Assembly: GCA_013178015.1 (NCBI GenBank)
Contig: JABLXR010000001.1
Coordinates: forward strand, 1-64,000
Length of the DNA stretch: 64,000 nt
DNA from: Anaerolineae bacterium
GTDB taxonomy: Bacteria; Chloroflexota; Anaerolineae; DRVO01
Direction of reading: 5' to 3'
A model generated the notes under the pieces. The model made no database searches. It had not been told where the DNA came from and was given only the letters and a program-made list of their open reading frames with translations. Positions 1 through 64,000 of the stretch are shown in pieces. Position 1 is the first letter of the stretch, and every line of letters starts with the position of its first letter. The translations under genes and the position numbers were made by a program.

Positions 1-144
1 GCTGGCCAGCAACCACGGCCGGCCAGCGAGCAGGCGAGGAACAGAGGCGATGCAGCATCCGATAGCGCCCAGACTGGCTCTGATAGGCATCTCTGGTCGC
101 TTGCCATAGGACTTTGAGAAAGCCCTGCCCATGCCCTTGTGCCC
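1..144. other. Unassigned sequence upstream of hrcA
   Basis: No convincing coding region is visible. The first 27 bases contain an inverted repeat (GCTGGCC at 1-7 and GGCCAGC at 21-27). It could be the end of a terminator belonging to a gene left of the window, but no T-run follows it. Confidence 0.4.
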
Positions 145-173
145 TTGACATGCCTGCGGCTGAGTGCTAGACT
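145..173 (+). promoter_or_regulatory. Sigma70-type promoter of the hrcA operon
   Basis: A perfect -35 hexamer TTGACA (145-150) is followed after 17 nt by TAGACT (168-173), which matches the -10 consensus at four of six positions. Transcription would start near 180, inside the CIRCE element. Strength is inferred from the match only. Confidence 0.75.
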
Positions 174-199
174 TGGCACTCGATGGGTCGGAGTGCTAG
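162..199 (+). promoter_or_regulatory. CIRCE operator with an extra half-site
   Basis: TTGGCACTC (173-181), a 9-nt spacer and GAGTGCTAG (191-199) match the CIRCE consensus TTAGCACTC-N9-GAGTGCTAA with one change in each arm. A second copy of GAGTGCTAG lies upstream at 162-170, overlapping the -10 box. CIRCE is the known HrcA binding site, so the operon is probably autorepressed. The downstream arm also holds the GGAG (190-193) that would serve as the hrcA ribosome-binding site. Confidence 0.9.
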
Positions 200-200
200 G

Positions 201-1316
201 GTGTCTAGCGCGCAAATACATCTGCCGGGGCTAACGTCGCGGCAGAAGCTGGTCCTGCGCCTGGTGGTGCGGGAGTATACCCGTTCGGCAACTCCGGTCA
301 GCTCCAAGGTGTTGGTGGATCAGTACGGGCTGAAAGTCAGCTCGGCGACCATCAGGAACGAACTGGCGCGGCTGGAGGAATTGGGGCTGCTCACGCACCC
401 TCATACTTCCGCCGGGCGGGTGCCCACCGATGCCGGCTACCGGTACTTCATCGAGTACCTCATGCCGGAGCGGGAGCTACCCCTCACCGAGCGGCGCAGA
501 ATCAGCCATCAGTTCCACCAGTTGGGCCTCGAGTTGGACCAGTGGCTCCAGCTTTCTGCTGCCATACTGGCCGACACCGTCCGCAATGCGGCTGTGGTCA
601 CCGCACCCAGGGGGCCTCAGGTGCGCTTCAAGCACCTGGAGCTCATCTCGACCTACGGCAACTCCGTGTTGCTGGTGTTGGTACTGCAGAACGGCGTCGT
701 CAGGCAGCACGGTCTGGTGACGCGCCAGCCCGTGTCTCAGGAGGCGCTCAGTCAGGTTTCCGATCGGTTGTCGGCTCTCTGCCGGGGCCTCCAGGCCCAT
801 GAGATCGAATCGCTCACGGACGAGCTCACGGCCTTCGATCGGGAGGTGCTCCAACTGGTTGCCGCCTGCATGCGCGATCTGGATCGGGCTGCCAGCGTGG
901 AGGCCTACCGAGAGGGCTTGCGACACCTACTGAGCCAGCCCGAGTTCGCCGACAGCACGGCGGTGAGCCGGGCTATGAGCCTTCTGGAGAGCGACTGGCT
1001 GGCCGCCAGCATCCTTCCGCAGGTGACTGCCACCAACGGCGTGACCGTTCTGCTGGGCCATGGCGGCGAGGGCGCGAACGTGGGCGAGTACGGTCTGGTA
1101 TTGTCGCGGTATGGGGTACAGCAGGAACTGGTGGGAGCGTTGGGCGTCCTGGGCCCCGTACGCATGAACTACGAGACTGTCATCCCAGCGGTCCGCTACA
1201 TGGCATCACTGCTGAGCGAGCTGATTTGGGGTCTCTTCGGCCCCGGCGAAGTAGATGGGCTCGATCTCGAAGGTAAGGCGGGCCAGGGCAAAGGGGAGGT
1301 TGCCAGTAATGGTTAG
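201..1316 (+). CDS. hrcA: Heat-inducible transcription repressor HrcA
   Basis: HrcA represses class I heat-shock genes by binding CIRCE; GroEL is known to keep it active. The N-terminal winged helix (LTSRQKLVLRLVVREYTRS, then the SSATIRNELARLEELGLL recognition helix) and the TSAGRVPTDAGYRYFIEYLM segment are textbook HrcA. The C-terminal GAF-like domain ends near VRMNYETVIPAVRYM. Length (371 residues) fits the family. I prefer the GTG at 201, which has GGAG 7 nt upstream. An in-frame ATG at 183 lies inside the CIRCE spacer and has no Shine-Dalgarno sequence. The gene opens a chaperone operon and overlaps grpE by 8 nt, so translation is probably coupled. Confidence 0.95.
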   Translation: MSSAQIHLPGLTSRQKLVLRLVVREYTRSATPVSSKVLVDQYGLKVSSATIRNELARLEELGLLTHPHTSAGRVPTDAGYRYFIEYLMPERELPLTERRRISHQFHQLGLELDQWLQLSAAILADTVRNAAVVTAPRGPQVRFKHLELISTYGNSVLLVLVLQNGVVRQHGLVTRQPVSQEALSQVSDRLSALCRGLQAHEIESLTDELTAFDREVLQLVAACMRDLDRAASVEAYREGLRHLLSQPEFADSTAVSRAMSLLESDWLAASILPQVTATNGVTVLLGHGGEGANVGEYGLVLSRYGVQQELVGALGVLGPVRMNYETVIPAVRYMASLLSELIWGLFGPGEVDGLDLEGKAGQGKGEVASNG

Positions 1317-1866
1317 TGACGCTGATCAGGAAAGCCTCGGGGCGGCGGAGATGGACGCTCCTGCCACCGAGGAGCGCGTGTGCCAGTTGGAGCAGAGAAT
1401 TGGCGAGTTGGAGGCCAGCCTAGCCGAGGCAGAGCGGCAGGCGAAGGAGTACCTGGACGGCTGGCAGAGAGAGCGAGCCTCCTTCGCCAACTACCGCCGG
1501 AGGATCGAAGAGGAACGCACCTCCATCTCCCAGGCGGCACTGGAGGATTTCATCTGCCAGTTTCTGCCCCTCCTGGACGACCTGGAGCGCGCCTGCGGCG
1601 ACATCCCGGAGGAGCTTGCAGGGCATCCCTGGGTCGAGGGCGTGCGCATGGTGGAGCGAAAGTTCCGCCAGTTGCTGGAGAGCCTTGGGGTAGAAGAGAT
1701 CGAAGCTGAGGGCTGCAAGTTCGATCCCGAGGTACACGAGGCCATCACCCACGAGGAGGCGGAGGGCTTTGCCGAAGGCGACGTTATCGGTCAGGTGTTG
1801 AAGGGATATCGCCTGGGCGATCGCATACTTCGTTGCAGTGTGGTTCGGGTGGCAAAATCCAGTTAG
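1309..1866 (+). CDS. grpE: Nucleotide exchange factor GrpE
   Basis: GrpE releases ADP from DnaK and works as a cytosolic dimer. The N-terminal half is a long charged coiled coil (residues about 20-75, with WQRERASFANYRRRIEEE). The C-terminal beta domain carries the signature region around GCKFDPEVHEAITHEE and VIGQVLKGYRLGDRILRCSVV. The ATG at 1309 overlaps the hrcA stop and has GGGGAGG (1293-1299) 9 nt upstream. A longer frame opens at 1255 within hrcA but has no supporting site. Length is about 185 residues, normal for the family. An 82-nt gap separates it from dnaK. Confidence 0.95.
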   Translation: MVSDADQESLGAAEMDAPATEERVCQLEQRIGELEASLAEAERQAKEYLDGWQRERASFANYRRRIEEERTSISQAALEDFICQFLPLLDDLERACGDIPEELAGHPWVEGVRMVERKFRQLLESLGVEEIEAEGCKFDPEVHEAITHEEAEGFAEGDVIGQVLKGYRLGDRILRCSVVRVAKSS

Positions 1867-1948
1867 CAGGCGCTCGGGCGCAGCTGCCACCGCGCTCGAG
1901 CGGAGCAGTACGACACGAAGTGAGACCAATTAGGTAAGGAGACTGAGT

Positions 1949-3850
1949 ATGGCTAGGATCATCGGAATTGACCTGGGCACCACCAACTCGGTGGGCGCCG
2001 TCATGGAGGGCGGAGAGCCCACCATTGTGCCCAGTGCCGAGGGGGGACGGCTGTTTCCCTCGGTGGTGGCCATTAACCCCAAGACTGACGAACGCCTGGT
2101 AGGCCAGTCGGCCCGTCGCCAGGCGGTCACCAACCCGGAGAACACCATCTACTCCATCAAGAGATTCATGGGCCGCAAGTACAGCGACCCCGTGGTGCAG
2201 CAGGCCATCAAACGCCTGCCCTACCGCGTCGCGCAGGCTCCCAACGGCGATGTGCGCGTGGTGATGGGCGGGAGGGAGTACTCGCCGCCGGAGATCTCGG
2301 CCATGATCCTGCAGAAGATCAGGGCCGACGCCGAGGCCTACCTGGGCGAGTCCATCACTCAGGCCGTCATCACGGTGCCGGCCTACTTCGATGATGCCCA
2401 GCGCCAGGCAACCAAGGACGCCGGGCAGATCGCCGGCCTCGAGGTGCTCCGCATCATCAACGAGCCCACCGCAGCCGCATTGGCCTACGGGCTCGACAAG
2501 AAGAAGGACGAGAGAATCGCTGTCTACGACCTAGGTGGGGGCACTTTCGACATCTCCATACTGGATGTCGGCGATGGCGTGTTCGAAGTCAAGTCCACCA
2601 ACGGCGATACCTTCCTGGGCGGAGACGACTTCGACCAGCGGGTAATCGATTGGGTGGCGGACGAGTTCAAGCGAGAGAACGGCATAGACCTCCGCCAGGA
2701 TAGGCTGGCCCTGCAGCGCCTCAAGGAGGCTGCCGAAAGGGCCAAGATTGAGCTGTCCTCAGTCATGCAGACTGAGATCAACCTGCCCTTCATCACCGCT
2801 GACGCCTCCGGGCCCAAACACCTGCAGATGACCTTGACCCGGGCCAAGCTGGAATCTCTGGTAGCGGACCTCATCCAACGAACCATAGAGCCCTGCCGGC
2901 TGGCCCTAAAGGATGCCGGCTACACCGTTGATCAGATAGACGAGATCGTCCTCGTCGGTGGGCAGACCCGAATGCCCGCGGTACAGGAAGCCGTGCGCAA
3001 GTTCTTCGGCAAGGAACCCCACAAGGGCGTCAACCCCGATGAGGTCGTCGCCGTGGGGGCTGCCATCCAGGCAGGCGTGCTGGGTGGTGAGGTCAAGGAC
3101 GTATTGCTTCTGGACGTCACTCCCCTCACTCTCAGCATCGAGACGCTTGGCGGTGTGGCCACGCCCATCATAGAGCGGAACACCACCATTCCCGTCCGCA
3201 AGAGCCAGGTGTTCAGCACCGCCTCCGACGGCCAGACTCAGGTGGAGATCCACGTGGTCCAGGGCGAGCGACCCATGGCTGCCGACAACAAGACGCTAGG
3301 CCGGTTCATACTGGACGGCATTCCCCCTGCGCCCCGAGGCGTGCCTCAGATCGAGGTCACCTTCGACATAGATGCTGACGGCATCCTGGGAGTCTCCGCC
3401 AAGGATAAGGCCACCGGTCGGGAGCAGAAGATCACCATCAAGCCTTCGAGTGGCCTGACCAAGGAAGAGATAGATCGTATGGTTCGCGAGGCCCAGGCAC
3501 ATCAGGCCGAGGACCAGCGACAGCGAGAGCGCATCGAGGCCCGCAACATGGCCGACTCGCTGATCTACTCGGCGGAGAAGAGCCTGCGCGACCTGGGCGA
3601 CAAGGTTCCTGCGGACGTGCGGCAGGACGTAGAGAGGAAGGTGGAGCAGCTTCGCTCCGTCATGCAGGGGGAAGACACCCAGGCGATCCGGAACCGTACG
3701 AACGAGCTTTCCCAGGCCATGCAGCGCATCGGTGCCGCCATGTACGAGCAGTCTCCGACGGGCCAGGCCGAGCGCGGCCCTGACGGCGGCCGGCAGGGAG
3801 CCGGCCAGCCGGACGAAGACGTGGTCGAGGGCGACTTCACGGAAGCCTAG
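1949..3850 (+). CDS. dnaK: Molecular chaperone DnaK (Hsp70)
   Basis: DnaK is the ATP-dependent Hsp70 that binds exposed hydrophobic peptides with DnaJ and GrpE. The ATPase domain shows [13 protein letters not shown] at the N-terminus, [11 protein letters not shown] near residue 193 and VGGQTRMP near 335. The interdomain linker contains [12 protein letters not shown], followed by the substrate-binding domain. The tail ends in the acidic [11 protein letters not shown] typical of bacterial DnaK. AGGAG (1937-1941) lies 7 nt before the ATG. Length 633 is standard. An intrinsic terminator follows the stop codon closely. Confidence 0.98.
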
Positions 3851-3866
3851 ATTGGATCGCGGGAGA

Positions 3867-3897
3867 GGAGGCGGGTATACTGAACCCGCCTCCTTTT
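3867..3897 (+). terminator. Intrinsic terminator between dnaK and dnaJ
   Basis: GGAGGCGGGT (3867-3876) and ACCCGCCTCC (3884-3893) form a perfect 10-bp stem with a 7-nt loop, followed by TTTT (3894-3897). It starts 16 nt after the dnaK stop codon. It would terminate or attenuate transcription before dnaJ. Confidence 0.85.
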
Positions 3898-3910
3898 CAT
3901 GCAGTGGAGT

Positions 3911-5035
3911 ATGGCAGACACCAGGGACTACTACGAGGTGCTCGGGGTCCCGCGCAACGCCGATCCCGAAGATATACGCCGCGCGTACCGCCGCCTGGCG
4001 AGAGAGTATCACCCGGACGTAAACCGGTCCCCCGAGGCAGCGGAGACGTTCAAGGCCGTCAACGAAGCCTACCACGTCCTCAGCGACCCTGAGCGGCGCC
4101 GTGCCTACGACCGCTTCGGGCAGGCGGGCCTATCGGGGATGAACGGGTTCGAGGGCTTCAACGGGTTCGGTGGCCTGGGCGACATCTTCGAAGACCTGTT
4201 CGGCTTCGGCATGCGCACCTCGGCCCAGGCCCGGCGTGCCCCTCAGCGGGGTACCGACCTGCATTACTCCCTTCACCTCTCTTTCCGTGACGCCGTGTTC
4301 GGCACCACACAGGAGCTCGAGGTAACGCGGCTCGAACCGTGTGACCGTTGCGGGGGTACTGGCGCTGAGCCAGGCACATCGCCCACCCGCTGTCCTACCT
4401 GCAATGGCACCGGTGAAGTGCGGCGGGTGCAGCAGACGGTCCTAGGGTCCTTCGTCAACGTCAGCACCTGCCCCAGCTGTGGAGGCCGGGGCGAGGTGGT
4501 CACCACGCGCTGCTCCCAGTGCGTCGGCGAGATGCAGATCCGGCGCACGCGCACTATACAGGTCAAGGTGCCGCCCGGAGTCAGTGACGGCACCCGCATA
4601 CGCCTATCTGGCGAGGGAAACGTGGGCCTGAACGGCGGCCCCCCAGGCAACCTGTACGTCACCCTTCAGGTGGAGGAAGATGCTCAGTTCCAGCGACAGG
4701 GAGATGACCTGATCCTGGAGTGGCCCATAAACGTGGCTCAAGCGGCGCTCGGAGCCACCGTGGAGGTGCCCACGCTGGAGGGTGAGGAGAGGCTCCGAGT
4801 GCCTCCTGGCACGCAGAGCGGCCGCGTCTTTCGGCTGCGGGGCAAGGGTGTCCCTCATCTGCAGCGCCCGGGGCGGGGTGATCAGGTAGTAATAATACGG
4901 GTGCTAACGCCTACCAATCTGAACCCCAGACAGCGCAAGTTGATGGAGGAGCTGGCCGAGAGCCTGGGCGAGAACAACATAGCCAAGGATGAGCCCAGCT
5001 TCGTGGAGCGCATGAAGGGCGTACTCGGCCTCTAA
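3911..5035 (+). CDS. dnaJ: Chaperone protein DnaJ (Hsp40)
   Basis: DnaJ delivers substrates to DnaK and stimulates its ATPase. The J domain has the HPD motif in YHPDVN (near residue 35), then a Gly/Phe-rich linker (GFEGFNGFGGLGDIFEDLFGFG), four zinc-finger repeats and two C-terminal beta domains. The repeats are CDRCGGTG, CPTCNGTG, CPSCGGRG and CSQCVGEM. All eight cysteines are present, but the last repeat lacks the final glycine. The start ATG 3911 gives the canonical MADTRDYYEVLGV. GGAG is only 1 nt upstream of it, and an alternative ATG lies at 3899 in the terminator flank, so the exact start is uncertain. Confidence 0.96.
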   Translation: MADTRDYYEVLGVPRNADPEDIRRAYRRLAREYHPDVNRSPEAAETFKAVNEAYHVLSDPERRRAYDRFGQAGLSGMNGFEGFNGFGGLGDIFEDLFGFGMRTSAQARRAPQRGTDLHYSLHLSFRDAVFGTTQELEVTRLEPCDRCGGTGAEPGTSPTRCPTCNGTGEVRRVQQTVLGSFVNVSTCPSCGGRGEVVTTRCSQCVGEMQIRRTRTIQVKVPPGVSDGTRIRLSGEGNVGLNGGPPGNLYVTLQVEEDAQFQRQGDDLILEWPINVAQAALGATVEVPTLEGEERLRVPPGTQSGRVFRLRGKGVPHLQRPGRGDQVVIIRVLTPTNLNPRQRKLMEELAESLGENNIAKDEPSFVERMKGVLGL

Positions 5036-5061
5036 CGGCCAGCCGCGCCAGGAGACCGGCC

Positions 5062-5976
5062 GTGAAGTGGGTGGAAGTCAGTGTGGCAGTGGGCGGAGAA
5101 GCCGCCGAAGCTGTCTCTGCCTTTCTCTCCCGCTACGGTGCGGTGGCCGTAGAAGAGGTTCGTGCTGGCCCCAGCAATGGGTCCTCTCACGAGCCAGCTG
5201 TGACGGTGCGCTGTTACCTCGAGGCCCGTCGGGCGTCCAAGCACCGGCGCGCCATCGAAGAAGGTCTGTGGCACCTTTCCCAACTGCTTCCTGTGTCCTC
5301 ACCCGCCTTCCGCTGCCTCACCGAGCGCGACTGGACTGACGCGTGGAAGGACCACTTCCCCGTCCTCCATGTGGGGGAGCGTATTGTCATCGTCCCCACC
5401 TGGCGCCAGTATCAACCCCGCCAGGGAGAGGTCGTGGTGGCCGTGGACCCTGGACTGGCCTTCGGCACCGGCCTGCACCCAAGTACTCAGCTCTGCCTCT
5501 CGGCTCTGGAGAACTACCTGCGCCCGGGCGACCGGGTGCTAGACGTGGGCACGGGCACCGGCATTCTGGCCATAGCGGCAGCCAAACTCGGTGCTGGCAG
5601 GGTCGAAGCGATGGATGTGGAGCCAGCCGCCGTCCAGGCAGCCACTGACAACGTCCGCATCAACGGAGTGGGGGATCGAGTGAGCGTATCCCTGGCCTCG
5701 GTGATCCCGGTCGAGGCCCACGATGGTCCCGACCCCTCCATCTACCGGAACGGGCCGCACGACCTGGTCCTGGTGAACATCATCGCCGAGGTCATCGCCG
5801 AGATGGCACCGGTGCTTCTCGGGCTCACCCGCCCGGGAGGCATCATCATCGCTTCCGGGATCATACTGGAACGCGAGCACTTGGTCCTAGAAGCCTTCAC
5901 CGGCAAGGCCACGGTCACAATGCGGAGCCAGGACGGAGACTGGGTCGCCCTGACGCTGCGCGTTCCCGCCGGGTAG
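5062..5976 (+). CDS. prmA: Ribosomal protein L11 methyltransferase PrmA
   Basis: PrmA trimethylates lysines of ribosomal protein L11 using S-adenosylmethionine. The N-terminal region is the L11-binding domain. The methyltransferase domain contains DPGLAFGTGLHPST (129-142), the SAM motif DVGTGTG (161-167) and VNIIAEV (238-244), where PrmA proteins have the NI(L/I)A signature. GTG 5062 is preceded by GGAG (5051-5054) at 7 nt. It follows dnaJ by 26 nt, an arrangement also seen in Firmicutes heat-shock operons. Confidence 0.93.
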   Translation: MKWVEVSVAVGGEAAEAVSAFLSRYGAVAVEEVRAGPSNGSSHEPAVTVRCYLEARRASKHRRAIEEGLWHLSQLLPVSSPAFRCLTERDWTDAWKDHFPVLHVGERIVIVPTWRQYQPRQGEVVVAVDPGLAFGTGLHPSTQLCLSALENYLRPGDRVLDVGTGTGILAIAAAKLGAGRVEAMDVEPAAVQAATDNVRINGVGDRVSVSLASVIPVEAHDGPDPSIYRNGPHDLVLVNIIAEVIAEMAPVLLGLTRPGGIIIASGIILEREHLVLEAFTGKATVTMRSQDGDWVALTLRVPAG

Positions 5977-5980
5977 ATCA

Positions 5981-6715
5981 GTGTCCGCCCACCGCTTCTT
6001 CGTCCCGCCGGAGACTCTGGCCTCCAGCGAGATCACTCTGGGACGGGACCTGGCTCACCGCGTCGGCCGGGTACTCCGGCTGCAGGTGGGCGACCGCATC
6101 TCCCTGCTGAACGGCCTAGGCCGGGAGGTAGAAGCTGAGATTCTCTCTATCAGTCGCGATGCCGTGCGCGCCCGAGCCCTGGGAGTCACCTGCCCCAACA
6201 CCGAGCCCCGCCTGCATCTGGTGCTCTATCAGGCCCTGCTGCCCAGCGATCGCTTCGAGTGGGTCCTGGAGAAGGGCACTGAGATAGGGGTGGCTCGCTT
6301 CGTCCCCCTCGTCACCACCCGCTGCACCGCCCGTCCTCCTGCCGGTGACCTCGCCCGCAAGAGGAGCCGCTGGCAGGCAGTGGTCAGGGCTGCCGCCGAG
6401 CAGAGCCATCGCGCCCTGCTCCCCGAAGTGACCGCGCCGGCCACGCTGCAGGCGGCCTTGGGAGGCCTGAGCGGGCCCGGTCTGCTGGCCTGGGAGGACT
6501 CGCGCCGCCCCCTGAAGTCAGCCCTCCCAGAACTCGCCACTCAGGACGTGCTGGCGCTGTTCGTGGGCCCCGAGGGTGGCTTCACCTCCGAAGAGGCGGA
6601 GGCAGCCCAGGCCGCCGGCTTGACCATCGTCTCCCTGGGCCCGCGCATCCTGCGCGCCGAGACGGCGGGGCCCGTCCTCGCCGCCCTGGCCCTCTATGCG
6701 GCGGGTGAGCTCTAG
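5981..6715 (+). CDS. rsmE: 16S rRNA (uracil-1498-N3)-methyltransferase RsmE
   Basis: RsmE is a SPOUT-class enzyme that methylates U1498 in 16S rRNA. A PUA-like N-terminal domain (FFVPPETL...HRVGRVLRLQVGD) precedes the knotted methyltransferase domain with VGPEGG (195-200) and LGPRILRAETA (219-229), which bind SAM in the trefoil knot. GTG 5981 is 4 nt after the prmA stop, with only a weak GGGTAG upstream, so coupling with prmA is likely. Length 244 is typical. It is the last recognisable gene of the heat-shock operon. Confidence 0.93.
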   Translation: MSAHRFFVPPETLASSEITLGRDLAHRVGRVLRLQVGDRISLLNGLGREVEAEILSISRDAVRARALGVTCPNTEPRLHLVLYQALLPSDRFEWVLEKGTEIGVARFVPLVTTRCTARPPAGDLARKRSRWQAVVRAAAEQSHRALLPEVTAPATLQAALGGLSGPGLLAWEDSRRPLKSALPELATQDVLALFVGPEGGFTSEEAEAAQAAGLTIVSLGPRILRAETAGPVLAALALYAAGEL

Positions 6716-6743
6716 ACAGGGACGGCCAACAACCGACGGGCGA

Positions 6744-6760
6744 CCCAGGAACCTCCTGGG
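6744..6760 (+). terminator. Hairpin downstream of rsmE
   Basis: CCCAGGA and TCCTGGG form a perfect 7-bp stem around a 3-nt loop, 28 nt after the rsmE stop codon. No T-run follows. It may end or process the operon transcript, but it is not a typical intrinsic terminator. Confidence 0.4.
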
Positions 6761-6808
6761 GCTACAGCCTTACCAGTGAGGCGAACCAGGAAGTGCGCCC
6801 TCATCGGG

Positions 6809-7069
6809 TCAGCGGTGCTTTTGGGCCTTGCTCCTGTGCTCGACACAGGGCACCACGATGATGCCAGCGTTCGTGTCTGTGTCCAGGAACAGGCGCCAGT
6901 CTCGCACTCTCAGCCAGTAGCCCGTCTCGGGCGCCCGCAGCCGGGCCCCATCTCCCTGACCCGTCTCCGCCAGCCGTCCTACGGCCTAGGTAACCTATCT
7001 GGCAACCTGCCCATCCAGTCGGCGCAGGCTCTGGCGGGCTGGGCCCGTACGGGTGACGCGCAGGGTCAT
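6809..7069 (-). pseudogene. RelE/ParE-type toxin, interrupted by two amber codons
   Basis: Reading minus from ATG 7069 gives MTLRVTRTGPARQSLRRLDG and then two in-frame TAG codons, at codon 25 (6995-6997) and codon 28 (6986-6988). The frame then stays open to a TGA at 6809-6811. The downstream half reads GYWLRVRDWRLFLDTDTN, IIVVPCVEH and RSKAQKHR, closely following the RelE/ParE pattern of a beta-strand with a basic arginine, a second strand and a basic C-terminus. The ATG overlaps the antitoxin stop in an ATGA junction, the usual TA operon layout. There is no frameshift, only two stops three codons apart. Most likely a recently inactivated toxin; a sequencing error or amber readthrough cannot be excluded. 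Confidence 0.75.
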
Positions 7070-7332
7070 AGCCCAAGCTGCCGCAGCACTTCCTCTGCCG
7101 ACACCAGGTTTCGCTCTTCGGCAGCCCGCCTGCTCTCGGCGATAGCAGCCGAAGTCTCCTCGCTCAGTTCGCCTTCATCGTCCTCGTGCGCGCTTTCGAA
7201 GGCAGCCAACACCGGATCCTCGCAGGTCGCCAGCCGGCGCAGTATGTGCACCAGGGCAGTCAAGTCCGCGTCAGGCACCCGCTCCACGAGGAGACGGGCC
7301 TCCTCCCGCTCCTCTACGCGCGTGATGCTCAC
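7066..7332 (-). CDS. Putative type II antitoxin
   Basis: This 88-residue acidic protein has a C-terminal segment (ELSEETSAAIAESRRAAEE then SAEEVLRQLGL) like the toxin-wrapping tail of antitoxins paired with RelE/ParE toxins. The start is GTG 7332, with AGGAGG about 5 nt upstream. Its TGA stop overlaps the start of the decayed toxin reading frame. The N-terminal half shows no clear HTH or ribbon-helix-helix, so the DNA-binding fold is not assigned. With the toxin broken, it may still serve as an orphan antitoxin or autorepressor. The toxin-like partner is the main support for this call. Confidence 0.65.
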   Translation of the reverse strand: MSITRVEEREEARLLVERVPDADLTALVHILRRLATCEDPVLAAFESAHEDDEGELSEETSAAIAESRRAAEERNLVSAEEVLRQLGL

Positions 7333-7597
7333 ACGTCCTCCTATCCTGCCTCATTCCGCCGGGCACCGCGCTACCCTCCGAGCTCAGATCTCCGCCCGAG
7401 TCGGCAACCGGTAGGCCCTGTGATGACATCCTACCACAGCCGTCTCGGCCGGTGTGCCCGACCCGCTCTCCGCAGCGCTCACATCATGCCCTCGCACCGC
7501 CCGGGACAGCGCTCCATCGGGGCCGGTCGCCCACCTACCTGCGCCTCTGAACCCTCGCCGCCAACCCGCGCGACCGCCCCAGGGTCGGAAGCGCGCA

Positions 7598-9088
7598 TCA
7601 CGCGCCGCCCGTCACCTCCCCCAGCCGCTCCAGCATCGCCCGGCGCATCACCTCCATCGGTGCCTTCCGCCCGGTCCAGAGTTCGAACTGCCGGGCCGCC
7701 TGGTGCACGAAGTGCCCCAGCCCCGACACCGTGCGGCAACCGGCCCTGCGAGCCTCGCGCAGGAGCCGCGTCTCCAGGGGGTTGTAGACGGCGTCGTACA
7801 CCACCAGCCCAGGTCGGAGCATCTCCGCCGGGACCACCGACGCGTCCGCCCGCGGATGCATCCCCACGCTAGTGGTCTGGAGCAGCAGATCGGTAGGCAC
7901 GCTGGCCATCTCCTCCAGAGGCACGAATTCTGCCCCCACCTCCTGGGCCAGGGCCCGACCCCGGCTCTCGGTTCGGTTGGCGATCACCACCCTCACCCCG
8001 CGCGCCGCCAGCCCATGCGCCAGCGCCCGGCCCAGCCCACCTGCTCCCACTACCAGGGCTCGCATGTCCTCTAGCCGCGACCCGGCCGGCAAGGCTTCCT
8101 CGATGCTGATCAGCGCGCCGGCCACGTCCGTGTTGTACCCGTGGAATCGTCCGTCGCTCACCACCACCGTGTTGACCGCCTGCAGCCGGAGGGCTAACGG
8201 CTCGACCTCGTCCATGGCGGCCACTACCGCCTGCTTGTGAGGGATAGTGACGCTATAGCCACGGAATCCCAGAGGCGTGAACTCCCGCAAGAAGGATACC
8301 GGCTCCTCCACCAGCAGGGGCACGTACACCGCATCCAGCCCGCAGTGAGCGAAGGCGGCGTTATGCACCGCCGGGCTCATGGAGTGGCCCACCGGGTTGG
8401 CCACCACCCCATAGAGATCAGTGGCGGGCGTGATCGCTCGCACCCGGTACATGCCCACCATGTCAGAAAGGGGCACCTGGCCGGGTGCTACCTCCGCTCC
8501 CTCCTCGAGGGCGGCGAAGGTGAGCAGGGCACCATAGCGGCCGGCCAGGATGCGGCTGATTACGCCCGCCTCGCCCATGGCCAGGGCGATCGTAGGCCGG
8601 TCCGCCCTCTGCAGCAGCGAGAAGACCTCCAGGTTGTCCTCGATTCGTCTTGCTGTCACCGCGACCTTGACCGTGTCCGCTCCCATCGCCGCCAGATCGT
8701 CGTAGATGCGGGACAGTGGTCGGGGCAGGCCCTCAAAGTCGTGGTAGGAGGCGATCATCTTGCTGTGCCCCTCCCGGGCCAGCCGGTGCACCACGTCGTG
8801 CTCTGCGTCCACGTACTCGGCGCCGAGACGCATGGCCCGCCCCAGAACGGCCAGCCTATCCTCCTCGGCCCCCTCGAACCTGCCTCCGGCACGCCTGGGC
8901 CTGCAGGTCACGATGACCGGAAGGGGGCGCTCGCAAAGCAGAGCCTCCAGGTCGAAGCCGGGTATTAGGTCCAGCCGCAGCTCGACCAGGTCGGCCCCTC
9001 CCTTCGCCGCCTGGGCCACCGCCCGCAACGCTCCCAGCATGTCCGGCGCCGCAATCGAGACGCAGATCATCGTTCCCCGTTCGTCCAA
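7598..9088 (-). CDS. aroDE: Fused 3-dehydroquinate dehydratase / shikimate dehydrogenase
   Basis: Catalyses two consecutive steps of the shikimate pathway: 3-dehydroquinate to 3-dehydroshikimate, then NADPH reduction to shikimate. The N-terminal half is a type I dehydroquinase (VELRLDL, VTCRPR, catalytic His in ASYHDFEG, Schiff-base Lys in DTVKVAVTA). The C-terminal half is AroE-like (NPVGHSMSPAVHN, SVTIPHKQAV with the catalytic Lys, VNTVV, GYNTDVAG, nucleotide-binding VVGAGGLGRALA). The TTG at 9088 has AGGAGG 5 nt upstream. An ATG at 9070 gives MICVSIAA but has poorer spacing. The fusion resembles the plant enzyme and is known in some bacteria. No other aro gene is nearby. Confidence 0.92.
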   Translation of the reverse strand: MDERGTMICVSIAAPDMLGALRAVAQAAKGGADLVELRLDLIPGFDLEALLCERPLPVIVTCRPRRAGGRFEGAEEDRLAVLGRAMRLGAEYVDAEHDVVHRLAREGHSKMIASYHDFEGLPRPLSRIYDDLAAMGADTVKVAVTARRIEDNLEVFSLLQRADRPTIALAMGEAGVISRILAGRYGALLTFAALEEGAEVAPGQVPLSDMVGMYRVRAITPATDLYGVVANPVGHSMSPAVHNAAFAHCGLDAVYVPLLVEEPVSFLREFTPLGFRGYSVTIPHKQAVVAAMDEVEPLALRLQAVNTVVVSDGRFHGYNTDVAGALISIEEALPAGSRLEDMRALVVGAGGLGRALAHGLAARGVRVVIANRTESRGRALAQEVGAEFVPLEEMASVPTDLLLQTTSVGMHPRADASVVPAEMLRPGLVVYDAVYNPLETRLLREARRAGCRTVSGLGHFVHQAARQFELWTGRKAPMEVMRRAMLERLGEVTGGA

Positions 9089-9245
9089 GCCTCCCTCCTG
9101 TGCCGGCCACCCGGCTCCCATCATTGAGTCAATCTTACCCGTGGCCATGGGAGCAGGCCAAAGACCCCCAACTGCGCCGGCGGTCTTCCGCCGCCCTCTG
9201 TTTCCTCCTGAGGGTCGGCCTCCCCCAGCTCAGCACGTCTGAGCA

Positions 9246-9275
9246 TTGGCGGCCCGCTGGCAACATCTGTAATAT
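9246..9275 (+). promoter_or_regulatory. Possible promoter for the URO-D/M42 run
   Basis: TTGGCG (9246-9251), an 18-nt spacer and TAATAT (9270-9275) lie in the 271-nt region between divergent aroDE and the first URO-D-like gene. The match is moderate. No other strong element was seen in this intergenic stretch. Confidence 0.35.
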
Positions 9276-9359
9276 GTGGCCCTGTTCGCCAACTCCGCTG
9301 CCCTCGTGGCGTCCAGCTTCTCGGCCGCCACCTGCAGTGCCAACACCTCGGAGGCGACT

Positions 9360-10436
9360 GTGGAGGAGATGACGTCGCGTCAGCGCATGCTGGCAGCCAT
9401 TGGGCACCAGCCTGTGGACCGGGTGCCCGTAGCCCCCTTCGGGCTGGGCCGCCTGGACCCTGCGGGCGAGGTGGCTGCCGAGCTGATCGAGAAGACCGAT
9501 CCTTTCATCCTGGCCCCAGCCGGGGGCAATCCGTTTCTGGGCGCCGACCCGGACATCTCCGTTGTTCAGGATGGCCCCGATACCATCACTGTGTACCACA
9601 CCCCGACAGGGGACCTGACCCGCGTCTTCCATCGCACCGAGATCACCGGGTATACCACCCAGTTCCCCTGCCGCTCGGCCCAGGACCTCGATGCCTTCAT
9701 GGCCATGCCCTGGAAGCCCGCAGTGGTAGACGTGGAGCCTTTCCTGCGCCGCAAGGCCGAGATCGGCCAGGATGGCCTGGTGCTCGTCAGCATAGACAAC
9801 GGCATCTGCCTCCCGGCTACCATGATGTCCCCGGAGGACACCTGCCTGCTCTGGGCTGAGGCTCCCGCTTTCATGCGCGACGTGGTCGCCGAGGCGAGCC
9901 GCCGCGTGGAGGATTTCGTGCGCCGAGCCTCCGCTCAGGGCGTGGACGCCTATCGCATCATCGGCGGCGAGTACGCCAGCGAAATGCTCGGCCCTCGCGC
10001 ATTCTCCGCCCTGATCACCCCCTTCGATACTTCCCTCGTGTCCCTCATCCACGAGTGTGGCGGAATTGCCCACTACCACAATCATGGAGACGTAGACCGC
10101 TACCTCGAGCTCCTAGCCGATCTGGGAATAGACTCCCTCGATCCTCTGGAGGTGCCCCCCTTCGGCAACGTGGACCTGGGCGACGCCATCCGCCGCATCG
10201 GGGATCGCGTCTGCCTGGTAGGCGGGCTGGATGACATGGAGGTACTGGAGACCAGAACGACGGACGAGGTGCTGTCGCTAGCGCGGGACACATTGAGGAG
10301 AACAGGAACACGAAGCTTCATGCTGGGCGGCACTAGCTCGGGCATCTACATCGAGCGGGCGGCCCGTCACTTCATAGCCCTGGTGGACGTGGCGCGGGAG
10401 TTCGCCGGCTACGAAGTCGAGAGGAGCGCCACATGA
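9360..10436 (+). CDS. URO-D-like (MtaA/CmuA-type) methyltransferase family protein
   Basis: The N-terminal pattern TSRQRMLAAIGHQPVDRVPV is the usual opening of uroporphyrinogen-decarboxylase-fold proteins related to the corrinoid methyltransferases MtaA and CmuA. A likely metal-site region is HECGGIAHYHNHGD, followed by LADLGIDSLDPLEVPPFGN and VCLVGGLD on consecutive barrel strands. GTG 9360 has GGAGG (9350-9354) 5 nt upstream; ATG 9369 is the alternative. Such proteins usually move methyl groups between a cobamide and coenzyme M, tetrahydrofolate or a small substrate. No corrinoid protein is adjacent, so the substrate is unknown. True uroporphyrinogen decarboxylation is unlikely because no heme genes are near. 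It overlaps the next gene by 4 nt. Confidence 0.75.
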   Translation: MEEMTSRQRMLAAIGHQPVDRVPVAPFGLGRLDPAGEVAAELIEKTDPFILAPAGGNPFLGADPDISVVQDGPDTITVYHTPTGDLTRVFHRTEITGYTTQFPCRSAQDLDAFMAMPWKPAVVDVEPFLRRKAEIGQDGLVLVSIDNGICLPATMMSPEDTCLLWAEAPAFMRDVVAEASRRVEDFVRRASAQGVDAYRIIGGEYASEMLGPRAFSALITPFDTSLVSLIHECGGIAHYHNHGDVDRYLELLADLGIDSLDPLEVPPFGNVDLGDAIRRIGDRVCLVGGLDDMEVLETRTTDEVLSLARDTLRRTGTRSFMLGGTSSGIYIERAARHFIALVDVAREFAGYEVERSAT

Positions 10437-11422
10437 GCCAGAGCAGCGGAGTTCGCTGGCGGCTCGCCGTTCCTCCCGAGGTCGAGACCGAGTATGTAGG
10501 CACCACGCTGGGCGACTATTACACCCGCGCCGACGTGGCCGTCCACACCCAGATCCGGGCCCGCGAGCTCTTCCAGTCGGCCTATGGAGTGGATGTCGGG
10601 GGCGTCGCGGTCCCCGTTCCTGCGTACGTGGGCGTGGCCTCGCTGGGGGCCAAGCTGGTGCTGCCCGACGACCACCCACCGATGGTGGCTAACCTGGGCC
10701 GGGTCCTGGCCGACCGCGACTCGGTGCTGGCGCTGCGACCGGCCGTGCCAGAGGCAAGCGACTGGCTGCAGCGCTATCTCGCCATGCGAGAGGAAATGGG
10801 CCGCATACTGGGCAAGCTTCCTCCTCTTGGCGCCGGCCAGGAGGGCCCCATCACCTCGGCCGTTCTGCTGCGCGGGGACCGTTTCTTCCTCGATGTCTTG
10901 GACGACCCCGAGGTGGCCCATCACCTCCTGGGGGTAGTCACCCAGACGTACATCAGCTTCGTACGCTACGCGAGACGCATCAACGGCCAGCCCGAGACCG
11001 GCAACACCGGCATCGCCGACGACATGGCCGGCATGCTCCCACCTGCCTTGTGGCCGGAGTTCGTGCTGCCCTACTGGCTGCGCATCTACGAGGAGCTAGG
11101 TCCCGGTCGCCGCAGCGTTCATACCGAGCTGTTACGCCCCGACCACCTTCGCTTCCTTCGGGAACTTAGGATAGACGCCTACGACCCCGGTAACGACCAG
11201 TACCTGCAGGTCGAGGACGTCATCGGCCTAGTAGGCCACATGGACGTGTCCTGGAACCTGCACACCGTGCGGGACATGCTCGACGGCACCCCGGCGACCA
11301 TACGCACCACCTACACCGCCGCGGTGGATGCCGGCATGCGCCACATGATGACGGAGCTGTGCCGGCGCACACCCCGGGAGAACGTGGCGGCGTTCGTCGA
11401 AGTAGCCCGGGAACACGAGTAG
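10433..11422 (+). CDS. Second URO-D-like family protein
   Basis: This 329-residue protein starts in an ATGA overlap with the preceding gene. It shows the URO-D-fold pattern in diverged form: VGGVAVPVPAYVGVASLGAK near the N-terminus, SVHTELLRPDHLRFLRELRIDAYDPGN on the strand facing the active site, and HTVRDMLDG later on. The family's common opening (RQR..A....PDRVP) is missing. It may act as a partner subunit of the upstream protein or as an independent enzyme. Substrate unknown; the family call rests on overall pattern and the paired arrangement. Confidence 0.6.
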   Translation: MSQSSGVRWRLAVPPEVETEYVGTTLGDYYTRADVAVHTQIRARELFQSAYGVDVGGVAVPVPAYVGVASLGAKLVLPDDHPPMVANLGRVLADRDSVLALRPAVPEASDWLQRYLAMREEMGRILGKLPPLGAGQEGPITSAVLLRGDRFFLDVLDDPEVAHHLLGVVTQTYISFVRYARRINGQPETGNTGIADDMAGMLPPALWPEFVLPYWLRIYEELGPGRRSVHTELLRPDHLRFLRELRIDAYDPGNDQYLQVEDVIGLVGHMDVSWNLHTVRDMLDGTPATIRTTYTAAVDAGMRHMMTELCRRTPRENVAAFVEVAREHE

Positions 11423-11515
11423 CAGGGCCGCTGGGGCTGGAGCCCGTGCCCGGCTTTGACCGCCGCTCCCACGCGGTGCTATCCTCCTACGGCAGTGGAA
11501 CAGTGGAGGCATAGC

Positions 11516-11803
11516 TTGGTCGTCAAAGGATTACCCCGCCCGTCGCGCGCCCTCGGTCCCTCGCAGGCTACGGCGCCTTACCTGAGCCGAGCCCTGCTCG
11601 CCGTAGAAGGGCGGTTGCACTCGCTCTATGCCCGGCATAACCCCGGAGATGAGCGACGCCGCCTCGCCAGCATCGCCGCCGCTACCGACGCCCAGTCGCC
11701 CCTGTGGGACGAGTTCCTCCAGATCACGTACCTGGAGAACGTCCGCGAGGGCTTGCGCTCCACCCTGCTGGCGCTGGACCAGCAGCACGGGAGGCATCCG
11801 TGA
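11516..11803 (+). CDS. Unrecognised small protein coupled to M42 peptidase
   Basis: A 95-residue protein beginning at TTG 11516, chosen because GGAGG (11505-11509) is 6 nt upstream. The same frame is open from 11456. The sequence is basic, with likely helices (SRALLAVEGRLHSLYARHN, then SPLWDEFLQITYLENVREGL) and no signal peptide, membrane segment or metal motif. Its TGA overlaps the GTG start of the first M42 peptidase, which suggests coordinated production. I do not recognise the family. Confidence 0.6.
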   Translation: MVVKGLPRPSRALGPSQATAPYLSRALLAVEGRLHSLYARHNPGDERRRLASIAAATDAQSPLWDEFLQITYLENVREGLRSTLLALDQQHGRHP

Positions 11804-12858
11804 ACACCGCCGAGTTCCTGAAAGCCCTCACCGAGGCGTCTGGCGTCTCCGGCTACGAGCATGAGGTCCGCGGCCTGGTCACCGCAGAGTTTGGCCTGCT
11901 GTGCGACGAGGTGAGCACCGATGCCATGGGAAGCGTCTGGGGCATCAAGCGGGGCTCCCCTGGCGAGCACCGGATCATGCTGGCCGGCCACATGGACGAG
12001 ATCGGGTTGATAGTGAAAGCCATCGACAAGGACGTGCTTCGGTTCACCCAGGTAGGCGGCTTCGACGTGCGCGTCCTGCCTGGCCAGCCCGTATGGGTCC
12101 ACGGCCGTCAGACCATGCCCGGGGTGATAGGTATGCGGCCGCCGCACGTGATGTCGGCCGAGGAGCGCGACAAGGTCCTCCCCATGGAGGACCTGTTTGT
12201 TGACGTGGGCCTTACCGCCGACCAGATCGGCGGCCAGGTTCGCGTGGGTGACCTGATCACCCTGCGGCGCGGTTACGTAGAGCTGAGGAACGGGTTCGTC
12301 GCCAGCAAGGCCATGGATGACCGTGCTGGAGTGGCCGCGCTCCACCATTGCCTTCAGGTGCTCCAGGGGATGCGCCAGCGGTGGGATGTCTACGCCGTGG
12401 CCACGGTGCAGGAGGAAGTGGGACTCCGAGGGGCCATGACCAGCAGCTACGGGGTGGAGCCCCAGGCGGCCATAGCGGTGGACGTGACCTTCGCCCGCAC
12501 GCCCGACGTACCTGAGATGAGAACGATCGAGGCGGACAAGGGACCGGGCATCGCTCGCGGCCCCAACCTTCACCCCGTGATGTACGAGCGGCTGGTGGAG
12601 ACAGCCAAGAAGCACGAGATACCTTACCAGTGCGAAGCCATACCAGGCCGCAGCGGCACTGACGCCTGGGCCATACAGGTGTGCCGCGAAGGAGTACCTA
12701 CGGGCCTCCTGGGGCTGCCACTGCGCTACATGCACACGCCGGTCGAGACCCTATGCCTGCGGGACGTGGAGCGCTGTGGCCGGCTGATGGCCCACTTCAT
12801 CGCCGACCTGGACGACGCCATCCTGGACCGCTTCAGGCCCGCGTTGCCGGAGGAATGA
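11800..12858 (+). CDS. M42 family metallo-aminopeptidase (copy 1)
   Basis: M42 enzymes (TET, glutamyl aminopeptidase and endoglucanase M types) are large cytosolic di-metal aminopeptidases. Visible metal and catalytic positions are AGHMDEIGLIV, KAMDDRAGV (bridging Asp), TVQEEVGLRGA (catalytic Glu-Glu pair), AVDVTFA and the late His in RYMHTPVE. The start GTG 11800 has GGGAGG (11790-11795) just upstream and overlaps the 95-residue gene. Length 352 is typical. The first of three consecutive paralogues. Confidence 0.9.
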   Translation: MNTAEFLKALTEASGVSGYEHEVRGLVTAEFGLLCDEVSTDAMGSVWGIKRGSPGEHRIMLAGHMDEIGLIVKAIDKDVLRFTQVGGFDVRVLPGQPVWVHGRQTMPGVIGMRPPHVMSAEERDKVLPMEDLFVDVGLTADQIGGQVRVGDLITLRRGYVELRNGFVASKAMDDRAGVAALHHCLQVLQGMRQRWDVYAVATVQEEVGLRGAMTSSYGVEPQAAIAVDVTFARTPDVPEMRTIEADKGPGIARGPNLHPVMYERLVETAKKHEIPYQCEAIPGRSGTDAWAIQVCREGVPTGLLGLPLRYMHTPVETLCLRDVERCGRLMAHFIADLDDAILDRFRPALPEE

Positions 12859-12860
12859 GA

Positions 12861-13925
12861 ATGGACATCGCCTTCCTGCAGACCCTCTCCGAGGCACGCG
12901 GCGTGTCGGGCGACGAGGGAGAAGTCCGAGGCCTGCTGGCCCGCTCGCTCAAGGGCACCGTGGACGAGTTGAGGACCGACACCATCGGCAACCTCATCGC
13001 CCTGCGCCGGGGCACGGGCCGGTCCTCCTTGCGCGTGATGGTAGTAGCCCACATGGACGAAGTGGGGCTCATGGTCACAGGTGCCGACGCCAACGGCTTC
13101 CTGCGCTTCCAGCCCGTGGGTGGCATAGATCCTAGAGTCCTGCTCGCCAACCGAGTGCTGGTGGGCAAGGACAGGATCCCGGGCATCATCGGGGTCAAGC
13201 CGGTGCACCTCACCGAACCGTCCGAGCGCAAGAACGTCATCAGGGCCGACCAGCTCTACATTGACATCGGAGCCAAGAACAAAGATGAGGCTCTGGGCGC
13301 CGCCCCCATGGGGGAGTACGTCACTTTCGATACGCCCTTCCACTACCTGCAGGGATGCCGGCCTGAGGACCGTCCTCCCGTGGGTAGGGCGAGCGGCAAG
13401 GCTTTCGACGACCGAGCCGGTTGCTTCGTCCTGGCCTCCCTGCTGGAACACCAGTTCGACTTCGACTTGTACGGCGTCTTCAGCGTCCAGGAGGAGGTAG
13501 GACTGCGGGGGGCCAAAACGGCCGCCTATGCCGTTGCCCCTACCTTGGCCTTTGCCCTGGAAGGCACCGTCTGTGACGATTCGCCCAAGGAGGACGACGT
13601 CAGCCCCACCACCGTCATGGGCCGGGGCCCGGCCGTCACCGTCGCCGACGCCAGCGTGATCTCGGACCGGCGCCTGGTGGATCTGCTCGTGCAAACCGCC
13701 CTCGGCGAAGGGATACCGTACCAGATAAAGCAGCCCAACATCGGCGGGACCGACGCCGGCGCCGTCCACCTCCAGCGCGAGGGCATTCCCTCGGTGGCGG
13801 TGGCCGTGCCCTGCCGGTACCTGCACTCGCCCGAATCGGTGCTAGACCTCCTGGACCTCCACCACGCTGTGAGACTGATGGAGGCTGCTCTTCGCCGCCT
13901 GCCCGAGGCCTGGACCTCGTCGTAG
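12861..13925 (+). CDS. M42 family metallo-aminopeptidase (copy 2)
   Basis: The second M42 paralogue has the motifs VAHMDEVGLMV, KAFDDRAGCF, SVQEEVGLRGAK, ALEGTVCDD, GGTDAGAVH and RYLHSPES. The metal-ligand Asp that follows AVDV in copies 1 and 3 is here in a changed context (LEGTVCDD), as in some M42 subgroups. ATG 12861 has GGAGG (12849-12853) at 7 nt; an ATG at 12855 overlapping the previous stop is too close to that site. Length 354. It is probably made from the same mRNA as copy 1 and might form mixed oligomers with it. Confidence 0.88.
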   Translation: MDIAFLQTLSEARGVSGDEGEVRGLLARSLKGTVDELRTDTIGNLIALRRGTGRSSLRVMVVAHMDEVGLMVTGADANGFLRFQPVGGIDPRVLLANRVLVGKDRIPGIIGVKPVHLTEPSERKNVIRADQLYIDIGAKNKDEALGAAPMGEYVTFDTPFHYLQGCRPEDRPPVGRASGKAFDDRAGCFVLASLLEHQFDFDLYGVFSVQEEVGLRGAKTAAYAVAPTLAFALEGTVCDDSPKEDDVSPTTVMGRGPAVTVADASVISDRRLVDLLVQTALGEGIPYQIKQPNIGGTDAGAVHLQREGIPSVAVAVPCRYLHSPESVLDLLDLHHAVRLMEAALRRLPEAWTSS

Positions 13926-13998
13926 GACCGGCTCGCCAGGCACGACGCCGGCGCGGCCCGTGCGTTCGCCCGTGACGCCCTAGCATGGGGAGGATCTC

Positions 13999-14985
13999 GT
14001 GAAGGATACACTGTGCAAGCTGAGCCAAGCCTACGGCCCGTCCGGCAACGAGGGCCAGATAAGAGACCTGATTCGCAGCGAGGTCGAGGGCCTGGCCGAC
14101 GTGGTTACCGTCGACGCCCTGGGCAACCTGGTGGCCGTCAAGGGCAGCGGCGGGCGGCGGGTGATGCTGGCCGCCCACATGGACGAGATAGGCATCATCG
14201 TCAGCCACATTGATGAGAAGGGCTTCCTCCGCTTCGGCACCATCGGCGGGGTTCGTGCTCTGGGCCTGGTGGGCAGCCGGGTGCGCTTCGCCGACGGCTC
14301 CACTGGCGTCATCGGAGTGGAGAAGCTCGAAGACGGGGACAAGATACCCGCGCTATCCAAGCTGTTCATAGACGTCGGCGCTCGCAGCCGGGACGACGTG
14401 CGCGTGAAGGTGGGCGACATCGCTTCCATGGATCGACCCTTTGGCCAGTGCGGCAGCCGCTTCATCGGCAAGGCCATGGACGACCGGGCCGGATGCGCTG
14501 TCCTAATCGAGACCCTGCGCCGCCTGGACCGGCCCCGGAACGAGGTCCACTTCGCTTTCACCACTCAGGAGGAGGTTGGCCTGCGTGGCGCCACCACTTG
14601 TGCTTACTGCGTGGACCCTCAGGTGGCCCTGGCTGTAGATGTAACCGGCACAGGCGATACGCCCAAGTGCCCTGTGATGGCGGTGTCGCTGGGTGAGGGC
14701 GCGGCTATCAAGGTCCGAGATGGCGGCATGCTCGCCCACCCGGCGGTGAAGGATCTGCTCGTGGCCCGGGCCGAGGAGAAGGGCATCCCCTATCAACTGG
14801 AGGTCCTCGAGGGCGGGACCACAGACGCGCGGGTGATGCAGACCACTCGAGCCGGAGTGCCCACTGGAGCCGTCTCCGTCCCCTGCCGCTACATTCACAC
14901 TCCCTCCGAGATGATAGACGAGCGCGACGCTGAAGCCGCGGTCAATCTGCTCCTGGCCTTCGTGGAGAACGACATCTCCCTCTGA
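13999..14985 (+). CDS. M42 family metallo-aminopeptidase (copy 3)
   Basis: The third paralogue, 328 residues. Motifs are AAHMDEIGIIV, KAMDDRAGCAV, TTQEEVGLRGAT, AVDVTGTGDTP, GGTTDARVM and RYIHTPSEM, giving a complete metal and catalytic set. GTG 13999 is preceded by GGGGAGG (about 13987-13993). A 73-nt gap separates it from copy 2. A hairpin follows, so it may be the last gene of the unit that starts at the URO-D-like pair. Confidence 0.9.
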   Translation: MKDTLCKLSQAYGPSGNEGQIRDLIRSEVEGLADVVTVDALGNLVAVKGSGGRRVMLAAHMDEIGIIVSHIDEKGFLRFGTIGGVRALGLVGSRVRFADGSTGVIGVEKLEDGDKIPALSKLFIDVGARSRDDVRVKVGDIASMDRPFGQCGSRFIGKAMDDRAGCAVLIETLRRLDRPRNEVHFAFTTQEEVGLRGATTCAYCVDPQVALAVDVTGTGDTPKCPVMAVSLGEGAAIKVRDGGMLAHPAVKDLLVARAEEKGIPYQLEVLEGGTTDARVMQTTRAGVPTGAVSVPCRYIHTPSEMIDERDAEAAVNLLLAFVENDISL

Positions 14986-15024
14986 GCCTCTCCGACGCCC
15001 TCGGGCTATGCCCACGGCTGGGTT

Positions 15025-15056
15025 GAGGCCGGCGGCCGGGTCTGCCTGCCGGCCTC
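15025..15056 (+). terminator. GC-rich hairpin after the M42 genes
   Basis: GAGGCCGGC (15025-15033) pairs perfectly with GCCGGCCTC (15048-15056) around a 14-nt loop. No T-run follows. It is well placed, 40 nt after the M42 copy 3 stop, to end that unit. Confidence 0.5.
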
Positions 15057-15300
15057 CCCCTGCCTGAGGTCAGATGCCCGGTCGTTTCGTTCCGGCGGCA
15101 ACACCTGCGCCTGGTCAGGCCCAAATGGGCAACGACGGCGCACTGGCTTACGCTGTCGGGGGCCCCGCCGTGCACGGTGCGTACCCGCCGGCCGACCGTA
15201 CGGCGCTGTGCGCCCGCCCTAGACGAGCAGGGCGAGAGAGGACAGCTTCGGAAGCGACGTCGAATCGGAGGGACGTCGTAGCTAGAGCTCGGCCTGGCCT
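15057..15300. other. Intergenic stretch without a gene
   Basis: This is the rest of the 365-nt gap between the third M42 gene and the DUF151 gene. Short open frames on both strands have no Shine-Dalgarno sequence or recognisable product. I see nothing else definite here. Confidence 0.5.
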
Positions 15301-15301
15301 A

Positions 15302-15310
15302 TGGTATAAT
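15302..15310 (+). promoter_or_regulatory. Extended -10 promoter for the DUF151-dnaB run
   Basis: TGGTATAAT is a perfect -10 box (TATAAT, 15305-15310) with the extended TGn element. The region 17 nt upstream (CTAGAG) is a poor -35, as expected for an extended -10 promoter. The leader to the ATG at 15351 would be about 35 nt. Confidence 0.7.
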
Positions 15311-15350
15311 GCCATCGAGAGCTCCGATCAGGACCAAGGGAGGTTTTTTG

Positions 15351-15857
15351 ATGGTCCCGGTTACCATACAGAGCGTCAGAGTTAGCCTGGTGTCCCAGCA
15401 GCGGGTGGTCATTCTGGGCGAGCAGGGAGGAAACCGGTACCTCCCCATCTACATAGGAGCCTTCGAGGCCGACGCCATCACCATCCGCCTGCAGGGGGCA
15501 GCTCTGTGGCGGCCCATGACGCATGACCTCCTCCTGCGTTGCATCGGGCAGCTGGGGGGCGAGGTGCTGCGCGTGGTGGTGACCGATCTCCGCAGCGACA
15601 CCTTCTTCGCCAACATATACGTTCGGCAGGATGGCGAGGAACAGGCTATAGACTCACGTCCTAGCGATGCCCTGGCCCTAGCCGTACGGGCCGGCGTGCC
15701 CGTGTTCGTCAGCGAGTCGGTCATGGAGCAGGCGGGCAACGAGCCCGACCCTTCGCCCTGGATCAACGGCATCCGACCCGAGGTCGCTGATGAGGAAGAC
15801 ATGGGCGCCTTCCGCGACTTCATAGACTCGCTGGACCTGGGCGACCTAGACCAGTGA
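15351..15857 (+). CDS. DUF151 bifunctional nuclease-like protein
   Basis: A 168-residue protein with the BFN/DUF151 pattern: VVILGEQGGNRYLPIYIGAF near the N-terminus and AIDSRPSDALALAVRAGVPVFV toward the C-terminus. Characterised relatives have RNase/DNase activity or serve as stress-related proteins, but the role here is unknown. ATG 15351 has AGGGAGG (15337-15343) 7 nt upstream. It precedes dnaB by 23 nt and could share its transcript. Confidence 0.85.
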   Translation: MVPVTIQSVRVSLVSQQRVVILGEQGGNRYLPIYIGAFEADAITIRLQGAALWRPMTHDLLLRCIGQLGGEVLRVVVTDLRSDTFFANIYVRQDGEEQAIDSRPSDALALAVRAGVPVFVSESVMEQAGNEPDPSPWINGIRPEVADEEDMGAFRDFIDSLDLGDLDQ

Positions 15858-15880
15858 GCCTTCGCCAACGAGCTTGACCC

Positions 15881-17224
15881 ATGCCTCCGGAGCGTCTGCC
15901 GCCACAGAACGTAGAAGCCGAGCAGTCGGTGCTCGGCAGCATTCTGATAGACCCCGACGCCATCATCAGGGTGGCGCCTTTCCTGCGCCCGGACGACTTC
16001 TACCGCGAGGCTCACGCCATCATCTACGCGGCCATCCTCGCCCTGCACGAGCGCCGCGAGCCGGCCGACTTCGTGACCCTCAGCGACGAACTGGAACGAC
16101 GTGGGCAACTGGACCAGGTAGGAGGCGCAGCCTACCTGACGACCCTTCTCAATAGCGTCCCTACCGCCATCCACATCGAACATTACGCTCACATCGTCGA
16201 GCGCAACTCCACCCTGCGGCGGCTGATAGACGCCGCCTCCCGCATCGCGGGCCTTGCCTACGACTCCGAAGAGGCAGACGCCAACGAAGTGGTTGACCGA
16301 GCCGAGCAGATCCTGTTCAGCATCAGCGAGCGGCGTCTGTCTCGGGAATTGGTACCCATCCAGGAGGTGCTGCGCGCCTACTACGAGCGCATCGGTTACC
16401 TCTACGCCCACCAGGGCGAGATGATCGGCGTGCCCAGCGGGTTCGCCAAGCTGGACCGACTGCTCGGGGGGATGCAGCGCTCCGACCTTCTGATCCTGGC
16501 CGCGCGCCCCGGTGTGGGCAAGACTAGCCTCCTCCTGGGGATCGCCGCCGCCGCCGCTCGCCGCTTCCGCCAGCGCGTGGCCATCTTCTCATTGGAGATG
16601 TCCAACGAGCAGATCGTGCAGCGCCTGGTGGCTGCCGACACCGGAATCGAGTCGCAGCGACTGCGCACTGGGCGTCTTACGGCAGAGGAATGGCCCCGAC
16701 TGGAGCACAGCGTGAGCAGCCTGGCGGGCTTGTCGGTCTTCATGGACGATACTCCCGCCCTGACCACCTCCGAGTTCCGCACCAAGTGCAGACGGCTGGC
16801 AGCCGAGCACGGCGTGGACCTGATCACGGTGGATTACCTCCAGCTTATGCAGGGCGACCACCGCACCGAGAATCGCGTGCAGGAGATAAGCGCCATCTCC
16901 CGCACCCTCAAGCAGGTAGCGCGGGAGCTTAACGTGCCCGTCCTGGCCGCCTCTCAGCTCTCCCGAGCGGTCGAGTCCCGTCACGACAAGAGGCCCATGC
17001 TGTCCGACCTCCGCGATTCCGGAAGTATCGAGCAGGACGCCGACGTGGTGATGTTCATCTACCGCGATGAGATGTATAACCCCGACACCGATCAACCCAA
17101 CATAGCCGAGCTCATCGTGGCCAAACATCGCAACGGTCCTACAGGAACCGTGCCTCTCTTCTTCCGTAGCGAGCTGGCACAGTTCTTGGAAGTCGAGATG
17201 AGGGTAGAGCCCCTCGATTACTAG
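15881..17224 (+). CDS. dnaB: Replicative DNA helicase DnaB
   Basis: DnaB is the hexameric 5'-3' helicase of the replication fork. The N-terminal domain begins [20 protein letters not shown]. The RecA-like motor has Walker A in [11 protein letters not shown] (near residue 210), the H1a-like [14 protein letters not shown], Walker B in TVDYLQLM (near 318), and [10 protein letters not shown] with [16 protein letters not shown]. Length 447 is normal. The Shine-Dalgarno is weak, consistent with reading from a shared transcript. It is followed by a DnaD-domain gene and a helicase-loader-like gene, so the three probably form one loading unit. Confidence 0.96.
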
Positions 17225-17295
17225 CGCCGCCATCATTGCCTGCACCGACCCCGGCGACGCCGGGGGGCCGGCATTCTTCTGGAGCTGCGGCCATC

Positions 17296-18000
17296 ATGTC
17301 CACGTTTCCGGGCTTCCCCGGCGGCGGCCTTGCCGTCGTCTCCGTTCCGGATCTGTTCTTCGTCGAGTTGCTGCCTCAGATAGACGACCTGGCGGAGCTT
17401 AAGGTCACCCTGCACCTGATGTGGCTCCTGCAGCGGCGCCGAGCTGAGCCCCTGTGGGTCAGCCTGGCCGAACTGGAGCGCGATGGGGTCCTTTTGCGGA
17501 GTCTGGAGTGTCTAGGCCGCAACACCCGGGAGTGCCTGCGCGAGGGATTGCGAAAAGCGCTGGAACGTGGCACTCTCTTGGAGGTAAGAGGCACGACTCC
17601 CACCGGTCCACGGAACTGGTATCTCCTCAATACGGAGCGGGGTCGGCGGACTCTGGAACGAGTGCGAGCAGGCGAGCTGTCTGTACCGGATGCCGACGTG
17701 ACTGCCGAGGAGCGGCCTCTACCTCAGAAGCCCAACATCTTCGTGCTCTATGAGCAGAACATCGGGCCTCTCCAGCCCATCATCGCCGACGAGCTGGAGG
17801 AAGCAGAGCGTTCCTACCCGCAGCAGTGGGTCGAGGACGCTTTCCGCGTGGCAGCCCAGCATAACGCCCGCAACTGGCGTTACGTCCGCAGCGTGCTCGA
17901 ACGCTGGCGACGTCAGGGGCGGGACGAGACCAGCCCAAGTGATCAACGTGACCGAAGGCGCTACCTCTCAGGCGAATACGAAGAGTACCGGCGGCTCTGA
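17296..18000 (+). CDS. DnaD-domain replication protein
   Basis: About 234 residues. The N-terminal part resembles a winged-helix region (VSLAELERDGVLLRSLECLG, then REGLRKALERGTLLEV). The C-terminal segment from NIFVLYEQNIGPLQPIIADE to NWRYVRSVLERWRRQG matches the DnaD/DnaB_2 domain, which in Firmicutes primosomes binds DNA and takes part in helicase loading. ATG 17296 has GGAG (17281-17284) about 11 nt upstream; the frame also opens at 17236. The last 60 or so bases overlap the next gene in another frame. Confidence 0.85.
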   Translation: MSTFPGFPGGGLAVVSVPDLFFVELLPQIDDLAELKVTLHLMWLLQRRRAEPLWVSLAELERDGVLLRSLECLGRNTRECLREGLRKALERGTLLEVRGTTPTGPRNWYLLNTERGRRTLERVRAGELSVPDADVTAEERPLPQKPNIFVLYEQNIGPLQPIIADELEEAERSYPQQWVEDAFRVAAQHNARNWRYVRSVLERWRRQGRDETSPSDQRDRRRYLSGEYEEYRRL

Positions 18001-19294
18001 CGCCTGCCCTCATTGCCGCGGGCTCGGGTTCGTCACTCCCGACGTGCCTCCGGGCGACCCGGAGTTCGGCAAGGTGTATCCCTGCCAGTGCCGCCAAGAG
18101 GTCCTGACTGCCCGCCGAGCCGACCGCCTTCTTCGCCTCTCCAACTTGGGCCTCCTGGCCCAGAACACCTTCGACAACTTCCATCCCGAGGGCGTCGCTC
18201 TGAACGCGAGCGACCGGCGCAACCTGCGCAACGCCTATCAGACCTGCAAGGAGTTCAGCGCCCACCCCGAGGGCTGGCTGCTGATAACGGGTACCTACGG
18301 GTGCGGCAAGACTCACTTGGCGGCTGCCATCACCGTGACCCTGGTTGAGAGAGGGGTGGCGGTGCTCTTCCAGACGGTGCCCGATCTCCTCGATCACCTC
18401 CGCGCTACCTATGGGCCTCGCAGCGCCGTAGGCTACGACCAGCTCTTCCAGGACGTGCGTGAGGCGCCCTGCCTCGTCCTCGACGATCTGGGCGCCCAGA
18501 ACACCACTCCCTGGGCGCTTGAGAAGCTGTACCAGATACTGAACCACCGCTACAACAACCGGCTTCCCACCGTCATCACAACCAACGTGCCCCTGGAGGA
18601 ACTGGATCCCCGGCTGCGCTCGCGCCTGACCGACGAGGCCCTGGTTCGCAGAGTGGCCATCACCGCGCCCGACTACCGGGGCTCCGGTGCCACTGGCCCC
18701 ATCAGCGACCTCAGCACTCTCTCTCTACATGCCGACCAGACATTCGAGAGTTTCGACCTGCGTGCCAGGGAACTGGATGCTGATACCCGCGAGAACCTGA
18801 GTTGCGCCTACGCCGCTGCCCGTCAGTTTGCCGAGGAGCCCCAGGGTTTCCTCCTCCTTCAGGGCGATCACTACTGCGGGAAGACGCACTTGGCCGCTGC
18901 GATAGCCAACGCGCGTCAGGCCCAGGGACTGCAGGCCCTGTTCGTCGAGGTACCCGACTTGCTGGACTACCTCCGGGCTGCATTTGAACCCTCAGCTCTT
19001 GTGTCGTACGATAAGCGACTGCAGCAGGTCCGCCGTGCCCCCCTCCTGGTTCTAGACAACCTGGGCGTGCAGAGCTCCACACCGTGGGACGAGAAGCTGC
19101 ACCAGCTGTTCAGCTACCGGTTCAACGCCAGGCTGCCCACCGTTATCACCACCAGCTTGACCCTGGAGGATATTGATCCACGCCTGAAGGTGAGGTTGAT
19201 GGATAAGTCGCGCTGTCTCATCGTCCCTATCGTAGCTCCCCCCTACCGTGGCCGTTCCCGTTCTCGGGCCAGTCGGGTCCGCAGGCAGGTCTAG
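17939..19294 (+). CDS. Double DnaC/IstB-like AAA+ helicase-loader protein, second module degenerate
   Basis: About 451 residues holding two tandem DnaC-like AAA+ modules after an N-terminal cysteine cluster (C23 and C26 in CPHC, C49 and C51 in CQC). Module 1 has Walker A GTYGCGKTH (118-126), Walker B CLVLDDLG (178-185) and sensor Asn in TTNV. Module 2 has an intact P-loop (GDHYCGKTH, 309-317), but Walker B is LVLDNLG, changing the second acidic residue to Asn, and the sensor position is TTSL (Asn to Ser). The arginine-containing DPRL..RL segment persists in both. Module 2 may therefore bind but not hydrolyse ATP. GTG 17939 is the best start, overlapping the DnaD-domain gene by about 60 nt. 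Role inferred from family and neighbours. Confidence 0.85.
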   Translation: MINVTEGATSQANTKSTGGSDACPHCRGLGFVTPDVPPGDPEFGKVYPCQCRQEVLTARRADRLLRLSNLGLLAQNTFDNFHPEGVALNASDRRNLRNAYQTCKEFSAHPEGWLLITGTYGCGKTHLAAAITVTLVERGVAVLFQTVPDLLDHLRATYGPRSAVGYDQLFQDVREAPCLVLDDLGAQNTTPWALEKLYQILNHRYNNRLPTVITTNVPLEELDPRLRSRLTDEALVRRVAITAPDYRGSGATGPISDLSTLSLHADQTFESFDLRARELDADTRENLSCAYAAARQFAEEPQGFLLLQGDHYCGKTHLAAAIANARQAQGLQALFVEVPDLLDYLRAAFEPSALVSYDKRLQQVRRAPLLVLDNLGVQSSTPWDEKLHQLFSYRFNARLPTVITTSLTLEDIDPRLKVRLMDKSRCLIVPIVAPPYRGRSRSRASRVRRQV

Positions 19295-19295
19295 C

Positions 19296-20411
19296 ATGCC
19301 TGTCCTCCCTCCCAACCGGGACCTGGGTGATCTGCCCTACCACCTCCTTCGGCCCCTCTTCCGACAGTCCGAGCCCTCACCCAGAGACTGGCGATCGGTC
19401 CTCATTCTGCGCCCGTGTTGCATAGGCGACATCCTGCAGTCCACGGCCTTGGTGGCCGCCCTGCGTCGCGCCCTGCCGGGGATTCGCCTGGGCTATGCCG
19501 TGGGCGCTTGGTCTCGCCCGGTGCTGGAGAACAACCCCCACATCGACCAGCTGGTGGATACGGGCACCGTCGTCGGGGGCAGGAAGCCCTCACTAGGGGC
19601 CTTGCTGGGCCTGGTCAATCGCCTCCGACGGGGCGGGTGGGACGCCTGCTTTGTCCTGGAGCGCTCCCCTCTCTTCTCCCTGGCCGCCTGGCTGGCTGGC
19701 ATTCCTGATCGCATTGGACTGGACAACCAGGGCCGAGGTGTCGCCCTTACCAAGCGAGTACCGCTGCGACCGCGCCGCCAGGAGGCTGAGGCCGCCCTGG
19801 ACCTGGCCCGAGCCGTAGGGTTGGACGTGAGTGGAGTCACGACCGAGTTCTACCCCTCTGAGGCCGACCGACTCGAGGTCGCCAGGTTGATGCCGGGCAA
19901 CGGCTCCCCGTGGGTGGTGCTGGCTCCTGGGGGCGGCATCAACCCGGGGACCGAGCTCACCGCCAAGCGCTGGCCAGCCGAGAGCTTTGGGCGTCTGGCC
20001 GCGCGGCTGGCCAGGCACGGCTACCTTTCCCTGATCATTGGCGGACCGCAGGATCACGAAGCGGCGACCATAGCCGAGCAGGCCAGCGAGGGTGCCTCGC
20101 TCAACCTCTGTGGCCGCCTCTCTCTCAGTGGGTGCGGGGCCCTACTGCAGCAGGCCAAGCTTCTCGTCGCCAATGATACCGGAGTGATGCACCTGGCCGC
20201 AGCCGTCAATACGCCCGTGGTAGGCCTGTTTGGCCCCACCGACCCGGCCATGTACGCCCCCTACGGCGTCCGCCACCGCGCCATCTGGCACCCACAGCCC
20301 TGCAGCCCCTGCTTCCGCCAGAAGGAGCGGCGCCCCCAGTGCGCGATGGAGTGCATCCGGAGCATCACGGTGGAGGAGGTCGAGGCCGCGGCGCTGCAGT
20401 TGCTGGCGTGA
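19296..20411 (+). CDS. Glycosyltransferase family 9 (heptosyltransferase-like)
   Basis: A 371-residue GT-B enzyme of the ADP-heptosyltransferase type. It shows LILRPCCIGDILQSTALVAAL at the N-terminal nucleotide fold, LAPGGGINPGTELTAKRWP, and the donor-site signature NDTGVMHLAAAVNTPVVGLF followed by GPTDP. GT9 enzymes add sugars to lipid-linked or LPS-core acceptors in the cytoplasm. A heptose donor is not implied, since no heptose genes are seen. ATG 19296 is 1 nt after the loader gene's stop, so it is almost certainly read with the replication genes. It overlaps the next gene by 4 nt. Confidence 0.9.
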   Translation: MPVLPPNRDLGDLPYHLLRPLFRQSEPSPRDWRSVLILRPCCIGDILQSTALVAALRRALPGIRLGYAVGAWSRPVLENNPHIDQLVDTGTVVGGRKPSLGALLGLVNRLRRGGWDACFVLERSPLFSLAAWLAGIPDRIGLDNQGRGVALTKRVPLRPRRQEAEAALDLARAVGLDVSGVTTEFYPSEADRLEVARLMPGNGSPWVVLAPGGGINPGTELTAKRWPAESFGRLAARLARHGYLSLIIGGPQDHEAATIAEQASEGASLNLCGRLSLSGCGALLQQAKLLVANDTGVMHLAAAVNTPVVGLFGPTDPAMYAPYGVRHRAIWHPQPCSPCFRQKERRPQCAMECIRSITVEEVEAAALQLLA

Positions 20412-22669
20412 CTGCCCGACCAGGCTTGCGGGGGAGCGCCGTCGGATGGCGGTCGCTCGGCACGGCAGCGGCGATTGGCCTTCTCCCCTTCCTCCTCTTC
20501 TGGCGCCTGCTCACCCCTGTGGCTGCGGACCGGGCTTACCTGGTCGAGGGCGACCTCTCCTCCCAGTACCTTCCCCTACGAGTCTACGCCGCCACCCGAC
20601 TGGCCCAGGGCGAGATCCCCCTTTGGAGCCCCTACGTCTTCGGAGGCCAGCCCGGCCTGGCAGACATACAGACTGCCCTGCTCTACCCGCCCAACCTGGT
20701 GTGGCTGGCGTTCCGAGGACCCGACTTTGGCATGCAGGACTTGCAGCTTCAGGCCGTCCTGCACCTCAGCCTGGCCGCCGTGGGGATGTACTGGCTCGCC
20801 CATCGCTTGTCCTCCTCGCGCCTCGGGGGGGCGGTGGCTGGAGCTGCCTTCGTTCTGGGCGGCTGCCTGACCTCGTTCCCGGTACAGCAGATCACCATCC
20901 TCTCTACGGCTGCCTGGCTGCCGTGGCTGCTTCTCCTTCTGGATCAGGCCCTGGAAGGGCGCTTCCCCCTAGCCCGGGGCGGCGCCGCCGTGGCCGCCAT
21001 CACCGCTCTGACCGTGCTGGCGGGCCACCCCCAGACGGCCATGCTAGCCGCCTACGCCGCCCTAGGCTACGTTCTCTGGCGTCGGCACTGGACCCACCCT
21101 ACCCGTGCTCGGATGCTCACCGTGGCGGGCGGAGCGCTGCTGGGGCTGGCCCTGACGGCCGTCCAGCTGCTGCCCACCCTCGAGTTCATGTCCCTCTCGA
21201 CCCGCAGCTCACTGGGATTCGAGGCCGCCACTGTCGGGTTCGGGCTCCACGAGATCGCCGGCTTGCTCTACCCTGGCTACTTCGGAGGCACCCCTCAGTA
21301 TGCCGGTGCAGTAGTCCTGCTTCTGGCGACAGCAGCAGCGCTCTCCCTGCCCTGGCGAGAGACGGGCTACTGGCTCGGCCTGGGGCTGGCAGGGTTACTC
21401 CTCTCTTTCGGTGGGAGTACGGCCTTGGGTCCCCTGATCTATATCCTGCTACCCGGGTTCTCCGCCTCTCGGAACCAGGAGCGGACCGTCCTGTGGCTGG
21501 CTCTAGCTCTGGCGGTTCTCGCCGGCCTGGGTGCCGCACGCGTAGCGATGGGGCTCGCGGCAGAGGGATCATCAGCAGGGCGAGCCCGCCGCTTCCTCCG
21601 GCGGGCCACCGCCGTGGCGGTGGCCTTCGGCGGCCTGCTCCTCGCCGGGACTGGCCTGCCCGCTCCGGACTCGGGCGTGAACCTGTTCGGCGGCTTCCTC
21701 AAGCAACACGTCTGGCTGGTGGCCGGGCTGGGCCTGTCCGGCATCTTCTGGCACTGGCGCGCGCGCGGCCACGTGTCCGACCACTGGCTGGCTACGGCAT
21801 TCGCCCTTCTATTGGCCGCCAACCTGGCTAGCGTCAACTGGCGCTACCACCTGGGAGAGGCGTCGCCTGCAGTGTCACGGCCGGGCGCCTCCCTGTCCGC
21901 TCTCCTACGCACTCGCCTGCAGCCGGGACAGCGAGCCTCCACCGGCGGCCTGCTCCCGGAGGGGCCCAACGCCGGGCTTCTCTACGGCTTTGCCGACACT
22001 ACCGGCAACACGCCCCTCAGGCTGCAGTCGTACGCCCGCTTCCAGGAACGCGTCGCGGAGTGGCGGCAGTGGCAGCTGCTTTCGGTAGCCATCGTCTTGC
22101 TGCCTTCATCGGTGCAGCCCGAGCGGGACCCTTCGGCGGATCCAGGGCAGGCTCTGGCCCTCGTCCAAAGCGGGGAGCCCTCCGTCTACGCCCTGCGCCA
22201 GCCGGCCCCAGCGGTGCGCCTCGTGCACCAGCTGGAGCGCGCCCGAGACGAGGAAGTCTGGGAGCTTCTGGCCGGAGAGCACCTCGACCCCTCGCAGGTC
22301 GCAGTGGTCTCGCCCGAGGCAGAAGTCTCGGTGATGCCAGCCACCATCCCGCCCACGCTGGCGTACGTCACCTGGGAGCCGGAGCGAGTCGAGGCCGGCG
22401 TGACCGTCTCGAGCCCCGGGCTGGCTGTCTTCTCCCAGGTGGCCTACCCCGGCTGGACCGCCTACGTGGACGGTCGGCCAACTGAGTGGGTGCTGGCTGA
22501 CGGCCTGTTCCTGGCCGTGCCCGTCCCCGCCGGCACCCATGTAGTAGCCCTCGAGTACCGGCCCGGGTCGTTCCGTGCCGGCGCCGGGCTTTCGGCGGTG
22601 GCCCTGGTACTGACTGCGGCCCTCACCGTCCGGCCATGCCTCCTCCACCGGTGGGAGCTACACCCATGA
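20408..22669 (+). CDS. YfhO-like polytopic membrane protein (putative glycosyltransferase)
   Basis: 753 residues starting in a GTGA overlap with the GT9 gene. The first two thirds hold roughly a dozen hydrophobic segments. The loop EIPLWSPYVFGGQPG then LLYPPNLVWLAF is typical of YfhO-family membrane proteins, thought to be GT-C-type enzymes acting on polyprenyl-linked sugars. The C-terminal beta-rich domain (FSQVAYPGWTAYVDGRPTEW then LEYRPGSF) is shared by these proteins, with a final membrane helix. Acceptor and sugar unknown. Overlaps the next gene by 4 nt. Confidence 0.8.
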   Translation: MTARPGLRGSAVGWRSLGTAAAIGLLPFLLFWRLLTPVAADRAYLVEGDLSSQYLPLRVYAATRLAQGEIPLWSPYVFGGQPGLADIQTALLYPPNLVWLAFRGPDFGMQDLQLQAVLHLSLAAVGMYWLAHRLSSSRLGGAVAGAAFVLGGCLTSFPVQQITILSTAAWLPWLLLLLDQALEGRFPLARGGAAVAAITALTVLAGHPQTAMLAAYAALGYVLWRRHWTHPTRARMLTVAGGALLGLALTAVQLLPTLEFMSLSTRSSLGFEAATVGFGLHEIAGLLYPGYFGGTPQYAGAVVLLLATAAALSLPWRETGYWLGLGLAGLLLSFGGSTALGPLIYILLPGFSASRNQERTVLWLALALAVLAGLGAARVAMGLAAEGSSAGRARRFLRRATAVAVAFGGLLLAGTGLPAPDSGVNLFGGFLKQHVWLVAGLGLSGIFWHWRARGHVSDHWLATAFALLLAANLASVNWRYHLGEASPAVSRPGASLSALLRTRLQPGQRASTGGLLPEGPNAGLLYGFADTTGNTPLRLQSYARFQERVAEWRQWQLLSVAIVLLPSSVQPERDPSADPGQALALVQSGEPSVYALRQPAPAVRLVHQLERARDEEVWELLAGEHLDPSQVAVVSPEAEVSVMPATIPPTLAYVTWEPERVEAGVTVSSPGLAVFSQVAYPGWTAYVDGRPTEWVLADGLFLAVPVPAGTHVVALEYRPGSFRAGAGLSAVALVLTAALTVRPCLLHRWELHP

Positions 22670-24612
22670 GAGGCCGCCTTCCGTCGCTCTTCCCCATCCC
22701 TCGATGGGTGCTTGCCCTCACAGGCGTGGCCCTGCTTCTCGCCCTCGCCCTAGGGTGGGCGTCTCAGACGAGCCTCCTGCGTCGCTGGACTGGGGAGGAG
22801 GAGCTCCTGCCCCAGATTCGGGGCGTCTGGCATCTGGGCTCTGGGCTGCTGCGCCCTCGCCCAGAGACCGCCGACTACGTGCCGGTGCAGCACGCTGGAG
22901 TCAACCCCTTCGGGGTGAACACCTTCCTGGAGCAAGAAGTGGAGCCGGAGAAGCGCGAGCAGGCTGTGGCCATGATAGCCCAGGCTGGCTTCCACTGGGT
23001 GCGCCAGGAGTTTCCCTGGGAGGACATTGAGATTCACGGGAAGGGCGACTTCGAGGATCGCCGCACCGAGCCTCACCGTTCGGCCTGGGACAAGTACGAC
23101 CACATCGTGGACCTGGCGGAAGCGTACGGGCTGGAGTTGATCGTCCGCCTGAGCAACCCGCCCGCTTGGTCTCGCGCTGCCGGCAACGAGGGTGGCACCC
23201 TGGGCCCCCCAGACGACCTGGCCGACTTCGGCGACTTCGTGGAGACGGTGGTTCGCCGCTACCGGGGCCGAGTGCGCTATTATCAGATCTGGAACGAGCC
23301 CAACATCTATCCCGAGTGGGGCGAGAAGCCGGTCAACCCCGAGGAGTACGCCCTCCTGCTCCGCGAGGCCTATACCCGGGCCAAGGCCGTGGACCCGGAG
23401 GTGGTCATCATCTGCGGCGCCCTGGCAGCCACCATCCAGAACGACCTCTACCCTTACGGGATGAGCGACTTCGTCTTCCTGCAGCGGCTCTACGACGCCG
23501 GCGCCGCTCCCTACTTCGACGTGCTCAGCATGCAGGGCTACGGTCTATGGAGCGGTCCCTACGATCGGCGCATGAGGCCTCGCGTGCTCAACTTCTCCCG
23601 CCCCATCTACGTTCGGGACTTGATGGTGAAGAACGGCGACGCGCACAAGCCCATCTGGATTTCGGAGATGAACTGGAACGCCATTCCCCCGGATCACCCC
23701 GCCCACCCCATGTTCGGGCGCTACAGCCTGGAGCAGCAGGCGGAGTACGTGGTGGAGGCGTACCGGCGGGCGCAACTGGAGTGGCCCTGGGTGGGAGTGG
23801 TGAACCTGTGGTACTTCAAGCGGGCCACCGACCTGGAGCAGGACCAGCCCATGTACTACTTCCGCATGGTCGAGCCCGACTTCACCCCCATGCCCGTATA
23901 CGCCGCCGTCAGCCGGCTTGCCCACTCTACTTCCGTGGTGGGACTGGGCCTACACCAGGAGGACCATTGGGCCCTGCACTACCAGGGCGATTGGCGGCGG
24001 GAGGAGGTGCCCGAGGCACAACTCGGCACCGTGATGTCCACTACCATAGGGTCACTGGCCCTGCGCTGGCGCGGCACCGATCTTCATCTGACGCTGCGGG
24101 GCCCAGGAGCCATAGAGGTGCAGACCGACTCCCACGGGGAGAAACGCCTGGAGCTCGACGGGGGTTGGGTCACTTTTCCGGTAGCGACCGGCCTGGCGGA
24201 CGCTGAGCACGACACCACCATCGTTGTTGTCGGCGGCACCATCTCGGTGGACGCCCTGACCGTCGAGCGCCATGTCTCATGGGTGGGGATGGCCGCGGCG
24301 GCGATCGCCCTCGCCTCTCCCGTGTTCGTAGCACTGACGCTGCGGCTCAGGGCTCGGCGCCAGGGCGGCCGGCTGGCTCACGTCCACCTGAGCGACCACG
24401 GGCCCCAGCAGCACCATCAGCTACCGGAGACTGGCCCTCTTGCCCTGGCGCAGCTGATCCAGACCCTGGCCATCGATCAGTTCTCCGGCAGCGACTCCGT
24501 GCAGCTGGGCTCCTTCAGTGTGGCCCACAGCAGCGGGGCCCGCCTGCTCCTCCAGCAGCTACACCGAGCCTTGACCTTCTGCCGGAAGCACTTGGAGTCA
24601 CGCCCCGGTTAG
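22666..24612 (+). CDS. Membrane-anchored glycoside hydrolase-like protein
   Basis: 648 residues. An N-terminal hydrophobic helix (RWVLALTGVALLLALALGWA) anchors a TIM-barrel domain of the GH39/GH5-like clan. The acid/base Glu lies in IWNEPN (E211) and the nucleophile Glu in WISEMNWN (E334). Both catalytic positions are intact. A beta domain follows, then a second hydrophobic helix (GMAAAAIALASPVFVALTL) and a cytoplasmic tail of about 90 residues. It might trim or transfer surface polysaccharide outside the membrane. Starts in an ATGA overlap with the YfhO-like gene. Its stop codon overlaps that of the convergent polyprenyl synthase gene. Confidence 0.75.
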   Translation: MRGRLPSLFPIPRWVLALTGVALLLALALGWASQTSLLRRWTGEEELLPQIRGVWHLGSGLLRPRPETADYVPVQHAGVNPFGVNTFLEQEVEPEKREQAVAMIAQAGFHWVRQEFPWEDIEIHGKGDFEDRRTEPHRSAWDKYDHIVDLAEAYGLELIVRLSNPPAWSRAAGNEGGTLGPPDDLADFGDFVETVVRRYRGRVRYYQIWNEPNIYPEWGEKPVNPEEYALLLREAYTRAKAVDPEVVIICGALAATIQNDLYPYGMSDFVFLQRLYDAGAAPYFDVLSMQGYGLWSGPYDRRMRPRVLNFSRPIYVRDLMVKNGDAHKPIWISEMNWNAIPPDHPAHPMFGRYSLEQQAEYVVEAYRRAQLEWPWVGVVNLWYFKRATDLEQDQPMYYFRMVEPDFTPMPVYAAVSRLAHSTSVVGLGLHQEDHWALHYQGDWRREEVPEAQLGTVMSTTIGSLALRWRGTDLHLTLRGPGAIEVQTDSHGEKRLELDGGWVTFPVATGLADAEHDTTIVVVGGTISVDALTVERHVSWVGMAAAAIALASPVFVALTLRLRARRQGGRLAHVHLSDHGPQQHHQLPETGPLALAQLIQTLAIDQFSGSDSVQLGSFSVAHSSGARLLLQQLHRALTFCRKHLESRPG

Positions 24613-25640
24613 CTGCGACGGGCGGCCAGCATCTCGACCAGCTCCTCCAGTGCCTGTCCCGGTCCCGGTTCGGGAGCTGCCGCCCGTAGGGACTGAAGCG
24701 CACGCTCGTACCACTGGGTGGCTAGGTCTTGGCAGTGCTCCCGCGCTCCGGAGGCCTCGATGAGCGCCCTGGCGCGTCGGACCGCGTTCTCATCGCGCTC
24801 GGTAGCGGCATACAGCCCCGCCAGCTCTTGCGCTTGGTCCCAGGGGAGCGACCGAAGGGCGTGCAGGAAGGGCAGAGTCTTCTTGGCCGAGGCAATATCC
24901 GAGGATCCGGACTTGCCCGTCTCCTCCTCCTGACCCCAGATGCCCAGCACGTCGTCCTGGATCTGGAAGCCTATCCCCAGCTCCCTGCCGAAAGCCCCCA
25001 ACAGGTCCGCTCGCTCGGCGTCGGCTCCCGCCACGGTGGCTCCTGACCAGGTGGCGAAGGAGACCAGGACGCCCGTCTTACGCTCGATCATGGAGAAGTA
25101 GTCTTCCCAGGACACATCGGTTGCGGTCTCGAACCCCATGTCGAGGTACTGCCCTTCGCAGATGCGCACACAAGTGGATTGGAGGGCCTCTGCCAGCGAT
25201 ACGATCAGATCGGACGGTACCTTCCCCCGCAGTCGCAGCAGGGCCCCGTAGGCAGCAGCGAAGAGGATGTCGCCCACGTTGATCGCCTGGGCGGCCCCCC
25301 ACAGGGCCCACACCGTCGGGCGATGTCGGCGGAGCGGGCTGTTGTCCTGAATGTCGTCGTGGACGAGAGAGAAGCTGTGGATGAGCTCCACCGCTGCGGC
25401 CAGAGGCAGCGCAGTATCCGCGTCGCCGCCGCAGGCTTCACAGCTAAGGAGACAGAGAGCCGGACGTAAGCGTTTGCCGGCGTCCGCCTGCACCGGGCGC
25501 AACTGCTCGTCCAGCCAGCCGTGGTGGTACTGCATCATGCCATAGAGGCACTTGAAGCGCTCTGACGGGGCAGCTAGTATGTCGCGCAGCAACGAGTCCA
25601 CCGCGGGAAGATGACGGTCGAGCGCCGGGCGCAGGGTCAA
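24609..25640 (-). CDS. Polyprenyl diphosphate synthase (trans-prenyltransferase)
   Basis: Condenses isopentenyl diphosphate with allylic diphosphates to make C20 or longer chains. The first Asp-rich motif is HDDIQDN and the second IQDDVLGIWG, the form common in geranylgeranyl-type synthases. GKRLRPALCLLSCEACGG and the residue pattern before the first motif fit the family. 343 residues, start TTG 25640 with GGAGGA 6 nt upstream. Chain length cannot be judged. Products could feed quinones, carotenoids or sugar-carrier lipids. Overlaps the glycosidase-like gene tail to tail by 4 nt. Confidence 0.9.
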   Translation of the reverse strand: MTLRPALDRHLPAVDSLLRDILAAPSERFKCLYGMMQYHHGWLDEQLRPVQADAGKRLRPALCLLSCEACGGDADTALPLAAAVELIHSFSLVHDDIQDNSPLRRHRPTVWALWGAAQAINVGDILFAAAYGALLRLRGKVPSDLIVSLAEALQSTCVRICEGQYLDMGFETATDVSWEDYFSMIERKTGVLVSFATWSGATVAGADAERADLLGAFGRELGIGFQIQDDVLGIWGQEEETGKSGSSDIASAKKTLPFLHALRSLPWDQAQELAGLYAATERDENAVRRARALIEASGAREHCQDLATQWYERALQSLRAAAPEPGPGQALEELVEMLAARRS

Positions 25641-25662
25641 CTGGCGTCCTCCGGTGCGGGAT

Positions 25663-25684
25663 AGGGGCAGTGTACGCTGCCCCT
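25663..25684. promoter_or_regulatory. Palindrome between divergent genes
   Basis: AGGGGCAG and CTGCCCCT form a perfect 8-bp inverted repeat around a 6-nt loop (TGTACG), in the 110-nt region between the divergent polyprenyl synthase and oxidoreductase genes. The position suits an operator for either gene. No clear -35/-10 pair was identified. Confidence 0.4.
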
Positions 25685-25750
25685 TGCCCGAATGCCAACC
25701 GGGCGCACGGCTTCGCCGTTCGTCGAGGTGATCGCAGGAGGGTAGCTAAC

Positions 25751-26728
25751 ATGGCAGTTCGCATCGGCTTCATCGGCACGGGCGGCATCGCTCAGATGCA
25801 CCTGCGCAACCTGCAGCGCCTGGAGCAGGCACAGGTGGTCGGAGTGTTCGACGTGGATCCGGACCGGGCGCAGGCGGCCGCCCTCATGTTTGCCGAGGCT
25901 CGAGTCTACCAGAGCTATCAGGCGCTCCTGGAACAGGGCAGCCTGGACGCGGTGTACGTGTGCCTGCCCCCGTTTGCCCACGAACGACAGGAGATAGACG
26001 CTGCGGCTGCCGGGGTCAACCTGTTCGTGGAGAAACCCATCGCCATCACCATAGAGCGGGCTCGGGAGATCAACGAGGCCATCCAGCGTGCAGGCGTGAT
26101 CGCGGCGGTGGGCTACAACTGGCGCTGGCTGGACATCACCGACCGGGCGCGGGAGATACTCAAGACCACCCCTATCGCCTTGGCCTTGGGCTACTGGCTG
26201 GGCGGGATGCCCGGCGTCCCCTGGTGGCGCCGCAAGGACCAGTCCGGCGGCCAGATCGTGGAGCAGACGACCCACATCTTCGATCTGGCTCGGTATCTGC
26301 TGGGCGAAGTGGAGTGGGTGCACGCAGTCGGCTTCCAAGGGCTGATGAGCGACGTGCAAGACTACTCCACCGAGGATGCTAGCGTGGTGACGCTCAAGTT
26401 CGCCTCCGGAACCATCGCCACCATCGCCTCCACCGACTTACTGCCCAGCGGCGCGGGTAAGATCGGACTGGACCTAATCGGCCGGGACGTGCGGGTCGAG
26501 CACGCCAACCGCACCCTCACCGTCTACCGGCGGGGCGAACGCACCACTTACGACGCCCTCGTAGACCCCTACCTAGTCGAAGACCAGGCCTTCGTAGAGG
26601 CGGTGGCCACCGGCGACGCCTCCCGCCTGCGCTCCACCTACCCCGATGCAGTGAAAACCCACCTGGTGACCATGACCGCTAACCGGTCGCTGGAGACAGG
26701 TCAGGTCGAGAGAGTGCCTTTGGAGTAG
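25751..26728 (+). CDS. Gfo/Idh/MocA-family NAD(P)-dependent oxidoreductase
   Basis: 325 residues. The N-terminal Rossmann fold shows RIGFIGTGGIAQMHLRNL, and the family's EKP motif appears as LFVEKPIAITIE. The substrate domain contains GYNWRWLDITDRAREILK and WWRRKDQSGGQIVEQTTH, where the family has its catalytic HxxD-type histidine region. These enzymes oxidise or reduce sugars and inositols; the substrate is not predictable. ATG 25751 has AGGAGGG (25736-25742). It stands alone between a divergent gene and ybaK. Confidence 0.9.
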   Translation: MAVRIGFIGTGGIAQMHLRNLQRLEQAQVVGVFDVDPDRAQAAALMFAEARVYQSYQALLEQGSLDAVYVCLPPFAHERQEIDAAAAGVNLFVEKPIAITIERAREINEAIQRAGVIAAVGYNWRWLDITDRAREILKTTPIALALGYWLGGMPGVPWWRRKDQSGGQIVEQTTHIFDLARYLLGEVEWVHAVGFQGLMSDVQDYSTEDASVVTLKFASGTIATIASTDLLPSGAGKIGLDLIGRDVRVEHANRTLTVYRRGERTTYDALVDPYLVEDQAFVEAVATGDASRLRSTYPDAVKTHLVTMTANRSLETGQVERVPLE

Positions 26729-26765
26729 CGAGGCCTGGAGCAGAGGTGGAAGGAGCGAAGTCGCC

Positions 26766-27260
26766 ATGCCCAAGCCCGTGGCCCGACGCGAGGCCAAGCC
26801 TAACAAGACCATCGCCATGCGTCAGCTGGACAACCTGGGCGTGCCCTACCAGGCCTCCTGGCACCGGCCCATCCACGATGCCGAGACGGCCGCCCAGGAG
26901 CGCGGCATCCCCCTGTCGCAGATCGTCAAATCCTTGCTGGTGCTGTTGCCTGGCCGCAGGTACGCTCTGGCTCTGGTGCAGGGCGACAAGAAACTCAGCC
27001 TGCACAAGCTAGGGACAGTGCTGGGGCAGAAAGGGCTGGAGATGGCTCCCCACGACCACGTGGCGATAGTGACCGGTTACGAGCCAGGCTCAGTCAGTCC
27101 ATTCGGGCTCAAGCGTCACCTACCCATTGTGGTGGATCAGGCAGTAATGGAGCTGGAGCAGGTGAGCATCAGCGGAGGCCGCGCCGATGCCGCAATCAGT
27201 CTCACACCGGGGGATCTGCTCCGCGCCACAAAGGCGACCGTAGCTGACATCACGCAGTGA
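26766..27260 (+). CDS. YbaK/ProX-family aminoacyl-tRNA deacylase
   Basis: YbaK-type proteins hydrolyse mischarged Cys-tRNA(Pro) and related aminoacyl-tRNAs. The catalytic lysine lies in QIVKSLLVLL, followed by a strand region (YALALVQGDKKLSLHKLG) and the family signature GYEPGSVSPFGLK. 164 residues, typical for the family. The start ATG 26766 lies 37 nt after the oxidoreductase, preceded by purine-rich GGAAGGAG. Its stop codon runs directly into the 7-bp repeat arrays that separate it from rel. Confidence 0.88.
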   Translation: MPKPVARREAKPNKTIAMRQLDNLGVPYQASWHRPIHDAETAAQERGIPLSQIVKSLLVLLPGRRYALALVQGDKKLSLHKLGTVLGQKGLEMAPHDHVAIVTGYEPGSVSPFGLKRHLPIVVDQAVMELEQVSISGGRADAAISLTPGDLLRATKATVADITQ

Positions 27261-27371
27261 TACGTGACACGTGACACGTGATACGTGATACGTGATACGT
27301 GACATGCAGCGTCAGTCACGCATTACGTATCACGCATCACGCATCACGTATCACGCATCACGTATCACGCA
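27261..27371. repeat. Opposed 7-bp tandem arrays filling a convergent intergenic gap
   Basis: The left arm (27261-27302) is six exact heptamers, TACGTGA or CACGTGA. After a 13-nt centre, the right arm (27316-27371) is eight heptamers, mostly TCACGCA or TCACGTA with one TTACGTA. Each arm is the approximate reverse complement of the other, so the whole can form a long hairpin in DNA or in RNA from either gene. The repeats begin at the base after the ybaK stop and end at the base before the rel stop. The element may end transcription from both sides. Confidence 0.9.
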
Positions 27372-29564
27372 TCATCCTACCAGCCGCCTCGCCTCCAGCA
27401 CATTGGGGAGGTGCTCCAGACGGGCCAGGGTGCGGCTCAGCTGGGCCATGTTGCGGATCTCCAGCGTGGCCGTGATGGTGGCCATGTTCTCCTTCTTGTG
27501 GGTCACCACGTTGGCGGCGCTCATGTTGATGTCTTCGTCCGCCACCACGGCCGCGATATCCCTCAAGAGGCCGCCCCGATCCCAGGCGCGAATGTGCACC
27601 GACACCGGGTAGCGGTGCTCGTCATCGCCTCCGCCCCACTCCACCTCGATCATCCGCTCCGGCTCGCTGCTATTGAGGATGTTGGGGCAGTCGCGCCGGT
27701 GCACCGTTACCCCGCGGCCACGAGTCACGTATCCGATTATGTCGTCTCCGGGCACGGGCCGGCAGCACTTGGCCAGGCTAGTGAGTATGCTGCCCACCCC
27801 GCGCACGTGGATCTCGGACACAGCCGCCGGCGCCTGCACGTCCTGTAAGGGCTCCTCGACCGGCGGCCTCTCCTCCGTCTCCAGCAGCCGGGTGGCCACC
27901 TGCTGCGTGTTCAGGTCGCCGTAGCCGATGGCTGCGTGTAGGTCGTCCACCGACTCATAGCCCAGCGCCGCCGCCACCTGATCCAGGCTCCCCTGGTATC
28001 CGAGGCGCTTCAGCTCACGCTCCAGCATGTCCCGGCCGAGGGAGATATTCTGCTCCCGATCCTGGCGCTTGAACCAGGCGCGTATCTTCTGCCGGGCTCG
28101 GGCAGTACGCACGTAGCCCAGGTCGGCGTTGAGCCAGTCCCGGCTGGGACCGCCCCGCTTGGCCGTAAGTATCTCGACTTGGTCGCCGCTCTTCAGGTTA
28201 TAGTCGAGTCCTACCAGTTGCCCGTTGACCTTCGCCCCTCGGCAACGATGGCCCACGTCGGTGTGCACGTGATAGGCGAAGTCTATGGGCGTGGCACCGG
28301 CGGGAAGGTCGATGATGTCGCCCTTGGGCGTGAAGACGTACACTCGATCGCGGAAGACGTCTGTCTTGACGCTATCGAGGAAGTCCCGCGCGTCGGTGAC
28401 GTCCTGGCGCCACTCCATGAGCTGCCGCAGCCAGGCGATCTTGTTCTCGAAGATCACGTCGCGACGGGCGCCTGGCTCCTTGTAGCGCCAGTGAGCGGCG
28501 ATGCCGTACTCGGCGGTCCGGTGCATGTCCCAGGTACGGATCTGCACCTCGAGCGGCTTGCCCCCCGGACCCACCACAGCGCTATGGAGGGACTGGTACA
28601 TGTTGTCCTTGGGCGTGGCGATGAAGTCATCGAAGGTGCCATGAATGGGACGCCAGAGCGAGTGGACCACCCCTAGGGCAGCGTAGCAGTCCTGGACCGT
28701 GTCCACTATTATGCGCACGCCGCGGACGTCGTAGACGTGGTCGAAGTCCAGGTCCTTGCGCTGCATCTTCTTGTAGATGCTGTAGATATGCTTCGCGCGC
28801 CCGGTGACCTCGGCCTCGATGCCTTGTTGGTGCAGGCGCTCCCGCAACAGGGCAACAATCTGCTGGATCTCGGTGTCCCGGTCCTGGCGCCGTTCCTCCA
28901 GGTCGCGGGCCAATTGCCGATACCCCTCCGGGTCCAGATGACGCAGGGACAGATCCTCCAGCTCCCACTTCATCTGCCAGATGCCCAGACGGTTGGCCAG
29001 GGGAGCGAAGATCTCCAGGGTCTCCTGAGCGGTCCGTCTACGCTTGTCCTCCGGCATGGCGCCCAGGGTGCGCATGTTGTGAAGCCGGTCCGCCAGCTTG
29101 ATGAGGACCACCCGCACATCGTCCACCATGGCGAGGAACATCTTGCGCAGGCTCTCCGCCCTCGCGTCCGCCTGAATCCCTTCCTGCAGTCGGCCCATCA
29201 GGTCTATGTGGCTCAGCTTGGTCACTCCATCGACCAAAGCCGCGACTTCGTCGCCGAACTCCCGCCGCACATCCTCCAGCGAGACTCCGGTGTCCTCCAC
29301 CACGTCGTGCAGAAGGCCAGCGATGATGGTACGCGTGTCCAGCCGCAAGTCCGCCAGGATCTCGGCCACCGCCAGAGAGTGCTGGATGAACGGCTCTCCT
29401 GAAGCTCGGGTCTGGCCCTGATGCGCCGCGGAGGCAAAGGAGTAAGCCCGCGCCACCGCGGGTTGCTCCGTCTCCGGGATCCTATCTCGCAAGGAGCGGG
29501 GCAGCCCTTGCACTTCCTGGGTCACAGCTTGCTGCGACCGCACCAGCGCCGTTTCGGCAACCAT
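27372..29564 (-). CDS. rel: Bifunctional (p)ppGpp synthetase/hydrolase Rel
   Basis: Makes and degrades the alarmone (p)ppGpp. The N-terminal HD hydrolase domain is intact (FIQHSLAVAEIL, GLLHDVVEDTGVS, KLADRLHNMRTL). The synthetase domain shows HIYSIYKKM, YDVRGVRII, TPKDNMYQSLHS and LEVQIRTWDMH. TGS (FTPKGDIIDLPAGATPIDFA) and a C-terminal ACT domain (VHIRAWDRGGLLRDIAAVV) follow, with the CRPVPGDDIIGYVTRGRG linker. The intact HD pair supports a bifunctional enzyme. ATG 29564 has AAGG at 6 nt; an ATG at 29570 abuts it. Transcribed from its own promoter at 29623-29651. Confidence 0.95.
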   Translation of the reverse strand: MVAETALVRSQQAVTQEVQGLPRSLRDRIPETEQPAVARAYSFASAAHQGQTRASGEPFIQHSLAVAEILADLRLDTRTIIAGLLHDVVEDTGVSLEDVRREFGDEVAALVDGVTKLSHIDLMGRLQEGIQADARAESLRKMFLAMVDDVRVVLIKLADRLHNMRTLGAMPEDKRRRTAQETLEIFAPLANRLGIWQMKWELEDLSLRHLDPEGYRQLARDLEERRQDRDTEIQQIVALLRERLHQQGIEAEVTGRAKHIYSIYKKMQRKDLDFDHVYDVRGVRIIVDTVQDCYAALGVVHSLWRPIHGTFDDFIATPKDNMYQSLHSAVVGPGGKPLEVQIRTWDMHRTAEYGIAAHWRYKEPGARRDVIFENKIAWLRQLMEWRQDVTDARDFLDSVKTDVFRDRVYVFTPKGDIIDLPAGATPIDFAYHVHTDVGHRCRGAKVNGQLVGLDYNLKSGDQVEILTAKRGGPSRDWLNADLGYVRTARARQKIRAWFKRQDREQNISLGRDMLERELKRLGYQGSLDQVAAALGYESVDDLHAAIGYGDLNTQQVATRLLETEERPPVEEPLQDVQAPAAVSEIHVRGVGSILTSLAKCCRPVPGDDIIGYVTRGRGVTVHRRDCPNILNSSEPERMIEVEWGGGDDEHRYPVSVHIRAWDRGGLLRDIAAVVADEDINMSAANVVTHKKENMATITATLEIRNMAQLSRTLARLEHLPNVLEARRLVG

Positions 29565-29622
29565 GTCCATCCTTCTAGCGAGAGACCGATGCAGGTCCGG
29601 GGAACACTAACCTTCATTACGG

Positions 29623-29651
29623 ATTATAGCGCCCGGCCTCACGAGCAGCAA
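29623..29651 (-). promoter_or_regulatory. Promoter of rel
   Basis: On the minus strand, TTGCTG (29651-29646), a 17-nt spacer and a perfect TATAAT (29628-29623) lie about 60 nt upstream of the rel start codon. The -10 is exact; the -35 matches only its first three bases. Confidence 0.7.
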
Positions 29652-30127
29652 TGAGGTGGGCGACAAGGGCGCGTCTCAGCCTGGGGGCCGGTGGCGGCAG
29701 CCACGCCCCACACCTGCCATCCCTGCCGCAGGGACACACCTCGCACTCGCGCCCTGCCGGTGGTGGGGAACGGGTGGCGGATCGGCCCATGAGATAGGCA
29801 GGCTGTAGACAGGCTCGTCGTGGCGTCAGGAGCCCCCTGACACCCTGGGAGCCTGGGGCACCCCCGTTCGAGGAGTGCGCGCGCCCACGCGCGCTGTCTC
29901 GTAACCAGCCGCAGAGCCTGCCCTCAGACCCTGTGAGGACACCGCCTGCGCGGCCCTACCTACGGCGACTGCCGCCTGAATGCACCCGTCCTCTCGATCC
30001 CGAGCTCCTACTCACGTGGGTAACACGGTGATTCCGAGATGCACCCGACCGAGCCCGGAGGCAGCGAGCTCTTGCGCCCCCGCGAAGGCGCCAACCTGCG
30101 CCAGCAGGTGAGCCGGGCCAGCCATAC
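29652..30127. other. Gene-free GC-rich stretch between rel and plsY
   Basis: No convincing coding region or RNA gene. Two perfect hairpins are visible: GTCAGG/CCTGAC (29825-29841) and GCGCGCG/CGCGCGC (29877-29894, loop CCCA). Neither has a T-run. A tRNA was considered because of GTTCGAG near 29866, but no cloverleaf could be drawn. Confidence 0.5.
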
Positions 30128-30817
30128 TCAGGGGACCGGGGTCGCCTTCTCCCCCAGCCGCCTCTCAGTCCCCTGCAGCAGCCGCACCAGGTTGTCCCGG
30201 TGGGCCACCCAGATGGCCAGAGCAGCCACCACCCCGTAGGCCACCCACCACGGGTCGCCTCCGAACACGAAGAGGTAGGCCAGGAGTGTTACCGGCATCA
30301 GGGCAGCGGTCGTGAGCGAGGCCAGCGATACGTACCTGGAGGCCAATACCACCGCGGCCCCCGCCACCATGACCGCCGCGGCGCAAGGCAGGCATAGCAC
30401 CCCCAGCACCGCCAGCGCCGTAGCCACTCCCCTGCCCCCGCGCCAACTGAGGAAGGGGGTATAGATGTGACCCAATACCGCGGTAGACCCTGCCAGCACC
30501 CTCCCCCAATCTGTACCCAGGAGAACCGAGGACAGCCAGATGGCGACCACCGCTTTGGCCACATCCCCCAATACTGTCACCGCTGCTGCCACCGGGCCGC
30601 AAGTCCGGAGTACGTTGGTGCCGCCCGTCCGGCCCGATCCCCACAGCCGGACGTCCTTTCCCCACACGCGGCCCACCAAATAGCCGGTAGGGAAGCCCCC
30701 GAGCAGGAATCCGCCCAGTGCTACTCCCACAGTCCTGACCAATGCCTCTTCTATGATCGGCCTCCTTGTGTCTCCGTACTCCTGCAGAACTCCGCCGGGC
30801 GCTTGGAGTAGCGGCAT
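30128..30817 (-). CDS. plsY: Acyl-phosphate glycerol-3-phosphate acyltransferase PlsY
   Basis: PlsY transfers acyl groups from acyl-phosphate to glycerol-3-phosphate, the first membrane step of phospholipid synthesis. Five to six hydrophobic segments and the three cytosolic motifs are visible: GSGRTGGTNVLRTCG, GHIYTPFLSWRGGRGVATAL and HRDNLVRLLQGTERRLG. The first motif reads RTGG where most PlsY proteins have NIGA. ATG 30817 has GAGGTG about 5 nt upstream. 229 residues, slightly long because of an N-terminal extension of about 25 residues. Confidence 0.88.
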   Translation of the reverse strand: MPLLQAPGGVLQEYGDTRRPIIEEALVRTVGVALGGFLLGGFPTGYLVGRVWGKDVRLWGSGRTGGTNVLRTCGPVAAAVTVLGDVAKAVVAIWLSSVLLGTDWGRVLAGSTAVLGHIYTPFLSWRGGRGVATALAVLGVLCLPCAAAVMVAGAAVVLASRYVSLASLTTAALMPVTLLAYLFVFGGDPWWVAYGVVAALAIWVAHRDNLVRLLQGTERRLGEKATPVP

Positions 30818-30934
30818 CCCTCCACCTCACCGGCAGCGTGCGCTCGGCCTGGCCCGGCCTGGAAGGCAGGCCGAGGCAAGCGCGAGCCGGCCATCCGGCT
30901 GCCCCAGCCAGCGGCGACGGCCACCTACGACTGT

Positions 30935-31639
30935 TCACCGGGCTCGGCGGCTCGCCGGCCTCCCGCGTCCATCGCCACCTGAAGTGCACGTTAGGCTGCC
31001 AGCGCCGTCCGCGAGGCATACCGTCGGCAGGAGGACTCGGTTCTGGTCCAGCACCTTCTCTCCCTCGTACGCAGGCAGACGCTCGCCAGTCTCAGGCCGG
31101 TAGAAGCCGACCTCGAGGCGATACTCCCCCGGCGTCAGCGCCACCGTGGGAGCGATCGGGTGCTCGTCGGTGATCACCTGCCACCGAGCCCAGTGACTGG
31201 TAGGCGAGAGGCCGCCGGCCGGCTGCCCATCGTGCTGGCCCACGACCACGCTTCTGCCATCGAGCAGGTGGGCGAAGACCGTCCAGTCACGGGTCTCAGA
31301 GCCGTCTCCCGTCCAGTAGAGGCGAAGGATCAGCCCCGCGCCTTTCCGCTCCGTCTCGTACCCCACCAGGTACAGGCCGTCGCCGAAACGGCGCAGGATC
31401 GGGTTGGGCGTGCCCGGCTGCTGCGCCAGAAGCGCCGGCGGCGAAGGCACCGTGAATACCGCGGCCACCACCGCGACTCCCACTGCCGACGCCACGCTGA
31501 GACGGATGAGCAGCCTAGACCGGGAGGCCAGGAGAGCGGCCCCCACCGCTCCGGTAAGCGCCGCCCACCCGGCGAAAAAGGCTGGATCGCCGGCCACCCG
31601 CCAGGCCAGCCACCAACGGACCAGGCTAAGCACGGTCAC
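30935..31639 (-). CDS. Membrane protein with C-terminal beta domain, function unknown
   Basis: About 234 residues. Two or three hydrophobic helices at the N-terminus precede a soluble domain with the pattern LILRLYWTGDG, WTVFAHLLDGRSVVVGQHDG, QPAGGLSPTSHWARW and PGEYRLEVGFYRPETGERLP. From memory, this domain occurs at the C-terminus of polytopic glycosyltransferase-like proteins in Chloroflexota. Here it is a separate gene starting inside the end of the preceding polytopic gene. GTG 31639 overlaps that gene's stop by 14 nt; GTG 31633 is an alternative. The two products may work as one enzyme. Confidence 0.6.
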   Translation of the reverse strand: MTVLSLVRWWLAWRVAGDPAFFAGWAALTGAVGAALLASRSRLLIRLSVASAVGVAVVAAVFTVPSPPALLAQQPGTPNPILRRFGDGLYLVGYETERKGAGLILRLYWTGDGSETRDWTVFAHLLDGRSVVVGQHDGQPAGGLSPTSHWARWQVITDEHPIAPTVALTPGEYRLEVGFYRPETGERLPAYEGEKVLDQNRVLLPTVCLADGAGSLTCTSGGDGRGRPASRRAR

Positions 31640-32945
31640 CCAGCCAGTCCCGCGCCATCGCCATGGCCAGACAGGCCGCGCACGCCAGGGAAGTCGCAGT
31701 GAGCCCACTCCTCAAGAGCACGACAAGCCTGTCCGGAGGCAACGACGGCAAGAGCTCAGCGACAAGCTCAGCTGCACCCGTTAGGCAACACAGGCTGGTC
31801 GAGAGTGGACTCAAGAGGTAGAGGGAGAAGACGCCGGAGCTGCCGGCGAGGCACCAGTAACCAGCCCAGGTGGCCATGTGAGAGACGTAGAGCCTGGCCG
31901 GCAGTCTGCCTCGCGCCAGGAGCGGCACCACGAACGGGAGGGCCCAGCAGTAGTAATGCACGCTCTGCCAGGTCAAGGCGAACATGAGCATGTAGGAAAT
32001 CGCCCCCAGCTCCAGGAACCGCGGCCGCGCCCCGCCGAGAGATTCGGCCACAATCAGCAGCAAGCCGTACAGCACGAAGAAGACGTAGACCGGATACGTG
32101 CTGCCGATGGCGTTCCACATCCCCGGCAGCAGCTCGCGATCGCCGGAGACGACCACACTGGCCTTAAGGCCGAGCACCCCCTGCAACAGCAGCGGCATCG
32201 CCGCCGCGCTGGTGGCAATGACCGCAACCAGGCCGGCCCGCTCTCGCCAACGCTTGCTCGCCGTGCCCACGAGCAGCGGCGCCAGGGCGAGAGGCGTGAC
32301 CCGTGCCGACACCGCCAGCCCGAGGAAGAGAGCAGCCCGCCAGATGCGGTCACGAAGCATGTAGAAGGTGGCGAGCCCCACGAGTAGCAGACCGTACGGC
32401 TCCTGCCGACCGTAGATGTAGGTCGCGAACAGGCTGAAAGGGTTGAGCAGCCACCAACACCAGGCCCGCACCCCCTCCTCGGGCCGATCAGCCAGCGACA
32501 GGAGCACCCGCGCTCCCGCCAGGTCAGCCGCCAGATAGGGCAGCTTGGTCACGAACAGCACCCGGTTGGCCGCCGGGTCCGCGGCGAACGTCAGGAAGTG
32601 CAGGGGCGAGGCATGCAGGGCTGCACCCAGCTCCGCCGGCGGGAGGAGCAGCCTCTTGACCGCAGGCACCACCGGTGCTACAAGCCACAGGAAAGCCGCG
32701 TCAAGGTAGTGGGAGAGGAGCTGATCGGGCGAAGGATACAGGTCCCCCAGGAAGGCTATCCTGGCCGCCACCCAGTGCTCGGAGAGGTAGTCGTTGTGGG
32801 CGGCGAAGGGCATGAACAGAAGCCGCAGAAGCAGGGCCAGGAGCAACGCCCTGGCCAGCTGCCCCGCAAAGGGATCGGCCCGGTAGGCAGAGGGGATGAG
32901 GCGGCGAAGCGAATGTGCTCGCGGCGCAGTGACAACGGCAGTCAC
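31626..32945 (-). CDS. Polytopic membrane protein, GT-C-like glycosyltransferase candidate
   Basis: About 440 residues from GTG 32945, though the frame is open up to 33182 and the true start is uncertain. Around ten hydrophobic segments follow. The first extracytoplasmic loop carries FAAHNDYLSEHWVAARIAFL and later WWLLNPFSLFATYIYGRQEPYG, a pattern like that of DUF2029/mannosyltransferase-type GT-C enzymes that use polyprenyl-phosphate sugars. No Shine-Dalgarno is obvious for GTG 32945. Paired with the small beta-domain gene downstream. Confidence 0.6.
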   Translation of the reverse strand: MTAVVTAPRAHSLRRLIPSAYRADPFAGQLARALLLALLLRLLFMPFAAHNDYLSEHWVAARIAFLGDLYPSPDQLLSHYLDAAFLWLVAPVVPAVKRLLLPPAELGAALHASPLHFLTFAADPAANRVLFVTKLPYLAADLAGARVLLSLADRPEEGVRAWCWWLLNPFSLFATYIYGRQEPYGLLLVGLATFYMLRDRIWRAALFLGLAVSARVTPLALAPLLVGTASKRWRERAGLVAVIATSAAAMPLLLQGVLGLKASVVVSGDRELLPGMWNAIGSTYPVYVFFVLYGLLLIVAESLGGARPRFLELGAISYMLMFALTWQSVHYYCWALPFVVPLLARGRLPARLYVSHMATWAGYWCLAGSSGVFSLYLLSPLSTSLCCLTGAAELVAELLPSLPPDRLVVLLRSGLTATSLACAACLAMAMARDWLGDRA

Positions 32946-33224
32946 GGAGAGAGCGGCCCCTTTGGGTAGTGGATGCTTGGGCAGGGCCGCAGCATAGCAC
33001 ACCGACACCCCTTCTACAACGGCCCCGCGTCGGCCACTCGACGCCGTCGCCGGCACCGCTCGCATGACGTGCCGCACCGCGCTCCCAGACACCGCCGACC
33101 GCTCTCGGGACGCGCGTGCACCCTTCCCAGGGTGGGTCGGCTTCCAGGAGGAAAGGCAGGACAACTTCGGAACAGAATCCACGCCAGGGCGCCGGCAAAG
33201 GAGAAGCGCCGCGCCCCGAGGGGG

Positions 33225-34442
33225 CTACTGCAGCCTTTCTCGGTAGGCGGCCATCCCGCGGTAGATGGCCTCCATCTCCCCCAAGCACTCCCCAGTCAGC
33301 TCCTCCGCCGGCAGGAACAGCTTGCTGAACCCCTCGATCGCGACCTGCGGCACGTGCACTCTCCCCCGCAAGGGCACGTAGCTCAGCCGGAACTCCGGAT
33401 CCAGCTCGCTCAGGGGGTAATGCATGGCCGACCAGCCACCATGCGGCAACTGGTTGCCGATGAAGGTGTGCACCGCCACCTTGCGGGCCACCTGGTAAGC
33501 ATCCTCGACCTGGCCCGCCGTGCCCAGCCCGTACTTGACCATCACCCGCAGCAACTCCCCCGCTCCCCAGCCGACCTTGCACTTGGAGGGCCACAGGTAC
33601 CCCTCCAGGGGCATAGCGGCGTCGAAGGCAAGCAACTCCAGGGCAGCGTCCAAGTAAGGCCGCGCCTCCTCTTCCCCTCCCCAGCGCTCCCGCACCACCT
33701 CGTAGAGCACCGCCAGGTAGGCCATCGTCGTGCCCGTCTGCCAGAACTCCTGCTTGGGCTCAGACGCCTGCACTACGTGGGAGTACCTCTGCCCAGGCGC
33801 CACGTCGGTGACCAGTTCGCCCGCCGGAGTCATCTGGGTGTAGAAGCGGCCCTGGCGCAGGTGCGCCCGGTTCAGCTCCACGAAGCGGCGGAGGAAGTCC
33901 CCCGTCACCAGGGCCCGCTCTCTCTCGCCCAGCGCCACCATCAAGTGCCCGAAGAAGGAGGAGTTGAGCGTGCCTAGGGTCGCCTGTTGCTCCACCCTCG
34001 CGGGGTCTTCCCCGATGTAGTTGAAGGTGCCCCCGCTGGAGTGCTGGTACTGGAAGATGCGCTCGATCACCGCCCGGTTGGACGCCAGCGGGTGATCGAG
34101 CCACACGGCCACCTTAAGGAAAGTCAGCGGCCGATACACCCGCTGCATCACGCGGTACTGGGGTTCCTCCTCGGGGAAGAAGAAGTCCCCATTGGGCTGC
34201 AGCGCCTCCTCGGCCGCCCAATCCAGCAACTCGGTCACAATCTCAGGCGACACACCGGCAGCGTACATGCCCCAGGCCGCCTTGTGCATGTAGCTCAGGT
34301 TGCGGTCGTGGCAGATGGGACCGTTGGGGTGCCGCCTTTCGGCCAGGTACTCACCCCCTGCCGCCAGGGACTCGCGCATCGCCCCGAGCAAGAACTCCAC
34401 CTCTCGGACGCGCTCCCTGACGTCCACCCACTGCTCCTGCAT
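33225..34442 (-). CDS. Unrecognised alpha-helical protein, possibly alpha/alpha toroid
   Basis: 405 residues from ATG 34442, preceded by GGGAGGGGG. No signal peptide or membrane helix. The sequence is dominated by amphipathic helices with aromatic-rich turns (PNGDFFFPEEEPQYRVMQRV, HSSGGTFNYIGED, YTQMTPAGELVTD, LPHGGWSAMHYPL), reminiscent of alpha/alpha-barrel proteins such as prenyltransferase or glycosidase toroids. I cannot place it in a named family. A longer open frame upstream (to 35087) only reads antisense-like through the neighbouring gene and is not used. Confidence 0.65.
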   Translation of the reverse strand: MQEQWVDVRERVREVEFLLGAMRESLAAGGEYLAERRHPNGPICHDRNLSYMHKAAWGMYAAGVSPEIVTELLDWAAEEALQPNGDFFFPEEEPQYRVMQRVYRPLTFLKVAVWLDHPLASNRAVIERIFQYQHSSGGTFNYIGEDPARVEQQATLGTLNSSFFGHLMVALGERERALVTGDFLRRFVELNRAHLRQGRFYTQMTPAGELVTDVAPGQRYSHVVQASEPKQEFWQTGTTMAYLAVLYEVVRERWGGEEEARPYLDAALELLAFDAAMPLEGYLWPSKCKVGWGAGELLRVMVKYGLGTAGQVEDAYQVARKVAVHTFIGNQLPHGGWSAMHYPLSELDPEFRLSYVPLRGRVHVPQVAIEGFSKLFLPAEELTGECLGEMEAIYRGMAAYRERLQ

Positions 34443-34550
34443 GCTGCCCCCTCCCTGGACTCCGTCAGGGCGAGTATACGCACCGCGCCCGCCCCTGCCA
34501 AAGAGACCGGAACGCTGCTGCCATGCCGCTCTGGTCGTGGTGCTATCTTC

Positions 34551-34592
34551 CTGATCTGCGCTGATCTGCGTGCTATCAGCGTCATCAGCGTT
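34551..34592. repeat. Short direct and inverted repeats (CTGATCTGCG / ATCAGCGT)
   Basis: CTGATCTGCG occurs twice in a row (34551-34570). After 4 nt, ATCAGCGTC and ATCAGCGTT follow (34575-34592). CGCTGAT and ATCAGCG are reverse complements, so the two halves can pair. The same heptamers occur in the gap at 47694-47780. Located between two minus-strand genes. Confidence 0.75.
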
Positions 34593-34603
34593 CCATGGGC
34601 TGC

Positions 34604-36499
34604 CTATGGGTGAGACACCGTCACCGGAACGGGCAGGTAGTGGCAGGTCTCGGCGATGCCGTCCGAGGCACAGGCGTAGATGAAGTATGTACCCCGGGGC
34701 ACAGAGCCCATCCGCAGCGAGACCTCGCGCAGGGTGAGGCCGGAGTCCTCGGGTATAGGGCTGAGCCCGACAGCGGCCCGCTGAGGCACTATGGGTAGGT
34801 AGGTGCGCCTCCCCGCCACCCCTTCCTGCTCGACAGCCTGCGCACCCGCCCAAGCCCCCGAAACGGGCATCAGCGGGATGCCGTCGAAGCCGGCCCCATC
34901 GGTGTCGTAGTAGTAGGTGAGGTCGAGGGGCTGGCCATCGGAGTCGCCCACCCCTAGGTACAACCGGAGGATCTGGTCGGCGGTCGGCTGGCTGAGAAGC
35001 CGCATCTCGTCCACGTGGAAGCGGGTATCGGTGGATACCTCCAGCGGGTCGTAGCGCATGTATCTCACCGTACCCATGTCTCGCCATGGAGGCATCGGCC
35101 TGCCCGGGTCATATCCAGCCGGGCGGTCTCTCGCCGCCAGGTCAATCACGTAGGTGTTCCAGCCTTTGTGGTAGACTATCTCGTCGGTGACGAACCCGTC
35201 TACGCCTATGTCCTGGTTCCACCACACCACCCGCCCGATCCACCCGTCCTGCACTAGCTCAGAGCGGGTGCGGTTCAACGGGTCATCCACCTTGATGCGG
35301 ACCACGAGATAGCGGTAGCGGCCCGTATCCACCGGCCGACCCGAGTCAATGTTGGGCCACAGCTGCACGTCAGACTGCTTTAGGGGGCTGTAGTTTTCGA
35401 AGGCGAAGTTGGAGTCCGCCGTGGCAGAGAACACGCCGTCCTCGAACCTCCAATCGTACAACTGCCGCAGGCCGTACAGCTCCGGGTCATTCAGGAAGAC
35501 ATCGCCCAAGTTGGTGAGGTCCGTCCTGTCGGACATATCCCACGGATTTCCCAGCTCGGTCGTGGCGTAGTCCTGGCCCATAGCCGTCAGGTCCCACCGA
35601 AGAGTGGGAGGGTTGTTGATCCGGAGCCGCTGACCGTAGTTACTGACTACGTCGCCCGAACGCAAGTAGAGGTAGTAGTCCCCGCCGGGCAGGATGCAGG
35701 TAGGCAGTTCGTAGCGACGCTGCCCCACCAGCACCGAAGCCACCGCGTCGCCGTCGTATCCTTGAGCATCGGTGTCCACGTAGATCTGAGCCGCGCTGGT
35801 GTCGCTCAGCCCGCTGAAGTTCCAGGTGATCGTGTACCGCGGCGAGGTGCTGGGATCGGTCAACCGCACCCAGTCTACCTTGAGATCGTAGTCGCTCCGG
35901 GCCGGGTTGGGGTCTATCCGCAGTCCGTACACCGGCCCACTCTGCCAGGAACCGCTCTGGTGCGTGCCCTGCCCATTGTCCGCCGTCATGTCGAAGCTGT
36001 AGATCTTCCACCCGTTGGGGGTAGTGTCGGCCCGAGCGAAGAAGTCGCTTCCGTCCGGCCAGTCCACCTCGTGAGTCCAGTAGACAGCATGATTGCCGTT
36101 GGAGCGGTCGCTCACGTACATGCGATAGGAGAGTTGAGTGTAGCGCGAGGTGTCTATCGGATAGTTGGCACCAATCTGGCCCACCGGCCAGGCTCCCGCG
36201 AACCCCTGGAAGAGGGGAAACACGTACCCACTAACCCCGGCTGCCGGGTTGGTCACGGTGACCCGGCCGGACCACACGCCGTCGGCTACCGAGATCGAGC
36301 TTACGTTCTCCTCCCAACCGATGTCCTGGAGCTTGTCCATGTCCCAAGGGTCGCCCAGAATGGTGGTAGCAAAGTCGTCCCCGTTGCCCAGAGTGGTCGC
36401 AGGAGCGTTCAGGGTGATGCTTCCCTCGGCCAAAGCGGGCGTGGCACCGAGGGCCAGGCACGTCACCACGAGACCGAAAATGAGCACTGCTCTCGTCAT
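34604..36499 (-). CDS. Secreted protein with duplicated carbohydrate-binding-like modules
   Basis: 631 residues with a clear signal peptide (RAVLIFGLVVTCLALGATPALAEG). Two halves repeat the same arrangement: DFATTILGDPWDMDKLQDIG near residue 42 and DYATTELGNPWDMSDRTDLT near 310, each followed by a jelly-roll-like beta domain with GWKIYSFDM or GWNTYVIDL. Each module ends with a short strand pair mentioning YVDTDAQGYDGD or YYDTDGAGFDG, which looks calcium-binding-like. No catalytic motif is seen. It lies downstream of the eight-gene operon with 127 nt between them. Role is probably at the cell surface. Confidence 0.75.
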   Translation of the reverse strand: MTRAVLIFGLVVTCLALGATPALAEGSITLNAPATTLGNGDDFATTILGDPWDMDKLQDIGWEENVSSISVADGVWSGRVTVTNPAAGVSGYVFPLFQGFAGAWPVGQIGANYPIDTSRYTQLSYRMYVSDRSNGNHAVYWTHEVDWPDGSDFFARADTTPNGWKIYSFDMTADNGQGTHQSGSWQSGPVYGLRIDPNPARSDYDLKVDWVRLTDPSTSPRYTITWNFSGLSDTSAAQIYVDTDAQGYDGDAVASVLVGQRRYELPTCILPGGDYYLYLRSGDVVSNYGQRLRINNPPTLRWDLTAMGQDYATTELGNPWDMSDRTDLTNLGDVFLNDPELYGLRQLYDWRFEDGVFSATADSNFAFENYSPLKQSDVQLWPNIDSGRPVDTGRYRYLVVRIKVDDPLNRTRSELVQDGWIGRVVWWNQDIGVDGFVTDEIVYHKGWNTYVIDLAARDRPAGYDPGRPMPPWRDMGTVRYMRYDPLEVSTDTRFHVDEMRLLSQPTADQILRLYLGVGDSDGQPLDLTYYYDTDGAGFDGIPLMPVSGAWAGAQAVEQEGVAGRRTYLPIVPQRAAVGLSPIPEDSGLTLREVSLRMGSVPRGTYFIYACASDGIAETCHYLPVPVTVSHP

Positions 36500-36517
36500 T
36501 ATGACAACCTCTCAACT

Positions 36518-36533
36518 CGGGGCTGAGGCCCCG
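36518..36533. promoter_or_regulatory. Hairpin in the leader of the secreted-module gene
   Basis: CGGGGC and GCCCCG form a perfect 6-bp stem with loop TGAG, 19 nt upstream of the ATG at 36499 (minus strand). It could be a weak terminator of the upstream operon or a leader structure. No T-run follows. Confidence 0.35.
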
Positions 36534-36626
36534 CCAGGCCGGCTTCCGAAGCGTGGTAAAGGAGGTCTCGACGAGGAAGGTGTGGACTGGATAGGCCGAT
36601 GGTACCCGGCCAGTAAGGAACTTGGC

Positions 36627-37973
36627 TCAGCGCCCTAGTCGCCAGGAGATGTAGGCACGGATGTCCCGCACCAGCTGGGCAGGCCCCCCTTGGCGGAGGC
36701 TCGCCCACACTTTCCGGACCGGCCCGAAGCCCGCGTCCCGACGGTCATCCGGCCCCGTGCGGCCAGGACTGTAGCCCACCCGCCGGTCCGCCGCAACTGC
36801 AGGCCGATCACAAAACGCCAGCAGCGGCTCAGCGCACCGCCGCCAGGTCAACTTGAGGGCCATCTCCCGGGCACGACCGCCCATCTCCTGCCGAGCCCTG
36901 GCATCCACCATCTGCAGCAGGGCCTCTGCCACCGACTGAGGGTCCTCAGGCGGCACGACTATGCCCATCCCGCGCTGCTCGATGGCGGTAGCCAGCGAGT
37001 CTCCTGACGTGGCCACGATGGGCAGGCCGGCCCACAGGTAGTCCAGAATGCGAGTACGGAAGGAGTAGGCCGTCTCCAGGTGGTCCAGGTGGAGGCTGAT
37101 GCCGATGTCGGCATCCAGCAGGTAATCGGCCCGCCTAGCATAGGGGACCCAATCGTTGAAGAACACGGACTTGTCGGTGAGGCCGAGGGAGTGGGCCAGA
37201 CGCACCGCCTCGTCCACCATGCCCATGCGATGGACCGCTGGGTTAGGATGGCGCACCCCCATGAAGAAGAGCTTCAGGCGTGGTTCGCGCTCGGAAGCGA
37301 GCGACACTGCGCGGATGGCAGTCAGCGGGTCGAACCAGTCGTAGATTCCGCCGCCCCAGAGCACCACCAGGTCGTCGGAGCCGATCCCAGGGTGTCTGCC
37401 CTTCAGGGCCGGCTCTCGCGCCACCGGTGCCTCCTCGGGCACGCCGAAGGGCACCACGTCCACCAGCTTTCTCAGGGAGCGATCGTGGTCGTAGGTGTAG
37501 GGATTGAGTCTCCCAGCTGCATGCAGCATCCCCAGCCAGAAGTCCCTCTGCTTCTCACTGGCACAGAGGTAGAAGTCGCCCCGGCGAAGCTGGAGTAGCA
37601 GAGCGTTGAGGAGCCCCTCGCTGTCCTGTAGGCGGGTAGGCATCTCTCGTCCCGAGAACAGCTGCAAGTTCTCCAGGGTGAAGGGATCGTAGATGTCCAC
37701 CACCAGAGGCACGCCGGTGTCGGCCAAAGCCGGACAGAGAGCGAGGGTGAGTCCTCCCACCAGAACCACATCCTGCCCCACGGCGAGCGACTCCAGCTCC
37801 GAGGGGCGATACCTCACGGATCTCAGGCCGGTATCGAGTGAGCAATCGTTGGGGACGGCGAGGGTCACATCATGGCACCCGGCCAGCACTCGGGACAGCT
37901 CCACCGCCCGGATCGCCGGTCCCGCCATGCGTTCGCCCACCACATCGTGGCTAACGACGAGCACCCGACTCAT
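36627..37973 (-). CDS. Glycosyltransferase family 4
   Basis: 448 residues, GT-B fold. The opening LVVSHDVVGERMAGPAIRAV is typical of a GT4 subgroup in bacterial polysaccharide clusters. The donor-site region includes LVVLWGGGIYDWFDPLTAI, then GLPIVATSGDSLATAIEQRG and GIVVPPEDPQSVAEAL. A C-terminal basic tail (about 50 residues) may contact the membrane. Last gene of the eight-gene operon; its ATG overlaps the preceding stop by 4 nt. Sugar specificity unknown. Confidence 0.85.
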   Translation of the reverse strand: MSRVLVVSHDVVGERMAGPAIRAVELSRVLAGCHDVTLAVPNDCSLDTGLRSVRYRPSELESLAVGQDVVLVGGLTLALCPALADTGVPLVVDIYDPFTLENLQLFSGREMPTRLQDSEGLLNALLLQLRRGDFYLCASEKQRDFWLGMLHAAGRLNPYTYDHDRSLRKLVDVVPFGVPEEAPVAREPALKGRHPGIGSDDLVVLWGGGIYDWFDPLTAIRAVSLASEREPRLKLFFMGVRHPNPAVHRMGMVDEAVRLAHSLGLTDKSVFFNDWVPYARRADYLLDADIGISLHLDHLETAYSFRTRILDYLWAGLPIVATSGDSLATAIEQRGMGIVVPPEDPQSVAEALLQMVDARARQEMGGRAREMALKLTWRRCAEPLLAFCDRPAVAADRRVGYSPGRTGPDDRRDAGFGPVRKVWASLRQGGPAQLVRDIRAYISWRLGR

Positions 37974-39277
37974 CGCTCTCGGCCCAGCTGTATCCGCTCA
38001 CCCAGGCGCTGCTCCAGGCCGGTCGCCCTGACCAAGTCTACCATGCAGGCATGGTAGCGGGAGTCGTAGAAGTTGAGGGCGAAGCACAGGCGGAACAAGG
38101 GGGCGATCTCAGCATCGCTGCGCCGGCGGCGCTCCTGGATCCAGCGCCGCTTCTCTAGCATATGGGGATACAGGTCGGCGACGTCGGCCAGGGCCAGGAG
38201 ATGGGCGACCCCCACCTCCGGCACCACCAGGCCCCGGGCGCTAGCTTCCGCCGGCTTCCGAGGGGCTCCATACGGAGCGTTGCCACCGAAGCTCAGGCGG
38301 CGGCCCAGCTCGGCCCGAACGCGCTTCCACAGTTCCCCCAACCCCTCGTTCCTGAGTGTGCGAGAGGCCTCGTCCAGGTAGTAACGCAGCCCGAACACTC
38401 CTGCGGAGGGGGCCACGGCGTGCGGAGGCGTTCGCCCGATGCGGAAACGGCCGGGGTCCACTCCGGTGGCCAGGAAGGCCCTCTTAGCCGCTAGCATCAG
38501 CGCCACAGGCAGGATGCGGTCCAGATTGTCCTGTCCGTAGTTCTTAATCAGAGAGAGCAGGGCGTTGCGCTCGTAGAGCAGTCGCGTGCGCTCCTGACCC
38601 ACCCGGCTGAAGGAGCCGTGGTGTCGGTGATAGACCACGGAGGATGGTACCAACCAGACATCATAACCCAGTACCCAGAGGCGCCAGCCCAGGTCTACGT
38701 CCTCGTAGTAGGCCCAGAAGTCCTCATCGAAACCGCCCACGTCCAGGTACACTTCGCGTCGGACGAACGTGGCTCCTCCACAGACGAACAACTCCTGTCT
38801 GTCGGAGTCCGGCAACCAGGCGGCCGGTCCACCGTGATAGGGCTGATAGCCCACTCCCAGGAAGTTCATGCTGCTGCCGGCGAAGTCAATGCGTTTGCCG
38901 TTCCAGGAGAGAATGGCCGACCCGAAGCACACAGAGTCCGGATGTCGCTCGGCGCCGGCGAGCAACTCGGTGAGCCACCGGGAATCCACCCGCATGTCGG
39001 TGTTCAGGAAGGCTACCCACTTCCCCCTGGCCTCCCGAGCGCCTAGGTTGCAGCCGCCCCCGTACCCCAGGTTCTCACCCGGATCGACGGTGCGGACCCA
39101 GGGGAACCGACTCCGGACCAGATCTAGGGCGCCGTCGTCGGCGCCGTTCATCACCAGGATGCACTCCAGCCGCTCGAGGGGGAACTGCTGGCCCGCAATA
39201 GACTCCAAGAGAGCGGGGAGGTGCTCCCGGCCGCGGTAGTACGGAACCACCACGCTGACTTCGGGCTCGACCGCCAT
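37970..39277 (-). CDS. Glycosyltransferase family 2 with C-terminal extension
   Basis: 435 residues. The GT-A domain shows SVVVPYYRGREHLPALLESI, the NLGYGGGCNLGAREARG acceptor loop, the metal-binding region in FLNTDMRVDSRW, and YYEDVDLGWRLWVLGYD. This is the rhamnosyltransferase (WbbL)-like pattern. An additional 150-residue C-terminal helical part is not identified. ATG 39277 overlaps the ABC ATPase stop by one base (TGATG), and the gene overlaps the GT4 gene by 4 nt. Confidence 0.85.
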   Translation of the reverse strand: MAVEPEVSVVVPYYRGREHLPALLESIAGQQFPLERLECILVMNGADDGALDLVRSRFPWVRTVDPGENLGYGGGCNLGAREARGKWVAFLNTDMRVDSRWLTELLAGAERHPDSVCFGSAILSWNGKRIDFAGSSMNFLGVGYQPYHGGPAAWLPDSDRQELFVCGGATFVRREVYLDVGGFDEDFWAYYEDVDLGWRLWVLGYDVWLVPSSVVYHRHHGSFSRVGQERTRLLYERNALLSLIKNYGQDNLDRILPVALMLAAKRAFLATGVDPGRFRIGRTPPHAVAPSAGVFGLRYYLDEASRTLRNEGLGELWKRVRAELGRRLSFGGNAPYGAPRKPAEASARGLVVPEVGVAHLLALADVADLYPHMLEKRRWIQERRRRSDAEIAPLFRLCFALNFYDSRYHACMVDLVRATGLEQRLGERIQLGRER

Positions 39278-40509
39278 CAGCAACACCCGTCTGGCGTCGG
39301 TTCCGACGTCAGCCACGACCCCGACAGGGACACGGTGCCGAAACAGCGTGATCCTTCGGTCGGGTACACGTCGAAAGCCAGGCAGTACTCCCAGTGGTCG
39401 TAGGCGTGCACCAACCGTTGGTCATAGATGCTGGTGGACAGGAAATAGTGCCCAGGTTGGAGGGGCGGGCGAGGCACGCGGTAGCGGAGCACTCCCTCCT
39501 TGTCACCCAGGGGAACGCTCACCCCATCGAACCGAGTGTTGGGCCCACTGAGGAGATACCCGGATCCGTCACGGAAGGCGAGGCCAAACACTGGCTGCTC
39601 CACATCCCCGGTCACCCGATAGCGTATGCCCACAGCGAAGGGCTCTCCCGCACCTAGGCCGGATACCCTCTCCCCTCGATCATCCTCTAGCCACACTTCA
39701 ACGATAGCCACCTCCCCGCTTCCCCAGCGCTCCTCTCGCTCTTGCCGAACGTCCTTGCCCTCGGTCTGAGAGAGCCGCCGAAGGTACCGCGAGATGACGC
39801 GGTCGGTCGGTCCGGACTCTATTGTTTCCCCTCGCTCCAGCAATATGGCCCGTTCGCACAGGTTTCTGACCGCGTCTAGGTCATGCGACACGAACAGGAT
39901 GGCCGTGCCTCGCTCCTTCAGCCCAAAGATGCGGTCCACACATCGCTGGCTGAAGGCCCGGTCGCCCACGGCCAGGACCTCGTCTATCAGAAGTACCCTG
40001 GGCTCCACAGAGCTGGCCACAGCGAAGCCCAGCCGCATGGCCATGCCGGAAGAGTAATGACGTACGGGCGAGTCTATGAACTCGCTCACGCCGGAGAACT
40101 CGAGGATCTGGTCGAAGCGGTCCAGCATGGCACGGCGGGAAAGCCCCATCAGGGCGCCTGACAGGAAAACGTTCTCTCGCCCGGTGAGGTCGGGGTGAAA
40201 GCCTGCCGCCAGCTCGAGCAAGGCCGATACCCTGCCCACGACGGTCACTGTGCCAGAGGTGGGCACGATCACCCGCGAGGCCAACTTCAAAGCCGTGCTC
40301 TTCCCCGCCCCGTTGGGCCCGATGAGCGCCACTGCCTCTCCGGGGCCAACCACCAGGCTGAGGTCACGAAGAGCCCAGAACTCCTGATCCGGCTCGCGCC
40401 CTCGCATCAGCCCGGCAAACACATCCAGGAACGTACGCGCCCGCTCCGGCCGCCACACATACCGCTTGCAGACGCGATCGAAAGTGATGGACGCCGCCTG
40501 GTCGGTCAT
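39277..40509 (-). CDS. Wzt-type polysaccharide ABC transporter ATP-binding protein
   Basis: 410 residues. The ATPase domain has Walker A GPNGAGKST (64-72), the signature YSSGMAMRLGFA, Walker B VLLIDEVLAVGD and the switch histidine in LFVSHDLDAVRN. The C-terminal half (from about residue 250) resembles the Wzt carbohydrate-binding domain, which recognises the finished, usually capped polymer. This type drives export of O-antigen or teichoic-acid-like chains together with a Wzm permease. No ABC-2-type permease is visible in the operon or elsewhere in the window. Starts in an ATGA overlap with the preceding gene. Confidence 0.9.
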   Translation of the reverse strand: MTDQAASITFDRVCKRYVWRPERARTFLDVFAGLMRGREPDQEFWALRDLSLVVGPGEAVALIGPNGAGKSTALKLASRVIVPTSGTVTVVGRVSALLELAAGFHPDLTGRENVFLSGALMGLSRRAMLDRFDQILEFSGVSEFIDSPVRHYSSGMAMRLGFAVASSVEPRVLLIDEVLAVGDRAFSQRCVDRIFGLKERGTAILFVSHDLDAVRNLCERAILLERGETIESGPTDRVISRYLRRLSQTEGKDVRQEREERWGSGEVAIVEVWLEDDRGERVSGLGAGEPFAVGIRYRVTGDVEQPVFGLAFRDGSGYLLSGPNTRFDGVSVPLGDKEGVLRYRVPRPPLQPGHYFLSTSIYDQRLVHAYDHWEYCLAFDVYPTEGSRCFGTVSLSGSWLTSEPTPDGCC

Positions 40510-42050
40510 GGAAGCAGTATGTACACGGGCTCCTGCGTGATCCTCAGCATGATCTGCCCATTGGCCTGGCCATCTAGGTCAGCGCCCAAGCCATCCTGCA
40601 CCACCAGGCTCCGAGGGACATGGGGGTTGGTGGCGCTCAGCCCCAGCATGTTCACGACCGTGACTCGTGAGGCATCGAGCACCAGTTCGCTCACCCCGTC
40701 GGGATTCTGAGCCCCTCCGTTGGCCCAGGCCACCACCATGCGGGCGTCGTCCGCGGCCCGCCGGAACAGGTAGGCCTCGTGGTCCCAACTGGAAGGGAAG
40801 CCGGCAGGTTCGGTGTAGAGTGGCGCCTCATACCTGAAACCATAGAGCACGGTGGTCATGGTCTTGTAGGCCCAGAAGGCCGGCCTAGGATCGTTCGGAT
40901 TGGAGCCGCGGAAGAGACCGTGCGACTCAGTGGGGACATCGGGCGGCCCGTCGAAGACGGCGAACCAGGCCAGCCGCTGAACACCCTGGGACAACCCGCG
41001 AGTGAACATCTGCACCAGCCGGGCGGCCTGGAGCCTCTCGCTGCTTCCGGCATCCTCCGAGGACCAGTATCCCATCTCGGGTGAGATCAACGGCAGCGAG
41101 CGCATCTGCTCGGATTGCGACTGGCTATACACGGTGCCGAAGAGCTGGGTCAGCTTCTCCGCCCAGTCCGCCATACTTACGGGATAATAGTGCACGGCCA
41201 GCATATCCATGTGCTGACCACCCCCCGCGGCGATCACGTCGGCCATGAACTGCCTGACGTAGATCCCCTTGCGAGTGGGATTCTCGTATGTGATGTGGGT
41301 GAAGTAGTCGAAGGCTACCCCGCCGTTCATCACCAGAGCCCTGGGCGCCGCAGCCTTGATGGCGGCGCGGGCGACCTGTAGCATCTGGGCATACGCCTGA
41401 CCGCTTATGCCCCATACTCCCTTGTACTCCTCGCCGAGGCGCGGCACACAGACTCCATTGCTGACATAGCCACAGTAGTCAGGCTCGGCGAAGAGGGTCC
41501 AGTACTTCACCACCGGGCGACCAGGGGCGTCGGCAACCCCATCGCCGTCGTACCGCTCCGCTGCCTGGCCCAAGAAGCTGGCCAGGGCACCTACGTTCAT
41601 GCCCGGGCCGCCTCCGGGGTAGGGGTAGGAAGTGCCTCGTGCCCACTCGGGCACACCCGTCACCAGTACCGCCACATCCATCATACCGGCGTTCTTGGCG
41701 GCCAGGAACTCCGCATCGTAGGTGGACCAGTTCAGACTGCCCTGGCTGGACTCCACCCGTTGCCAGCTGAGCATAGTCACCACCCAGGAAGAGCCGGCAC
41801 TACGCATTCGGGTCAGGGTGGCTTCATCTAGCCCCCCGTACATCACGATGCCAAAGGGCGAGACCCACTGTGGGTCGCCGATCAGCCCGGGCTGGTTCCG
41901 GGGTATGACGGGAAGGTACACCGTAGTGCCGGTGCCCTGCGCGGCCACCGGGCTGGCCACAGCGATCGCGAGGAGAGCCACCGCCACCGGCAGAACCAGC
42001 AGCCTCAGCCCTGTTCGAAAGGCTTGCGTGAGAACCGATCGTTCACTCAA
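40506..42050 (-). CDS. Exported glycoside hydrolase-like protein
   Basis: 514 residues from TTG 42050, with GGAGG 7 nt or so upstream. A signal peptide (LRLLVLPVAVALLAIAVASP then VAAQ) is followed by a Chloroflexota-style YLPVIPR stretch and a TIM-barrel domain. The barrel has YWTLFAEPDYCG, where GH39/GH5-like enzymes have NEP (Glu 189, Asn replaced by Ala), and a candidate nucleophile in LISPEMGYWS (Glu 325). Both Glu residues are present. It may cleave or remodel the exported polymer or the cell wall. The gene lies in the polysaccharide operon and overlaps the ABC ATPase by 4 nt. Confidence 0.7.
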   Translation of the reverse strand: MSERSVLTQAFRTGLRLLVLPVAVALLAIAVASPVAAQGTGTTVYLPVIPRNQPGLIGDPQWVSPFGIVMYGGLDEATLTRMRSAGSSWVVTMLSWQRVESSQGSLNWSTYDAEFLAAKNAGMMDVAVLVTGVPEWARGTSYPYPGGGPGMNVGALASFLGQAAERYDGDGVADAPGRPVVKYWTLFAEPDYCGYVSNGVCVPRLGEEYKGVWGISGQAYAQMLQVARAAIKAAAPRALVMNGGVAFDYFTHITYENPTRKGIYVRQFMADVIAAGGGQHMDMLAVHYYPVSMADWAEKLTQLFGTVYSQSQSEQMRSLPLISPEMGYWSSEDAGSSERLQAARLVQMFTRGLSQGVQRLAWFAVFDGPPDVPTESHGLFRGSNPNDPRPAFWAYKTMTTVLYGFRYEAPLYTEPAGFPSSWDHEAYLFRRAADDARMVVAWANGGAQNPDGVSELVLDASRVTVVNMLGLSATNPHVPRSLVVQDGLGADLDGQANGQIMLRITQEPVYILLP

Positions 42051-42067
42051 GTCTGCGTCCTCCAGAT

Positions 42068-43447
42068 TCAGTTCCCCCAGAGAAAGGTGGGTGCTACAGT
42101 GCCGAAGAGGGCGTGGAGCGACAGGATTGCCAATGCGCCCACTACAAGCACCGCCGAGGCACGGCCAAACCGGTGCAGCGCTGACGCCCCGGTACCGTAC
42201 CCGGCCAGCACTGCTAGAGGCAGCAAGGCCGGGAAGAGGTAGCGTCCCTGGGAGAAGTTGCCATAAGGCGAATAGTAGACGACAAAGGTGCCCAGCACAA
42301 AGGCCAGGGCGAACGCCACCGAAAGAGCATACAGCCCCAGGCACCACCCTGCCCCTGGGCGCAAGCGACTGCGGAGCTGCGGCAGAACCGACCGCGCCAT
42401 CACCCCCACGGCGGCGGCAGCAGTGAGCCCGGCCAACACCACGTAGGCGGCATCGCCCATACGCACGTTCATCCAACCGAAGCGGCCCCAGAAGCTCTCG
42501 AAGGTCATGACACACCAGATCCAGTAATGGCCCAACCTGTCCGGCGCATACGACGCGGGCAGTACCAGAGACTCCCAGCTGGCGATGAGCGAGCGCACCT
42601 GAACCTTACGCGGTGCAAACCGGATGCCAACCAGGACCAGCGCCAGAGCCCCAACACCCCCCGCCAGCCACGCCCACCCTCTGACGCGTCTGCGTCGAGC
42701 CAGAACCGGAAGAGCCACGACGGTGGTCGGTACCAGGAAGAGAGCGGTGTTCTTGCTGGCAAGCGCCAACATGGCCAGCATCCCCAGCGTCAGCGCTCGT
42801 CGCAGCGTTAGCCCCCTTCGGGCTGCCACGGCTGTCACCAGAAAGTAGGCAGACGCCAGCACTTCGGCCAGGTTGCCGTCGCTCACCGAGGCCATGAGGT
42901 GAGCATGCTGGGGAAGCAGAGCTGCGAACCCTCCCACCACTAATGCCGGACCGATGTCATCGGGGAACAAGGTGCGGGCGCAGCGCCAGCCCATGTACAC
43001 CACCAAAGGCAGCTGCAATGCCGAGAACAGCCGTAGCACCGTCAACTGCAGGTCAACATCCTGGTGTCTTAGCGGCCAGACCACGAGTGCGTAGGGCACA
43101 TACGAGAGAGAAGGGCGGGCCAGGGTGCGGCTCCGACCGGCAAACGTGTCCAGGTCGCTCAGCCGCCCGGGAAGATCCTGAGGCATGGGGTGAGGGACGA
43201 AATCCCAGTAGTGGTTGGCATAGAGAGAGGCAATGATCTCTCGTTCGAGAGCGGGGTCAGGGGCGACGGCACTGGTGAAACGCCACTGCTGTGCTAGCAG
43301 CCGCACGTGCTCGAAGTGTCCCGGCTCGTCAGGTGCCTGCCAGGGAGGCACCATGACGGCGTAGGCCACCCCATGGGCCAAGCCCAGGGCAAGCAGCAGG
43401 GGTAGCGCCCACCGTTCCCACTGGGTAGCAGGAGGGGCCTGCCTCAA
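42068..43447 (-). CDS. DUF2142-like polytopic membrane protein
   Basis: 459 residues with about ten hydrophobic segments. The sequence PPWQAPDEPGHFEHVRLLAQ after the first helix is the DUF2142 signature. ASKNTALFLVPTTVVALPVL and further helices follow. These proteins are thought to be GT-C-type glycosyltransferases or related. In the operon it sits between the epimerase and the exported glycosidase, with 4 nt overlap on the epimerase side. Activity not established. Confidence 0.75.
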   Translation of the reverse strand: MRQAPPATQWERWALPLLLALGLAHGVAYAVMVPPWQAPDEPGHFEHVRLLAQQWRFTSAVAPDPALEREIIASLYANHYWDFVPHPMPQDLPGRLSDLDTFAGRSRTLARPSLSYVPYALVVWPLRHQDVDLQLTVLRLFSALQLPLVVYMGWRCARTLFPDDIGPALVVGGFAALLPQHAHLMASVSDGNLAEVLASAYFLVTAVAARRGLTLRRALTLGMLAMLALASKNTALFLVPTTVVALPVLARRRRVRGWAWLAGGVGALALVLVGIRFAPRKVQVRSLIASWESLVLPASYAPDRLGHYWIWCVMTFESFWGRFGWMNVRMGDAAYVVLAGLTAAAAVGVMARSVLPQLRSRLRPGAGWCLGLYALSVAFALAFVLGTFVVYYSPYGNFSQGRYLFPALLPLAVLAGYGTGASALHRFGRASAVLVVGALAILSLHALFGTVAPTFLWGN

Positions 43448-44394
43448 GACTCCCTGCCCTGAGCCACAGCGGCGATCGTGCGGCGAATCCCCTCCTCAAG
43501 CGCAACCTTCGGCCGCCACCCAAGCTCTCGCTCTGCCCGCGTGGCGTCCACTGCCATCCGCATAGTCTCACCAGGGCGCGCCGGCCGGTAGACCGGGTCC
43601 TGCTCGTAACCGGTAAGCGCGGCCATGATACGAAACAGGGAGTTGACGCTGACCCCGGTGCCGGTACCCAAGTTGTAGGCTCGGCCGTCACCGGCACTCA
43701 GGGCCATAAGGTTCGCTTGAGCGCAGTCGCCCACGTAAACGAAGTCCCTCTCCTGTTCGCCCGAGCCATAGATATACACAGTCTCATGAGCTAGCATGCG
43801 GCGGGCGAAGATGGCGACGACCCCGCCTTCACCCAATGGGTCCTGCCGGGGCCCATAGACGTTGGGGTAGCGAAGCACGGTGTACCGGAGCCCGTGGGTG
43901 GCGGCGAACTGGCGCAGGTACAGCTCCACAGCGTACTTGCTGACTCCGTACGGCGAGACGGGCTCGATCGGGTGGTCCTCATCGGTGGGCAGGTAGCGAG
44001 GCTCACCATAGATGGCGCCCCCACTGGAGGCGTATATCACCTTCCTCACGCCCCATCGCACGCAGGCAGCCAGCAGCCGCAATGACCCCATCACGTTCAC
44101 GTCGGCGTCCGCCAGAGGGTCAGCCACCGACAGCCGAACGTCTATCTGGGCAGCGTGGTGGCTGACCACGTCGTAGCGCTCGTCGGCCAGCAGTTGCTCC
44201 AGGCCAGGGTCGCGCAGGTCCATGTGATGCAGCGGGATCGACGGGCTCAGGTTCTCTCGCTTGCCTCGGCTCAGATTATCGAGCACGGCCACCCGATGGC
44301 CAGCCTGGGAGAGCGCCTCGGCCACATGTGATCCTATGAACCCAGCACCTCCGGTGACCAGGATCTTGAGCCCGGCGCCGGCAGTGCCAGTCAC
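43444..44394 (-). CDS. NAD-dependent nucleotide-sugar epimerase/dehydratase (GalE-like)
   Basis: 316 residues of the extended SDR family. The NAD site is KILVTGGAGFIGSHVAEAL. The catalytic region has VIYASSGGAIYGEPRYLP and the YGVSKYAVE tyrosine-lysine pair. VLRYPNVYGPRQDPLGEGGV and GSGEQERDFVYVGDCA follow. It probably interconverts UDP-sugars (UDP-glucose 4-epimerase type), but the exact substrate is not determined. GTG 44394 overlaps the preceding stop (GTGA). Confidence 0.88.
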   Translation of the reverse strand: MTGTAGAGLKILVTGGAGFIGSHVAEALSQAGHRVAVLDNLSRGKRENLSPSIPLHHMDLRDPGLEQLLADERYDVVSHHAAQIDVRLSVADPLADADVNVMGSLRLLAACVRWGVRKVIYASSGGAIYGEPRYLPTDEDHPIEPVSPYGVSKYAVELYLRQFAATHGLRYTVLRYPNVYGPRQDPLGEGGVVAIFARRMLAHETVYIYGSGEQERDFVYVGDCAQANLMALSAGDGRAYNLGTGTGVSVNSLFRIMAALTGYEQDPVYRPARPGETMRMAVDATRAERELGWRPKVALEEGIRRTIAAVAQGRES

Positions 44395-45827
44395 GTCCCG
44401 CCCATCCTCAGCACCACTCCGACAGTTCGAAACAGGATGGACAGGTCCAGCAGCAGTGACTGGTGCTTTATGTAGTACAAGTCATATTCCAGTTTGATGC
44501 GGGCATCCTCGACGGTGTTGCCGTAGCGGTACCGCACCTGGGCCCAACCGGTGAGCCCGGGCTTGACGCTCAATCGGGAGCGATAGTACGGGATCTGTTC
44601 CTGTAGCTGCGCTACGAACTCCGGTCTCTCCGGGCGCGGCCCGATCAGGCTCATCTCCCCTCGTAACACATTCCACACCTGGGGAAGTTCGTCCAGACGC
44701 GTCTTGCGCAGCAGGCGGCCCACCCGAGTCACGCGGGGGTCATTCTCCCGTGCCCATTGGGCCCCGTCGCTCTCTGCGTCCGGCACCATAGACCTCAGCT
44801 TGTAAACCCAGAATGGCTTCCCGTTCCGGCCCAGACGCTGCTGTCGGTAGAAGATGCTGCCGGGGCTCTCGATGTAGATAGCCGCGGCGATGAAAGGCAG
44901 GAGCAATCCCAAGCCCAAACCTGCCACCACGGCGAATCCCAGGTCCAGCAGCCGCTTAGCCGCCTGGGTAAGCACATCCGGGGGCTCAAACTCCATGAAC
45001 CACTGCTCGGGCAAATGGTGGACGGGGGTGCGCTCTAGCGTGCGCTCATAGAGAGACGCCATGCCTACCACACCGATCCCCGCTTGCTGGCACAGCAGCA
45101 CGTTGCGAAATAGGGAGGGCGAGATCCCGCGGGTGATGGCGATCACCAACAGGTCAATGTTATTGATCCGCGCCAGTTCCGGCAGTACGTCGCCGCCACC
45201 AAGCACACGCACGCCACGGACCGTCTGACCCCGCTTCTCTTCGTCGTCATCCACCAGGCCTACCAGGACGAACTCGGTCTGCAGTTGCTCCTGGATGACC
45301 TCGATGGCAGTGCGCCCAGCCCAGCCAGCGCCCACGACCAGGGTCCGAAAGCGGAAGCGAGGCTGGGCGAACCATACAGTCAGCACTCCTCGCGCCGCGA
45401 ACAACAGCGGGGTAGCGATGGCAGCGTAGTAGAGCAGCAGGCCGCGAGGGAGCGAGCGGGGAGTGGACACGAAGTACACCACCAGGTACACGAACACCAG
45501 AACCGCCTGAGCGCGCAGCAGCCTCCGCAACAGGCCGCGAACCCGGCCGATCAAGCTGGGGCGGTACAGGTCATTCAGCACCGCCGCAACCAGCCAGGTG
45601 AGAGTCATGAAGGGAAACCACTCCCAGTGAAGACGGATGAAGCGCTCCCCGAAGGGGATGTGGCCCCGGTGTGCCCACACCGCCAGTCCGCCAAGAACCG
45701 ATGCCAGCACGATGATCAGGTCCACCGCCAGCAGGAACGCCCTCCGGCCCGCAGGCGTCAACAGGCCGGTCCGTCGCACTGCGACGGCCTCCATCCCCCA
45801 CAAAGCTGACTGCGACTCGCCGGCCAT
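44391..45827 (-). CDS. Polyprenyl glycosylphosphotransferase (initiating sugar-phosphate transferase)
   Basis: 478 residues. This family transfers a sugar-phosphate from a UDP-sugar to undecaprenyl phosphate, starting polymer synthesis. An N-terminal block of about four membrane helices and a Rossmann-like domain ([20 protein letters not shown]) precede the catalytic C-terminal domain with [42 protein letters not shown] and [18 protein letters not shown]. Typical of the WbaP/WcaJ group; the first sugar is not known. It follows the TPR gene by 5 nt. Confidence 0.93.
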
Positions 45828-45832
45828 ACCGG

Positions 45833-47593
45833 CTAACCTCCCTCCTGCTCCCCGGCGAGAATCACTTCCCGCACCGCGAGGTTGTCGAATAGGACCGTAC
45901 CGGTCCCAAACAGGCGGAGCAAGGGCCTCAGCGGGTCGTCACCTTCAGCCGCCGGGCCGCAGACGAAGGTGAAGTGGCGCCACTCGCCCTCGGTGGGAGC
46001 CAATCGCCGGTCTCCAGCCCAACAGGGCGAGTCGGCATAGGACAACCACACGGTGGGCTGAACCGCTCCGCCCACCTCGGTGAAGTAGTCGAGAGACACG
46101 ACGTAGGTTAGGCCCGGCGTGACCTTCAGTTCACGCAGTGCCCGAGCCGACTGGTCGTAGAGCCAGTACCCAGCCCGAGCAGGCTCCCTATCCTGTCTCT
46201 CCTGCCGCCATATTCCCTGGACCCTGGCGCTCGCACCGAGCAGAGCCTGCACCTCCTCCGGCCCGCCGGCATAGAACGCCAGATTCCAGGGGTCCCCGGT
46301 AGCCATGTTGGACCAGGTCCAGTGCTCGGGCCGATCGCCTGCCCACAGCTCGAAGCCCCCGTTCAACACCAGATTGGCACCCAGTCGCACAGCCTCAGCC
46401 TCGACCTGTAGGGCCTCGGCTACCGCTTCCCTATCGGCATCCTCGGTGCGTCGCTTGAGATCCGCCTGCCACCGCTCGGCCTCTTCTGGCGCCCCCAACC
46501 GCTGGCATACCTGGGGCAGAACCGCCAGAGGCCACAGATCGTCGGGCGCAGCCGCCCGGTATGCCAGCAGCGCCTCCCTGGCTCCCCGCCAATACTCGTC
46601 TCGGTCGCCCCTCCGGGCCGCCTCGACCCACGCCAGTGCCCGCCACCGCAGTACCCCAGGCGACCCGGCGGCTCCTTCCTCCAGTAACGTGAGCGCTTCC
46701 TGATGAAGGCCGGACCGCACCAGGGCCTCAGCGTAGGCGAGGAGCCAGGTTTCGTCCTCGGGCGCCGACTGCCACAGCTCCCGCGCCGCCATCACGGCCG
46801 CAGGGTGGCCCTGAGAGGCCCAGTAGCGGATCGTGTTCACCATCAGCCCGGCGTCCCAGTAACCGGCGGAGTACAGCCGCACTGCCCCCCGAGCCTGGAA
46901 GGCGGCCAGCCGCGCGTCGGAGCTGACCCGAAAGCCACCCGGAGGGGGATAGACCGCCGACTCTCGATAGGGGTCAGCGAGGGGATGAGGACCGCTGACC
47001 GCACCGTCGTAGGTTGACACGATGTACGCCAGGGCGAACAAGTTGTCGGGATCCACCGGCAACACCTCGTCCCGAAGCACCGGCACGGCCGACAGCGGGT
47101 CGCCGGCCTGGATGTGGGCGTCGGCGATTTTGCAGGCGTTGGCCGCGATCTGGTCTCGGCGCAGGATGCCACCTCGCCCCTCGCGCCACGTGTCTATGGC
47201 CTCCCGCGCCGCGCCTAGACCATCATAGGCATCACCCAGGAGCACGTGGTACAAGGGAAAGGACGGTCTAAGCATCACGGCCCGTGACAGCGCCTGCCGC
47301 GCCTCTTCGTTCTGCCCCAGGACCAGGTACAGCTCCCCGAGTTGGCGCCAGGCGTGGGCATTGGCATCGTTCGAGGCTACCGCGGCCTGGAAGTGGCGCA
47401 GGGCCCGGTCCAGGTAGGGATTCGGTTCGGACGGACGCTCCTCCATCAGAGCCAGGCCTCGGTGCAGTGCCACTCCACCCAACTCCGAGCGCGCCAGCGA
47501 GGTGAGCCAGGGTGCGCTGAAATACAGGAACGCAATCGCGGCCAGTAGCACTGCCGCCAGCTTGGTGCGCAGATGACTCCGGATTGACGCCAT
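45833..47593 (-). CDS. TPR protein with N-terminal membrane anchor
   Basis: 586 residues. A hydrophobic anchor (LAAVLLAAIAFLYFSAPWL) is followed by TPR-like helical repeats over residues about 45-390 (for example LGELYLVLGQNEEARQALSR, LLGDAYDGLGAAREAIDTWR). A C-terminal beta-sandwich domain resembles carbohydrate-binding modules (NLVLNGGFELWAGDRPEHWT then LTYVVSLDYFTEVGG). First gene of the eight-gene operon. It could act as a scaffold that keeps polymerising enzymes or the exported chain together. Confidence 0.8.
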   Translation of the reverse strand: MASIRSHLRTKLAAVLLAAIAFLYFSAPWLTSLARSELGGVALHRGLALMEERPSEPNPYLDRALRHFQAAVASNDANAHAWRQLGELYLVLGQNEEARQALSRAVMLRPSFPLYHVLLGDAYDGLGAAREAIDTWREGRGGILRRDQIAANACKIADAHIQAGDPLSAVPVLRDEVLPVDPDNLFALAYIVSTYDGAVSGPHPLADPYRESAVYPPPGGFRVSSDARLAAFQARGAVRLYSAGYWDAGLMVNTIRYWASQGHPAAVMAARELWQSAPEDETWLLAYAEALVRSGLHQEALTLLEEGAAGSPGVLRWRALAWVEAARRGDRDEYWRGAREALLAYRAAAPDDLWPLAVLPQVCQRLGAPEEAERWQADLKRRTEDADREAVAEALQVEAEAVRLGANLVLNGGFELWAGDRPEHWTWSNMATGDPWNLAFYAGGPEEVQALLGASARVQGIWRQERQDREPARAGYWLYDQSARALRELKVTPGLTYVVSLDYFTEVGGAVQPTVWLSYADSPCWAGDRRLAPTEGEWRHFTFVCGPAAEGDDPLRPLLRLFGTGTVLFDNLAVREVILAGEQEGG

Positions 47594-47693
47594 AGCCCCA
47601 CGCGGATCCGATGTCGCCGGACAAACGCCGGCATTGTAGCCTTCACCGGAGAAGAAGACAAGGCGACCTTGCCGCGCTATGGAACGCGGATGG

Positions 47694-47780
47694 CGCTGAT
47701 GCTACGCTGATTTCCGCTGATCTTTGAACATTATCCCTTTCTCATCAGCGCGAATCTGCGTTTCCTCAGCGAGATCAGCG
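47694..47780. repeat. Inverted array of CGCTGAT / ATCAGCG heptamers
   Basis: CGCTGAT occurs at 47694-47700, 47705-47711 and 47715-47721. After a 22-nt AT-rich centre, ATCAGCG occurs at 47744-47750 and 47774-47780, with one variant CTCAGCG at 47765-47771. The two halves are complementary with similar spacing. It ends 2 nt before the stop codon of the lamin-tail protein gene. Confidence 0.75.
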
Positions 47781-47782
47781 TG

Positions 47783-50700
47783 CTATTCCCCGGCCCAGAT
47801 CGGCGGCGTCCAGGCGCGATCGCCGTCGGCCTGGGTCGCTCTCAGCCAGAATCCGGGCTCAGGGGGTGCCGAGAATGGGCTCTCCTCGCCGGACAGCGCG
47901 CCCCAGCTCGCCAGCGTCCGTCCGGCCAGATCGAGCAGGGCCAACGTGGCCGGCTCGCCGTCGCCGTCGGCGTAGAAGGCAGTGCATGAGCCCTCTGCCG
48001 CCAAAGATGAGGCACCCATCCAGTCGTCACCGCAGCGCCAGGCGACCGCCAGGTTGGCATCCTCCGTGGCGAAGGCCCTCCCGTGACGCAGGGCCTCCAG
48101 CACGGCGGCCTCAGTGAGCTCCAGGGCCCAGACGCCCGTACGTGCCGCCGTATCGCTCCCCCAGAACCAGCCATCTGTGTCCGACCCGGCCGTGGGCGCC
48201 ACCTGCCAGCCGTTGCGCCAGGCTTCCAGCAGGGCCTCCTCGTAGGTGCGGGCCATTGTGCCCCGACCGCTGACTACCTCCTGCAGATGCAGCCGATCCA
48301 CCCGGCCGTTCACTGCCTCCTGCCCCACGTGGCTGCCACCCAGCCCAGGGTGGTTGGACTGGAGCACGGCCCCAGGCTGCTGCTCGGCCCAGCGCAACAG
48401 GCCGGCCACATTCGAGGTCTCGGGAAGGTCGCGGCTGGCCAGCTCGGTGGTGCCGAACACGTTGATGTGGCCCTCGGTCCGGTGGGTCCATTCGAACCCA
48501 GCCAGAGCCAGGAAGCGCCCGGGCACGGTGGCGTCGCTGGCCACACCCCGGAGTCGCGACCATTCGACCGCGCGCAGCATCCAGCCGTGGTCGGTGACGG
48601 CGTAGAAGTTCAGCCCGGCCTGACGGGCGCGGGCGAAGGCCAACTCGGGAGGGCCGGCGCCGTCGGAGTAAGAGGAGTGGGAGTGCAGGTTGCCCCAGAA
48701 CGCGGTGAGGCCGGCCCACGATGGCCCGGGCGCCGGAAGCGGCGCCACTGGCACGTCCAGCCCGGTGCCCGGCGATGGGCCCTCGTGCCCGAAGTCCAGG
48801 CTCATGTCGTCCCGGTCCAGGGCCCCCACCCGCTGGAGCGACAGCGGGGCCGGGGCGTTGGCCTCGCCGACCAGGCCGAGCAGGCCGAAGGCACCAGAGC
48901 CGTAGGCCACCGCATCCAGGACAGCGTCGTCCGGGCCCAGGAGCAGCACCTCGTCCCCGCTGTTGGCCAGGTTGAACGAGCCTCGCCCCCAGGCGGTGTA
49001 GCGCTGCATGTTGGGCACTTCGGGCGAGTCCAGACAGCCACCGGGGGCGAACTCGAGGTCCGGAGGGCGGCCGAAACGAGCGGCGAAGGAGTTCGCGCAC
49101 CGGGCCACCACCAGAGTTCCACCGGCTGGCAGGAAGGTGCCGCCCGGGAAGAGGTACATCCCTTCGCCATCTCCGGCGTACTCGGCGTCCCCCAGCTTGT
49201 GGCCGGTGAGGTCCAGCGGCAGGCCGGTGAACCCGCGCAGCTCCACGAACTCGTCCCCTTCGTCAGCCGTGATGCCCTGGTAGAGCACTTCCGAGATCAA
49301 GAGGGACGCCAGGGGCGCGGCTGCGGCGCGGCAGGAGGCCAGGGGGAGGTAGGCCAGGTGGACGACCTGCTCGCGAGGCGGGATCGCGGTAGGGGTGGCG
49401 TCCGGTGGTGGCTCCGGTGTGAGCGTGGCCGAGGGCTCGGGACCGGGCGCTGTAGGTGAGGAAGCGCCCTGAAGACAGCCCGGATCGGGAGCCAGCGCCT
49501 GCCAGCCGTCCAACGTCCCATCGGCCTCGCGCGGGCGCGCCAGAGACAGGCCGGCCGGCGCCAGAGGTACGGCCCCGGGAGTGGTGGCGGGACCGTAGTA
49601 CACGGAGTCCAGCATCCTGCCGGTAGCGTCGGTCAGCTCGACCCGGTCGCCGTCGTCGGCCAGGCCGTTGCCCAGGCAAGCCCCTTGCGTCAGGTAACCG
49701 CGCCCGGCGCATCCCGGAGTCACCTGGCTGCCGGACGGCTGGATCAGCACCACTTCTCCGGGCGAGAGCGTCAGGCGAAGGGAGGTGGAGCCCCCGTTGT
49801 CCGTCAGACGCCATCCGTCGAGGACGATCTCCGCTCGGCTCAGGTTGGCGATCTCCACCCACTCCCGGTCGCAGTTCCCCTGGTAGAACACCTCGGTCAG
49901 CGCTACAGACCCGGGAGCGACGGTGGCCGTCGGCGTGGGGATGAGAGTGGGAGTGGCGGTGACGGTCGGCGTGGCCGTGGGAGTGGGCGCCAGCTGCAGG
50001 CATCCGGGCACCGGCGTGGACGCCATCCAGGGCATCAGGGAGCCGTCGGGCAGGCGCAGCCGGGCCAGGGAGTGCCCGGCCGGCGCCAGAGGCACGGCGC
50101 CCGGGGTGGAGGCACCGCCGTAGACCAGCGAGGCCAGCACCCGCCCGTTCCCATCCACCAGCTCGACCGCGTCTCCCTCGTCGGCGAGCTTGATGCCCAT
50201 GCAGGAGCCGTCGGCCCGAGCCGTTGTGGCACCACACTCGGGCACGATCGCCCCCGCGCCGCCCTGCACTACCACCACCTCCCCCGGGGCCAGGCTGAGG
50301 GCGAGCGAATGGTAGCCGTTGTTGTCGCGGAGGCGCCAGCCGTCCATGGCGACGGGCACAGCGGCGACGTTGGCGATCTCTACCCACTCGAGCTCGCAAG
50401 CGCCCTGGTAGTAGACCTCGGTGAGGGCCACCGAGCCGGGCGAGACGGTGGCAGTGGCCGTGGGAGTGGCGGTGGGCGTGTCCGTCGCCGTCGGGGTGGG
50501 AGTGGGCGCAGGCGGTGGGCCGCCGGGAGAGGGGGCACCGGCTACGTAGCCGCAGGAGCCGGCAGCAGCGGTGAGGTCCATCAGATGCAGCGACTGGCCG
50601 CTCGCGGCGGTGAGGCCAGAGCAGATAACGGTGCGATCCCCGAAGGAGACAGCATCGCTGAGGCCGTTGGGCATCTGCAGCCTGACGTAGTCGCCGGAAT

Positions 50701-50983
50701 CGAGCAGCCCGTAGGTCGGCACCAGCACGAGGAACTCGCCCGCACCGATGGATCCGGTCAATGCTTGGGGATGGGCGTAGGAGCTATCCACGGAGAGCGT
50801 CCAGCCGTCAAGCTGGACAGCCTCCGGACCGCGGTTGTACAGCTCGATCCAGTCGTCCCCCAGGTTGTAGGCGACCTCGGAGATGACGACGCCGGTGGCA
50901 GACTGGGCCAGGGTGGTGGCATGCAGGGCAGCGAGGGTGAGGGCTGAGGCGGCCAGAATGACCCCGACGGCAGTGCGACGCAT
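47783..50983 (-). CDS. Exported lamin-tail/PHP-domain metallohydrolase-like protein
   Basis: 1066 residues with a signal peptide (VGVILAASALTLAALHATTL) and four lamin-tail domains at about 30-150, 184-330, 358-505 and 558-720. Domains 2 and 3 are near duplicates (both VALTEV.YQG then EWVEIAN and PGAVPLAPAG). Pro/Thr-rich linkers join the domains, as in many Chloroflexota surface proteins. The C-terminal part (about 762-1000) is a PHP domain like CehA/McbA: NLHSHS (H767, H769), TDHG (D798, H799), SNHPG (H878) and GSDTDG (D935, D937), a full set of likely metal ligands. Lamin-tail domains may anchor it outside the cell. ATG 50983 has GGGAGGT at 6 nt. Confidence 0.85.
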   Translation of the reverse strand: MRRTAVGVILAASALTLAALHATTLAQSATGVVISEVAYNLGDDWIELYNRGPEAVQLDGWTLSVDSSYAHPQALTGSIGAGEFLVLVPTYGLLDSGDYVRLQMPNGLSDAVSFGDRTVICSGLTAASGQSLHLMDLTAAAGSCGYVAGAPSPGGPPPAPTPTPTATDTPTATPTATATVSPGSVALTEVYYQGACELEWVEIANVAAVPVAMDGWRLRDNNGYHSLALSLAPGEVVVVQGGAGAIVPECGATTARADGSCMGIKLADEGDAVELVDGNGRVLASLVYGGASTPGAVPLAPAGHSLARLRLPDGSLMPWMASTPVPGCLQLAPTPTATPTVTATPTLIPTPTATVAPGSVALTEVFYQGNCDREWVEIANLSRAEIVLDGWRLTDNGGSTSLRLTLSPGEVVLIQPSGSQVTPGCAGRGYLTQGACLGNGLADDGDRVELTDATGRMLDSVYYGPATTPGAVPLAPAGLSLARPREADGTLDGWQALAPDPGCLQGASSPTAPGPEPSATLTPEPPPDATPTAIPPREQVVHLAYLPLASCRAAAAPLASLLISEVLYQGITADEGDEFVELRGFTGLPLDLTGHKLGDAEYAGDGEGMYLFPGGTFLPAGGTLVVARCANSFAARFGRPPDLEFAPGGCLDSPEVPNMQRYTAWGRGSFNLANSGDEVLLLGPDDAVLDAVAYGSGAFGLLGLVGEANAPAPLSLQRVGALDRDDMSLDFGHEGPSPGTGLDVPVAPLPAPGPSWAGLTAFWGNLHSHSSYSDGAGPPELAFARARQAGLNFYAVTDHGWMLRAVEWSRLRGVASDATVPGRFLALAGFEWTHRTEGHINVFGTTELASRDLPETSNVAGLLRWAEQQPGAVLQSNHPGLGGSHVGQEAVNGRVDRLHLQEVVSGRGTMARTYEEALLEAWRNGWQVAPTAGSDTDGWFWGSDTAARTGVWALELTEAAVLEALRHGRAFATEDANLAVAWRCGDDWMGASSLAAEGSCTAFYADGDGEPATLALLDLAGRTLASWGALSGEESPFSAPPEPGFWLRATQADGDRAWTPPIWAGE

Positions 50984-51073
50984 GACCGACCTCCCCCCGA
51001 ATAGGCCGGAGCCGTAGATGTGTCAGGGTCGAAAGGTAGGCCAGGGTGAGGGAGCTGTCAAGCGCCTGAGCGC

Positions 51074-52144
51074 CTACTCCGGGGCGGGAGCCGAGTCAGT
51101 CGCGCGCTCAGCTGCCGGATCCGGAACGGCGAGCGGGTCCCGACCCAGGAGAAGGGCGACCCACGCCCACCAGAAGCCGAGGCCCCAGGCGACGTGCAGA
51201 GTGGCGAATACGACGGGCATCAGCGGCAGATAGCGCAGTCCGCCCGGCTCCCTGCGCGCTCGCATCAGCGAGAAGGCGAGTGCAAGGATGATGTATAGAC
51301 CCACAGCCAGCATCCAGAGCACCAGGGCCGGCCGCCACAGGAGGCCTACGAGAAGGCCACCAACAAGCCCGGCTACGAAGGCAGGCGCCACCAGATGGCG
51401 CCACTTGAGGGAGTCCGGGTGCTTGCGCAGCGTTTGCACCTTCCAGAAGCCGTACTGGAAGTACTGTCGCCACAGAGCGCGCAGCGAATCCCGCGGGAAG
51501 TAGGTGATCCTGATGTCTGGGGCCAGAAAGATCGCGCCGCCGGCTTTGCGTATCCTATGGTTGAGCTCGTAGTCCTGGTTGCGTACGAACCGCTCGTCGT
51601 ATAGCCCGACCTTGTCGAAGACCCAGCGGGGAAAGGCGCCCAGGTAGACCGTGTCCACGTACTGGGGCTCGTCTGAGTAATGGAAGGGCGATCCCCCGAT
51701 TCCGAAGGGGGACGTCGTGGCTAGGGCCACCGCTTGCCCCACGTACCCCTGGCCTCGGGCCCTCATCGGGCCACCGACGTTCCAGGCGCCGGTCTCCCGC
51801 AAGTGGTGGACGCAGCGCTCCACGTAGTCGGGGGCAGGTTCGCAATGGGCATCCAAGCGGATGATGATATCGCCGGAAGCGGCCCGGATGCCTCGGTTCA
51901 TCGCCTGAGGAACGGCGATCTGAGGGTTGTCGATGATCCGCACGGCTGGGAGTCCGCGAGAGTTCTCCCCAATCACCGCCCGCGTTCGATCGGTGGACAT
52001 GCCGTCTACAAAAAGGACCTGGGCGATGTGCCGTGCATAAGTCTGTGCCCTGAGCGCGTGCATCACATGCGCCAGGTGGGCAGCTTCATTGCGCAACGGG
52101 ATGACGACGGTCACTTGCGGATGATCAGAGACAGAGTCGCTCAT
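51074..52144 (-). CDS. Glycosyltransferase family 2, ExoA-like
   Basis: 356 residues. The GT-A domain shows VTVVIPLRNEAAHLAHVMHA, VDGMSTDRTR, NRGIRAASGDIIIRLDAHCE (metal-binding region) and RNQDYELNHRIRKAGG. Two C-terminal hydrophobic segments (FVAGLVGGLLVGLLW and ALVLWMLAVGLYIILALAF) suit an inner-membrane enzyme such as succinoglycan glucosyltransferase ExoA. Sugar unknown. Lies 33 nt after the heparinase-like gene, last of the second block. Confidence 0.85.
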   Translation of the reverse strand: MSDSVSDHPQVTVVIPLRNEAAHLAHVMHALRAQTYARHIAQVLFVDGMSTDRTRAVIGENSRGLPAVRIIDNPQIAVPQAMNRGIRAASGDIIIRLDAHCEPAPDYVERCVHHLRETGAWNVGGPMRARGQGYVGQAVALATTSPFGIGGSPFHYSDEPQYVDTVYLGAFPRWVFDKVGLYDERFVRNQDYELNHRIRKAGGAIFLAPDIRITYFPRDSLRALWRQYFQYGFWKVQTLRKHPDSLKWRHLVAPAFVAGLVGGLLVGLLWRPALVLWMLAVGLYIILALAFSLMRARREPGGLRYLPLMPVVFATLHVAWGLGFWWAWVALLLGRDPLAVPDPAAERATDSAPAPE

Positions 52145-52177
52145 CTCGGAAGCTGCCCAGTATCAGGGATTCTGACG

Positions 52178-54127
52178 CTAGCCAATTGTTGCCATCTCTA
52201 TCTTGGGTCTGCCAGCCTCAACAGTGCAGTGGACCCGGTAGGTACACCCACCTGCCGTGACCTCGATCACGTGTCCAGCCTCTGACGCTCGCACGGTGGG
52301 TCGAGAGACTAGGCCTTGAGAGACAGTCAGGCAGTACCCAGCGACCACTGTGCCTGCACCACCCCATCGGGCACGGATGACAGTGTGGGGCATGGCCGCT
52401 CCCAAGCGGTGAGCGCACCACCCTTGGATCGGATCATAGGATCCATGGCTGACCTCTACCGACAGTGGCGGGATGATCGGGCGGAAGCATGCTTGCCAAC
52501 CACATGAAGCCACCTCCACGGTAGATGCGGTGGTTGACTGCAGTAAGTACCCTGGGGCCAGATGCACGAAACTGTCGACCCCGAACTCACCCGCACCGGT
52601 GACGACATCGAGGACAACGAGACAGCCGCCACCGATGACTCCAATGGCTCGCCAGTGCCGAACCCACCCGGGCACGGTCGGGAACCCGGAGTAGCCAGCC
52701 GTGATGGTCCCGCCCTCAGCGGAGACTTGCCAGGTGACACCGAGCGGCCGAGCTCGTCGCCCAACCCGAAAGCGTCCCCAGATCTCACTCTGCTCCTGCC
52801 CGTTCACGGAGATGGTGTTGTGCGCGCAGGTACTCCGATAGTACTTACGCCACTCCACTGGGCCGTAATAGTCATCGGCTCCGCTGTCGATGACCACTCG
52901 CTCTCCGTCCACGCTCCACTCGTAGCTCAGAAGGTCACAGTGACCGTGGCCAGGCTGAAAGGAGGGCCCCAGCTCGCCGCAATCAACAACCAGATGGGCA
53001 TTCCGGGTTCGGTCGCGAATCCAGTAGTAGCCGGCTGCCGGCAGAGCTACGGGCACAGGCCCAGCGAGCTCGCTGCATTCTGCTGGCTCTCTCGCAGCCA
53101 CTCCGAGAAGTGCCTTGGCCGCAGCTATCAGACGCAGGCTTGGCACCGTCATACCCTGAGCGCAATCGTTCAGATAGGCCGTCTCTCCATCCGGGAATAG
53201 CATGGCTTCAGCACAGCTCACCATGCTGCTAAGGACGTCGAGGACTTGTGGAGGCAGCGATTGCTCGGTATCTCGCAGAAGCGCCGCGAGCTCAGCACAG
53301 TCCAGCAGCACCGCGCAATGATACATCGGGCTTCGCTCGAACTGAGCACCATCCGGGAGTACCTGCCTCCCCAGCTCTTTGATCAGCAGAGCCCTGCCCT
53401 GGGACAGCCACCGCTCAGGTAGGCTTCCCTCGAGGAACAGGCCGGCCCAGATCAAGGCCCTGGCGTTCTCGATCACATGGTTGTTTAGGAGGTGCACTTC
53501 CAGGTTCCGTCGTAGGTGAAGTGCCTGTTCATGGAGCGAGCGAACCAGAACCTGCCGGAACTCATGGTCGCAGGCCAATGCTACGCGCATTAGGTGGCAG
53601 GCCTTGAGCCAATTGACGATTCGCAGTGAGGTAGGATACGGGTCCCATCCGACAGTCTTGCCGATGGCGTTGCAGGCAATCCAGTCCGTTACCAGACTGC
53701 GAAAGGCACGATAGGCACGATCGTCACCGTGGTACCGGAAGGCGATGGCGAGATCATAGGCGTACTCAAAGTAATGTAGGTTGTAGCGCCAGAGCAGAGT
53801 TTCGCCGCAGGCTCCCCAATCGATCTTGCCGCGTTGATATGACCGACTCCTACCAAGAAAGGTGAAGTGGTAGGAAGGAGGCTCGTCTACGCACCTCAGG
53901 AGGTCACCGCGAGTCAGAAGCTCGTGAGTCTGCTGTGAAGCCCAGTCGGATCGCTCCCGTAAGTTCGAGGCTGCGCTTCGAAGCTGACGGCGGTACAGCC
54001 ACGAGGGGAATCCAGTACGGCGGTCCAGAGTCTTGCGAACTAGAGAGCTCAGCCGGCCCGCCATCTGTTCCGGCGTCAGATGGCGGGCAGTGTTCCAGTA
54101 GAGAGCAACAGACTCGGACAAGCTCAC
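52178..54127 (-). CDS. Heparinase II/III-like enzyme
   Basis: 649 residues. The N-terminal alpha/alpha toroid has NLHYFEYAYDLAIAFRYHGD and IGKTVGWDPYPTSLRIVNWL, typical of heparinase II/III relatives. The C-terminal beta-sandwich has HGHCDLLSYEWSVDGERVVI, and YRSTCAHNTISVNGQEQSE follows. These enzymes cleave uronic-acid polysaccharides by beta-elimination. No signal peptide is evident from GTG 54127, so it may act inside the cell or be exported by other means. Embedded between glycosyltransferases and overlapping the next gene by 4 nt, it may edit or degrade the cluster's own polymer. Confidence 0.85.
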   Translation of the reverse strand: MSLSESVALYWNTARHLTPEQMAGRLSSLVRKTLDRRTGFPSWLYRRQLRSAASNLRERSDWASQQTHELLTRGDLLRCVDEPPSYHFTFLGRSRSYQRGKIDWGACGETLLWRYNLHYFEYAYDLAIAFRYHGDDRAYRAFRSLVTDWIACNAIGKTVGWDPYPTSLRIVNWLKACHLMRVALACDHEFRQVLVRSLHEQALHLRRNLEVHLLNNHVIENARALIWAGLFLEGSLPERWLSQGRALLIKELGRQVLPDGAQFERSPMYHCAVLLDCAELAALLRDTEQSLPPQVLDVLSSMVSCAEAMLFPDGETAYLNDCAQGMTVPSLRLIAAAKALLGVAAREPAECSELAGPVPVALPAAGYYWIRDRTRNAHLVVDCGELGPSFQPGHGHCDLLSYEWSVDGERVVIDSGADDYYGPVEWRKYYRSTCAHNTISVNGQEQSEIWGRFRVGRRARPLGVTWQVSAEGGTITAGYSGFPTVPGWVRHWRAIGVIGGGCLVVLDVVTGAGEFGVDSFVHLAPGYLLQSTTASTVEVASCGWQACFRPIIPPLSVEVSHGSYDPIQGWCAHRLGAAMPHTVIRARWGGAGTVVAGYCLTVSQGLVSRPTVRASEAGHVIEVTAGGCTYRVHCTVEAGRPKIEMATIG

Positions 54128-55167
54128 CGCAGGTACCTGAACTGGTGGTCGAGGAGCAGGTTGCCGCTCCGGAGCCGGCGGCTGAAGTTCATCCGCGCCA
54201 CAAACCAGCTTGCCTCGCGCAAGGCCAGGTCAGCGTCACGCTCCGACCACCCGGTAGCCAGTCTCCCAGTGAGGAACAATGCCTTCGCCGCCAAAGCCAG
54301 TGAGGTCAGGACTTTCATCATGAAGGTGGCGTGTTTCGGATAGTGCTTTTCATAGAACACCAGAGTGCTCTTCCTGGTCTGAACGAAGACACGGCCCATG
54401 ATGTTTCTTGTCGAGCCGTGATCAAAGTGGATGACCTCGGCCTCGGGATAGTAGTATATGCGCCATCCAGCCTTCCTCATCCGGTAGCACCAGTCCATCT
54501 CCTCGCCAGTGAAGAAGTAGGCCGGGTCAAGCGGGCCGACCTCCTCTACGGCTCGGCGCCGTACCATCAGACATGCGCCTCTAACGAAGTCCACCGACTT
54601 GGCCTCATCATGAGTGTCGAACCTGGACACAGCAAGGCCCAGCGGTCGAGCGAGCCTCGAGAGGGCAGACCTGGCTCTGGCGTCATTCCTAAGGATACCC
54701 CGCAGTCCGACGCTGATTGCTTCTCGCAGGGGCTGCGGGAAGCTCGTTATGGAGGGCTGAAGAGTCCCGTCCTCATTCAAGAGTCTGCATCCCACCCCTC
54801 CAGCTTCTGGATGCTGGTCCAGGAATCTGCCCATGCGCTGAATGGCTGCCGGCCTCACCACTGTGTCAGGATTGAGTAGGAGGATGTATGGCGCTCCCAC
54901 AAGCGCCAGCGCCTGGTTGCAGGCAGCGGCGAACCCCCGATTGCTCTCGTTTATCAGCAGCGACGTGCCAGGAAACCCGGCAGCCACCATCTTGACGTCG
55001 CCCGTGCTCGAGGCATTGTCCACCACGCACACGTCCAGGGGCACAGCCGCTCCCTCGGAACTGAGGGATGCGAGACATCCTCGCAAATCGTCGTCGGAGT
55101 TGTAGTTCACGACTACCACTGATACGTTGGCCATGGTGGTACTGCCGTGCTCCTCGATACCCGTCAT
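54124..55167 (-). CDS. Glycosyltransferase family 2 (rhamnosyltransferase-like)
   Basis: 347 residues. GT-A motifs are VSVVVVNYNSDDDLRGCLAS, ESNRGFAAACNQALALVGA, LLLNPDTVVRP (metal-binding region) and GPLDPAYFFTGEEMDWCYRM. The pattern is that of WbbL-like rhamnosyltransferases, but the donor is not proven. ATG 55167 lies 10 nt after the GT4 stop; ATG 55134 is an alternative giving MANVSVVVVNY. The open frame continues upstream only by reading antisense through the GT4 gene. Confidence 0.85.
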   Translation of the reverse strand: MTGIEEHGSTTMANVSVVVVNYNSDDDLRGCLASLSSEGAAVPLDVCVVDNASSTGDVKMVAAGFPGTSLLINESNRGFAAACNQALALVGAPYILLLNPDTVVRPAAIQRMGRFLDQHPEAGGVGCRLLNEDGTLQPSITSFPQPLREAISVGLRGILRNDARARSALSRLARPLGLAVSRFDTHDEAKSVDFVRGACLMVRRRAVEEVGPLDPAYFFTGEEMDWCYRMRKAGWRIYYYPEAEVIHFDHGSTRNIMGRVFVQTRKSTLVFYEKHYPKHATFMMKVLTSLALAAKALFLTGRLATGWSERDADLALREASWFVARMNFSRRLRSGNLLLDHQFRYLR

Positions 55168-55177
55168 GCCCCGCTCA

Positions 55178-56287
55178 CTAGGAACAAAGTCCTCTCCCCT
55201 GGAACTCGCTACCGACCTGTTGACCGGTGAGTACACGCTCCAATCTGTCCGTTGCCCGCTCCCAGTCCATATGCCGAGCGGTAAGCTTGCCGTCGCGTGC
55301 CAGCTCGGCCGCCAGTCGAGGGTCTCCCAGCACTCGGAACACACCTGCCATAAGCCCCTCGCTGTCGCCCGGCTGCACCACGATCGCGTTCTTTCCGTGG
55401 ACTGCGAAGTCCCGCACACCGCCACAGTCGGCGACCACCACAGGAGCACCACACGCCATCGCTTCCAGTGGCGGGAGCCCGAAGCCCTCCATGAGGGACG
55501 GGAACACAAACACTGAGGCCCTCCTATAGCAGGCGGCCAGCTCCAGGTCGTCTCGAGGATAGCAGTATTCCACAGGGACATCGGTGTCCAACCGCAGAGT
55601 CGGATCCTGTGTGACAGCTAGCAGCCTCAGGCCTGCGCAGTCTCCCGGCACCGACCTAAGGCCCCGGAGCAGCACATCAAGGCCCTTCCACGGCTCTCTA
55701 CGCGCCAGCACCATCACCAGCCGTGACTCCCTGTCCGGGCTGTCATGTTCACCCGAGAACCTGATCGTGTCCACCCCGGCGCTGACGATGGCGCGCGGTC
55801 TCCCGCCCGCGCGCGAGATGGCAGCACCTAGCCACGTTGACACTGCTATGATCCGTAGGGGTAAGCGGTAGCTGAGAGCTGCCAGAGCAGCCTTGGCATG
55901 ACGACATCTTCGCTGCGGATCTATCGCGATGAAGCCTGGCTCGTATCCTTGCACCAGGTAGTGGGCCGGCTTGCCGTGTCCCAGGCCCCATAGAGCTGCT
56001 GCATATGCGGTCGGATAGTAGTTGGCCACCACCGTGTCATACTCTGGCCCAAGGGCACTCAACAGACGGTACATCGGTGCAGCCATGCCTGAACCTGAGC
56101 CGCGATAGACGATGCGCACGCGTTCGTCTAGGGGGAATGGAGCAGCCGAGCCCTCTGCCTGCGCTACGGGCAGCGTCACATCGTGGCCACGCGCTACGAG
56201 GCGGCTGGCAAACTCGGTCAGCACTCGGACTCCTCCTGACCTGGACAAGCGCAGAACCGGAATGGCCACCTTCATGGTCGTAGTCAT
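55178..56287 (-). CDS. Glycosyltransferase family 4
   Basis: 369 residues, GT-B fold. N-terminal acceptor region VAIPVLRLSRSGGVRVLTEF; donor region FPSLMEGFGLPPLEAMACGA and PVVVADCGGVRDF with the usual E-x7-E glutamates. Adds a sugar from a nucleotide donor onto a lipid-linked chain in the cytosol. ATG 56287 overlaps the preceding stop by 4 nt; ATG 56275 is another possible start. Confidence 0.88.
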   Translation of the reverse strand: MTTTMKVAIPVLRLSRSGGVRVLTEFASRLVARGHDVTLPVAQAEGSAAPFPLDERVRIVYRGSGSGMAAPMYRLLSALGPEYDTVVANYYPTAYAAALWGLGHGKPAHYLVQGYEPGFIAIDPQRRCRHAKAALAALSYRLPLRIIAVSTWLGAAISRAGGRPRAIVSAGVDTIRFSGEHDSPDRESRLVMVLARREPWKGLDVLLRGLRSVPGDCAGLRLLAVTQDPTLRLDTDVPVEYCYPRDDLELAACYRRASVFVFPSLMEGFGLPPLEAMACGAPVVVADCGGVRDFAVHGKNAIVVQPGDSEGLMAGVFRVLGDPRLAAELARDGKLTARHMDWERATDRLERVLTGQQVGSEFQGRGLCS

Positions 56288-57753
56288 ATGTCGCTCAGTG
56301 CAAGTGAGTCGCAGCAGCTTGCAGACGACTCACCAACCAGGCTCGTGGGCGTAACCCCGCGCCTCCCCCAATCGCTGCTGCGCAGACACCCCGCTGATCG
56401 GTGCCCCACCTCGACGAACGGCACACCCTTCCAGGCACTACACAGCATCCCGCTCACGAAGATAAAAGTACCCCATACCTTCTGTGAGGCGAACAACCCG
56501 CCTACGAGGTTCATCAGCACCAGTGCCACCAGAGCCATTACGTAGCCAACGGTCAGCAGACGTAGGTAGTCCCCAGGTCGGATGAACGTGTAGGCCCGTC
56601 TCGCACGTAGGTACAGGCCAGCCAGCAGTGCACACAGGAGCAGCAGGCCAACGGCACCTGTGTCGGCCAGTGTCTCCAGATAGTAGTTGTCGGCCGTGAA
56701 GTACTGGTCTGCGCCCAGGCTCCAGCGAGTGTAGCGTAGGCCGTTCCCCCATATCGGGCTCTGCGCGACCAGATCCCATGTCAGTCGCCATTGCCCGAAA
56801 CGCGATACCGTCCCCAGGGCCCAAGGCGGGATGCCCAGGTAGTCAGCTTCTGTGCCTGCCAGCATGGGCAAGGCCGCGGGCAGGTAGCGGAGCTTGGCGA
56901 GTGCCACCACGAGCGCCGACCCGCGCATCACATACGCCCCTACGACAACAACTGGGAGGGCAAGCGCTGCCAGTTGAAGGGTCCGCCGGGGCAAGTAGCG
57001 CCAGCCGTACAATCCCGCGGTGGCCAGAAGGGCCAGCACGGCACTGCGCGAGCTGGTCAACACGACTCCAGTGACCATCAGGCCAAACCAGGCTGTCCAT
57101 CGGGCTCTCCACTGGTGCCCAGCCTTGACAGCCAGGGGCAGCATCACGAGCGCCACAAAGGTAAGGTAGGCCGCGACCACGTTGTAGTTAGCTGCTCCTT
57201 CGACAAACAACCCTCTGGTTGCGCCAGCGGCTCCTCGCATCAGGTCCGACCTAGGCAACATGAGGTACTCAAGGACACTCACCAATGCCACCGCCGTGGC
57301 AGTGCGCACCAGCACCCGCGCCAGGCGTCTGACATCAGCCACACTAAGGCGAAGGCTTGTCATGAACACTAGGACCGGGAGGTATTGTGCCAACCGGAGA
57401 AGCACGAGACCGGCGTCGGCAAGCTGCCCTGAGGATAGGTGCCTGGCACCAAGGATGAGCGCGATCGTCTGCCAACCCAGGAGAAGCAACAACTGCCCAG
57501 ACGTCTGCACCAATCTCGGTCGTGGGTGGCCGCAAACCAACATTCGCAAGCACCACCCGAGCACCAGGCCAAGGATCACGACCGTGTCAGTCCCCAAGTG
57601 TACGGTGCGTTCCTGTATAGTCACCAAGGGTATGGACTGACTGAACGGAATCACGATGCACAACAGCACCAGACCTGCTCTCGGCTTGGCCGCCCAGACA
57701 GACGCGCTGATGGTGCCCAGACATGCAGCTAGTGCGAGGCCGCCAGCTACCAC
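56284..57753 (-). CDS. O-antigen ligase/polymerase-like membrane protein
   Basis: 489 residues with about a dozen hydrophobic segments. The extracytoplasmic region GNGLRYTRWSLGADQYFTAD then NYYLETLADTGAVGLLLLCA matches the Wzy_C/WaaL pattern (conserved GxxxxH/Y and the segment before a membrane helix). It either polymerises repeat units or ligates the chain. Start GTG 57753 is weakly supported. A 216-nt gap separates it from the preceding glycosyltransferase gene. Confidence 0.82.
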   Translation of the reverse strand: MVAGGLALAACLGTISASVWAAKPRAGLVLLCIVIPFSQSIPLVTIQERTVHLGTDTVVILGLVLGWCLRMLVCGHPRPRLVQTSGQLLLLLGWQTIALILGARHLSSGQLADAGLVLLRLAQYLPVLVFMTSLRLSVADVRRLARVLVRTATAVALVSVLEYLMLPRSDLMRGAAGATRGLFVEGAANYNVVAAYLTFVALVMLPLAVKAGHQWRARWTAWFGLMVTGVVLTSSRSAVLALLATAGLYGWRYLPRRTLQLAALALPVVVVGAYVMRGSALVVALAKLRYLPAALPMLAGTEADYLGIPPWALGTVSRFGQWRLTWDLVAQSPIWGNGLRYTRWSLGADQYFTADNYYLETLADTGAVGLLLLCALLAGLYLRARRAYTFIRPGDYLRLLTVGYVMALVALVLMNLVGGLFASQKVWGTFIFVSGMLCSAWKGVPFVEVGHRSAGCLRSSDWGRRGVTPTSLVGESSASCCDSLALSDI

Positions 57754-57969
57754 TACAACCCCGCCACGAACTGCGCGGTGGGCAGGTCTGCTACGTTCCC
57801 AGAAGCCAATTGCCTCCTCTCAGGTGCTTTCCACGCACCCAGTTCGGCCTTCTGCCTCTAGCACTCGGAGAGCCCAGGAACAAGCCGTCTAGTGCACTGT
57901 GGAGATCCGCTTCGAGCCCCTTTGCCGCCCGCGCCACGCCCCTCCTCGCGGATCCCCGGATGTACCACT

Positions 57970-59211
57970 TCAGCGAGCCACGCCGGTATGAAGCACACAA
58001 GCGGACCCGGACAGCGCAATCGACACGCCGCTCGCTCTGATATGGCTGAGCAACGCAGCGAGTGCTGCCGGTGCGTCGGCCAGTGCGGTCGCCGCAGGCG
58101 AGGGCCCGACGGGCGCGCGTCCAAGGCGGCGACGCACCCGGCGGATGAGCTTTGGAGTCAGGTCCGCAAGCGCCGAACCTAAGACCATCGCTGCGCCGTA
58201 CGGCATTGCGACGCCCAGGGCTCGGCATGTGTGGGGAAACGCGCGTAGCGTGGCGCCAAGGTAGTCTGGATGGTGCGACACGCACAGCGCCATCAGCAGA
58301 GGCAGGTTGAACTCCGCCACAAGATCCTCTCGCCCCACCTCGCGCAGCGCTGCCAAGGCCGAGTCTGCCCACACAGTCTGCACGCTGTAGAAACGAGGTA
58401 CAACATCACTCCAGTGGTAATCCTGCTTCCCCTTCAGGAGAGGCGCGTCCTCGAGCCGGCCCTTGTGCTTCCTGGCGGAGCTGCTGCCCGCCCCGCTCCA
58501 CGCCGAGGTGCCGCCCATGATGAGGGGGTAGTCCACGCTGCACAACCTAGTTGTGAAGTTGGCCACAGCCAACGCTCCGTACACGTCTGGACTCAAACCT
58601 TTGAAGTACGCCCCGGTCCGAGCCCGGACTTCCTCCAGGCACCGCCTCTTCACGAACCCATGGTAGACCCTCGGGAGCCCTGTCTCGTAGTAGCGCTGCG
58701 CCGCCCGACGGACACACCTTCGCATCTCGCACTCAGCGTCGTGGTAGGTCAAACCACCGCAGAACGGACGGACATATAGGTTGCCAGCGAAGGGCATCAG
58801 TCGTGGATGAACGGCCACATCCGGCCAGTAGTAGTCCGCCAAAGGCCTGTTCCAGACGGCGTCTACTCCTTCCGCACTGGCCCACTCAAGCACCGCAACA
58901 GCTTCGGGATTGATGCCATCGTCATCTCCCAGGAAGCAAACATACTCCCCAGTAGCATGACACAGCGCTGCATCGAAGTCATCCGCCATCGCTCCAGAGG
59001 CTGGGGTATGGTGGTACACCAGTCTTGAGTCGCCCGACCAGGACTCTAGTTGCGAGCCCAGACCATCATCGTCGCTGGTGTCGTAGATCACCAGCTCAAC
59101 ACGAGCGCTCGGCATTCCGAGCACCAGTCCTGCAAGACGTGCTGCATACTGCTGTCGATTCCTGGTTGGGACGATCACGGACAAAAGTGGTTGCACTGCT
59201 ACCTCGCCCAT
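57970..59211 (-). CDS. Glycosyltransferase family 2
   Basis: 413 residues. GT-A opening LLSVIVPTRNRQQYAARLAG, then YDTSDDDGLGSQLESWSGD, SGAMADDFDAALCHATGEYV and the metal site CFLGDDDGINPEAV. The C-terminal third is basic with few recognisable features, and includes a short Ala/Leu-rich stretch. The acceptor and sugar are unknown. It is placed after the flippase and before the ligase, with 49 nt to the flippase gene. Confidence 0.8.
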   Translation of the reverse strand: MGEVAVQPLLSVIVPTRNRQQYAARLAGLVLGMPSARVELVIYDTSDDDGLGSQLESWSGDSRLVYHHTPASGAMADDFDAALCHATGEYVCFLGDDDGINPEAVAVLEWASAEGVDAVWNRPLADYYWPDVAVHPRLMPFAGNLYVRPFCGGLTYHDAECEMRRCVRRAAQRYYETGLPRVYHGFVKRRCLEEVRARTGAYFKGLSPDVYGALAVANFTTRLCSVDYPLIMGGTSAWSGAGSSSARKHKGRLEDAPLLKGKQDYHWSDVVPRFYSVQTVWADSALAALREVGREDLVAEFNLPLLMALCVSHHPDYLGATLRAFPHTCRALGVAMPYGAAMVLGSALADLTPKLIRRVRRRLGRAPVGPSPAATALADAPAALAALLSHIRASGVSIALSGSACVLHTGVAR

Positions 59212-59260
59212 CGCAGCGCAAGCAGGTTCTGATAGCCCCAGGCGGTACGGCGGTGGTCAG

Positions 59261-60778
59261 TCATAGCGCTCTTCCAATCACTCCGAGCCCGGAGGCGAAG
59301 CCAGCGGCCAGGCGGCGAGTCTCCGAGGAGGACAGGGCCGAACCAAGCAAGGCAAGGCCAGCCAATCCCACTATCCAGATGATCAGCTCAAGCCTGGAGG
59401 AGGGAGGCGGCACTAGCCACTTGGCCAGACCAAGAAATGCTCCGCTCACGAGCGCAGGTGGAAGGACATCGGCAACATACCAATGCCACGGACTCCCCAA
59501 GGGCAGCCGTCTATGCAACATAGCGATGTACGCGGGCAACGACAGGCCATTCAGCAACATCCAAGCCACACAGGCACCCACCACCCCAATCCGGTCAACG
59601 AGCAGCATCAGCACCGGAACCGTAGCAGCAGCACCTGCCAGGCCGATCTTGAGGCTGAGATCTGTCCATCCGCTGGCAAGAGTAAGCACATGTGGTACCG
59701 TCGTGAGAGCTAGGCAGGCCGATCCGGCCACCAGTACCGCTACCAGCCGGCCAGTCTGCTGCGCCGTGGCTACATCCCCCGTCCAGGCCAAGACCACTTC
59801 CCCTGGGAAGGCCACCAGTAACAGGGCCGGCGGCAAGACAAGAGCCGCTACCACCTGCGAACTCCTGTGGTAGAGAACCACCAATCGGGACAGGTCATTG
59901 GCTGAGACGAGCTCGGTCATCCTGGGGAAGAGGGCATTCGTCATCGGTCTAGACAGTAGTAGTGGAACCTGAGCCACAACGCTGGCCAGACTGTAGTAGC
60001 CGAGAACCTCCAGGGTGAAGGTCCTGCTAACGACAAGTTTGTCGATCTGGGTAAGAACGCCACTCAGAACGGTGATGCCCGCCATCCCCGCAGAGTAGCG
60101 CCAGACGCCCCTCAGCACCTCAGGCCTGAACGAGGGCGGCCTGTCGGCGACGGGCAGCGCCCGCCAGAGAGCATGTCTGATCGCCACAACCTGGCCGGCA
60201 TTCACAGCCACTTGCCACCAGAAGTAAGCCTCGATCGACGGAGAGACGAATACCAACACCGCCACGGCGCCCAGCCCGCGAACCAGGCCTGCCGCGATGA
60301 CGATACCGTTTGACAGCACCTGGCGCTGCAGGCCCATCAGACCACCCAAGTACATGGCAGACGGGAGCTGAAGGGAGACCGCCAGACCCATGAGCACAAC
60401 CGCATTCTGCACCTGCGTCACGGTCAGTGTCTCGACGGTCACCCATCTGACCGCGATTAGGGCAGAGCCAGCCACGATCCCGACCGCTATCGTGATGGAG
60501 ATGCCCCAGAACACGGTCTCGATGGTCCGGACCAGCTCCCTGCATTGTGATGCAGATTGACCTGATGCAGAAAGCCGAGCGACCTCGCGGTTGAGTGTTC
60601 CACTCAGGCCGATATCCAGGAAACTGAGGAGGCCGAGGAGGACGGTGTAGAACCCAACTAGGCCGTAGGCTTCGACCCCAAGCAGATTCGCGTAGACGGG
60701 TACGAAGAGCCAGCCCAGAGCCACGCTGGCGCCTCGGCCAACGTAGTTTGCCAGTACGTTCCGCCGAAGTAGGGTCAC
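59261..60778 (-). CDS. Wzx-type polysaccharide flippase
   Basis: 505 residues with about 12-14 hydrophobic segments. The start VLANYVGRGASVALGWLFVP and the region LGVEAYGLVGFYTVLLGLLS then FLDIGLSGTLNREVARL are typical of the polysaccharide transport (PST/MOP) family, which flips undecaprenyl-linked repeat units across the membrane. GTG 60778 is the likely start. Together with the ligase/polymerase-like gene it makes a Wzy-dependent route plausible. The next upstream gene is 117 nt away. Confidence 0.88.
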   Translation of the reverse strand: MTLLRRNVLANYVGRGASVALGWLFVPVYANLLGVEAYGLVGFYTVLLGLLSFLDIGLSGTLNREVARLSASGQSASQCRELVRTIETVFWGISITIAVGIVAGSALIAVRWVTVETLTVTQVQNAVVLMGLAVSLQLPSAMYLGGLMGLQRQVLSNGIVIAAGLVRGLGAVAVLVFVSPSIEAYFWWQVAVNAGQVVAIRHALWRALPVADRPPSFRPEVLRGVWRYSAGMAGITVLSGVLTQIDKLVVSRTFTLEVLGYYSLASVVAQVPLLLSRPMTNALFPRMTELVSANDLSRLVVLYHRSSQVVAALVLPPALLLVAFPGEVVLAWTGDVATAQQTGRLVAVLVAGSACLALTTVPHVLTLASGWTDLSLKIGLAGAAATVPVLMLLVDRIGVVGACVAWMLLNGLSLPAYIAMLHRRLPLGSPWHWYVADVLPPALVSGAFLGLAKWLVPPPSSRLELIIWIVGLAGLALLGSALSSSETRRLAAGFASGLGVIGRAL

Positions 60779-60895
60779 TCGTGCCTATGCTGCGGGCAAG
60801 AATGGGCTGGCAGCAGGGAGTCTGCCACGTCGTTGCCAGCCGCCGGGGCCATCCGAGCCAACAGGTTCAGGTACCCTTAGAGAGCGAGCCATGGG

Positions 60896-61792
60896 CTACG
60901 TTGCAGCTCGGCGACCGGCTCGGATGCTGGCGTACGGGGTAGGGTCGTTGGCCATAGCGTCGATCATTTCCAGCCACGAGGGTGCTACCCAACCTGTGGC
61001 CGCCGAGAAGCGCTGCCCGTTCAGGCTACGATCTATCACTACCTCCGGGAACGGCTCGATCTCGACAGCCACTGAGAACCGACTTCGCAAGAGACAGAGC
61101 AGGTCATACTTCGAGATGGGCGTCGAGGCAACGTGGTACACCCCCTGCAATGCCGGGTGCCGCGCGATCACGTCCACCAGCAGACGAGACAGGATAAGCG
61201 TCGGGAGTCCGGAGAACACAGCTCGGCTGTACCCCCGCACTGTCTTTCCTGTTTGGCTCAGGAACCACTCAACCAGGCCGGTAGTCGCGGCGAGTTCCCG
61301 ACCGATGATAGATGTCCTTAGTGTTAGGCAGTTTTCCCGATCTAGCTCGCCAAGCAGCTTGCTCCTTCCATAGAGATCGGTGGCGTCCGGACGGTCTTCC
61401 TCGCTGTACATTCCGGCACTGCCAGAGAAGACGCAGTCGGTGCTTACATGGAGAAGCCTGGCACCGCAGGCCGCGCAGAGATCGGCCAAGCGATGGGGGA
61501 ATAGCGCATTCACTTCGAGAGATACGATAGGATCCTTGGCCTGGCTCACCTGCTTGACGATACCCACGCAGTTGACTGCCACATCTGCCCGGGTCTCAGC
61601 AAGAGCACGCACTACAGAGTCGAAGACCCGGGCATCCACGCCGCCTATCAGGCGGCTTGGCTCCAGGACCGGATGCCCTGCGTATCCGGAGGGGCTAGAG
61701 CGCACCGTGCCCCAGACTTCGTAGGCCTCCCGTAGCGTCTGGAAGACCTTGTGACCCAGCATACCTGTGGCGCCGAGGACCAGAACGCGCAC
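60896..61792 (-). CDS. SDR-family nucleotide-sugar reductase (RmlD/FnlB-like)
   Basis: 298 residues. The N-terminal NAD(P) site is VLVLGATGMLGHKVFQTLRE. VNCVGIVKQ, LLHVSTDCVFSGSAGMYSEE and the YGRSKLLGE catalytic Tyr-Lys pair follow, as in dTDP-4-dehydrorhamnose reductase. The nearby FnlA-like gene makes a role in UDP-N-acetyl-6-deoxyhexose synthesis (FnlB/CapF type) more likely than rhamnose, since no RmlA, B or C gene is seen. GTG 61792 starts it. Confidence 0.82.
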   Translation of the reverse strand: MRVLVLGATGMLGHKVFQTLREAYEVWGTVRSSPSGYAGHPVLEPSRLIGGVDARVFDSVVRALAETRADVAVNCVGIVKQVSQAKDPIVSLEVNALFPHRLADLCAACGARLLHVSTDCVFSGSAGMYSEEDRPDATDLYGRSKLLGELDRENCLTLRTSIIGRELAATTGLVEWFLSQTGKTVRGYSRAVFSGLPTLILSRLLVDVIARHPALQGVYHVASTPISKYDLLCLLRSRFSVAVEIEPFPEVVIDRSLNGQRFSAATGWVAPSWLEMIDAMANDPTPYASIRAGRRAAT

Positions 61793-61849
61793 CCCGCTAA
61801 CCTCCTACTACGTGGACCGTCGGAGCGCGATGCCCACCCGTGCCACCTC

Positions 61850-62584
61850 TTACATCCGCACATCTTTCACGCAGAGCAGGCGGAACGCGAGGCGAGGCCG
61901 GTCCCTGACCAGAGGCTGAGTAACCAGCGACACGTTCCGCCAGAACCAAGACGGTCTCCATCGAGGCCTCGCCCCTTCACCCCTCAGCGGCCTCAGACCC
62001 TCAATGCCGATGACCCTAAATCCCAGGCCCAGCATCTCATCCACCGTCCAACCCGACAGGTGCCTCTGCATGGGGTTTCCGTATGCTTCCCCCTGTGGTA
62101 GGAAGCCGTTCGGCGTGTAAATGATCACGCGCTTCCGCGCGATGGTCTCCATGTGCGAGATCAGAGCCAGTCCCTCTTGCTTGTGGAGATGCTCGATCAC
62201 GTCCGAAGCAAGCACGCAATCAAAGCTCCCTGGCGCGAAGTGTTGCCCTAGAGCACGAATGTCCAGTTGGAGGTACTCACTGTGAAACCCCTTGGCCCTG
62301 CTCTCCTCGAGGGCGGGTCGGAAGGCGTCGACGCCAACTGTCCACGCTAGGTCCGGGGTCAGATGGCCGGCGGGCGAGTTGGACCCGCATCCTACGTCCA
62401 ACAGTGTGCCGCAGGACGCGACAACCTCGGCCCTCAAACACTTGAGGTACTGGTGCTCCAGCGGACCCGTCACCAACTGCTTGGCCTTCCTAAGCAGCCG
62501 CATCACCATCTCTAGGCCAATTCCAGCAGACAAGGCACGCTCCAGGTCGGGAACACGAGTACCACCTCCGTCCTCTGTCCGCAC
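61850..62584 (-). CDS. Class I SAM-dependent methyltransferase
   Basis: 244 residues. SAM-binding motif LLDVGCGSNSPAGHLTPD, acidic loop VGVDAFRPALEES, and FDCVLASDVIEHLHKQEGLA with the post-motif VIIYTPNGFLPQ. It may methylate a sugar or the end of the polymer, a signal that Wzt-type carriers are known to read, but the target is unknown. The start is uncertain: GTG 62584 lacks a Shine-Dalgarno, and internal ATGs near 62509 are possible. Confidence 0.8.
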   Translation of the reverse strand: MRTEDGGGTRVPDLERALSAGIGLEMVMRLLRKAKQLVTGPLEHQYLKCLRAEVVASCGTLLDVGCGSNSPAGHLTPDLAWTVGVDAFRPALEESRAKGFHSEYLQLDIRALGQHFAPGSFDCVLASDVIEHLHKQEGLALISHMETIARKRVIIYTPNGFLPQGEAYGNPMQRHLSGWTVDEMLGLGFRVIGIEGLRPLRGEGARPRWRPSWFWRNVSLVTQPLVRDRPRLAFRLLCVKDVRM

Positions 62585-62632
62585 CCACGAAGGTCGTCAG
62601 CAATCGTAAACGTCGCGGCGCCCCCGAGAGCA

Positions 62633-63643
62633 CTAGAACCTGGCGAACTCACCCCCGAGCAGCTCCATGGCCTCGAACTCAGCGTCCGCCCGGGCGATAA
62701 GGCTCCTCACCTCCTCCCGGCCAACCAGTTCGTCCCGAGACGAGTACTCCTGCTGCAGGGCCGCCGGCCGTTCCGTCGACCACCATGGATGCACCCGGTA
62801 GTACTCACCGCAGTCCGCGGTGCGCGCGAGTTCCTCTTCTGAGACCAGGATCTCGTTGAGCTTCTCCCCGGGCAGGACGCCAATCACCTCGTATTCGAAC
62901 TCTCTACCGGCCTCTTCGCACAGGACCTGCGCGATGTCAAGTATGCGCGCGCTCGGGGCCTTTCGGACGAAGATCTCGCCCCCCTGGGCATACTCGGCTG
63001 CGTAGAGAACCAGATCGATAGCATCATGTAGGGTGAGCAGAAAGCGAGTCATACGCTCATCCGTGATCGTCAGCCGCTTGCCCTGGGCCAGTTGGCCGCG
63101 GAAGAACGGGACCACCGAGCCCCGCGAGCGAAGGACATTGCCGTACCGTACACATGACAGCCTGGTGCCACGATTGGCCCGTGAGAGGTTCGCGCGGAGA
63201 ACCAAGCGTTCCTGCAGGGCCTTAGTCATCCCCATGACGTTGACCGGCTTGACCGCCTTGTCAGTGCTGATGGCAACTAGCACCTGAACACCATTGGCAA
63301 GGGCGGACTGCACCACGTTCTCGACCCCGAGCACGTTGGTCCGAATGGCTTCCATGGGATAGCGCTCGCAGTTGGGAACCTGCTTCAGCGCGGCGGCCTG
63401 GAAGACCATGTGTATGCCCGCCATCGCCTCGTCGACGACCTCCCGATCGCGGATGTCCCCCACGACGAGACTGAGGTTCTGACTTCCCGAGTAGAAGACG
63501 CGCATGTCGTGCTGCTTCTTCTCGTCGCGGCTCAGCACCCGAACCTCTGCCGCACCCAGAGCCAGCAGCTGGCGGACCACAAAGTTGCCAAAGGAACCGG
63601 TACCGCCAGTTACGAGAACACGTAGGCTGGGCCAATCAATCAT
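62633..63643 (-). CDS. UDP-N-acetylglucosamine 4,6-dehydratase-like (FnlA/CapE type)
   Basis: 336 residues from ATG 63643. The NAD site is RVLVTGGTGSFGNFVVRQLL. AAALKQVPNCERYPMEAIRT, AISTDKAVKPVNVMGMTKAL and VRYGNVLRSRGSVVPFFRGQ are strongly typical of UDP-GlcNAc dehydratase/5-epimerase enzymes. The segment MTRFLLTLHDAIDLVLYAAE then GGEIFVRKAPSARI is characteristic of FnlA/WbjB/CapE, which makes the precursor of UDP-N-acetyl-L-fucosamine. The third enzyme of that pathway (FnlC, an epimerase) is not visible in the window. Confidence 0.88.
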   Translation of the reverse strand: MIDWPSLRVLVTGGTGSFGNFVVRQLLALGAAEVRVLSRDEKKQHDMRVFYSGSQNLSLVVGDIRDREVVDEAMAGIHMVFQAAALKQVPNCERYPMEAIRTNVLGVENVVQSALANGVQVLVAISTDKAVKPVNVMGMTKALQERLVLRANLSRANRGTRLSCVRYGNVLRSRGSVVPFFRGQLAQGKRLTITDERMTRFLLTLHDAIDLVLYAAEYAQGGEIFVRKAPSARILDIAQVLCEEAGREFEYEVIGVLPGEKLNEILVSEEELARTADCGEYYRVHPWWSTERPAALQQEYSSRDELVGREEVRSLIARADAEFEAMELLGGEFARF

Positions 63644-63742
63644 TCCTGACCTCACTGACCTCAGGCGATGCCGGGAAGCTCTCATGGCACCAACCTGCCC
63701 TGGATAGAGACAGGTCAGACACTACCACACCCTCCGCCTCGC

Positions 63743-64000
63743 CTACAACTCCCGCCGATCCACCACCCGCTTCGACTTCCCCGTGCTCCGCTCGATCCTC
63801 CCGGGCTCCACCAGCCTCACCCGGGCCTGCACCCCCAGCACCTCATACATCTCCCGCTCCGCCTTCGCCTGCAGAGCCTTCAGTTGCCCGAACTCGTCCG
63901 TGAACACCTCGGGCGACACCTCCACCCACACCTCGAGCTCGTCCATCGCCCCCTTCTCCCGGTCCACCAGGATCAAGTAGTGCGGACGAACCCCCTCGAT
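63743..64000 (-). CDS. PaaK/phenylacetate-CoA ligase-like protein, C-terminal part
   Basis: Incomplete at the right edge: the frame is open to base 64000. The visible 85 residues contain IEGVRPHYLILVDREK, the DELEVWVEVSPEVFTDEFGQ segment and VRLVEPGRIERSTGKSKRVV followed by DRREL, which matches the C-terminal subdomain of phenylacetate-CoA ligase family enzymes, including the catalytic lysine region. The family activates acids to CoA thioesters through adenylates. The substrate is not predictable from the C-terminus. Confidence 0.7.
   Translation of the reverse strand: MEGVRPHYLILVDREKGAMDELEVWVEVSPEVFTDEFGQLKALQAKAEREMYEVLGVQARVRLVEPGRIERSTGKSKRVVDRREL

Follow-up and report, generated by a model that had tools for sequence, protein, structure and literature searches.

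Opposed heptamer arrays between convergent ybaK and rel genes belong to a dispersed family of inverted repeats at gene 3' ends

How does the gap between two convergent genes come to be filled, base for base, by two opposed arrays of 7-bp units, and what could such a structure do? In the window, the stretch of 64,000 nucleotides of Anaerolineae bacterium DNA that was analysed (contig JABLXR010000001.1, positions 1 to 64,000), the 111 nt between the two stop codons are exactly positions 27261-27371. The stop codons that bound this gap are the TGA at 27258-27260 on the plus strand and the TCA at 27372-27374, which is TGA on the minus strand. The locus comprises the following features.

26766-27260, plus strand: YbaK-type gene (aminoacyl-tRNA editing), ending in a TGA stop that keeps the left arm's register
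27261-27302, minus strand: left arm, six heptamers reading YACGTGA on the plus strand and TCACGTR on the minus strand, with the GTGA strand inward
27303-27315, no strand: 13-nt centre CATGCAGCGTCAG, unlike the centres of other arrays and unlike the orthologous gap of the congener G001
27316-27371, plus strand: right arm, eight heptamers TCACGYA, one of them TTACGTA
27372-29570, minus strand: bifunctional RelA/SpoT-type gene, its stop codon abutting the right arm in register

The arms and the centre account for the whole gap (42 + 13 + 56 = 111 nt), and the initial annotation, which described six and eight opposed units filling the gap around a 13-nt centre, was exact, centre length included. 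Its gene names, ybaK and rel, are upheld at family level, by an aminoacyl-tRNA editing domain in the former and by a RelA/SpoT product carrying HD, TGS and ACT domains in the latter. Specifically, the left arm reads TACGTGA CACGTGA CACGTGA TACGTGA TACGTGA TACGTGA, and the right arm TCACGCA TTACGTA TCACGCA TCACGCA TCACGTA TCACGCA TCACGTA TCACGCA. The periodicity, originally called perfect, is so for the 7-bp register and the TCACG core but not for positions 6 and 7, which vary as Y and R. Both arms are called as period-7 arrays (TRF). In the window, up to 6 TCACG cores follow one another at 7-bp intervals, compared with 1-2 in 60 dinucleotide shuffles, and lag-7 identity peaks at 27/28 in the array, against 21 or less in 30 shuffles and 18 in the rest of the window.

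The array is neither a product of chance nor unique. The genome-wide search for TACGTGA/TCACGTA arrays that the initial annotation had proposed reveals a multi-copy, dispersed repeat type whose usual place is the 3' end of genes. The pattern TCACGNATCACGNATCACG has 118 matches in the 4.57-Mb source genome (G000) and its reversed control 0, and inverted arrays built from the unit TCACGYR number at least 24 there, of 80-139 bp each, together with several single arms. Every pair runs from (YRCGTGA)n through the centre to (TCACGYR)n, with the opposite polarity in 0/24. The centres measure 11-57 nt and are mostly unrelated, and the arrays of G000 are not, as MITE copies would be, alike throughout with the centre included. 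The only clear sharing of a centre in this genome involves two arrays 500 bp apart with a small gene between them (L033, 3031-3145 and 3558-3665), whose centres are about 79% identical and whose outer flanks are unrelated; comparison of the two sequences suggests that here a whole array was copied locally. Single heptamers outside arrays occur at expectation in G000, and a dispersed uptake-like word was rejected on this ground. Intergenic DNA outside the arrays shows no general 7-periodicity in either G000 or G001, Rfam yielded only sub-threshold miRNA-precursor hairpins, and the array strings had no match in relevant papers within the literature searched.

The position between ybaK and rel is also occupied in the congener. 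In G001 the two genes are likewise neighbours and convergent, with a RelA/SpoT protein that is 83% identical, and the 79-nt gap between them is again array-filled, with GTGA heptamers from the stop codon and TCACG heptamers at the end; the units, however, are fewer, and both the spacers and the centre differ. A unique and unconserved array, which together with read-through of both transcripts was to be read as a neutral microsatellite, is thereby not what is found. The whole of G001 contains only about four TCACG arrays, and at the other matched sites examined it is mostly without one: the L048 site is 22 nt long in G001, and three matched sites (L185, L188, L190) hold stem-loops where G000 carries an array. 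The expansion in G000 is as such lineage-specific and the rel gap an old position, as judged against one congener, a comparison in which gain and loss are not separable. At the gene end matched to L037, G001 has an inverted 7-periodic hairpin (L192) with a different, GTGGNCA-like unit (lag-7 z 4.4, -70.8 kcal/mol); at this gene end the layout is kept and the unit looks as if it had been replaced.

Convergent gaps, such as the one between ybaK and rel, are favoured by the family but are no requirement, since the 24 arrays of G000 lie in 9 convergent, 14 co-directional and 1 divergent context. With the arrays of G000 and of the contigs pooled, convergent and divergent gaps stand at 30:8, compared with a background of 103:79 among gene pairs (p 0.011, genes called with a simple codon-bias caller written for the analysis), and the convergent excess in G000 alone gives p 0.07. 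The stop-side boundaries are more strictly defined: of those within -21 to +7 nt, 27/29 are offset by a multiple of 7 nt, since the gene has its own stop codon in the TGA of the unit, and the register recurs in 60/75 cases in contigs from other organisms. A stop-codon cassette, with a stop in every inward-strand unit, holds for TCACGYR and was rejected as a general principle. Other period-7 units carry 160 stops on the inward strand versus 88, an excess that base composition explains; stops are just as numerous when unit positions are permuted (149 against 171, sd 12), and column shuffles yield the same number. Downstream, the next start codon lies at most 48 nt from the array end in 14/14 co-directional arrays of G000 and at most 35 nt in 12/14. 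This short distance leaves little room for a separate promoter, and the genes 3' of co-directional arrays are therefore probably transcribed by read-through of the array. For the same reason, efficient termination at these arrays is unlikely. A 95-nt array (L051, 2995-3089) sits at the junction of two genes that we take to be pheS and pheT because of their synteny and recognisable sequence, rather than from a family search, and the congener has 17 nt there (L182).

The long hairpin that was expected to form in either transcript is borne out by the predicted folds. For the ybaK-rel array these reach -66.1 kcal/mol on the plus strand versus -36.6 in shuffles (z -9.5) and -91.4 kcal/mol on the minus strand versus -49.9 (z -11.3), and across the arrays the hairpins are predicted at -50 to -102 kcal/mol, with a median of -73. 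The role suggested for this structure, a bidirectional terminator, fares less well: the hairpin is there on both strands, but several results speak against general efficient termination. Besides the closeness of the next start codon, the arrays show the stem-loop of a Rho-independent terminator but lack a U-tract directly after the stem, with 0/14 co-directional arrays of G000 having at least 5 T in the 8 nt that follow. Hairpin energies of co-directional arrays do not differ between sense and antisense (n=101, p 0.21), and RNA selection visible through G-U wobble was rejected because these energies are alike. The hairpins of G000 also remain as stable when the order of the units is shuffled. 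These RNA tests remove what usually marks an intrinsic terminator, and structure alone is poor ground for calling such hairpins terminators. A role of the hairpin in RNA would be compatible with the null results, as hairpins of the predicted strength may be so stable that no refinement is needed.

The composition of the units provides further insight into how the arrays arise. Among unconstrained units lying between exact cores, the TCACG core deviates at 12/860 positions (1.4%), position 6 is C in 84, T in 81 and A in 7 units, and position 7 is A in 138, G in 30, T in 3 and C in 1. Similarity between adjacent units does not exceed that after shuffling (64 vs 69.9, sd 5.6), the unit orders of the two arms of one array are unmatched (51 vs 52.0, sd 3.0), and different arrays have no long spacer strings in common beyond chance. 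The spacers behave like independent draws. Slippage combined with inversion, which the initial annotation had proposed as the origin, thus has no visible trace in either the neighbours or the arms. Recent slippage or block copying was rejected, as neighbours are not similar and spacer strings are not shared beyond chance, and so were arm-to-arm covariation and palindromic copying, neither of which is seen in G000. Whether for slippage, for the copying of arms or for the copying of arrays, the visible signs are weak, and those of old events may be erased.

Beyond the two congeners, the strict inverted TCACG pattern occurs in 4/400 sampled genomes and is rare even within the phylum, and three or more units in a row are found in 17/60 near relatives. 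A contig scan returned at least 119 stretches, mostly from Chloroflexota MAGs; among those listed, a few, some of which could be misbinned, are labelled Bacteroidetes, Acidobacteria, Verrucomicrobia, Lentisphaerae or Desulfococcaceae. The same contigs hold inverted arrays with other units, 26 with a period of 7 and 16 with a period of 8 but very few at 6 or 9-12, in a survey of periods that is biased in that periods 1-4 were filtered and the contigs were chosen for TCACG arrays. Their units are unrelated to TCACG (for instance ATTRGAG, AGTAGAC, AATTATG and GTAATTGG), and examples of these non-TCACG inverted 7- or 8-bp arrays lie at the following positions.

L090, 3134-3203
L099, 4322-4392
L113, 7354-7428
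L129, 3590-3659
L148, 4881-5068

What these arrays have in common is their polarity: the inward strand has more G than C in 41/42 of them and in 15/15 unit clusters, compared with an inward G bias of just 42:25 in ordinary hairpins of the same DNA.

To our knowledge, heptamer repeats are over-represented in bacteria for no accepted reason. Within this landscape, the TCACGYR arrays look like neither a one-off nor a classical terminator, and the nearest known kind, itself little explained, is that of the GGGANTN heptamers of Xanthomonas, likewise inverted and 3'-proximal. Their inverted pairs number 70 in one genome and 75 in another; they adjoin or overlap stop codons, lie in convergent gaps in 16% versus divergent gaps in 7-8% of cases, and share 83% of their sites between two Xanthomonas species; a regulatory role was sought and not identified, with G-quadruplexes as the favoured thread (PMC4692102). 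Both families have a 7-bp unit in which some positions are constant and others degenerate, lie between genes in many inverted pairs close behind or overlapping stop codons, occur in convergent gaps twice as often as in divergent ones, differ in length between species and place the G-rich strand as coding strand downstream of open reading frames. Held against the features of the Xanthomonas type, the arrays of G000 thus show tandem 7-bp units, inverted pairs and a stop-adjacent position with divergent gaps avoided, but no G-tract. As YRCGTGA lacks three consecutive G, G-quadruplexes cannot be the reason here; moreover, the TCACGYR arrays are nearly always paired, and most of their sites are not found in the congener.

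A second comparison is with REPs, which lie 3' of genes and supply stop codons to open reading frames (PMC3733652). Like the REP/BIME elements of the GTAG and CGTC families (PMC3733652), the arrays are dispersed palindromes 3' of genes, in convergent and co-directional gaps, that supply stops and are predicted to form hairpins. Their arms, by contrast, are 7-bp tandem arrays with mostly unrelated centres and no GTAG or CGTC tag: where a REP is a tagged palindrome of 20-40 bp, these are heptamer arrays of 80-139 bp with, by eye, no common end tag. No RAYT transposase flanked by arrays was found in G000, whose one Y1_Tnp (C21:22580) has no arrays beside it. The TAACTGA heptamers of Beggiatoaceae and cyanobacteria are direct repeats, in 169 sets with one indirect repeat, and lie mostly just upstream of start codons (PMC4679880). 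They resemble the present family in being heptamer arrays with a patchy distribution across phyla, and differ from it in their direct orientation and their place on the start-codon side. A further precedent comes from plasmid centromeres. Omega heptads read WATCACW. In the parS sites of pSM19035, contiguous heptads of mixed orientation, at least four of which are needed, are the protein targets of the ParB omega (PMC9499535). Contiguous, unspaced 7-bp sites in opposed orientations are common to both, but the TCACGYR arrays occupy dozens of gene-end loci rather than a few plasmid centromere loci, and no cognate protein was identified here.

What is observed, then, is a multi-copy family of fixed polarity that sits flush behind genes in a 7-bp register, combines an invariant 5-nt core with a YR spacer, and has expanded in a species-specific manner. 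We give roughly an even chance to an account in which a heptamer family of fast turnover accumulates behind genes and its transcripts act as REP-like hairpin barriers. Inverted TCACGYR arrays, with GTGA inward on both sides, would turn over quickly, build up directly 3' of stop codons and persist mainly as tolerated, partly selfish repeats. A transcribed copy would fold, according to the predictions, into a hairpin of 50-100 kcal/mol and would thereby, as REP/BIME elements do, form a barrier where the mRNA ends or close by (exonuclease block, partial attenuation) instead of working as a terminator with a U-tract. The copy between ybaK and rel would be old enough for its presence in the congener, and may be kept as an insulator of the convergent genes. 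Counter to a tolerated repeat, the core is far steadier than drift allows while position 6 is free to be C or T, which suggests that the core is recognised by something, and the convergent excess together with the occupancy common to two matched sites is a hint of selection. Tolerance alone also leaves strict inversion and G-inward polarity over many unrelated units without explanation, and the combination of 7 bp with these two properties across unrelated units is covered well by none of the accounts.

A selected bidirectional 3'-end element, in which a long hairpin would end or separate convergent transcripts without a U-tract, through pausing and the hairpin or through Rho and processing, is possible although unlikely. 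It draws on the stable predicted folds of both strands, on the hairpin array in the same gap of the congener and the G001 hairpins at L185, L188 and L190, and on the convergent bias, but sits poorly with the missing T-tracts, the equal energies of the sense and antisense strands, the nearby starts behind 12/14 co-directional arrays and an array at the pheS-pheT junction where the congener manages with 17 nt. The steady core with its degenerate YR step and unit-to-unit independent spacers would also be expected of an operator array, bound side by side at contiguous 7-bp sites as by the ribbon-helix-helix ParB (omega) of pSM19035, for which the plasmid heptads offer a precedent (PMC9499535). This reading is quite improbable, however, as the arrays avoid divergent gaps, where promoters lie, heptamers are not enriched outside arrays, and the only two RHH_1 matches in G000 have no heptad arms near their starts; furthermore, unrelated 7- and 8-bp units share the layout, and no single binding specificity explains all of them. 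Most doubtful in our assessment is a templated end-extension, in which G-rich 7- or 8-mers would be added to the two ends of a DNA break, or to a 3' end folded back on itself, before joining. Such a process, akin to head-to-head telomere fusions, would explain the inversion, the G-inward polarity that is nearly universal among arrays of other units, the mostly unrelated centres and the lack of signs of slippage or arm copying. Against it, no enzyme is known for this reaction, and the two neighbouring arrays with a common centre point to whole-array copying at least once. A link to a reverse transcriptase, Ku or RAYT was rejected, as searches of G000 returned neither RVT_1 nor Ku and the lone Y1_Tnp stands without arrays.

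The G-inward inverted arrays of 7 or 8 bp might also constitute a class defined by its architecture, built at gene ends by a unit-independent process that swaps the unit over time (compare the L037 gene end), an idea that we consider improbable. If it were true, the TCACGYR arrays would exemplify a generating mechanism not recognised before. The best-studied heptamer case is tied to G-quadruplexes, and the TCACGYR family presents the same architecture in a unit that is unable to form them; as its neighbours show the architecture with many other units, architecture and unit sequence are separable. This makes testable the questions why the unit is 7 bp, why the arrays are inverted and why they lie at stop codons.

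Outside G000, some further arrangements were seen. A contig of Desulfococcaceae HSG8 (L152, 6539-6743) carries a 17-unit TACGTGA/AACGTGA arm outside Chloroflexota, for which transfer or misbinning is possible, and one IMG/VR viral contig with an inverted array (L216, 5912-5967) may be a misclassified piece of chromosome. In one genome (G052: C83, C110, C287), TCACGAA arrays of up to about 18 units are one-armed, with no paired arm among the matches listed. Unlike G000, some Chloroflexia share the centres of TCACG hairpins between loci: in Oscillochloris Ja1-D5 (L145, L156) and in G287, one centre is common to several of these hairpins, which gives them the look of a copied element.
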